From a virus, in IMG/VR virus record IMGVR_UViG_3300025626_001251, positions 1-27,459 of that record: a DNA stretch of 27,459 nt; one strand, 5' to 3'. The notes beneath the pieces are model-generated. The model was not told the origin of the DNA. It made no database searches and saw only the letters and a list, made by a program, of their open reading frames with translations. Made by a program: the position numbers and the translations under genes. Shown here piece by piece: positions 1 through 27,459 of this stretch (within the stretch, counting starts at the first letter, position 1; each line of letters starts with the position of its first letter).

Positions 1-538
1 CATCTAAGAACTCTTGCAAGTGATACATAAGAGCGTCTTCGACTTCAGCTTTGATAGGATGATCAATGGGCACTTCTGGTTCAATAATAGGCACAAGCCC
101 ATAGTCCCAAATAGTACGAGCAAGCGTAAATTGTTGTTTGAGTACAGGATGTACCATTCCTGTACCGTGTACAATACTACGCATCTTGGTGCCGTAGATT
201 TTAGGACCAATGCCGTTAGTAGCCCATTCTAGCATTTGCTTTACTGGAAACTGTTTGAGTGTTCCATCAGCATCACATCCGCTATCAATCTTTAGGAACG
301 TGTCAATACCTTTTTCATCCAAGATGTTAACCATGCCACGTGTGACTGTGTCTTGGTAGAGGATTGCTCCCCAGATGTTTGAGTCGTTGAAGTCAGGACT
401 GTTGACCATTCTAAGACGCATAGCATGAACTTTCTCCATCTTGTCTGCTTCTGTGTATTCTTGTCCGTAGCGTTCTAGTACGCCTCCGGTGCTACCACCA
501 CTGTGATCCATTGCTGCTATAAATCTGTGATCACTCAT
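1..538 (-). CDS. fda: Class I fructose-bisphosphate aldolase (partial, C-terminus outside window)
   Basis: The first 179 codons read as a bacterial class I fructose-1,6-bisphosphate aldolase, which interconverts fructose-1,6-bisphosphate with dihydroxyacetone phosphate and glyceraldehyde-3-phosphate through a lysine Schiff base. Visible family motifs are DHSGGSTGG (residues 11-19), FLKID (81-85), GTKMRS (116-121) and GLVPIIEPEV (147-156). The Schiff-base lysine of this family lies further on, in an LKxTIP-type segment, and is not in this window, so catalytic competence cannot be judged. The ATG at 538 follows GGAGA with 5 bases between and overlaps the end of the HAD-like gene by 8 bases, so the two are probably translationally coupled. 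It is last visible in the exonuclease-MazG-HAD operon. Family assignment is from remembered motifs; a class I aldolase is unusual cargo for a T4-like phage. Confidence 0.88.
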   Translation of the reverse strand, partial: MSDHRFIAAMDHSGGSTGGVLERYGQEYTEADKMEKVHAMRLRMVNSPDFNDSNIWGAILYQDTVTRGMVNILDEKGIDTFLKIDSGCDADGTLKQFPVKQMLEWATNGIGPKIYGTKMRSIVHGTGMVHPVLKQQFTLARTIWDYGLVPIIEPEVPIDHPIKAEVEDALMYHLQEFLD

Positions 539-869
539 ACGATTCTCCAGTTTCGCGAAAGAAGTTTTCACTCCAGAATGCTTTGTCGTCAATCCAGATG
601 TCATAGTTTTCTTTTTCGCCTACGCTTAGTTCGTGGTGCTTTGCACCCCACTTCATTAGCTGTGCATATGTAAGTTCAAAATAGTCTACACCGCTTACAC
701 ATCCGCGAGCTGTCATATACTTAATAGTATGTCCTGCATCATACAATGCATTTACTTTTGCAATACGCTCGGGCATCGGAATGTGATTAGCGTAGTCTTT
801 CTTTCCACCACTGTCAGGAATAATAACTTCCTTACAAATAGTACCGTCAATATCAATTACATATTTCAA
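531..869 (-). CDS. HAD-like phosphatase
   Basis: A 112-residue protein with the N-terminal HAD signature IDIDGT: D6 would be the nucleophile and D8 the acid/base. A motif II-like threonine is in YMTARG near residue 55, and the distal acidic motif is IWIDDKAF near residues 91-98. The size fits a minimal capless HAD phosphatase such as those acting on sugar phosphates or polynucleotide 3'-phosphates; the substrate cannot be read from the sequence. The start must be TTG at 869, because an in-frame TAA immediately precedes it and no ATG comes before the catalytic motif; GGAG lies 8 bases upstream. It overlaps the MazG-like gene by 17 bases and the aldolase by 8, so the three are probably co-translated. 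A link to the aldolase's sugar-phosphate pool is inference only. Confidence 0.82.
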   Translation of the reverse strand: MKYVIDIDGTICKEVIIPDSGGKKDYANHIPMPERIAKVNALYDAGHTIKYMTARGCVSGVDYFELTYAQLMKWGAKHHELSVGEKENYDIWIDDKAFWSENFFRETGESYE

Positions 870-1140
870 TTAAATCGCTCCACTTACTAAGTTTTTCTCT
901 TTTTACATTTACTCTAGCGCCTAGCTCTTCATTTGTCAAGAGTCCATGTTCTACCATCAGTTCAATCATACAACGCACATCGCCTGCTTCTTCGACAAGT
1001 TTTTCTCGCCATTTGTCATCTATTTGTTCAGTTGCATCAAACTTACGCAAATGCTTCATACATACTTGTGTTAGCTCACCACATTCTTCTGCTGTGATAG
1101 CTATAAGTTGCTGATAAGTGTTAATAGGATTATTTTGCAA
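853..1140 (-). CDS. MazG-like nucleotide pyrophosphohydrolase
   Basis: A 95-residue single-domain MazG-type protein. EECGE (18-22) followed by EEAGD (50-54) gives the paired ExxE/ExxD magnesium-binding helices of the all-alpha NTP pyrophosphatase superfamily, which hydrolyses (d)NTPs or related nucleotides to monophosphate and pyrophosphate. In phages such proteins are thought to adjust nucleotide pools or alarmone levels. An in-frame TAG lies two codons before the start, so TTG at 1140 is the likely start; AAGGA sits 8 bases upstream and supports it. It overlaps the exonuclease gene by 11 bases. A second, different MazG-superfamily gene lies at 3262-3618. Confidence 0.87.
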   Translation of the reverse strand: MQNNPINTYQQLIAITAEECGELTQVCMKHLRKFDATEQIDDKWREKLVEEAGDVRCMIELMVEHGLLTNEELGARVNVKREKLSKWSDLIEICN

Positions 1141-1657
1141 GCCCTAGTTCCTTGTATACCATTTGTACACCTTTGGCTTGGAAGTAAGCATCTGCTAGAG
1201 CATTGTGCAAATCGCTTTGCATTGCTTTGCGTGGATCTACTTTTGCCATCGAGAACAATGTACGACTATCACGCACTTGCCAGAACTGCCACGGAATAGG
1301 TTTGTTGCGTTGTCGCAACATATCTTCCATAATAGTAATATCAAATCCATAACCGTGACCCCAAAGAACATCAACACCCACCATCCACTTTGGAAGACTA
1401 TCTAGGAACACATCCATATGCTCGCGACCTTCAGTGCCAAATGCTTCTTCTTGCACTTTAGGATCCTGTGTTCCCCACCATGCAATAGTGCTGTCATTTA
1501 CACTACGATCTTGCGAATCAATATCGAGTTTGTAGTAAAATTCACTGTGTGGTTCTGCATCTGACAACGGGTTAAACTTTACACCACCTACTGTGAGTAC
1601 AGTTGCTTGTGGTGTAACGTCAAGCGTCTCAAGATCGATCATTGCATGTGTTGTCAT
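1130..1657 (-). CDS. dexA: DexA-like 3'-5' exonuclease (DEDDh type)
   Basis: A 175-residue exonuclease of the T4 DexA / Rv2179c-like group. Exo I is IDLET with D8 and E10. STIAWWGTQDP (57-66) matches the STIxWW segment of DexA. Exo II is GYGFD with D106. FWQVRDSRT (125-133) matches the DexA FWxxRDxRT block. Exo III is HNALAD with H151 and D156. The likely role is degradation of host DNA or trimming of 3' ends. The reading frame is open to 1720, but ATG 1657 is preferred: AGGAAG lies about 7 bases upstream and exo I follows within eight residues, whereas the extension would overlap the upstream radical SAM gene. A sigma70-type promoter at 1692-1720 precedes it, making it the first gene of the operon ending in the aldolase. 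Confidence 0.88.
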   Translation of the reverse strand: MTTHAMIDLETLDVTPQATVLTVGGVKFNPLSDAEPHSEFYYKLDIDSQDRSVNDSTIAWWGTQDPKVQEEAFGTEGREHMDVFLDSLPKWMVGVDVLWGHGYGFDITIMEDMLRQRNKPIPWQFWQVRDSRTLFSMAKVDPRKAMQSDLHNALADAYFQAKGVQMVYKELGLAK

Positions 1658-1691
1658 AGTATTACTTCCTAATAGATGAATGTTATACTTT

Positions 1692-1720
1692 ATACTACGG
1701 CATGATCTTCTTAATGTCAA
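1692..1720 (-). promoter_or_regulatory. sigma70-type promoter for the exonuclease-aldolase operon
   Basis: On the minus strand TTGACA (1720-1715) is separated by exactly 17 bases from TAGTAT (1697-1692). The -35 is perfect and the -10 matches four of six positions. The predicted transcript start lies near 1685, giving a leader of about 28 bases that contains AGGAAG before ATG 1657. The site overlaps the last codons of the radical SAM gene. Confidence 0.6.
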
Positions 1721-2606
1721 GAACTATATTTTCTTTTTTTCCAGTATTAATAGGGCATAGTTTGCATTGTTCTATACTATGTGATAACCCTTGTATTTGC
1801 TGTGCAAGATTATTCGATAACGGGTTAACGGGTCTGTAACTTTTGTATAACTCTTTATCTTCTTGCTGCACATTATATCTATCTACAAATGCTTGAGCAC
1901 CTACCACTGTTCCGCATTTCCACATGTTACCTTCGTAAATGTACGGACAATCATTGTGCCAGCAAGCATCGTGTGCTGCCTCCCTGTCACTTTTGTAGAA
2001 TTGAAATACTCCGTCCTTTATTTCCTTTACACCCCAAGGCATAAAATCCATTTTGTAGTTTATAATAAAAGCAGGCCAGTCGTCTTTGATTAACAATGCT
2101 TCTTTGTATTCGCAACCTATATGTGTTGCAACACCTTTGATCATATTTGGCGTTGTTACTTTATAACGTTCGTATTTTTTATTAAGTACTCGATCTATTA
2201 CTTCAAACGCCGGTTCAATATGTTTTTCATTATGAAAACTTATTTCTATAGCTATATTATTGTCTAACCATTTTGGTATTTGTTTTTCGTATTTGTGTAG
2301 TAAAGATCCATTTGTAACAACCTTAAAATCTTTTGCATCAAATAACTTACGCATACCCATTAGCCAGTTGTCAAGATCGTTGTTTACAAAGGGTTCGCCG
2401 CCAATAATACAAAAATCATTTACATGTAATTTTTCAGCCCATTGTTGTGCTTGAACTTTATACGTTTCAAAAGTATGATTGCCTTTGATTGCAAAGTTGT
2501 TAAAGTTACTACAGTTATTGCATGTTAAGTTACAACTATGACTAATATACCATTGTAGTGCGTGTACTAAGATTTTTCCATTTTTAAGAATTCTGCCGTT
2601 TAACAT
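1695..2606 (-). CDS. Radical SAM enzyme with C-terminal cysteine cluster
   Basis: A 303-residue radical SAM protein. C25, C29 and C32 form the CxxxCxxC motif that binds the SAM-cleaving [4Fe-4S] cluster, and GGEP at 69-72 is the SAM-binding strand. Further cysteines at 215, 220, 231, 281 and 284 resemble a SPASM/twitch-type auxiliary cluster region, which often goes with peptide- or protein-modifying enzymes. The substrate is unknown. It follows the nitroreductase gene after a 10-base gap, and the pair probably shares the late box at 3259-3266. No strong Shine-Dalgarno sequence precedes ATG 2606, so reinitiation after the nitroreductase stop is plausible. QueE was considered, given the QueD-like gene at the other end of the window, but the length and surrounding sequence do not fit. 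Confidence 0.87.
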   Translation of the reverse strand: MLNGRILKNGKILVHALQWYISHSCNLTCNNCSNFNNFAIKGNHTFETYKVQAQQWAEKLHVNDFCIIGGEPFVNNDLDNWLMGMRKLFDAKDFKVVTNGSLLHKYEKQIPKWLDNNIAIEISFHNEKHIEPAFEVIDRVLNKKYERYKVTTPNMIKGVATHIGCEYKEALLIKDDWPAFIINYKMDFMPWGVKEIKDGVFQFYKSDREAAHDACWHNDCPYIYEGNMWKCGTVVGAQAFVDRYNVQQEDKELYKSYRPVNPLSNNLAQQIQGLSHSIEQCKLCPINTGKKENIVLDIKKIMP

Positions 2607-2616
2607 AAGTTAAAAA

Positions 2617-3240
2617 CTATTTTTGTTCAACTGATATTTGTTGTTTTTTCTTAGTAGGGAATACAAAGTCTTCAGCATGGTGCTCACGTCTTGGACGAGT
2701 TTCGTCTTTGAAACCAATGCCCATTAGCAAATGTACATGCGTGTCAATATCGAGTATTTCTGCAACCTGTGCAGGATCAAAACACGCACAACAACCTGTA
2801 CTATATCCTAACATACTTGCTGTAATATTTGCGTAACCTGCTCCAATGCCAACAGCCATATGTTTGTCTTTCAACAAGTCTTCTGGCTTTTCTAAATCTT
2901 TGCTTGGTACAAATACATCACCGAAGATATTTTCTTTTGGTTCTACATCCGACTCGGCAAATACTACCAACAAATTTGCTAATACTTGGCTGTTTGTAAC
3001 TGTGTCATTTGATCGAAAGTTAGTAATAAAACCATTTGTTGTTTCATATATACGTTCAATCTTGTCTCTATCAGTAACAAATATAACTTTATAATAAGCT
3101 ACGTTTTGTTTGCTAGGGCAATTGGTGACTGCCGTTTTAATCATTTCAATATCTTCATCTGGTATACTTTTACTTAAATCCCAGTTGCGTTGACAATGTT
3201 GACTTCTAATGATTGCTTTTTTAATATCTGACTTGTTCAC
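2617..3240 (-). CDS. Nitroreductase-family flavoprotein
   Basis: A 207-residue protein of the FMN-dependent nitroreductase fold. Family signs are an N-terminal Arg/Ser segment (RSQHCQRNW, 12-20), the FMN-contacting PSKQN (42-46), and a helix KDKHMAVGIGAGYANI (124-139) followed by LGYSTGCC (144-151), corresponding to the conserved region before the C-terminal strand. The family reduces nitro compounds, quinones or flavins with NAD(P)H; some members oxidise azolines in peptide maturation. The start is GTG at 3240: AGGAGA lies 7 bases upstream and no better ATG is near. A late-type CATAAATA box lies 18 bases before the start. Three cysteines in CCACF (150-154) are unusual. Its substrate and its relation to the radical SAM gene downstream are unknown. 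Confidence 0.85.
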   Translation of the reverse strand: MNKSDIKKAIIRSQHCQRNWDLSKSIPDEDIEMIKTAVTNCPSKQNVAYYKVIFVTDRDKIERIYETTNGFITNFRSNDTVTNSQVLANLLVVFAESDVEPKENIFGDVFVPSKDLEKPEDLLKDKHMAVGIGAGYANITASMLGYSTGCCACFDPAQVAEILDIDTHVHLLMGIGFKDETRPRREHHAEDFVFPTKKKQQISVEQK

Positions 3241-3258
3241 GGCAGTCTCCTCTAGCTG

Positions 3259-3266
3259 TATTTATG
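3259..3266 (-). promoter_or_regulatory. T4-type late promoter box
   Basis: CATAAATA on the minus strand, 18 bases before the GTG start of the nitroreductase and overlapping the TAA stop of the upstream MazG-like gene. It matches seven of eight bases of the T4 late element TATAAATA, and its spacing to the start codon is close to that of the boxes before the fibre genes. Confidence 0.5.
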
Positions 3267-3618
3267 ATACAAACTGTGCAAGTTCTGGTGCCTTCCAGCC
3301 TTCTGGCTTCAACACCTTGCCGTCTTCACGCTTGCGTACTTTGCCTGTCTCTGCATCAATCTTTGCAAAGTTAGTATCCATTACTTCTTTCCAGGCTGCT
3401 TCGCCATCCCAGCCTGCTGCACGAATAGCACCAATAGTAACAACTAGGATATCAACTAGTGCGTCTAGTTGTTCTACTTTATCATTTGCTGCTACTGCAT
3501 CTACCAGCTCTCCAAATTCTTCGTCAATGAGACTAAGATACATTTTGTAGTTTTCAGGGCTTGCTGGCTGATCACATGCTGTTCCGAATGTTTCAATGTC
3601 TTTAAATACGTTTGTCAT
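3262..3618 (-). CDS. MazG-superfamily pyrophosphohydrolase (PRA-PH-like)
   Basis: A 118-residue all-alpha NTP pyrophosphatase-like protein. The acidic pairs are DEEFGE (32-37) and QLDALVDILV (50-59), followed by GAIRAAGWD and a segment running from EVMDTNFAKI to GWKAPELAQF that is typical of the HisE/PRA-PH-like phage and bacterial proteins. It probably hydrolyses a nucleotide triphosphate to monophosphate and pyrophosphate; the natural substrate is not evident. It differs clearly from the first MazG-like protein (853-1140), so this is not a recent duplication. Its ATG overlaps the co-chaperonin stop as TAATG, so translation is coupled. Confidence 0.85.
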   Translation of the reverse strand: MTNVFKDIETFGTACDQPASPENYKMYLSLIDEEFGELVDAVAANDKVEQLDALVDILVVTIGAIRAAGWDGEAAWKEVMDTNFAKIDAETGKVRKREDGKVLKPEGWKAPELAQFVS

Positions 3619-4025
3619 TATGCGCCTGCTCCAAATGCTTCTGGTGCGATTGTTGCGTGATCGCCATCGTTGTATGATTTACCAATTTGCACATCGTCTG
3701 GTTTTTTACTATCGTATGCTAAGATACATTCAGCATCTACCATACGTAGTTCTAGCTCTCCCGTGCCTTCGTCGATTTTTACACCTCGAGTCCAGCGCCC
3801 GTGTTCGATTAATACCCAATCTCCGATTTGATATGCTGAATCGTTGTTTGGGCCTTTTGCATGTACTTGACCCCAGCGTGGATAGATGCCACGTGTTGAA
3901 CCGTTATCGTCACTGATAATAAGTCCACTTTTTAGTTTTTGTTCTCCAAAGTACATATTGCTTACGAGTACTCTATCATTAATAGGTTTTAGAGTTCCGT
4001 TGATTGTATTTAGATTTATAGCCAT
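3618..4025 (-). CDS. GroES-like co-chaperonin
   Basis: A 135-residue protein with a GroES fold pattern: KPINDRVLV (13-21) corresponds to the opening strand PLxDRVxV, residues 25-38 to the mobile loop that contacts GroEL (EQKLKSGLII), and WGQVHAKGP (51-59) with GDWVLIEHG (68-76) to the barrel strands. It is longer than bacterial GroES (about 95 residues), with a C-terminal tail of roughly 35 residues. In T4-like phages co-chaperonins such as gp31 work with host GroEL to fold the major capsid protein; that is the likely role. It overlaps its neighbours on both sides by one base (TAATG), and an AAAGGTGAT ribosome site precedes it. Confidence 0.88.
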   Translation of the reverse strand: MAINLNTINGTLKPINDRVLVSNMYFGEQKLKSGLIISDDNGSTRGIYPRWGQVHAKGPNNDSAYQIGDWVLIEHGRWTRGVKIDEGTGELELRMVDAECILAYDSKKPDDVQIGKSYNDGDHATIAPEAFGAGA

Positions 4026-4435
4026 TAATCACCTTTGTTTATAAAATTGCCATCTTCGTCTTCAACCCATTTGTCTTCAACTGGATCAGACTTTGGTTTT
4101 GTAGTTTGTTTTGGTTGAGCTGTTGCTTTGGGCTTTGCTGGAATCACTTCTTCATCGAGTGCTACCAGTTCCTCTGCTTCAGCTTGTGATAGTCCTTCTA
4201 ACTTTGCAGCACTTTCATGTTGTACTGGTTCACTTCCACTGCTGTAATATTCCTTTACAACTTCTTCTCTTTTGCGAATAATCTTGCCGCCTGGGCCAAG
4301 CTCATCGCCTCTTGCATTAACTCTGGCATTGCCAACAGCCGGAGTTAGTTCATTTCGTTTAATCAACATATCTAAGTCTACAACTTTGCCTTGCATACTT
4401 CTATATGTCTTACGGCTTTTTTGTCTTGATGCCAT
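4025..4435 (-). CDS. Conserved T4-like phage protein of unknown function
   Basis: A 136-residue protein whose function I cannot name. Residues 1-65 are basic and strongly patterned (KTYRSMQGK, NELTPAVGNARVNARGDE, GPGGKIIRKREEVVKEYY), which I recall as conserved among marine T4-like phages. The remainder is low-complexity, rich in Glu, Pro, Lys and Gln, and ends in an acidic tail (WVEDEDGNF). This looks like a small nucleic-acid-binding or structural protein with a disordered C-terminus, but no catalytic motif is visible. AAGGAGA lies 5 bases before ATG 4435. It is first in a coupled trio with the co-chaperonin and MazG-like genes. Confidence 0.7.
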   Translation of the reverse strand: MASRQKSRKTYRSMQGKVVDLDMLIKRNELTPAVGNARVNARGDELGPGGKIIRKREEVVKEYYSSGSEPVQHESAAKLEGLSQAEAEELVALDEEVIPAKPKATAQPKQTTKPKSDPVEDKWVEDEDGNFINKGD

Positions 4436-4447
4436 TCGTTTCTCCTT

Positions 4448-4476
4448 ATATTATTATTACTTATGACATATGTCAA
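4448..4476 (-). promoter_or_regulatory. Possible sigma70-type promoter with palindromic -35 region
   Basis: On the minus strand TTGACA (4476-4471), 17 bases, then TAATAT (4453-4448). The 12-base palindrome TGACATATGTCA (4464-4475) covers the -35 and could be an operator. A problem is that the expected start point, near 4441, falls inside the Shine-Dalgarno sequence AAGGAGA (4447-4441), so either initiation is displaced or the match is accidental. The palindrome also encodes the last residues of the upstream protein. Confidence 0.35.
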
Positions 4477-6331
4477 GTGGTTTTTTAGTTTTTGATGCAG
4501 TACATTTCCAATACCCACTTTTACGATTCCAATGATATGCTTTATTATACCATTGATTGTCTGCAATATTGTTGTCTTCGTGATCAATTATAATAGTATC
4601 ACTATCTATATTTAACATATCATATGCTACATCACGAGTTGTTTTAGTTTGTATAGGATATTTTAGATCTCGCGACCGGCACATTAATAACCCAAGTTGT
4701 ACAATGCTTTTAACTTTCCAGGGTGCTACATTGGTCTTTTCATTCATAAACTTTATAAGTTCATTTTCTAAACGTGTTACATTATTATGTAGTACAATAC
4801 TACTTGCGCCTTTGTACTCCCAAAATATATCATTGTTGCCTAATACTTGTCTGCCCCATAATTCATTATTATTATAAACATTATATAACGATTGTTTTGT
4901 TTCGCTGTACTCCTTGTATAATAATGTTTGGGTATTTTCTTTAATCCATTGCAACAAATCTTCAAACAACTCTGTTTCTAATACGCCTTGCTTACGCATA
5001 TATTTTGCAATATAATGTCCCCAACCGTAATAATACATTAGTATAGTAAGCCAAGCATACATATGTCCTTCAATTACAGTATCGTGATTGGCTGTACTTG
5101 TACTGTATACTGCATCTGTATATTCCATAATATAATTATCTGTTGCACCTAAATAAACAGTATCAAGTGGTATACTACGAACATCGAGCCCGTGTTGTTT
5201 TTGATATGCTTTATTACCCATAGGAGAGTTATCAGTTACAACAAGTGGATGTATCATTAGATAGTTATCCTGTCCCATATCAATCAACTGTTGTATACCT
5301 TGTTTTAAACTATTGTATGTTTCATTAGGTAACGGCCATATCAATTCGCTGTACGTAGGAATATTATTTTCTTTGTATTTTGTAAAATAAGTTTTAAACT
5401 TTTCAAAGTCTAGATTAAATCTATCAATTGATTCTAGTGTAGTATCATTAAAACTTTGTAGTGCAACAGTAATACCTTTAAAAATATTTGTGCTAGAGTT
5501 TTGATTTTGCATTGCTATTTCAAAGTTACGTTCAATGTTGTTTTTACTCCATGTGGCGTCAAACCACATAGGATATCCATATTTTTCTTTTGTCTTTAAC
5601 ACGCAATCAGTTAGTTCTTTGTCACGTTCTAACAATCCCCAGTTGCTATCGCATACACTTACATACTCGATGCGATTTTTACCCATCCACTCGATTTCTG
5701 CTTTACAACGTTCTGTATCAAACAATGTTAGTTTATTCCAATAGCTTTCACCAATGTCACAAAAACTACAATGATATGGACAACCCCGTAAACTTTCCCA
5801 AGTTACTTGCCACATAGTGTCTTTGGGATACTTTGCCATAATAGGTTCATAAAAACCTTCCAATATTGGCGATGGTATATCTTTTAAACTACGCAGACGT
5901 TGTGCTGCATTAGGCATATGTGTCGGTGTTTGTACATGCGGAATATTATCGTATGCTCCTAGCGGACGATCGAGTATTTCTTTAAATGCTTGCTCGCCTT
6001 CACCATGTACTGCTACATCAAAATAAGGGTGTTTGTTAAAAAAATCTTTATCATGTTTGGTTACTTGTGGGCCGCCGACAACTATTATACATTGCGGATA
6101 TGTTTGTTTAATAGTTTGTGCTAATACTTTATTGTATTCCCAGTTCCATACATAGCAACTCATTGCTACTATTTGTGGGTTGTCAAAACAATAGTCTAGT
6201 GGTTTTTCAATAATAACATCTTTTAATGTCCAGTTATCATTTTTACCATAGCACCATTGATATGCTATTGCAAGTGGTAAAAACTTATTTGGTCCATGAT
6301 TATCACTTGCTTGAACAAGGTAGATATTCAT
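4457..6331 (-). CDS. B12-binding-type radical SAM protein
   Basis: A 624-residue protein with the layout of class B radical SAM enzymes. An N-terminal Rossmann-like cobalamin-binding-type domain (about 1-125) contains VVGGPQ (84-89) and HGEGEQAF (109-116). A radical SAM barrel follows with C184, C188 and C191 (LRGCPYHCSFC). About 300 C-terminal residues, rich in Tyr, Asn and Trp, show no domain I recognise. The classic DxHxxG base-off motif is absent. Such proteins often methylate or rearrange unactivated carbons; the substrate here is unknown. ATG 6331 is chosen because it forms an ATGA overlap with the pol III alpha-like gene; the frame is open to 6349. The gene is very AT-rich: 14 of 60 bases are G or C at 4861-4920. 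Confidence 0.85.
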   Translation of the reverse strand: MNIYLVQASDNHGPNKFLPLAIAYQWCYGKNDNWTLKDVIIEKPLDYCFDNPQIVAMSCYVWNWEYNKVLAQTIKQTYPQCIIVVGGPQVTKHDKDFFNKHPYFDVAVHGEGEQAFKEILDRPLGAYDNIPHVQTPTHMPNAAQRLRSLKDIPSPILEGFYEPIMAKYPKDTMWQVTWESLRGCPYHCSFCDIGESYWNKLTLFDTERCKAEIEWMGKNRIEYVSVCDSNWGLLERDKELTDCVLKTKEKYGYPMWFDATWSKNNIERNFEIAMQNQNSSTNIFKGITVALQSFNDTTLESIDRFNLDFEKFKTYFTKYKENNIPTYSELIWPLPNETYNSLKQGIQQLIDMGQDNYLMIHPLVVTDNSPMGNKAYQKQHGLDVRSIPLDTVYLGATDNYIMEYTDAVYSTSTANHDTVIEGHMYAWLTILMYYYGWGHYIAKYMRKQGVLETELFEDLLQWIKENTQTLLYKEYSETKQSLYNVYNNNELWGRQVLGNNDIFWEYKGASSIVLHNNVTRLENELIKFMNEKTNVAPWKVKSIVQLGLLMCRSRDLKYPIQTKTTRDVAYDMLNIDSDTIIIDHEDNNIADNQWYNKAYHWNRKSGYWKCTASKTKKPLDICHK

Positions 6332-6858
6332 CTTAAAAACTCTTGCCAATCTAAATCATATTTTATACTATCAATTCTGTGTACACCTATCAAGTATAGT
6401 ACATAACTTGCTACACTACTACCTCTACCTACACCCCATACAATATTGTTTTCACTCATAAAGTCTACTAAGTAGATCATATACTGCAATAACGGAAACA
6501 TATCACGTGCTTCATATTCTCTAAGTTCTTCCCATATACGATCTTGCACAGGTTGCTCGCAAGGTATATGTGCTTTGCCTAATACATACTCGTATACATT
6601 TATATTCTTATATTCATCAGGCATAAACCATTCTGACTGTAACGCACCGTCAAAAGTCTTTTGATCTACATCTAATGGAATATATTGTTTAAGTTCAGGT
6701 AGGTATTGTTCACGCATTGCTGCGTTAAACTTTTCAATATCATCACTTGGATCACATAATACAACATGACACTTGTCAACATGACCACTATAGATCATAT
6801 CAACTAAGTCTTTGTTTGTAAATCGTGGGATACCGAGTTCGTCTGTTTTCATAAGCAT
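6328..6858 (-). CDS. DNA polymerase III alpha-like fragment
   Basis: A 176-residue protein whose last third matches the bacterial DNA polymerase III alpha subunit: GVGRGSSVAS (142-151) is the GxGRGSxxxS motif, and DSIKYDLDWQEFLR (163-176) corresponds to the DPLxYDLLFERFL block. In PolC/DnaE the catalytic PDxDxD motif follows a few residues later, but here the protein stops, so it cannot be a polymerase by itself. Similar orphan fragments occur in marine T4-like phages; their function is not known to me. Residues 1-135 have no recognised domain. Start ATG 6858 (M3 at 6852 is an alternative); no ribosome site is visible. A promoter at 6865-6893 would put the RNA start at or next to the ATG. The stop overlaps the radical SAM gene as ATGA. 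Confidence 0.8.
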   Translation of the reverse strand: MLMKTDELGIPRFTNKDLVDMIYSGHVDKCHVVLCDPSDDIEKFNAAMREQYLPELKQYIPLDVDQKTFDGALQSEWFMPDEYKNINVYEYVLGKAHIPCEQPVQDRIWEELREYEARDMFPLLQYMIYLVDFMSENNIVWGVGRGSSVASYVLYLIGVHRIDSIKYDLDWQEFLR

Positions 6859-6864
6859 ACACTT

Positions 6865-6893
6865 ATTTTAACTTACATTGATTAGATCGTCAA
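6865..6893 (-). promoter_or_regulatory. sigma70-type promoter for the pol III alpha-like/radical SAM pair
   Basis: On the minus strand TTGACG (6893-6888), 17 bases, then TAAAAT (6870-6865): five of six matches in each hexamer with ideal spacing. It lies within the last codons of the small upstream gene. The expected RNA start, 6-7 bases after the -10, coincides with the ATG at 6858, so the message may be leaderless. Confidence 0.55.
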
Positions 6894-7101
6894 GTGAATT
6901 ATCGCCTTGTTGCTGCTGTTTTATTTTAGCAGCAGCATAACGTGATTCTAGTTCCAGTTTGTAGCTGTCTATTAGCAAAATCATTTGCTCGTGCATATCT
7001 GGGTTCTGCGTTCCAAAGTACATGCTGTTCAACTTGAGCAATCGTTGCTCAAGTTGCATGGTTGTGTATTCTGCTAAGTTTTTATCATGTGGATGTATCA
7101 T
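6868..7101 (-). CDS. Small helical phage protein of unknown function
   Basis: A 77-residue protein, mostly predicted helix, with heptad-like runs of Leu/Met (QLEQRLLKLNSMYF; MILLIDSYKLELESRYAAA) followed by a Gln-rich stretch and an acidic end. No enzymatic motif is visible. Its ATG overlaps the stop of the preceding appendage gene as ATGA, so it is translated with a virion gene and probably belongs to the late transcript starting near 7720. A role as a small virion or assembly factor is inference. Confidence 0.7.
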   Translation of the reverse strand: MIHPHDKNLAEYTTMQLEQRLLKLNSMYFGTQNPDMHEQMILLIDSYKLELESRYAAAKIKQQQQGDNSLDDLINVS

Positions 7102-7697
7102 GCAGTAGCCGAGAATGTTCCTAGGTATTGCAAGAAAACAGTTGCACCATTGTCGTATGTAAATGCTTTAACAACATGACTGCGTGTTGTTACTGTGTTT
7201 GTTGTAATAGCTGCTGCACCGCCAAACTCTGTACTTGCGTCTACTCTCAGTGTACTTGCAATACCCGAGCTGTATGTGCCTGCAAATGTTATTGTTCTAT
7301 TTGATACGCCGTCACCGTATACCTGAATAAACATTTCGCCATATGCATTATTAGTTGGCCAACCTGTTAATGTTAGAGTAATGTCGTTTTGTGCTTTAAC
7401 TGTAAAGTAATGTGCGCCAGCAAAACTTAAATCAGCACTGCTACTAACACCACTCAATCCATCAACGTGTGACGAAGTTTCTTGGTTTTTAACATAACGA
7501 GATAGTGTATTTTCAAAAAATACGTTATCTGCATTTGTTTTAGCAGTATTATTCTGCAAGGTTTCGATTTCACTCTTTGCTGCGGTGAAGTTTGTTTTTA
7601 TAATGTTGAAGTTATCTCTAAACCCCTGACTGTTGTTATCCTGTCCTGCAACTGGATAAGTGTCGTCGATTGTATCTGCTACAATATTACTTGCCAT
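7098..7697 (-). CDS. Virion appendage protein with fibre-family N-terminus
   Basis: A 199-residue protein. Residues 12-38 (DTYPVAGQDNNSQGFRDNFN onward to the NF pair near 37) are a divergent copy of the N-terminal motif shared with the proteins starting at 13324, 15795 and 22889, followed by a short coiled coil (about 39-55). The C-terminal 110 residues are beta-rich, Gly/Thr/Ala-rich and end in FTYDNGATVFLQYLG, as in small phage fibre or tip domains. It probably occupies the same attachment niche as the larger fibres. A perfect TATAAATA late box lies 22 bases upstream, and AAAGGAAC precedes the ATG. Confidence 0.75.
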   Translation of the reverse strand: MASNIVADTIDDTYPVAGQDNNSQGFRDNFNIIKTNFTAAKSEIETLQNNTAKTNADNVFFENTLSRYVKNQETSSHVDGLSGVSSSADLSFAGAHYFTVKAQNDITLTLTGWPTNNAYGEMFIQVYGDGVSNRTITFAGTYSSGIASTLRVDASTEFGGAAAITTNTVTTRSHVVKAFTYDNGATVFLQYLGTFSATA

Positions 7698-7719
7698 TTT
7701 TCTGTTCCTTTGTTAATAA

Positions 7720-7727
7720 TATTTATA
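7720..7727 (-). promoter_or_regulatory. T4-type late promoter box (perfect)
   Basis: TATAAATA on the minus strand, identical to the T4 late promoter core, 22 bases before the ATG at 7697. It overlaps the end of the 1628-residue protein gene. Confidence 0.7.
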
Positions 7728-10700
7728 CATTTAGCTTGTAATCATTGAAAAGTATGAACTGTTCGTTTTGATTGTTTTCTGTTCTGTCTACAATATATCT
7801 ATCAATATCGTAGTCAAGTTGTCTAAAATCAAAGTTTGCATTTTCAATATTCTCAATAATACTTGCACTTGTTCCTGGCTTACAGTAACACAGTGGCATA
7901 GCTGTTATATAATCAAGTTCTTGTCCTGTAGTTACTTGACTGCTTCTCATCCACAATGGCAAGAACTGTCTATCGTTTGCACCAATATCAGTGATACGTT
8001 TTCTCATATTTCCAATGTTACTAATAAACCGTTTTACATTACGTGTTTGACTTGCTTGAACACCTTTGTTATCAACTGTTAATACATTTGTTTTTGGTCT
8101 AAATCTAAATGGTCTGCCGCTGGTATTTGTTGTAGTAGAACTACTTCTAACAGCTACTACTAGGGCAGTTCTTAACAACACATCTATTTGTCCAGGTGCA
8201 GATACCTGTATTACACCTGCTCTGGTAGTAATACTTATATTGCCGCTGGTGGTGCCGACTCTTGCTGCATCACCTTCACGCACTGTTATATTAAAGATTT
8301 CTGTTCCTGCTTCTGCCGCCGACTCGTCATCCTTGAGTTCTAACTTAACTTGGTTAACTTTTATTCGTTGTGCGTCTTGTGCTGTTACTGTTAATGCTGT
8401 ATTACCTTTGGTAGACTGTTGAGGATCTTTTATTTCTACATATACAACTTCATAAAGTACATCATTGGTGCCTTCCTTTTTAGCAACTGCACTTTTTAGT
8501 TCGCCAAACAGAAAACGTTTGCGTCTGTGGTTTAGTGCTGTACTTGCAACAAAGTTTGCTATTGTTTTAGATTCAATGCCTGCATATACCAATGTTCTCA
8601 AATCTTTTTGTAGTCCAAAGTTTTCATCGTATGGACGATAGATACTTTCAGGTGTAAAGATATTATAATCGTTTATAAACTCTTCAAACACTGTACGTTG
8701 TGTTGGTTTTAGGTATGGCTTAATAAACACATTGGAATACACTTTGCTATCAGTATCTGTAATAGTTAAAGTAAACTCTTGTACACTAGCACTGTACCCA
8801 AACAAATCTCTCGCCATAACTTTGAATGTATATTTTCTATCTATTGATGTAGTACTATTATCAAATGTTGTTGTTCTACTATCAATACTAGTTAACCCTA
8901 ATGTTGTGCCTGTTGTATACTGATTAGGTTTACCTGTTATTTCGCCATCACGTTTTAATGCCAGCCCATTGGGTAACTTCCCCCCAACCAAGTCGTATCT
9001 TAGATTACTACCTGCTAGTGTAGTTTCTGCTTCAAGTTGCAAATAGCTAGTTCTGTTGGCAGGCACCGATCCTAAGTCTGATTTGGTTGTCCATGTTACT
9101 GTACTATCAACTTCGCCTAATATGTTTACACTAAATGTTTTTATAGTGCTTATAGTATCAACATTGGTAACACCAATCTTTTTTGTAATCAATGTATCTT
9201 TGAACGCACCTATTGTTATTTGTGGTCCTGATTTCTCATCTGCTATATTTGACAAGTTAAATGTACGCTGTAATGTATTATCCAAGAATACTTTAAAGAA
9301 CTGCTGACTGCGAGTAATCTCTAAGTTTCCATATACACTATCATCTGTATGAAACAAGTTCTGATTCATTATAGTATTCTCAACTACAGAGTTTCTAGGA
9401 ATATCAAATACTATTTCTGTATTAGTAGCACTCACTCTTTTGTACATGTATGTCATGTTAATACCTTGAGCTGCCATCCATGTTTCAAAGTCAGCAGCAT
9501 AGTCACCTGTGTCTGCTACTTCTGCAACACCATAGTTGAGATCTAAGTTACCAGCACTGTCGCCTGCTGCAACAGTATATCTTACCATATTATGCCATTT
9601 GCGTGAAATAGTTGTTCCTATAACATTTAATGTACTGTCGTCAACTAAAGTATATGCTTCAGACGCACTATAGTTAAGTGTTTTGTTTTTCCAAGCAGCA
9701 GCTCTATCGTCGCCGTCATCTAGGATATACAAATAGTTTTGTCCAATAGCATTGCTGTGAGCTGTTCTAATAGGTTTAGCTTTGTAACTTGGCTCTAGTT
9801 CTCTACTAAGATTTAACAAGTCGTATTCAGCATCGCTGTTGTCCACGCTTCTTACAGTATAACTTGTGTTGTCAATGACTATATCTTGTCCTGTAAGACT
9901 TTGTAAATCGTCAATGCCGTCTGCCATGCTGATTGGAAGTTTATTAATCTTTAGTGCAGATTTTCCTGTAAGAGTATCTTCATAAACTCCTGCATTTATT
10001 TCTACTATGTCGTTGCTGTCAACTTCTTGTCTTAGTGCTTCGATTGTAAACTTGTATTCTTTACTAACTGCTGGCATGTAAGGTACTGTTCCAGCAAGTT
10101 CGCCAGTTAATCCATCTAGTACTAATCCAGGTGGTAGTATACTCGGTGTACCATCATCATTAAATGGCTGTTGATTATAACTTATTTGGCCTAGCAACGA
10201 GTTTGGATCGTATACATCCAAGAACAATGTAACATAGTTTTCAGCTCTCTTGACTCCTAAGTTTCCTGAAGTTAGCCATACTGGTTTGCGTAGATATGTG
10301 TTGTCTGCTGTAAATAATCCTGTAGCAGCTTTCATAATAGTATTGTCTGAACGCAAGAAGTCATCACCGACAACATATATATTAAACTCACGTTTGCTAA
10401 AACTTGTATCGTCTTCTGCTGTTACTCTAAATGTATAGTTACGATTTAGTTTTCTCGGACGTCTTGTTGGTGTGCTAAATCCGTAGAATGTAGTATCGTA
10501 AAAATAACTATCATATCCGTCGTCGTCAGTTACAACTAAATCCAAAGGTGCTGTATCAAACTCACCTGTGTCGTATCCTGCAGCTTCTGTAATATCCAAT
10601 GAGAGTAATGGATCAACAATACCTGTTATTTTTCCATCTTCAGAAAGTGTTAGTCCGGGAGGAAGTTCACCATCGTCGTCACCGATAAAGTATCTTAACT

Positions 10701-12609
10701 TTTGTCCAGCTCTTAAATCACTGTCGATAGCTTGTAACTGAAAGTCTACAATACTGCTGTCTAAAATAAAGTAAGCAATGTTAAGTCTATCAGGAGGTGT
10801 TGTTCCATACTTGGCATCAATAACTTCCCATGTGTTTTCGCTATCGTTGTATACTTTTATTTGAAAATCAAAAGTGTCATCAAAGGTTTGCAACCAAATC
10901 TGATCATTGCCGGGCGATATAGGAGGAGTTTTACTTACAGTATATGTTAATGGTTTCCAAACTAATACTTCTTCGTCCCAGTACTTTAATACTAGATCTA
11001 AGCCGCTGTTGCTTTTATTGGTGTTGAACCAAAAGTCATCTATGTTAGGATTTGGAACAGTGTTTGATGATACTAGTGTATGATCATTTCCTAATATTCC
11101 TTGTATTTGTGTTGTGTTTAATCTATACCAGCGTGTGTTAACTTTATACCAAAACTGTTGTAAACTAGAAACATAAGCATAATCTCCAGATGCGCCTGTT
11201 TCTCTACTGGGTATAGTTTCGTACAAATCAACATCTTGTACAACCCATGCAACAGAGCCGCCTACTTGCGCATCAACAATATATCCTGACGCACCTGCTA
11301 GTGCCGGATCGTCTTGTGCCGGTGTATTGCCATCTTGGAATATGCTTCTAATAGTAGCAAGTGATGGCTTACTAATAACTGGAGCAATGTATGTGTTGTG
11401 GAAAGCATAACCTAATGGGTTATTTGTTAATATGCCTGCTTGAGTACGCATGTCGTCTGTCCACTCTGGAGCAAGGCTTCCGCCATCCCATAATTCTGTG
11501 TATTCAAACATAGCAAAGTTTAATAAGAACAAGTATTCTTTTGCTGCTACTTCAAATGCATCCGCATCTGTTTTCCAATCATCTGGACTTGCTTGGTAAC
11601 CAGATGGATCCCACTTGCCTGCGTCAAATGCTTCTTCCATTGCTGCATACAAATCTCCTGTCTGCCAATCAGCTGCCAAGAACTGGTATAGTTTTATATC
11701 ATCTGCAGGTAAACCGTGCATGTGCAATGTATGGAATACGTGTTCAATAACTTCTTGCGCATCAATGTCGCCGTCTCCGTAACCATCACCTGTTGAGTTT
11801 AAATACCACACCATGTCATTTTGTACGTGTGTATCAAACAAGTTTGTTAAGTTCCAGAACACAATTCCTGGATCTGTTAAAAAGTTTGTGGAATAATCAG
11901 CACCGGCACCTCTTGCTACTCTTTGTATAGTTGGCAGTCCTGCGTGATAAGTTCCTGTGTCACCACTTAATGTTTTAATTAAATTTCGTTGGAATGATGT
12001 ATTAATACCTGCACCGGTTGGATCAGTAAACAGCTCAAACATACGTGCTACTTTTTCTAGCCATGCATCCGGAACTGCTGTTTGCCCACCTACTGTGCCA
12101 GCGCCCATAATTCTTACACCGTTGGTTGTAACTTCACGTTTGAAGAAATCACTACCATCGCCAGTAACATTGCTAATTGCTCCGTTGTTGTATTCTGGAT
12201 CAGCTTCTGCTGCGCCTACAACTTTACTTTCGTAGATGCCCCACTCAGTATTCAATGTGTCGACCCAGTATTGATTTCTAAAACTTCTAGTTAGACCTAG
12301 GTCGCCTTCAGGTGTTTCCCATACAGGCACATCTGCACCATTTACATCTATTGTAAATGTTCTGTCTGCTATGCCTTCTAGGTTGCTTGCTCTTATAACA
12401 AATTCAAATGTTGTAGATTTACTTACTTCAACAGCAACACCTTTTATTCTATAGTTTTCTATTCTTAATCCAGTAGGTAAAGCACCAGAAATAATAGTTA
12501 CTGTTATTCCGTCTGTGCTTTGTAAAGGTAGCTCAATGTTAACATCTGTTCTTTCGTCAATATCTGCAAGTTGTGACCCTGATATTATGGTCCAGTTTGG
12601 TAATGCCAT
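7723..12609 (-). CDS. Large virion structural protein with Ig-like modules (1628 aa)
   Basis: A modular surface protein. Putative-Ig (He_PIG-like) modules are recognised by LPxGLxxxxxxxxxG cores near residues 44-57 (LPTGLRIENYRIKG), 649-663 (LPPGLTLSEDGKITG), 825-840 (LPPGLVLDGLTGELAG) and 1212-1226 (LPNGLALKRDGEITG), each leading to a YxFxVxAxD-type strand. Between modules 1 and 2, residues about 100-430 form a different domain with an EF-hand-like loop (275-286) and a histidine cluster (H290, H293, H296, H298). The C-terminal 300 residues are non-repetitive and end in ILFNDYKLNV; they may anchor the protein. GGGGAG precedes ATG 12609, 10 bases after the preceding stop, so it is probably co-transcribed with the 234-residue protein from the box at 13343. 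Exact placement on the tail or baseplate is unknown. Confidence 0.82.
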   Translation of the reverse strand: MALPNWTIISGSQLADIDERTDVNIELPLQSTDGITVTIISGALPTGLRIENYRIKGVAVEVSKSTTFEFVIRASNLEGIADRTFTIDVNGADVPVWETPEGDLGLTRSFRNQYWVDTLNTEWGIYESKVVGAAEADPEYNNGAISNVTGDGSDFFKREVTTNGVRIMGAGTVGGQTAVPDAWLEKVARMFELFTDPTGAGINTSFQRNLIKTLSGDTGTYHAGLPTIQRVARGAGADYSTNFLTDPGIVFWNLTNLFDTHVQNDMVWYLNSTGDGYGDGDIDAQEVIEHVFHTLHMHGLPADDIKLYQFLAADWQTGDLYAAMEEAFDAGKWDPSGYQASPDDWKTDADAFEVAAKEYLFLLNFAMFEYTELWDGGSLAPEWTDDMRTQAGILTNNPLGYAFHNTYIAPVISKPSLATIRSIFQDGNTPAQDDPALAGASGYIVDAQVGGSVAWVVQDVDLYETIPSRETGASGDYAYVSSLQQFWYKVNTRWYRLNTTQIQGILGNDHTLVSSNTVPNPNIDDFWFNTNKSNSGLDLVLKYWDEEVLVWKPLTYTVSKTPPISPGNDQIWLQTFDDTFDFQIKVYNDSENTWEVIDAKYGTTPPDRLNIAYFILDSSIVDFQLQAIDSDLRAGQKLRYFIGDDDGELPPGLTLSEDGKITGIVDPLLSLDITEAAGYDTGEFDTAPLDLVVTDDDGYDSYFYDTTFYGFSTPTRRPRKLNRNYTFRVTAEDDTSFSKREFNIYVVGDDFLRSDNTIMKAATGLFTADNTYLRKPVWLTSGNLGVKRAENYVTLFLDVYDPNSLLGQISYNQQPFNDDGTPSILPPGLVLDGLTGELAGTVPYMPAVSKEYKFTIEALRQEVDSNDIVEINAGVYEDTLTGKSALKINKLPISMADGIDDLQSLTGQDIVIDNTSYTVRSVDNSDAEYDLLNLSRELEPSYKAKPIRTAHSNAIGQNYLYILDDGDDRAAAWKNKTLNYSASEAYTLVDDSTLNVIGTTISRKWHNMVRYTVAAGDSAGNLDLNYGVAEVADTGDYAADFETWMAAQGINMTYMYKRVSATNTEIVFDIPRNSVVENTIMNQNLFHTDDSVYGNLEITRSQQFFKVFLDNTLQRTFNLSNIADEKSGPQITIGAFKDTLITKKIGVTNVDTISTIKTFSVNILGEVDSTVTWTTKSDLGSVPANRTSYLQLEAETTLAGSNLRYDLVGGKLPNGLALKRDGEITGKPNQYTTGTTLGLTSIDSRTTTFDNSTTSIDRKYTFKVMARDLFGYSASVQEFTLTITDTDSKVYSNVFIKPYLKPTQRTVFEEFINDYNIFTPESIYRPYDENFGLQKDLRTLVYAGIESKTIANFVASTALNHRRKRFLFGELKSAVAKKEGTNDVLYEVVYVEIKDPQQSTKGNTALTVTAQDAQRIKVNQVKLELKDDESAAEAGTEIFNITVREGDAARVGTTSGNISITTRAGVIQVSAPGQIDVLLRTALVVAVRSSSTTTNTSGRPFRFRPKTNVLTVDNKGVQASQTRNVKRFISNIGNMRKRITDIGANDRQFLPLWMRSSQVTTGQELDYITAMPLCYCKPGTSASIIENIENANFDFRQLDYDIDRYIVDRTENNQNEQFILFNDYKLNV

Positions 12610-12619
12610 TAAACTCCCC

Positions 12620-13324
12620 TTACATGACTTCTACGAATGTATCTGAACTATTTCCAAACTCTGCACCACTAGCACTTTCTACAAAAGTTGCAGCATCAGA
12701 TCCAAAATCAACATCAGTTGTATTTAAAATGTAATCTATTATACTAGTTCTGTTACTGATAATATCTCCAAAATCCCATGCAAATGCTTCTTCAAGTTCT
12801 TGTATAGTAATGTTATTGATTGCTGTAAGATTTGTAATAGCGTTATTATCTGCATCTAAGTTTGCACTCAATGCCGGAGCAGTTTCTCTTGATAGCTGAC
12901 TGTCTATTACTATTTTATTTGGAGTTCCTGTAACAACTGTTGCCCTTGCAGCCTCTGTTCCTTCAACTGTGATATATTGATCAACTGGAGTAGCAATGCT
13001 AGTTGTGCCGTCTGTAAATCTAGTGTATGCCTGTGTACTAGCTAGATAAATGTTATTGCCATCATCGCTGAGTCTAATACTCATTGTATCTGGAACTAGT
13101 GGATCGACCAACAGTTTTCTAAACTGGAAAACATTGTTAGGTGCTTCGGTTGCAAATACTCCATAACCTGCATCACCAATGTTTTCAGCAGTAATATCTG
13201 TAACACCTAATACTCTTAAATCCAAGTCATCAAAGTTTTGATTGACCTTAATAAATGCTTCTCTTAGGTCATCACCTGTGCCGTCATTAGCAAGTAGTCC
13301 TACGTTGATATCTTGAATAGCCAT
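12620..13324 (-). CDS. Fibre-like virion protein (234 aa)
   Basis: It opens with the shared appendage motif NDGTGDDLREAFIKVNQNF (residues 13-31), nearly the same as in the 2364-residue protein. The middle is beta-rich (VFQFRKLLVDPLVPDTMSIR; YITVEGTEAARATVV), followed by a fibre-type segment LSANLDADNNAITNL near residue 155 and an acidic end with two similar DFGSDAATFVE / EFGNSSDTFVE units. It has no enzymatic motif. The next gene, for the 1628-residue protein, begins 10 bases after its stop, so the two are likely partners in one appendage. Confidence 0.75.
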   Translation of the reverse strand: MAIQDINVGLLANDGTGDDLREAFIKVNQNFDDLDLRVLGVTDITAENIGDAGYGVFATEAPNNVFQFRKLLVDPLVPDTMSIRLSDDGNNIYLASTQAYTRFTDGTTSIATPVDQYITVEGTEAARATVVTGTPNKIVIDSQLSRETAPALSANLDADNNAITNLTAINNITIQELEEAFAWDFGDIISNRTSIIDYILNTTDVDFGSDAATFVESASGAEFGNSSDTFVEVM

Positions 13325-13342
13325 GTTAGTCTCCGTTTTTAA

Positions 13343-13350
13343 TATTTATG
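13343..13350 (-). promoter_or_regulatory. T4-type late promoter box
   Basis: CATAAATA on the minus strand, 18 bases before the ATG at 13324, in the 34-base gap between two fibre genes; CGGAGA lies between box and start. Confidence 0.55.
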
Positions 13351-13358
13351 ATAAAAAC

Positions 13359-14750
13359 TTACCATAGAGCACGCCATTGTGTACTGTCCCAAACATAAGC
13401 TATAGTATCGGTAGCGTTTATATACATTTCGCCAAACGACGGGTTCGCAGGTTTATTTGCATCTTCAAAATATGGTATGATCATGCCTGGCTGCCCTGGT
13501 TGACCAGTTCCTGGGCCGCCGATGATATACGTTGTATCAGTGCCGCCAGCGTTGCCAGCAAATCCATCATCGGTAGCTCTGAAATACATACCAAAGTCAT
13601 CTGACCACAAATCGCCAGGATTTGGACTAGCAGGAATAATACCACTAAAGTTTATAACACCGTTGGTGATTTGTACGCCTGATCCAGCAGGCGATTCTAA
13701 TGCTAAGAATCCTGTAGCAGCTTGAACAAGCGGTGTAGATACTCTAGTTGTTCCGGATACTACTGCGCCTGATAAGTTACCTCCAGCAGTTATATTTCCA
13801 TTAGTAGCAGTAATATCACCATTGGTACTAGTAATAGTTCCGTTTGTAGATGTAATAGCAGTTAATACATCCAACGTTTCAACGTCTAATAGTTTTAATG
13901 AGTTGGTTAATGCAGATCCAAGGTTTTGTGTTATTCCTGCAACTTCAATGCTAACACTTGATGTTGCACCACGTTGCACCACTGTTTCTAATGTATCAGC
14001 TTCTGCTGTTAATAATCCAGTTTCGTCAAATGATAATGTAACTTGTCCACCAGCAACAGTGCTACCTATTCGTCCACCAGTGATAATATCACCTTGTTGT
14101 AAAAAGTTGTTGGTATCCAAGTATGCTGCATTAACAAAGTTACTGTCATTGACTAAATCACTTACGTTTGCAGGAATAGAAGGTGGAGTATATGTAAATA
14201 CACCTGTGGTATCATCGTAACCCAAACTACCTGTGCCGCTTGCTGGAGTTTGTGTTACAGACACTGCCTGTCTAACTTGGGTTATGTTTAACCCGCCTAC
14301 ATTTGGAATTGAACGCCATTCTACGCCGTTCCAGCTGAGGATATCGTTTTCATCTGGATCAGGTACGCCAACATCACCAATGTCGTTGAGACTAGCAACA
14401 GTGTTATTAATAGTAGGTTTGTTTTTAATAAACGCCAAACTTCCTGTATCTGCTATGTTCCAATCACTTTGTACTGCCGCAGCATATGCTGCACCGTTGA
14501 TTGTACCTGACACAGTTAGTGCTGTTATTGTTGCACTATCAAGTGTTGTAACGCCAGTAACATTTAATGTGCCGCCTACCGACACATTGCCTGTAGTAGC
14601 TATCGTACTACTGCTTAATGACCCGCCTACACTTAAACTAGTTAGGTTAGCAATGCCAACACTTGAAAAATCCAATGAGTCACCACTGGGGATTTCTTTT
14701 AGTCTATTACCGTCTTCGGTGTCTACTATTAGTGGAAATCTATTTGCCAT
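13359..14750 (-). CDS. Tail-fibre-like protein with beta-repeat shaft (463 aa)
   Basis: A 463-residue fibre-type protein with a different N-terminus from its neighbours (MANRFPLIVDTEDGNRLKEI), a motif I recall from marine T4-like fibres. Repeats such as SVGGTLNVTG (residues 57-66), typical of beta-helical shafts, are followed by a LNDIGDV...DILSWNGVEW linker (121-145), a run of 7-residue repeats (299-326), and a C-terminal tip with PNPGDLW, a Gly/Pro stretch (GGPGTGQPGQPG, 411-422) and AYVWDSTQWRALW. The Gly/Pro stretch could be a short collagen-like or flexible neck. It has its own late box at 14773. Receptor binding is the expected role of such tips but is not shown here. Confidence 0.78.
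   Translation of the reverse strand: MANRFPLIVDTEDGNRLKEIPSGDSLDFSSVGIANLTSLSVGGSLSSSTIATTGNVSVGGTLNVTGVTTLDSATITALTVSGTINGAAYAAAVQSDWNIADTGSLAFIKNKPTINNTVASLNDIGDVGVPDPDENDILSWNGVEWRSIPNVGGLNITQVRQAVSVTQTPASGTGSLGYDDTTGVFTYTPPSIPANVSDLVNDSNFVNAAYLDTNNFLQQGDIITGGRIGSTVAGGQVTLSFDETGLLTAEADTLETVVQRGATSSVSIEVAGITQNLGSALTNSLKLLDVETLDVLTAITSTNGTITSTNGDITATNGNITAGGNLSGAVVSGTTRVSTPLVQAATGFLALESPAGSGVQITNGVINFSGIIPASPNPGDLWSDDFGMYFRATDDGFAGNAGGTDTTYIIGGPGTGQPGQPGMIIPYFEDANKPANPSFGEMYINATDTIAYVWDSTQWRALW
13773..13856 (-). repeat. Four 7-residue (21-base) tandem repeats in a fibre gene
   Basis: Codons 299-326 of the 463-residue protein read ITSTNGT, ITSTNGD, ITATNGN, ITAGGNL, a period of 21 bases. The pattern suits a triple-stranded beta shaft in which each unit adds one turn. 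Repeat-number change by slippage is possible here. Confidence 0.7.
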
Positions 14751-14772
14751 TCTTTTATCCTATTGTTTTGTA

Positions 14773-14780
14773 TATTTATC
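14773..14780 (-). promoter_or_regulatory. T4-type late promoter box
   Basis: GATAAATA on the minus strand, 22 bases before the ATG at 14750, in the 58-base gap after the gene ending at 14809; AGGAT lies between box and start. Confidence 0.55.
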
Positions 14781-14808
14781 GTATATTTACAATGCTGCTA
14801 TTCTTGCT

Positions 14809-15795
14809 TTAAATTCCTGTATTACCGTTAAGCGCATATATTGCAGCAGCAAGTCTATTTATTGCGTCAGTTATACCTGCAGGATCAGGATCAGCCCAAT
14901 GTGCATCTGTGCTTACTGCAAAATCTTGTGTATATGATGCTAATCTATCTATCGCACCATCTACTGTTGTTGGCGCAACGCCGTCCCAAGATACTCCTGC
15001 GTTTGCAGGATATGGTATTGCTGCATTGTGTGTAACTTCGCCTGAAGTAACATCGTACATCATTATAGTTGTACCAACAGCACTTCTAATTGGCTTAATT
15101 ACTAAACTACTTGCTGTTGTGTTGTTTACTTCTACACCGGTTGCGTTTATTACAATTGAGTTTGCGGCTTGATTTGTTTCACCTGCTCCCTTACCGATTG
15201 CTACTGATTGTGTGCCTTGAGTTGTTGAACCTGCTCCCTTACCAATTGCTACTGATTCTGCGCCTTGGGTTGCTTGGCCGGCGTCTTGTCCAATTGCTAC
15301 CGAGGATTGACCTTGAGTAGTTAAACCGGCCTGTACACCAATTGCTACTGCGTCAATACCTTGAGTGGTGTTACCGGCATTTTGACCAATTGCTATTGCA
15401 CTACCGCCTTGAGTTGTTTGACCTGCCGTGTAGCCGATGCTGATTGCTGCAATGCCCTGGTTAGTATCGCCTGCACCAAATCCAAGTGCAATGCCATATG
15501 CACCTTGATTAGTAAAGCCTGCACTATTGCCTAATGCTATATTATCGTCGCTTGTGCGTAAACTTGTTGTGTCTACTGCGCCAACAATCTTGCCATTTAC
15601 TCCGTCTACAAGTAATGTACTATCGTCTGCAAACACACTACCTTTGATATCAGTGTTGACTTGTCCATCTGCTAATCCTGCAATGTCTGCATAAACTTCT
15701 GTAAAGTTTTCATTGATTTTTATCATAGCTGTGCGGAGGGGATCACCCCCTCCACTGTTTACTTTTGTGCCTACGTTAATAGTTTGCTTTGCCAT
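14809..15795 (-). CDS. Fibre-like protein with YadA-head-type 16-residue repeats (328 aa)
   Basis: It begins with a copy of the shared appendage motif (GGGDPLRTAMIKINENFTEVY, around residues 15-35). Residues 86-213 are eight consecutive 16-residue units of the form (I/V)A(I/L)GxxAGxTTQGxx, resembling the head repeats of YadA-like trimeric adhesins, which form a left-handed beta roll. The C-terminal third has two DAIxRLA helices (GAIDRLASYT; DAINRLAAAIYAL) that could trimerise. It is probably a trimeric adhesive fibre. Its ATG overlaps the stop of the 2364-residue protein as TAATG, with GGAAGAG upstream, so the two are co-translated. Confidence 0.8.
   Translation of the reverse strand: MAKQTINVGTKVNSGGGDPLRTAMIKINENFTEVYADIAGLADGQVNTDIKGSVFADDSTLLVDGVNGKIVGAVDTTSLRTSDDNIALGNSAGFTNQGAYGIALGFGAGDTNQGIAAISIGYTAGQTTQGGSAIAIGQNAGNTTQGIDAVAIGVQAGLTTQGQSSVAIGQDAGQATQGAESVAIGKGAGSTTQGTQSVAIGKGAGETNQAANSIVINATGVEVNNTTASSLVIKPIRSAVGTTIMMYDVTSGEVTHNAAIPYPANAGVSWDGVAPTTVDGAIDRLASYTQDFAVSTDAHWADPDPAGITDAINRLAAAIYALNGNTGI
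15157..15540 (-). repeat. Eight 48-base coding repeats
   Basis: This DNA encodes residues 86-213 of the 328-residue fibre protein as eight tandem units of 16 codons. The consensus is I/V-A-I-G-x-x-A-G-x-T-T-Q-G-x-x-S/A; the last unit departs from it (ETNQAANS). Units differ at silent sites, so the array is not freshly duplicated. Confidence 0.85.
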
Positions 15796-18700
15796 TATAC
15801 TCTTCCTACTACTACTTCGACAACACCACGATCGTCGTTGTCTTTTGTTCCAACTGCCTTACCAATAACTTGGCCAACACCTGGTGTGTTATTAACAATG
15901 GCATACCCAGCAACAGCACTTGTAACAAGCATATCACCTTTGCGTACTTTGCCAATCACATTACACGGAACTCGTCCTTGCAATGCTACACCTACAACGT
16001 GTTCGCCTTGTAATGCACTGTTCATCAAGTGTGCTGGATTGGTTGTTACAACACCTGCTGCTCTAGTATCACCTTTTGCAGTACAGGCAGTAACTTCTTC
16101 ATCGCCACCAAATACCAATACTGTTCCTGGTGCATATGCTGCATCGCCTAAATAGTTTTCTGCAAGGTCAGCATATAGTGCAGCAGTTGCTTCACCATTG
16201 AATGTTGTTGCCCATACAGTGTTGTATCTGTTGCCGCTTGCACCAATGCTTACACCGTTGTTAGCACCAGAGTTTACAGGACCTACAATGTTGCCAGTGT
16301 GTGTAATACTACCAGTTATGTTGATACCAACTGTACCAGAAATAGTTCCGCTTGCAAATGTTAAGCCAGTTAAGCCTGCTAAACTTGTTGATGATGCTCC
16401 AAGTGCAACAGTTGTTGTACCGACTGTAACACTACTGTTTGCTAGTTCAGCGTTTGAAACACCAGCTGCTTTAATGCCAACAAACCCGGTTGTAGTTTCA
16501 AAGTTAGCACTATCAAAACTTGCAATACCTTTAGTAGCTGCACCGGATGTAGCTGCTGCTGTAGCATCAGACAATGCCAACTTGCTTTGTGCAATCGCAG
16601 CACTAGCATTAACATCGCCGTTAACAATAACACCACTACTAATACTTGCTGTGATAGTGTTACCAGATGTGTAAGTAAGTCCAATGTCTCCGTCTACTGC
16701 AACGTTTACAGTTTCTTGAGCTGTACCTGTGAATGCCAATAGTTGACTTAATACTGTGCCACCTGTACCAGTAATAGTTACATCACCAATATCATTTAAC
16801 TCATCTGTTTTTGCATCAACATATTGTTTTGTTACAGCATCACTGGCAGCAGTCGGAGTACCCAAGTTAGTAACACGGTTACTACCCAAGTTCATGTCAC
16901 TGTTCATTATAGTGTCACTAAAGCCTGGGCCACCTAATGACATAACACCTGGCCCAATAGTTACTCCGCCAACAGCACCATCTCTATCAAAGCCTAAACG
17001 TGCATCAATATAGCCTTCTGTTGCTGTTTGTGTTGGTACTGCATCGCCTTTGGCATCAGTAAACGTATCATCGTTGCTAAACTCGTTAACACGCACACCA
17101 CGCTTAAATCCAATACCATCAATGTTTGTAAGAACAAGTGCAGCATTGAATGTAACACTACCAGTACCTTGGTCAACTGTGAAGAATCTACCTACACGGA
17201 AGAAACCATCTTGGTCTGTCATAACAGTAAACACTCGACCTTTGCTACGCTCTTGTACTTGTGCTGCACTTGCATTACCTGTGCTGTCAATAGCATCGTT
17301 TGTACTAACTGGATCAAATCCGTATGGTGAACCGTAAATACGCTCTGGATAGTTACTGGTGTTAAATCCACCTGTACCAATGTCAAGCATATCATGTCCT
17401 GTTGCACGACATGTACTGATGTTTACAGTAATCTCTGCTGCCTCTCCACTGGAAAGGCCTAGCTTTAATGTGATGCCTGCGCCGTTTAACAATGTCTTAC
17501 CAAGACCGCCGTATGCACTACCATCTAGTGCTGGCCAGTTAACATCTGTGCCAGCAACATCTGAAATCTGTAATACAGCAACATCTTTTGAGCCTGCTCC
17601 ACCTGTGTATGCATATTCTGCATATGCATCAACTTGATGTGTTTTGCCGCCCCATGTAAAGATCATATCAGCATTTGCAATACGTGCTTGTTCTTGATCA
17701 TCTAACTTGTTGATTATAATAAATCTACTACCGTCTGTGCTATTTGTTGCAGCAGTGTTACCCATTGTGATAGTTCCACTTGGAGTAACTGCACCAACAA
17801 TGTCTGTGTAGTTTGGATCGACTGTACTATTAAGAGCAAAGAAGTTTTCAGTTGCAGTAATCACACTTTGTTCAACAGTTAAATCTGTATATCTAAAGTT
17901 ACTATCAAATGTAACCATACGCTGATCTGTGCCTGTAGTAACACCGTCTGTGATTTGATTGTTAAACGAAATAGTACGATATACATATTCTGTGCTATCT
18001 TCTGTGAAGATAAATGCAGTACTTGGACGTACAGGTATCTCTTCAGTTGGGAAGTTGTCTAGCAAGAAGTTTTGCTTGTGACGTACTACAAGTTTTGTAT
18101 CATGGATTGTATCTTCTTGCAATCCGTTTGATGCAGTTCCTTCTAATCCTGTACCAAAGTTGAATCTCCAAACTTTGCCGTCTATTACTGGAGTACTAGA
18201 ATCGTATCTTGGAGTACCTGCTACAGTTGCAGTACCAATAGTTCCGCTGTTAACATCTGTAATAGTTACTGTACAATCGTTTGCAGTAGTTGCACCACCC
18301 AACAATGTACCAGGAATAATGATTGTTTCACCAATAGATGCGCCTGTGCCGCCACTGGTAATATTAACACCGTATCCGTCTGTTCTATTTTTAGTTATTT
18401 GTAAAACTGCATCGTCAGCTGTGTATGTGCCTGTAAGGCCCGCTGCACTACTTGTATCAATCTCATATGAACCTAATGTAAAAGATGCATCAGTTGCGTT
18501 TGTTATTTCATACGGCTGATACAATCCTGTAGCGTGTAAGATTTCAACTTCCGACACGTTGTTTGGATATTCTTTTAAATCGTATGCATACATAAACAAT
18601 GCTTCTTCTGCTGCATCTAGATTGTTTGCTGTGACTGTTGCTGGAATACCAACATTAGTACTTGTGCCTGTTGTAATTCTACCTGTTGTATTAAATGTAC

Positions 18701-21700
18701 CTGTTGTAGTATGCACATACAATCTAGTAGGATTGGCTGATCCATCTTCTTCACCAGTGAAACTTAATATACCTGTAGCATTTGCTGCTCTAACTGCTGT
18801 ACCACCGCTAGTATATGCAGTGTCGCCAGTGGAGTCATAAGCAGTAGAAAGTCCTACATCTGTGTATAATGTAAAGGTATTAACGTCCTGTACATCTACG
18901 TAGAACTGTAAATCATTTAGTTCTGTCATTCCAACAATGCCGGATATTGTAACTAGATCTGCATCAGTTAGTCCGTGTCCATCTGCAGTAACTGATGCCG
19001 GACTTGCTTGTGTAACAGCAGTAATAGTTGCATTAATCAAGCCTTGTGTAAGTGTCTGTCCTACAGTGATAGCACCACTTGCTGGAACAGCAGAGGCAAA
19101 GTCTAAGTATCCATCTGCTCTAAATGTCTTGGCAGGGAATACCATGTCGGCTCCGAGTGTAACATCTGTAGCAATTTCATCAGGGTCGGCACCTTCTGCA
19201 ACTAGACCAAATATACCGTAACTGTTGTTGCCACCTAAACTTCTAATCTGCGATCCGTCTAGTGCAAGATAACCTGTATGGCAATAATATGTAAACATAC
19301 TAACAAGTTCCGACAACGCATTGTTTACTGCAACTGCACCAAACCCTAAGTCGTTGACTTGTGTAAAGTCGTTTGCAAGCATACTTCTGTTGCCGCCACT
19401 TTGTGCAAAGATATCAATACCTGTACCTGAAAGCCAACCTTGTCCTTCGACAAATGTACGTGAAATGCCGCCTCCTGTGTACGAACTAAATGCCGAAGTA
19501 TTATATCCAGCAGTTAATGCACTATCAGTGTACAGTTCAACTTGTTTTGGATCTGCTGTTGTTTTAACATATAATGTTGCACTGTTGATCTGCACCATTC
19601 CGTTGACATTACTAACAGTAACTCTATCACTGTTGGAATAGTTGTGATTTTCAACAGTGGTCATTACAGCAGTTGTTGCTTGTGTAATGTCATCAATAGT
19701 ACGTGATGTACTATCGCTAGGATTACTAGTTTCGTTTAAAACAAGTGTTGCTGTACCTGCTGCTTTATCATAGTTTGTAATTGTATTAACTTGATATCTT
19801 GCACCTTGATGGAAGAACGGGAACGGTGTAGGAGGTCTACGTACAAACAATCCTTCTCCTGCTGGTGAACTAACATCTATACTATATGCACTATTTACAA
19901 CATCGACTGTTAGTGGCATGTTACCTGCATACCCATCCATAAACAAACCGCCGGCAAAGTTTCTGTTTGTGCCTTTTGACTGTGAGAAACTTGAACCTGT
20001 TTGGCAGTATGGCGAACGTGTTAGTATTTGACCTTCAGGATCAAGTACCATCATAAATCCACCCTGTCTTTGAACAGTGATGTTTCTTACAATTGTAGCA
20101 TCGTTACATAGGAACACATCCATTTCGCTGTTGTTTAGTGGTGGTCTATATGTTACATTAAATGCAAATGCAATACAGTTAACTAATGCTTGACCATTTG
20201 TTAGTGCAGCAGCTTCCGCAGTATAATCAGTATCAAATACTTGATCCACTGCACCTAGTTTTGCAAAAGGTGCTCCGGAATCATTGGCTAGTACATTTAC
20301 CATAAGTGTGCTTATATTTGTAATAGCTGCGGCAGTTTCTGTTTCTTGTCCTGCAACTGCTCCTGTATAATATGCACCTTGGTTAGTAAGAGACTGCTCT
20401 CTACCACCTACACGCAAATCATTTACAATACCGTCAATGATTAATCCAGTGTCTCTACGACACTTTGTTTCGCTGTATACCAATGATGGATATGTTGCAT
20501 CAACATATTGAATTGTTTCTTCGATGAGGAATGCTTTATTAAGTTCAATAAGTCTAGCAGCTTGTGTAAACTTGCCAGGGTTGCTAATAGCATCTGTACC
20601 GACTACAATCTCATCCTCTGGAACGGCTGCATAGTGATAACCGTATTTTCCTTGCTTGCTACTAATAGGATGCGTAAATGTATGTCCGCCGCCAGTGGTA
20701 GTAATGTTAAATGTTAGGTTGGCTCCGCCACCTGCGCCAAGTTTACTATCATTGATTGTAATAGTTTCGCCTACAATAAACCCATCGCCGCCAGCAGTAA
20801 TCGATACTGTTGCTGCACCACCGGAAAGTATGATAACTTGGAAGGTTGCATCTTGTCCTGATCCTGAAGTACTGTAGTCATCTACACCAATCTGATATGT
20901 GCCTAGTGTACGTGACGCATCTGCTGCTGATACACTTCCAAATGCTGTAGCTGGAGAATATGCTGATATCAATCCGTCTGTGATAACGTCTCTATAGAAC
21001 CACGTTGATGCCCACTTACTTTGTGATACACCTGGCTTCGGACGAACGACACAACGTCTAAACTCATCACCTTTGATACTTACGTTTTCAGGCAACTTGA
21101 TAGGAAGATGCTCGTAGTAAATACCTGATTCAAGTCTTACAGTAATTTGGTTGTTGCGTGTTTTATTACCAAACTCAAGTTCTTCGCCAACAATAAACTC
21201 AATAGGTTCAACCAAGTCAACTGTAACTGCATCAGTTGAAACAGTGTTAGTTCTAGTATAGTTTGTAATAATACCTTTAGCACCTGAAAGTTTACCAACA
21301 ATAACCTTACCTTCAATAAGGTCTGGATTACCTTCAATGCCTTGGTCGACTGCATCGCCTGTACCGTTTGTAAATGTAAATGTATAACCAGTACCTGTTG
21401 CAGCTAGTGCAACATCAACGTCTTGTAGGATAGAAATAATTTCGTTGAAGCGATTTGTGTAAGCAGTAATGACGCCTGCAGATACAGTGCCTGGAGTTGC
21501 TGTGTTTGCTTCTGCAAATACATTAAGCACTTGTGCTTTAACTACTGCAACAGCAGCTTGTGTTTCTGCACCTTGTTCAACTTTTGCTTTAATAGCACTA
21601 GGACTTGCATTATATCTCTGTCCAGCCCAACGTGTTAAGTAGTTAACAGTAGTACCTGCTTGTACATCTAAACGCACAGCATCAATCATAAGTTTTACAT

Positions 21701-22889
21701 CACGTTGACACAACGTTTGATTATAAGTTAGATCAGGATAGGTAGTTGCAAGAAACTCAACTACAAACTCTTGTATAGCATTAACATTAGATACTGCTAA
21801 CCCACTAGCAGCAACAGCAGTAGCAGGAGGACTTGAATATCCAGCAACACCGTCGATGATACTGTTTACTTCTCCATCGTTGTATGTTACAGTTTGTACA
21901 TACGGTCCTGGTTCAAATGGTGTAGCTTCAATGATTTGTTCTGCTTTACGCATTGCAGCATTAATAGTTCTATAAGCATACTGCTGACTTCTACCTTCTT
22001 GTCCTGCTGGTGAAACAGTTTGGTTATCATCGCCTGTTGTAGTAACATAAATGTTGGTCGAACTTGCATAACCCTGTGTATCAACGTACAGTTTTGTAAC
22101 AGCTTGTAAATCGTCTTTGCCATTTGGCTGACCAAATCCTTCAAGCGGACTTGGATGGTCGGATAGATAAAGTGTGTCCAGCATTGTACGATTTGCTTCA
22201 GTGCCAGCTCTAGTAATAACTTCTTGTGTTTGAGGAACCTGTGTGCCTGTTGCGCCACCCGGTACTGACAATGCACCTGTTAATGTATCACCCGATACAT
22301 TTACATACGTATCGTCAGCAAAGCCTTTACTAATAACAACATTGTCAGTTGAGATAGCTGCTGCACCAGGGTGTGTTGTTGCCCAGTTGGCTACAAGCGT
22401 GTCTATGTCGTCGCCTGCGCCTGTATTTCTTAGTTTTGTATTAATACCATTACTGTATCCAATCACAGCTTCCATGTTTAATGGAGCAGTCAAGTTTGGA
22501 TCAGGATCTCTATCAATATGCGGATCATTAATAATGATTTTAAGTGTACCACTTTGATCCGGAGTGGATGGATCAACATCTTCAAACTCTATAACAACAC
22601 TATTGTTGTTTGTGTTTACTAAATCTCCAGCTGCATTACTGTTTGCATCACTGATAAACTTATAAAAGTTTACTCCAGTTTCAGTACTGTTAACTGCTGT
22701 GATTGCACCTGTGTTGCCTAAATATGAATCTGGAGTATCGTCAATGTTTTTAAATGATATTGCACCACCAAGTCCGAATACAGCATATAGTTCAGTAAAG
22801 TTTGTATTTACTTTTTTGAAACTTTCTCTAATACTATCGCCGGTGCCGTCATTGCCTTCGATACCAATATCAACGTCTTGTCTTGCCAT
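15795..22889 (-). CDS. Giant modular tail-fibre-like protein (2364 aa)
   Basis: The largest gene in the window. Modules in order: the shared attachment motif NDGTGDSIRESFKKVNTNF (13-31); a pectin-lyase-like start YAYRTINAAMRKAEQI (304-319) with ITVRLESGIYYEHLPI (582-597); two copies of a cysteine-containing helical module, about 381-426 and 797-842 (TYPxLxYxxTxCxRD); two GGxGxxxGETI beta modules (699-710; 1513-1523); two FCCH-like modules (about 1072-1143; 1295-1365); VMTDQDGFFRVGRFFTVDQG (1889-1908); the fibre segment NLGSNRVTNLGTPTAASDAV (2000-2019) leading to TKQYVD; and a C-terminal domain from YADLAENYL (2239) to the end. GGAGA precedes the ATG. It lies 13 bases after the IscA-like gene and probably shares its late promoter. 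Confidence 0.85.
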   Translation of the reverse strand: MARQDVDIGIEGNDGTGDSIRESFKKVNTNFTELYAVFGLGGAISFKNIDDTPDSYLGNTGAITAVNSTETGVNFYKFISDANSNAAGDLVNTNNNSVVIEFEDVDPSTPDQSGTLKIIINDPHIDRDPDPNLTAPLNMEAVIGYSNGINTKLRNTGAGDDIDTLVANWATTHPGAAAISTDNVVISKGFADDTYVNVSGDTLTGALSVPGGATGTQVPQTQEVITRAGTEANRTMLDTLYLSDHPSPLEGFGQPNGKDDLQAVTKLYVDTQGYASSTNIYVTTTGDDNQTVSPAGQEGRSQQYAYRTINAAMRKAEQIIEATPFEPGPYVQTVTYNDGEVNSIIDGVAGYSSPPATAVAASGLAVSNVNAIQEFVVEFLATTYPDLTYNQTLCQRDVKLMIDAVRLDVQAGTTVNYLTRWAGQRYNASPSAIKAKVEQGAETQAAVAVVKAQVLNVFAEANTATPGTVSAGVITAYTNRFNEIISILQDVDVALAATGTGYTFTFTNGTGDAVDQGIEGNPDLIEGKVIVGKLSGAKGIITNYTRTNTVSTDAVTVDLVEPIEFIVGEELEFGNKTRNNQITVRLESGIYYEHLPIKLPENVSIKGDEFRRCVVRPKPGVSQSKWASTWFYRDVITDGLISAYSPATAFGSVSAADASRTLGTYQIGVDDYSTSGSGQDATFQVIILSGGAATVSITAGGDGFIVGETITINDSKLGAGGGANLTFNITTTGGGHTFTHPISSKQGKYGYHYAAVPEDEIVVGTDAISNPGKFTQAARLIELNKAFLIEETIQYVDATYPSLVYSETKCRRDTGLIIDGIVNDLRVGGREQSLTNQGAYYTGAVAGQETETAAAITNISTLMVNVLANDSGAPFAKLGAVDQVFDTDYTAEAAALTNGQALVNCIAFAFNVTYRPPLNNSEMDVFLCNDATIVRNITVQRQGGFMMVLDPEGQILTRSPYCQTGSSFSQSKGTNRNFAGGLFMDGYAGNMPLTVDVVNSAYSIDVSSPAGEGLFVRRPPTPFPFFHQGARYQVNTITNYDKAAGTATLVLNETSNPSDSTSRTIDDITQATTAVMTTVENHNYSNSDRVTVSNVNGMVQINSATLYVKTTADPKQVELYTDSALTAGYNTSAFSSYTGGGISRTFVEGQGWLSGTGIDIFAQSGGNRSMLANDFTQVNDLGFGAVAVNNALSELVSMFTYYCHTGYLALDGSQIRSLGGNNSYGIFGLVAEGADPDEIATDVTLGADMVFPAKTFRADGYLDFASAVPASGAITVGQTLTQGLINATITAVTQASPASVTADGHGLTDADLVTISGIVGMTELNDLQFYVDVQDVNTFTLYTDVGLSTAYDSTGDTAYTSGGTAVRAANATGILSFTGEEDGSANPTRLYVHTTTGTFNTTGRITTGTSTNVGIPATVTANNLDAAEEALFMYAYDLKEYPNNVSEVEILHATGLYQPYEITNATDASFTLGSYEIDTSSAAGLTGTYTADDAVLQITKNRTDGYGVNITSGGTGASIGETIIIPGTLLGGATTANDCTVTITDVNSGTIGTATVAGTPRYDSSTPVIDGKVWRFNFGTGLEGTASNGLQEDTIHDTKLVVRHKQNFLLDNFPTEEIPVRPSTAFIFTEDSTEYVYRTISFNNQITDGVTTGTDQRMVTFDSNFRYTDLTVEQSVITATENFFALNSTVDPNYTDIVGAVTPSGTITMGNTAATNSTDGSRFIIINKLDDQEQARIANADMIFTWGGKTHQVDAYAEYAYTGGAGSKDVAVLQISDVAGTDVNWPALDGSAYGGLGKTLLNGAGITLKLGLSSGEAAEITVNISTCRATGHDMLDIGTGGFNTSNYPERIYGSPYGFDPVSTNDAIDSTGNASAAQVQERSKGRVFTVMTDQDGFFRVGRFFTVDQGTGSVTFNAALVLTNIDGIGFKRGVRVNEFSNDDTFTDAKGDAVPTQTATEGYIDARLGFDRDGAVGGVTIGPGVMSLGGPGFSDTIMNSDMNLGSNRVTNLGTPTAASDAVTKQYVDAKTDELNDIGDVTITGTGGTVLSQLLAFTGTAQETVNVAVDGDIGLTYTSGNTITASISSGVIVNGDVNASAAIAQSKLALSDATAAATSGAATKGIASFDSANFETTTGFVGIKAAGVSNAELANSSVTVGTTTVALGASSTSLAGLTGLTFASGTISGTVGINITGSITHTGNIVGPVNSGANNGVSIGASGNRYNTVWATTFNGEATAALYADLAENYLGDAAYAPGTVLVFGGDEEVTACTAKGDTRAAGVVTTNPAHLMNSALQGEHVVGVALQGRVPCNVIGKVRKGDMLVTSAVAGYAIVNNTPGVGQVIGKAVGTKDNDDRGVVEVVVGRV

Positions 22890-22902
22890 TCTTAATTCTC
22901 CA

Positions 22903-23259
22903 TTACCATTGTGGTATTAAACTGTCCATATCAAAATTTACACTAACTCCGCAACCACAACTGCTTTTAGCATTTGGATTGTTGATCTCAAAGTTACTGC
23001 CAGTTAAACTATTTACATAGTCAACTTCTGTTCCTATTAGAAACATTACACTGTCTGCACTAATAATAAAGTTACCTTTATCACATGCTACTATTTCGTC
23101 TTGAGGCCCTATTTCGTCTAAGTTCATAGTGCCCCAGTCGTATTCAAAACCTGCACATCCACCACCTTTGAGATTTAAACTGATTGCATAACAATCATTC
23201 TCTTCACACAACTTACTAATTTGTGCATCGGCAGCTGGAGTTATTGTACATATTGTCAT
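22903..23259 (-). CDS. iscA: A-type Fe-S cluster carrier (IscA/HesB-like)
   Basis: A 118-residue HesB/IscA-family protein with all three conserved cluster-ligand cysteines: C35 in LKGGGCAGFEY and C101/C103 in SSCGCGVS. A-type carriers receive [2Fe-2S] or [4Fe-4S] clusters and hand them to apo-proteins in the cytoplasm. Length and motif spacing are normal for the family. HesB/IscA-like genes are known in marine T4-like phages. It sits 13 bases ahead of the 2364-residue fibre gene, and a GATAAATA late box lies 20 bases before its ATG, with AGAGGAAC between them, so it appears to be expressed with virion genes. The two radical SAM proteins in this window are possible clients, which is inference. 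Confidence 0.9.
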   Translation of the reverse strand: MTICTITPAADAQISKLCEENDCYAISLNLKGGGCAGFEYDWGTMNLDEIGPQDEIVACDKGNFIISADSVMFLIGTEVDYVNSLTGSNFEINNPNAKSSCGCGVSVNFDMDSLIPQW

Positions 23260-23279
23260 ATTTCTGTTCCTCTTATATC

Positions 23280-23287
23280 TATTTATC
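23280..23287 (-). promoter_or_regulatory. T4-type late promoter box
   Basis: GATAAATA on the minus strand, 20 bases before the IscA ATG, in a 61-base divergent intergenic region. It probably drives the transcript carrying IscA, the 2364-residue fibre and the 328-residue fibre. Confidence 0.6.
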
Positions 23288-23296
23288 GTTGTATTT

Positions 23297-23302
23297 TATA
23301 AT
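23297..23302 (+). promoter_or_regulatory. Possible -10 element for the plus-strand gene
   Basis: A perfect TATAAT on the plus strand, 18 bases before ATG 23321. No good -35 is present at 17-18 bases (TATATC or TTATAT), so this would need an extended or activated promoter. It is the only promoter-like match facing the plus-strand gene. Confidence 0.3.
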
Positions 23303-23320
23303 CTTAATGTAAATATAGTT

Positions 23321-23608
23321 ATGTATATTAAAGAATATTTGATTGATACTTGGCACATGCGTCAAAGCAAACTTGGCAAACAACATACTTATAATCGCAA
23401 AAAAACAATGGTATTGTTGCGTTGCGATGCCTGCGATACAGAGTTTACTAGAGAGCGTGGTCAAATGGATCCTAAAAGATTAAACAACAACTACTTTCAT
23501 GTTTGTGAAAACTGCGATGCAAAACGATTTGCACAACAGCGCGGCGTAACTGCAAAGCAAGTTTGGAGCATGAGTGCTAGTAGTTCTATTCCTATCAACA
23601 AGTTATAG
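23321..23608 (+). CDS. Small zinc-ribbon protein (only plus-strand gene)
   Basis: A 95-residue protein with two CxxC knuckles, C35-C38 (LRCDACDTEF) and C62-C65 (HVCENCDAKRF), separated by a basic segment (TRERGQMDPKRL). This is a treble-clef/zinc-ribbon arrangement. Zinc-ribbon proteins of this size commonly bind nucleic acid, and I recall similar ones in marine T4-like phages; a regulatory role is plausible but not shown. The opposite strand has only a short frame without motifs. ATG 23321 lacks a clear ribosome site; downstream ATGs at codons 13 and 30 are alternatives that keep both knuckles. It is divergent from the IscA gene, and its last 6 bases overlap the end of the convergent sulfotransferase-like gene. 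Confidence 0.75.
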   Translation: MYIKEYLIDTWHMRQSKLGKQHTYNRKKTMVLLRCDACDTEFTRERGQMDPKRLNNNYFHVCENCDAKRFAQQRGVTAKQVWSMSASSSIPINKL

Positions 23609-24175
23609 TTCATAGTTGTAATCGTTTGCATATTTGCTTGCGATAGTTTTTATCTTTTCTAAGTGATAACCCGAGACAGTGATGTCTTCTTTCTCTGTGG
23701 CGTTTTCTGACTCTATTTTTTCTTCACACAAAAACTGCTGATTTGCCCACAGTTCAAGTTTGTATATTTCTTCTAACTTAAAAACTTTAGGTTTAAAGTT
23801 GCCAATGTGTGTGTTTGGCAATATTGCACAGTGCCAGCGCCAATCTATTTCGTTGTATGTGTTGTGTAGTATACGATCAAGATGTGTGTCAAAACAACCT
23901 TCAACACTGTATCGTTGCTTCATAAACTTATATCCGCTTAGTATCCACGTGACTGGGTGCCTTACAGTTGTAAACAGCTGATAGTCTTTGTAGTCTGTAA
24001 ACGGTTCGGCTGCATATGCCTTTTCGTTAGGATCTAAACTTTCCCAGTCGTTGCTTAGTTTGTGTAAGTATCTTGTAACACTACATCCGCCGCACTTTGG
24101 TATGTGTATAAATCCTAACTTTAATCGGTGATTGATTAAGTTACCACCAATTACCCCTTGCGCCATATAGTCCAT
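23603..24175 (-). CDS. Sulfotransferase-like protein
   Basis: A 190-residue protein with the two PAPS-binding signatures of the sulfotransferase superfamily: FIHIPKCGGCSV (22-33, the 5'-phosphosulfate loop, usually HIPKTGGTS) and TVRHPVTWILSGYKF (70-84, the 3'-phosphate segment with R72 and S80). It resembles carbohydrate sulfotransferases of the Sulfotransfer_2 type but is short. It would transfer a sulfo group from PAPS to an acceptor, perhaps a surface glycan; the acceptor is unknown. The start is ATG 24175 or the in-frame ATG at 24166; neither has a good ribosome site, and both lie inside the end of the 54-residue membrane protein gene, suggesting translational coupling. Confidence 0.75.
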   Translation of the reverse strand: MDYMAQGVIGGNLINHRLKLGFIHIPKCGGCSVTRYLHKLSNDWESLDPNEKAYAAEPFTDYKDYQLFTTVRHPVTWILSGYKFMKQRYSVEGCFDTHLDRILHNTYNEIDWRWHCAILPNTHIGNFKPKVFKLEEIYKLELWANQQFLCEEKIESENATEKEDITVSGYHLEKIKTIASKYANDYNYEL

Positions 24176-24315
24176 GCACCGTATGCGATTGCGCCGTATG
24201 CAATAAGTTTAGTTAATGGTGAAAAAATAATAATAGCTGCTCCTGCTGCTACCATTAGTACTCCATCAACGGTTGACCGCTCCCGCAATCGTGTTTCTAT
24301 CCAATTTTTGATCAT
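24151..24315 (-). CDS. 54-residue membrane protein
   Basis: A short gene encoding an amphipathic basic N-terminus (IKNWIETRLRERS) and two hydrophobic segments, about 17-33 (DGVLMVAAGAAIIIFSP) and 36-50 (KLIAYGAIAYGAWTI), ending in WRKG. It is therefore likely a small inner-membrane hairpin. AGGAGA lies 7 bases before ATG 24315, one of the best ribosome sites in the window. It overlaps the coiled-coil gene by 50 bases and the sulfotransferase-like gene by 25. I recall similar small proteins in marine T4-like phages, but their function is unknown to me; a role in lysis timing or membrane takeover would be speculation. Confidence 0.75.
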   Translation of the reverse strand: MIKNWIETRLRERSTVDGVLMVAAGAAIIIFSPLTKLIAYGAIAYGAWTIWRKG

Positions 24316-24556
24316 TACTTAATCTCCTAATACGTTTGTCTTGTTCATTTATTTGACGTTCTAGTCTACTTAATTTTTCTTCTAATGCAAAAACATATGC
24401 GTGTGTTGGTATTTGTTTTTCCGTACCCGCTTCATCTAGCATTGTAAAAGTATTCACGCCTGCTCCTTTGAGACCGCCTAACACACGGTTAGGATTTTTA
24501 TCTCTAGTTGCTACTTGTGGAGAATTTACTCCGTACATTTTATTTAAATAACTCAT
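24266..24556 (-). CDS. Coiled-coil protein of unknown function (96 aa)
   Basis: A 96-residue protein with a Gly/Asn-rich first half (RVLGGLKGAGVNTFTMLDEAG) and a strongly predicted coiled coil at about 56-82 (ALEEKLSRLERQINEQDKRI). No catalytic motif is present. It begins 7 bases after the stop of the UV endonuclease gene, and its 3' end overlaps the 54-residue membrane protein gene. No ribosome site is obvious before ATG 24556. A CATAAATA string lies only 4 bases upstream, too close to match the other late boxes. Confidence 0.68.
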   Translation of the reverse strand: MSYLNKMYGVNSPQVATRDKNPNRVLGGLKGAGVNTFTMLDEAGTEKQIPTHAYVFALEEKLSRLERQINEQDKRIRRLSNDQKLDRNTIAGAVNR

Positions 24557-24563
24557 AATGTAT

Positions 24564-25610
24564 TTATGCTGCCATTTCTGTAAACCCGCCAGTATTAATA
24601 ATATGACGGTCTAGTAGTTGTCTGCTTGCTAAGTTCTTACACTTTGCCTCTACCATAATATCAGCCCACTGCCAATGCGATAGTGCCCAGTCATTGACTG
24701 CATCATTCCACATGTAATCTGAGTGTGCTCTTAGTTTTCCTTTTTTGAAGCCTTGTTCCGTAAGCGCCGCAAAGTCCGGTCTTTGTGTTGCTGAGTAACT
24801 GGAAAGAAGATCTTCTCTACTACAACTAAAATGCATAGCAGGCCGAACGCCGCGCCAACTAGCCACAACACGTTTGATTCTATCATCATTGGGTTCAATA
24901 TATTCTCCTTCTCGACACCAATGGTGATGGATGTCTAGCACCAGAGCGAGATCGTTTGCAAGCTCAAGACTGTCTCCAATTCCCCATTTGTTTTCGTCGT
25001 TCTCGATTGTAATAGTGTTTCTTGCCTCCGGTGAGAGACGTTTAAGCGCGGCCTTGATACCGGCTGGACCTTGGCGGCCTGAGATGTGTACGTTGCACTT
25101 GAAGTCTTGAAACTTGCGGCCGTAGCCCATCCACCTAATGAGATTTGCATGATATTCAAACTCCTCTATTGATCTTTCCACGATTTCCGGAGTGTCCGAT
25201 GCGAGGACAACAAATTGTCCGGGATGCATCGAAAGTCGCACATCAAGGGCTCTTGCCGCGTCACCAACTGCACCATAGTGCTTCTCACAGTATGCCAACA
25301 CGTCAGGCTTACTCCAAAAATAGCGCCAATCAGGATGGGTAGCACAAGGAAGCTGATTACTACCAAGTCTAACCATTCGAAGTTCTGGAGCAAGGCTTCC
25401 AACATATTCTACTAACCTTTTTGCTGCGGCTGCATTGTGTTCCATAATGTCCCAAAGTCGCTGTTCTGCTACTTCGGTAGTTTGTCTATTTAGCCACTGT
25501 ACTGTTGTACTGCGTTCTGTAAGCGGCCGCTGAATTTCTTCTAGTATTTTTTTCTTCTGTGTTTGGTCTTCGTGCAAGTATTTACATGCAAAGCCTATAC
25601 GTTTGATCAT
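24564..25610 (-). CDS. uvsE: UV damage endonuclease (UvsE/UvdE)
   Basis: A 348-residue UV damage endonuclease, a TIM-barrel enzyme that nicks DNA 5' to pyrimidine dimers and other lesions in a light-independent repair pathway. Metal-site residues expected for the family are visible: H129 in LSMHPGQF, H175 in CNVHISG, E203 in TITIENDE, D226 and H228/H229 in LVLDIHHHW, H260 in AMHFS, H296 in RAHSDYMW and E321 in IMVEAKCK. Length is normal. Parts are markedly GC-richer than the neighbours (38 of 60 bases at 25021-25080), suggesting a different origin. A strong sigma70-type promoter lies at 25642-25670, so the gene can be expressed apart from the genes before it. Confidence 0.92.
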   Translation of the reverse strand: MIKRIGFACKYLHEDQTQKKKILEEIQRPLTERSTTVQWLNRQTTEVAEQRLWDIMEHNAAAAKRLVEYVGSLAPELRMVRLGSNQLPCATHPDWRYFWSKPDVLAYCEKHYGAVGDAARALDVRLSMHPGQFVVLASDTPEIVERSIEEFEYHANLIRWMGYGRKFQDFKCNVHISGRQGPAGIKAALKRLSPEARNTITIENDENKWGIGDSLELANDLALVLDIHHHWCREGEYIEPNDDRIKRVVASWRGVRPAMHFSCSREDLLSSYSATQRPDFAALTEQGFKKGKLRAHSDYMWNDAVNDWALSHWQWADIMVEAKCKNLASRQLLDRHIINTGGFTEMAA

Positions 25611-25641
25611 TAGTTGTGCCTATTCATTAGTTGTTCAAGTA

Positions 25642-25670
25642 GTTATAACACGATTTTATTTGCATGTCAA
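25642..25670 (-). promoter_or_regulatory. sigma70-type promoter for uvsE
   Basis: On the minus strand TTGACA (25670-25665), 17 bases, then TATAAC (25647-25642): a perfect -35 and five of six at -10. It lies in the 63-base gap before the UV endonuclease, and the expected RNA start near 25635 leaves a leader of about 25 bases. Best promoter match in the window. Confidence 0.7.
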
Positions 25671-25673
25671 CAT

Positions 25674-25874
25674 TTAATGCTGAACACCATTGATGATATC
25701 ATCAAGTGCTTTAATAGCTACTGTATGATGTAAGTTTTCACCCCATGTTTCACAATAGTCTTTGCCTGCTGCATCAGCAAGTTCTTTGCTGCTGTAAACA
25801 CCATGGAACCTATTTCGTTCTGGATGTCCTGTATTGTATGTGTGTACAATATAAATGTTAGTTGTTGTGTTCAT
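25674..25874 (-). CDS. Small conserved phage protein of unknown function (66 aa)
   Basis: A 66-residue protein of the form beta-(IYIVHTYNT)-loop-(FHGVYSSKELADAAGKDYCE)-beta, ending in a short helix (ALDDIINGV). The GVYSSKELADAA segment resembles small proteins that present one strand and one helix of a ferredoxin-like fold, but I cannot name a function. ATG 25874 forms an ATGA overlap with the glycosyltransferase stop, which is why it is chosen over an in-frame upstream ATG at 25895. Confidence 0.68.
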   Translation of the reverse strand: MNTTTNIYIVHTYNTGHPERNRFHGVYSSKELADAAGKDYCETWGENLHHTVAIKALDDIINGVQH

Positions 25875-26710
25875 CGCCAGTTCTCCTTTACCCAACTGTC
25901 ATTTGCATCTGCAGGATTTGGTTCGCCGTGAAACACTGCAATGCATGTATCTGGATGTATTTTAGGTGGTGCATCAATTGTAAAGTTACGTTTGCGTCTT
26001 TCATCAAGTTTGAGATCGCGCCTATCACGCATTTCCCATTTGTAACTCATTATCCATTCGTCTGGCCAAAAAACATGATCCTTGATATGTTTGTACATCC
26101 AGTCTTGATCTCCTCGTAGTCGTAATGTTTCAGTGCGAGGATTTTTTTTAAACTGCTGCCAAAAGTTATCATATTGCCCTATTTCTACACGAAACACACT
26201 GCTGTTCATATGTGTCCATGTTGGGCGCTGAGTTCTATTAAAGTCTCTAATGATATTAAACTTTTTAGGGGCGCAAGTAAACAGTTTATCAATATTGTTA
26301 AACACAATCACATCTAAATCTAAAAACAACAACGTGCCGTTAATAGGCAAGTCAGCACCAACAAACATTGGTTTGTACCACCAACCATCTGCTTGTATTT
26401 TTGGCAACGGATATGTTTTAATATTTTTATCTATGCCTTTAGGATCTTCAGTAAAGCACACAAACTCATATGGTATAGTTATATTACGATTGACCATACT
26501 GTATAGTTTGTTTACATATTCTGCACTATACTTGGTGCCCCATTTTAAACATGCTACATAGTTCTTAGAAGATAATAGGGCTACATCTAGCAACCCTATT
26601 TCTTGGTCAAGTTGCGCTAGTTCAGTTAAGGCTTTCTCACGAGCCTTCCTTGCTTTACGCACTTGTTTAGTTTCAGTCCACTGCTTTGTAGATTGCACTG
26701 TTTGCTCCAT
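25871..26710 (-). CDS. Glycosyltransferase (GT-A type, DxD motif)
   Basis: A protein of about 279 residues. The N-terminal 40 or so are charged and helical (RKARKAREKALTELAQ), followed by a GT-A-like domain starting at VACLKWGTKYSAEYVNKLY, with the metal- and nucleotide-sugar-binding DxD in LLFLDLDVIVF (D131 and D133) and HGEPNP near the C-terminus. It would transfer a sugar from a nucleotide sugar; candidates are modified phage DNA, a virion protein or host glycan. A GTG at 26719 would extend it by three residues; ATG 26710 is preferred on codon grounds, although neither has a clear ribosome site. It starts within the end of the QueD-like gene and overlaps the 66-residue gene, so the three form one coupled unit. 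Confidence 0.82.
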   Translation of the reverse strand: MEQTVQSTKQWTETKQVRKARKAREKALTELAQLDQEIGLLDVALLSSKNYVACLKWGTKYSAEYVNKLYSMVNRNITIPYEFVCFTEDPKGIDKNIKTYPLPKIQADGWWYKPMFVGADLPINGTLLFLDLDVIVFNNIDKLFTCAPKKFNIIRDFNRTQRPTWTHMNSSVFRVEIGQYDNFWQQFKKNPRTETLRLRGDQDWMYKHIKDHVFWPDEWIMSYKWEMRDRRDLKLDERRKRNFTIDAPPKIHPDTCIAVFHGEPNPADANDSWVKENWR

Positions 26711-27125
26711 GTTCTGCACATTCTACTTCTACGCACCAGCAACGATTGTCTGTTGCTTCGCGGATTAGTTTATCTGCAAACTTCCAAGCGTGATATGCAA
26801 ACATCTCTGCACCAACACCGTCCATTACTACAACTTCACACAGTCCCATATTCTCAAGTTCTGCAAACTTGTACAAGAATGGATCTTGTCTGTCAATAAC
26901 AGTCTTGTGATCAAAGTTATCTTCTAGCCATGCCTTCAACGGTTTTAGTCCGCCAAAGTCTACTGCCCAGTTTTTGTTGTCAAGTTCACTACATCCAAAT
27001 GTAAACTTGAAGCCTAAGCTATAACCATGTAAGAATTTGCAATGCGAGTGATCTGCATGTGGTTGTCGGAACACTGCTGATAAGCCGATCTGGTGTCCGT
27101 ATGTTTTAGTCGAATAGTAAGCCAT
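26673..27125 (-). CDS. queD: QueD-like 6-pyruvoyl/6-carboxy-tetrahydropterin synthase
   Basis: A 150-residue member of the PTPS/QueD family, which converts dihydroneopterin triphosphate to 6-carboxytetrahydropterin (deazapurine branch) or 6-pyruvoyltetrahydropterin. Visible: the presumed catalytic C29 in SHCKFLHGYS, WAVDFGGLK (53-61), FDHKTVI (71-77) and the pterin-anchoring E138 with N142 and Y146 in AEHGANSAIY. Of the three usual zinc histidines, only H33 is clear: the first position aligns with F19 and HGH is replaced by HGY (Y35). In phages this family can feed 7-deazaguanine DNA modification, but no other gene of that pathway is visible here. AAGGAG precedes ATG 27125, and a sigma70-type promoter lies upstream. 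Confidence 0.85.
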   Translation of the reverse strand: MAYYSTKTYGHQIGLSAVFRQPHADHSHCKFLHGYSLGFKFTFGCSELDNKNWAVDFGGLKPLKAWLEDNFDHKTVIDRQDPFLYKFAELENMGLCEVVVMDGVGAEMFAYHAWKFADKLIREATDNRCWCVEVECAEHGANSAIYKAVD

Positions 27126-27131
27126 TAGTAT

Positions 27132-27150
27132 ACTCCTTAGTTAATGGAGT
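27132..27150 (-). promoter_or_regulatory. Small hairpin over the queD ribosome site
   Basis: In the minus-strand RNA, ACTCC and GGAGT form a 5-base-pair stem around a 9-base loop. GGAGT is part of the ribosome-binding site AAGGAGT before ATG 27125, so folding would hide it. The stem is short and could be chance. Confidence 0.3.
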
Positions 27151-27158
27151 GTGCGGAA

Positions 27159-27165
27159 TATTTAG
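27159..27165 (-). promoter_or_regulatory. Weak late-box-like element before queD
   Basis: CTAAATA on the minus strand, 33 bases before ATG 27125. It lacks the ATAAATA core shared by the other boxes and is further from the start, so it is a weak candidate. Confidence 0.2.
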
Positions 27166-27198
27166 AGTGGGTCGAACACTTAGTCCACTGTACTACTT

Positions 27199-27227
27199 AT
27201 AATACTATAGTTATTGCTGATCGTCAA
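27199..27227 (-). promoter_or_regulatory. sigma70-type promoter for the queD operon
   Basis: On the minus strand TTGACG (27227-27222), 17 bases, then TATTAT (27204-27199): five of six at both hexamers. It spans the stop codon of the upstream gene, and RNA would start near 27192, giving a leader of about 67 bases that contains the hairpin at 27132-27150. Confidence 0.6.
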
Positions 27228-27459
27228 CTGATTTTACTATCAACAAAATATTACTATACTCTGCTGTCTTTGGAACTTTAAATACCCAATGATTGCACAC
27301 AAACTCACCTGTCATAGTTACTCTATATCTGCCGCCGTCTTCCATATCTGTAGGACGTTCCATGCTCCACATATTTGGCAACGTTTCACCTGGTCTGGTG
27401 TTGCGTATATACTGCTTTGTAAATGCATCTAGTTTATGACTATGACTGCCGTCTTCTGC
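27211..27459 (-). CDS. C-terminal part of an unknown protein (partial)
   Basis: The last 82 codons of a minus-strand gene that enters from the right edge and stops with TAA at 27213-27211. The frame is open throughout, with ordinary composition. Visible features are a DGSHSHKLDAFT start, WSMERPTDMEDGGRYRVTMT in the middle and a beta-strand-rich end (WVFKVPKTAEYSNILLIVKSV). I do not recognise a family. The gap to the QueD-like gene (27126-27210) holds promoter elements but no gene. Confidence 0.6.
   Translation of the reverse strand, partial: AEDGSHSHKLDAFTKQYIRNTRPGETLPNMWSMERPTDMEDGGRYRVTMTGEFVCNHWVFKVPKTAEYSNILLIVKSVDDQQ

What the first reader, a model, noticed from the sequence alone, without database searches (positions are those of the whole stretch)
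4457..6893. B12-type radical SAM protein translationally coupled to the pol III alpha-like protein
The two share an ATGA overlap and a promoter at 6865-6893. A 624-residue B12-binding radical SAM protein with an unassigned 300-residue C-terminus is large cargo for a phage. Possible targets include nucleic acid bases, the replisome or a small metabolite; none is shown. Host cobalamin supply would matter.
Basis: partly seen in the sequence, partly recalled or inferred. Interest (0 to 1): 0.55.

Follow-up and report, generated by a model that had tools for sequence, protein, structure and literature searches.

The report
Phage vitamin-B12 radical enzyme, sugar-linked
A phage carries a vitamin-B12-dependent radical enzyme built like antibiotic-making methyltransferases; it sits beside a DNA-polymerase-like fragment probably only because that spot takes in extra genes, and many of its relatives in other phages sit among genes for building unusual sugars.

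Summary
Window 4457-6331 (-) encodes a 624-aa B12-binding radical SAM protein whose ATG overlaps by ATGA the stop of a 176-aa DnaE-like protein (6328-6858, -). A TTGAC-N17-TAnnnT promoter at 6893-6865 is conserved in 56 of 56 distinct upstream sequences. The "unassigned" C-terminus is assigned: the AlphaFold2 model matches the cobalamin-dependent C-methyltransferase TokK (Z 36.9, 606 residues) and then CysS.

A replisome link is not supported. The DnaE-like protein ends before the catalytic aspartates and is found in many phages. In 72 of its 80 nearest relatives the next gene is phrog_14844, with no insert; 5 of 80 carry the B12 enzyme there. Elsewhere the B12 gene overlaps or abuts other genes.

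Many relatives outside this slot sit with nucleotide-sugar genes, DegT-type aminotransferases or a StrB1-like amidinotransferase. A partner seen in some phages, and in the window (1695-2606, -), folds like SpeY/BtrN dehydrogenases. Best explanation: a virus-specific lineage of cobalamin-dependent radical C-methylases tailoring an (amino)sugar or cyclitol of a glycan. Chemistry and substrate are inferred; in the window's own clade the sugar genes are not adjacent.

The parts
4457..6331 (-). B12-binding radical SAM protein, 624 aa (P0001), TokK/CysS-like C-methyltransferase fold
6328..6858 (-). 176-aa DnaE (pol III alpha)-like fragment, phrog_11127; match ends before the catalytic aspartates
6328..6331 (-). 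ATGA stop/start overlap joining the two genes
   Evidence: in relatives with cargo 16 ATGA and 4 TTGA of 20 distinct ends
6865..6893 (-). sigma70-type promoter TTGACG-17-TAAAAT; predicted +1 at the ATG of the DnaE fragment (leaderless by inference)
4448..4476 (-). second TTGACA-17-TAATAT inside the C-terminal tail codons of the radical SAM gene, ahead of phrog_14844; by eye in the rows printed it is seen in L002, L003, L005, L007, L008, L059 and not in L006, L009, L011
   Evidence: tail residues 618-624 pLDDT < 50
6868..7101 (-). 77-aa upstream gene whose 3' end carries the promoter
4025..4435 (-). phrog_14844 protein, the next gene after the DnaE fragment in 72 of 80 nearest relatives
3618..4025 (-). 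GroES-like co-chaperonin (Cpn10 / phrog_931)
1695..2606 (-). second radical SAM protein, 303 aa, twitch-type, SpeY/BtrN-like dehydrogenase fold; relatives overlap the B12 gene in 5 of 59 distinct cases
2617..3240 (-). nitroreductase-family protein, between the MazG-like gene and the twitch radical SAM gene
25871..26719 (-). glycosyltransferase by PHROG (phrog_1962); possible user of the product, not linked by position
   Evidence: 4.7e-26; no Pfam match

Best explanation
It is a virus-specific lineage of class-1 cobalamin-dependent radical SAM C-methyltransferases (TokK/CysS-like). By analogy, one SAM methylates cob(I)alamin; a second SAM, cleaved at the C184/C188/C191 [4Fe-4S] cluster, yields a 5'-deoxyadenosyl radical that takes a hydrogen from an unactivated carbon, and the substrate radical takes the methyl group from methylcobalamin. 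The substrate is most likely a sugar, amino sugar or cyclitol on its way into a surface or virion glycan, acted on in some phages together with a SpeY/BtrN-like radical SAM dehydrogenase or, in sister phages, an aminotransferase and a StrB1-like amidinotransferase. In this window it is optional cargo in a promoter-driven core operon, between the DnaE fragment and the phrog_14844-GroES block; the ATGA overlap couples its expression to that operon, not its function to replication. Shown: sequence, fold match, cofactor-site residues, genomic contexts. Inferred: activity, substrate, physiological role.
For: TokK: phmmer 1.3e-70, CysS 1.2e-47; profile 9.4e-151 over 17-570 of 629; AlphaFold2 pLDDT 91.1, pTM 0.89; TokK Z 36.9, rmsd 2.4, 606 aligned; CysS Z 31.2; next entry Z 19.2. 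CxxxCxxC and W62 (= TokK W76 / CysS W75 under the cobalt) in 35 of 35 rows (PMC12846815, PMC13331322, passages read). Context within 8 kb: of 25 distinct 40-59% relatives, amidinotransferase 15, UDP-sugar dehydrogenase 12, mini-DegT 11; of 12 below 40%, UDP-sugar dehydrogenase 7, full DegT 6; Pfam tallies of 127 and 128 neighbours; sugar genes within 10 kb in 5 of 7 long contigs vs 1.25 expected, P 0.0015 (within 6 kb 3 of 7, P 0.038; within 15 kb 5 of 7, P 0.006). Amidinotransferase matches StrB1 1bwd 7.6e-97. Twitch partner matches SpeY Z 21.6 and BtrN Z 14.5; other proteins <= 11.8; it directly precedes and overlaps the B12 gene in 5 of 59 distinct cases. Optional cargo.
Against: In the window's own clade no amidinotransferase, DegT or UDP-sugar dehydrogenase lies within 8 kb (0 of 22 distinct); DegT is absent from all four long contigs of the clade, epimerases are in two, 35-38 kb away, the amidinotransferase in one (G012), about 40 kb away. 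These contigs are incomplete. The twitch partner is not constant: within 8 kb in 8 of 22, 3 of 25 and 0 of 12 distinct cases and in 4 of 12 long records. The mini-DegT/amidinotransferase cassette often does without the B12 enzyme: 9 of 41 amidinotransferase loci have it in the fetched flanks. G010 has no epimerase, DegT or amidinotransferase, and ordinary phage genes also occur among the neighbours. The curated KedN5-family score is not reached (219 of 700 bits). The CysS gate residue W271 is Asp in the 23-row viral clade. The closest solved enzymes act on pantetheine-linked substrates, not sugars.
Confidence: 0.5

Rival explanations
1. The enzyme modifies nucleic acid bases or a replisome protein and works with the DnaE-like fragment to which it is coupled.
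For: ATGA overlap and shared promoter; linkage in 22 of 22 distinct proteins of one clade; MiaB, an RNA-modifying enzyme, is among weaker fold matches.
Against: 72 of 80 nearest DnaE-fragment loci lack it; 0 of 37 distinct B12 proteins outside the clade have a DnaE fragment on the locus; the B12 gene lies in the same way next to other genes; MiaB Z 15.7 against TokK 36.9.
Confidence: 0.05
2. It C-methylates a protein or peptide, for example a tail-fibre protein encoded nearby, as MgmA and RiPP C-methylases do.
For: Tail-fibre genes lie upstream, from 12620 on; MgmA is the first structure after TokK and CysS (Z 19.2); weak RiPP-methylase hits.
Against: MgmA matches far less well than TokK; I noticed no constant protein partner, though no search for precursor peptides was made; many sister-clade loci sit by sugar genes.
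Confidence: 0.12
3. Secondary-metabolite chemistry as in TokK, CysS and KedN5: methylation of a carrier- or pantetheine-bound small molecule made by phage or host.
For: Closest solved enzymes act on pantetheine-linked substrates (PMC12846815 passages).
Against: No carrier-protein or synthase family among the 25 most frequent Pfam families shown for either neighbour set, of 57 and 41 matched; CysS gate residue not kept.
Confidence: 0.12
4. A radical SAM enzyme with another reaction (cyclisation, rearrangement, dehydration) on a sugar-like substrate.
For: OxsB (B12-dependent) and the diol dehydratase AprD4, bound to paromamine, share the fold class (Z 18.7 and 18.9).
Against: The full three-domain match is to methylases, over 600 residues; Trp below cobalt as in TokK/CysS.
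Confidence: 0.12
5. A host-takeover or defence-related factor: PADLOC model PDC-M51A matches at 6.2e-31.
Against: The library lists it only as a candidate without description, and the match covers the B12/radical SAM core (50-370); TokK matches at 1.3e-70.
Confidence: 0.05

Closest known systems
TokK and CysS (class-1 cobalamin-dependent radical SAM C-methyltransferases; NCBIfam KedN5 family NF033712)
   Same: Three-domain fold over nearly the whole protein, CxxxCxxC cluster motif, Trp under cobalt
   Different: 24-25% (TokK) and 21-22% (CysS) identity; below the curated family score; Asp258, His361 and Lys507 mark the viral clade; viral; many relatives lie by sugar genes
SpeY / BtrN twitch radical SAM dehydrogenases (partner gene 1695-2606)
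   Same: Fold (Z 21.6 / 14.5); cluster cysteines plus four more invariant cysteines in 28 of 28 rows
   Different: 16-18% identity; substrate unknown; viral
StrB1 inosamine-phosphate amidinotransferase (1bwd; the name StrB1 and its pathway are from recall), in sister-clade phages
   Same: Full-length match 7.6e-97
   Different: Not found in the window; substrate unknown
Radical SAM / amidinotransferase modules of Campylobacter phages CP220 and CPt10 (PMC2853527, passages read)
   Same: Interchangeable module of five radical SAM genes with an amidinotransferase
   Different: No match to the B12 enzyme in these records at E 1e-5; amidinotransferase 23-28% identical
Truncated pol III alpha of phage CBB and RaK2-like phages (PMC5259590 and PMC6102473, passages read; phrog_11127)
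   Same: Stand-alone fragment of about 170 aa with the GRGS motif
   Different: In the three regions looked at (GAP32, Paride, XacN1) it lies near a clamp-loader gene with no B12 enzyme annotated beside it
Pelagimyophage host-recognition cluster (PMC7029224, passages read)
   Same: Tail-fibre region with inserted glycosyltransferase and radical SAM cassettes
   Different: No B12-type methylase is mentioned in the passages read

Membership tests
Class-1 cobalamin-dependent radical SAM methylases (TokK/CysS type) | N-terminal B12-binding Rossmann domain | tested here: met
   Pfam B12-binding 5.8e-11; fold aligned from residue 1
Class-1 cobalamin-dependent radical SAM methylases (TokK/CysS type) | CxxxCxxC cluster motif | tested here: met
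   C184, C188, C191 in 35 of 35 rows
Class-1 cobalamin-dependent radical SAM methylases (TokK/CysS type) | Trp under the cobalt (TokK W76, CysS W75) | tested here: met
   W62 aligns to both, 35 of 35 rows; roles from PMC12846815 and PMC13331322 passages
Class-1 cobalamin-dependent radical SAM methylases (TokK/CysS type) | Third, C-terminal domain | tested here: met
   TokK 606 residues aligned, model range 1-618
KedN5 family NF033712 | Curated score of 700 bits | tested here: not met
   219 bits, 51-371 only
CysS | Gate and substrate residue Trp271 | tested here: not met
   D258 in 23 of 23 rows of the viral clade
Class-1 cobalamin-dependent radical SAM methylases (TokK/CysS type) | Methylcobalamin-dependent C-methylation | not testable with these tools
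   needs purified protein
Bacterial DNA polymerase III alpha (6328-6858) | Catalytic aspartates after the GRGS region | tested here: not met
   match to E. coli alpha ends at its residue 392 and the ORF stops there; position of the aspartates (401, 403) from recall
Bacterial DNA polymerase III alpha (6328-6858) | N-terminal PHP domain | tested here: not met
   176 aa, no PHP match at E 0.1
phrog_11127 | Full-length match | tested here: met
   5.7e-43, 7-176 to 11-171 of 171
Twitch radical SAM dehydrogenases (SpeY/BtrN type), 1695-2606 | Radical SAM core plus one auxiliary cluster site of four cysteines | tested here: met
   C25/C29/C32 and C215/C231/C281/C284 invariant in 28 of 28 rows; four-cysteine ligation of BtrN from PMC9012708 passages; that these four bind one cluster is inferred
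Twitch radical SAM dehydrogenases (SpeY/BtrN type), 1695-2606 | Oxidation of a cyclitol or sugar hydroxyl | not testable with these tools
   fold only

The most novel reading that the evidence does not exclude
Uncultivated T4-like phages carry an aminoglycoside-style tailoring pathway (radical SAM cyclitol or sugar dehydrogenase, small DegT aminotransferase, StrB1-like amidinotransferase and a cobalamin-dependent C-methylase, each phage with its own subset) that builds a C-methylated, possibly guanidinylated sugar or aminocyclitol for a phage-directed glycan, and the window's phage keeps two of its radical SAM steps as cargo in the region of its tail-fibre genes.
Probability: 0.25. Interest if true: 0.78.

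Novelty: new variant of a known kind. Interest (0 to 1): 0.5.

Why it matters
Cobalamin-dependent radical methylases are known mainly from antibiotic producers and methanogens (general knowledge); a virus-only lineage with the same architecture would give many natural variants with a changed pocket, and would make infection depend on host cobalamin, SAM and iron-sulphur supply. If the sugar reading holds, phages make chemically unusual glycans by radical chemistry, which is directly testable by glycan analysis of infected cells or virions.

Tried and rejected
Replisome or base-modification partner: rejected as the leading idea because 72 of the 80 nearest DnaE-fragment loci have no cargo and the B12 gene lies next to other genes elsewhere.

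Cobalamin riboswitch: no Rfam family matched in the window at the gathering threshold.

Close isolate: the B12 protein has only two weak matches (24%) in 50,697 phage records and the twitch partner none, so host and phage genus stay unknown. 'T4-like' rests on gene content only.

Number of cargo insertions: the DnaE-fragment tree is too poorly resolved (5 changes at least, starred branches force only 1).

Literature: searches listed no paper whose read passages describe a viral TokK/CysS-type enzyme; (7WZV) found none; two searches listed no paper that holds the word SpeY. Passages only were read of PMC9301287, PMC12846815, PMC13331322, PMC7029224, PMC9723712, PMC5332604, PMC5259590, PMC7824862, PMC6102473, PMC9012708, PMC7678222, PMC7150976 and PMC2853527; every other paper, PMC13356809 among them, was seen in a listing only. 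Subscription literature was not searched.

Cluster 1 merges unlike proteins (epimerases and unknowns); it appears in this report only as 'cluster 1' in the census. The query P0001 was a gapped copy; BLAST ignored the gaps. The cellular neighbours scanned were ten proteins picked by eye from five loci (L108, L110, L201, L202, L206), so they show that such contexts exist, not how common they are; L200, L203, L204 and L205 were read but not scanned.
Full report
What is there. On the minus strand, ORF 4457-6331 (624 aa from ATG 6331) follows ORF 6328-6858 (176 aa) with an ATGA overlap at 6331-6328. The window is a 27,459-base virus record. Downstream lie phrog_14844, a GroES-like protein, a MazG-like protein, a nitroreductase-family protein and a second radical SAM protein; upstream a 77-aa gene, a 199-aa gene, a 1628-aa protein without PHROG match, and tail-fibre genes from 12620 on.

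The polymerase-like protein. It matches phrog_11127 over its full length (5.7e-43) and the pol III alpha domain only over residues 100-175. The alignment to E. coli alpha ends at residue 392, before the catalytic aspartates (their position is from recall). It has no PHP match. Sixty-one of 50,697 phage records hold a similar stretch, 16 of them over at least 80% of it; in GAP32, Paride and XacN1 it stands alone near a clamp-loader gene. A truncated 172-aa version was reported for phage CBB (PMC5259590, passage). It is therefore unlikely to be a polymerase by itself; its role is unknown.

The promoter. A scan of this sequence alone finds no more promoter-like sites than shuffles (18 against 16.0, sd 3.8). 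Comparison decides it: 56 of 56 distinct upstream sequences have TTGAC-N17-TAnnnT; in the 54 from other loci the -10 box ends six bases before the ATG in 53 and five in 1. It overlaps the end of the 77-aa gene, yet in 54 of 54 the Leu codon is CTT and the Asp codon GAC, while a neighbouring Leu codon varies; the -10 box is TAAAAT 38, TAAACT 12, TAATAT 4. Identical rows and those too near a contig end were dropped; the rows are related. The predicted start falls on the ATG, so a leaderless message is inferred.

The B12 enzyme. Sequence: TokK 1.3e-70 and CysS 1.2e-47; with a 35-row profile TokK 9.4e-151 over 17-570 of 629 positions. AlphaFold2 gives pLDDT 91.1 and pTM 0.89. Foldseek's first seven rows are TokK and CysS. 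VIA-align: TokK Z 36.9, rmsd 2.4, 606 aligned; CysS Z 31.2; next entry Z 19.2. So residues 330-624 are the rest of the barrel and the TokK/CysS C-terminal domain. C184, C188, C191 and W62 are kept in 35 of 35 rows; W62 aligns with TokK W76 and CysS W75, which lie under the cobalt. The NCBIfam KedN5 model scores 219 of the 700 bits required, so I do not file it as a member of that curated family. There is no PHROG match. Three predicted viral proteins of similar fold, 16-17% identical, are in BFVD.

A viral lineage. IMG/VR scans gave 23 loci and, with a profile, 91 relatives, of which the best 80 (77 loci) were kept. In a 43-row tree, 23 viral rows form one clade (100/100, stem 1.34); the nine DnaE-slot rows (100/98) are sister to 14 others (85/94). 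The best of 38 cellular loci in a pattern-based scan is 30% identical. Of 398 genomes drawn from the phylum of a Pseudomonadales genome, 19, that genome among them, match at E 1e-60 or better. In the 23-row clade Asp258, His361 and Lys507 are invariant where the other 12 rows mostly have Arg (10), Tyr (11) and Glu (10). This may be a swapped salt bridge; contact was not tested.

Why it lies beside the DnaE fragment. Of 542 relatives of the DnaE fragment the best 80 were kept. In 72 of 80 the next gene is phrog_14844 within 60 bases; 5 of 80 hold the B12 gene (3 with a twitch radical SAM gene in front), 3 of 80 another 214-223-aa gene. Of 45 distinct cargo-less ends all stop with TAA and 37 have a CAATCCA...TGGATTG hairpin; of 20 distinct cargo ends all stop with TGA (16 ATGA, 4 TTGA) and none has it. 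All 22 distinct B12 proteins of the >=59% group have the DnaE fragment on the locus, 0 of 37 others do. Of 59 distinct B12 genes the nearest upstream gene is the DnaE fragment in 19, a mini-DegT in 9 (overlapping by 8 bases or abutting), the mixed cluster 1 in 9, the twitch radical SAM in 5, others in 13, none visible in 4. Overlap with the gene in front is thus common for this gene and not special to the DnaE fragment.

What it is likely to act on. Neighbours at 12 distant viral loci (127 proteins) include 15 epimerase-type, 8 DegT, 6 UDP-glucose/GDP-mannose dehydrogenase and 2 NeuB proteins; neighbours at 11 mid-distance loci (128 proteins) include 7 epimerase-type, 4 UDP-sugar dehydrogenase, 3 DegT and 12 radical SAM proteins, besides sheath, RecA, reductase and other ordinary genes. 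In seven long contigs outside the window's clade, 15 of 25 sugar genes lie within 10 kb of the B12 gene, and 5 of 7 contigs have one against 1.25 expected (P 0.0015; within 6 kb 3 of 7, P 0.038). Near 15 of 25 distinct mid-distance proteins is an amidinotransferase that matches StrB1 over its length (7.6e-97; next SxtG 1.1e-57). Of 41 viral loci with this amidinotransferase, 29 have the mini-DegT and 9 a B12 enzyme within the fetched flanks, so the B12 step is an addition to that cassette. Five cellular relatives, picked by eye, lie beside glycosyltransferase, carbamoyltransferase, GDP-mannose dehydratase, transketolase or epimerase genes.

The window's partner. The 303-aa radical SAM protein at 1695-2606 models at pLDDT 89.9 and matches the dehydrogenase SpeY (Z 21.6, rmsd 2.8-2.9, 250 aligned) and BtrN (Z 14.5 and 12.6); other proteins are at 11.8 or less. 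Relatives overlap the B12 gene directly in the DnaE slot (L147, L159, L010) and in two other settings (L160, L168). BtrN oxidises an inosamine hydroxyl (PMC9012708, passages). The partner is not constant: within 8 kb in 8 of 22, 3 of 25 and 0 of 12 distinct cases by distance group, and in 4 of 12 long records.

Against this reading. In the window's clade no amidinotransferase, DegT or UDP-sugar dehydrogenase is near the B12 gene (0 of 22). Among four long contigs of the clade, DegT is in none, epimerases in two, 35-38 kb away, the amidinotransferase in one, about 40 kb away. G010, outside the clade, has none of the three. The contigs are incomplete. The TokK and CysS substrates are not sugars. 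Function of the window's copy is therefore an extrapolation from its sister clade and its partner gene.

Relation to print. Radical-SAM-rich T4-like marine phages (PMC5332604), radical SAM and glycosyltransferase genes in the tail-fibre region of pelagimyophages (PMC7029224), radical SAM plus amidinotransferase modules in Campylobacter phages (PMC2853527) and B12-binding radical SAM enzymes in viruses of methane archaea (PMC9723712) are described; only passages were read. I found no report of a viral TokK/CysS-type enzyme in searches; one paper listed was not opened.

Noticed in passing
3' end of the DnaE-fragment gene in cargo-less loci (e.g. L031 727-748): Conserved hairpin CAATCCA...TGGATTG in 37 of 45 distinct cargo-less ends, all with stop TAA; 0 of 20 distinct cargo-bearing ends have it and all 20 stop with TGA.
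   Followed up: partly
window 4476-4448 (-): A second TTGACA-17-TAATAT lies in the C-terminal tail codons of the B12 gene, ahead of the downstream core genes; by eye present in some relatives only.
   Followed up: partly
G006 (194,522 b) and G014 (119,006 b): Phage contigs with 13 and 9 radical SAM matches.
   Followed up: no
L161 7304-7990, L172 7404-7994 and relatives: A roughly 200-aa shortened DegT aminotransferase directly before the B12 gene in 9 of 59 distinct cases and near the StrB1-like amidinotransferase in 29 of 41 loci.
   Followed up: partly
window 6328-6858 against L028: The DnaE fragment is 95% identical to that of a cargo-less phage while adjacent core genes are only 46-79% identical, a sign of mosaic exchange at this slot.
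   Followed up: no
B12 protein positions 258, 361, 507: Asp, His and Lys mark the viral clade where other rows mostly have Arg, Tyr and Glu.
   Followed up: no
window 24564-25610 (-): phrog_8420 endonuclease, about 45% identical to proteins some of which are annotated as UV-damage endonuclease in large phages.
   Followed up: no
window 26673-27125 and 2-604 (-): QueD-like protein and, at the left edge, a weak class-I fructose-bisphosphate aldolase match below the Pfam cut-off.
   Followed up: no
L052 5528-6172, L069 5510-6181, L104 5528-6172: Another 214-223-aa gene occupies the same slot after the DnaE fragment; the L052 copy has no Pfam match.
   Followed up: partly
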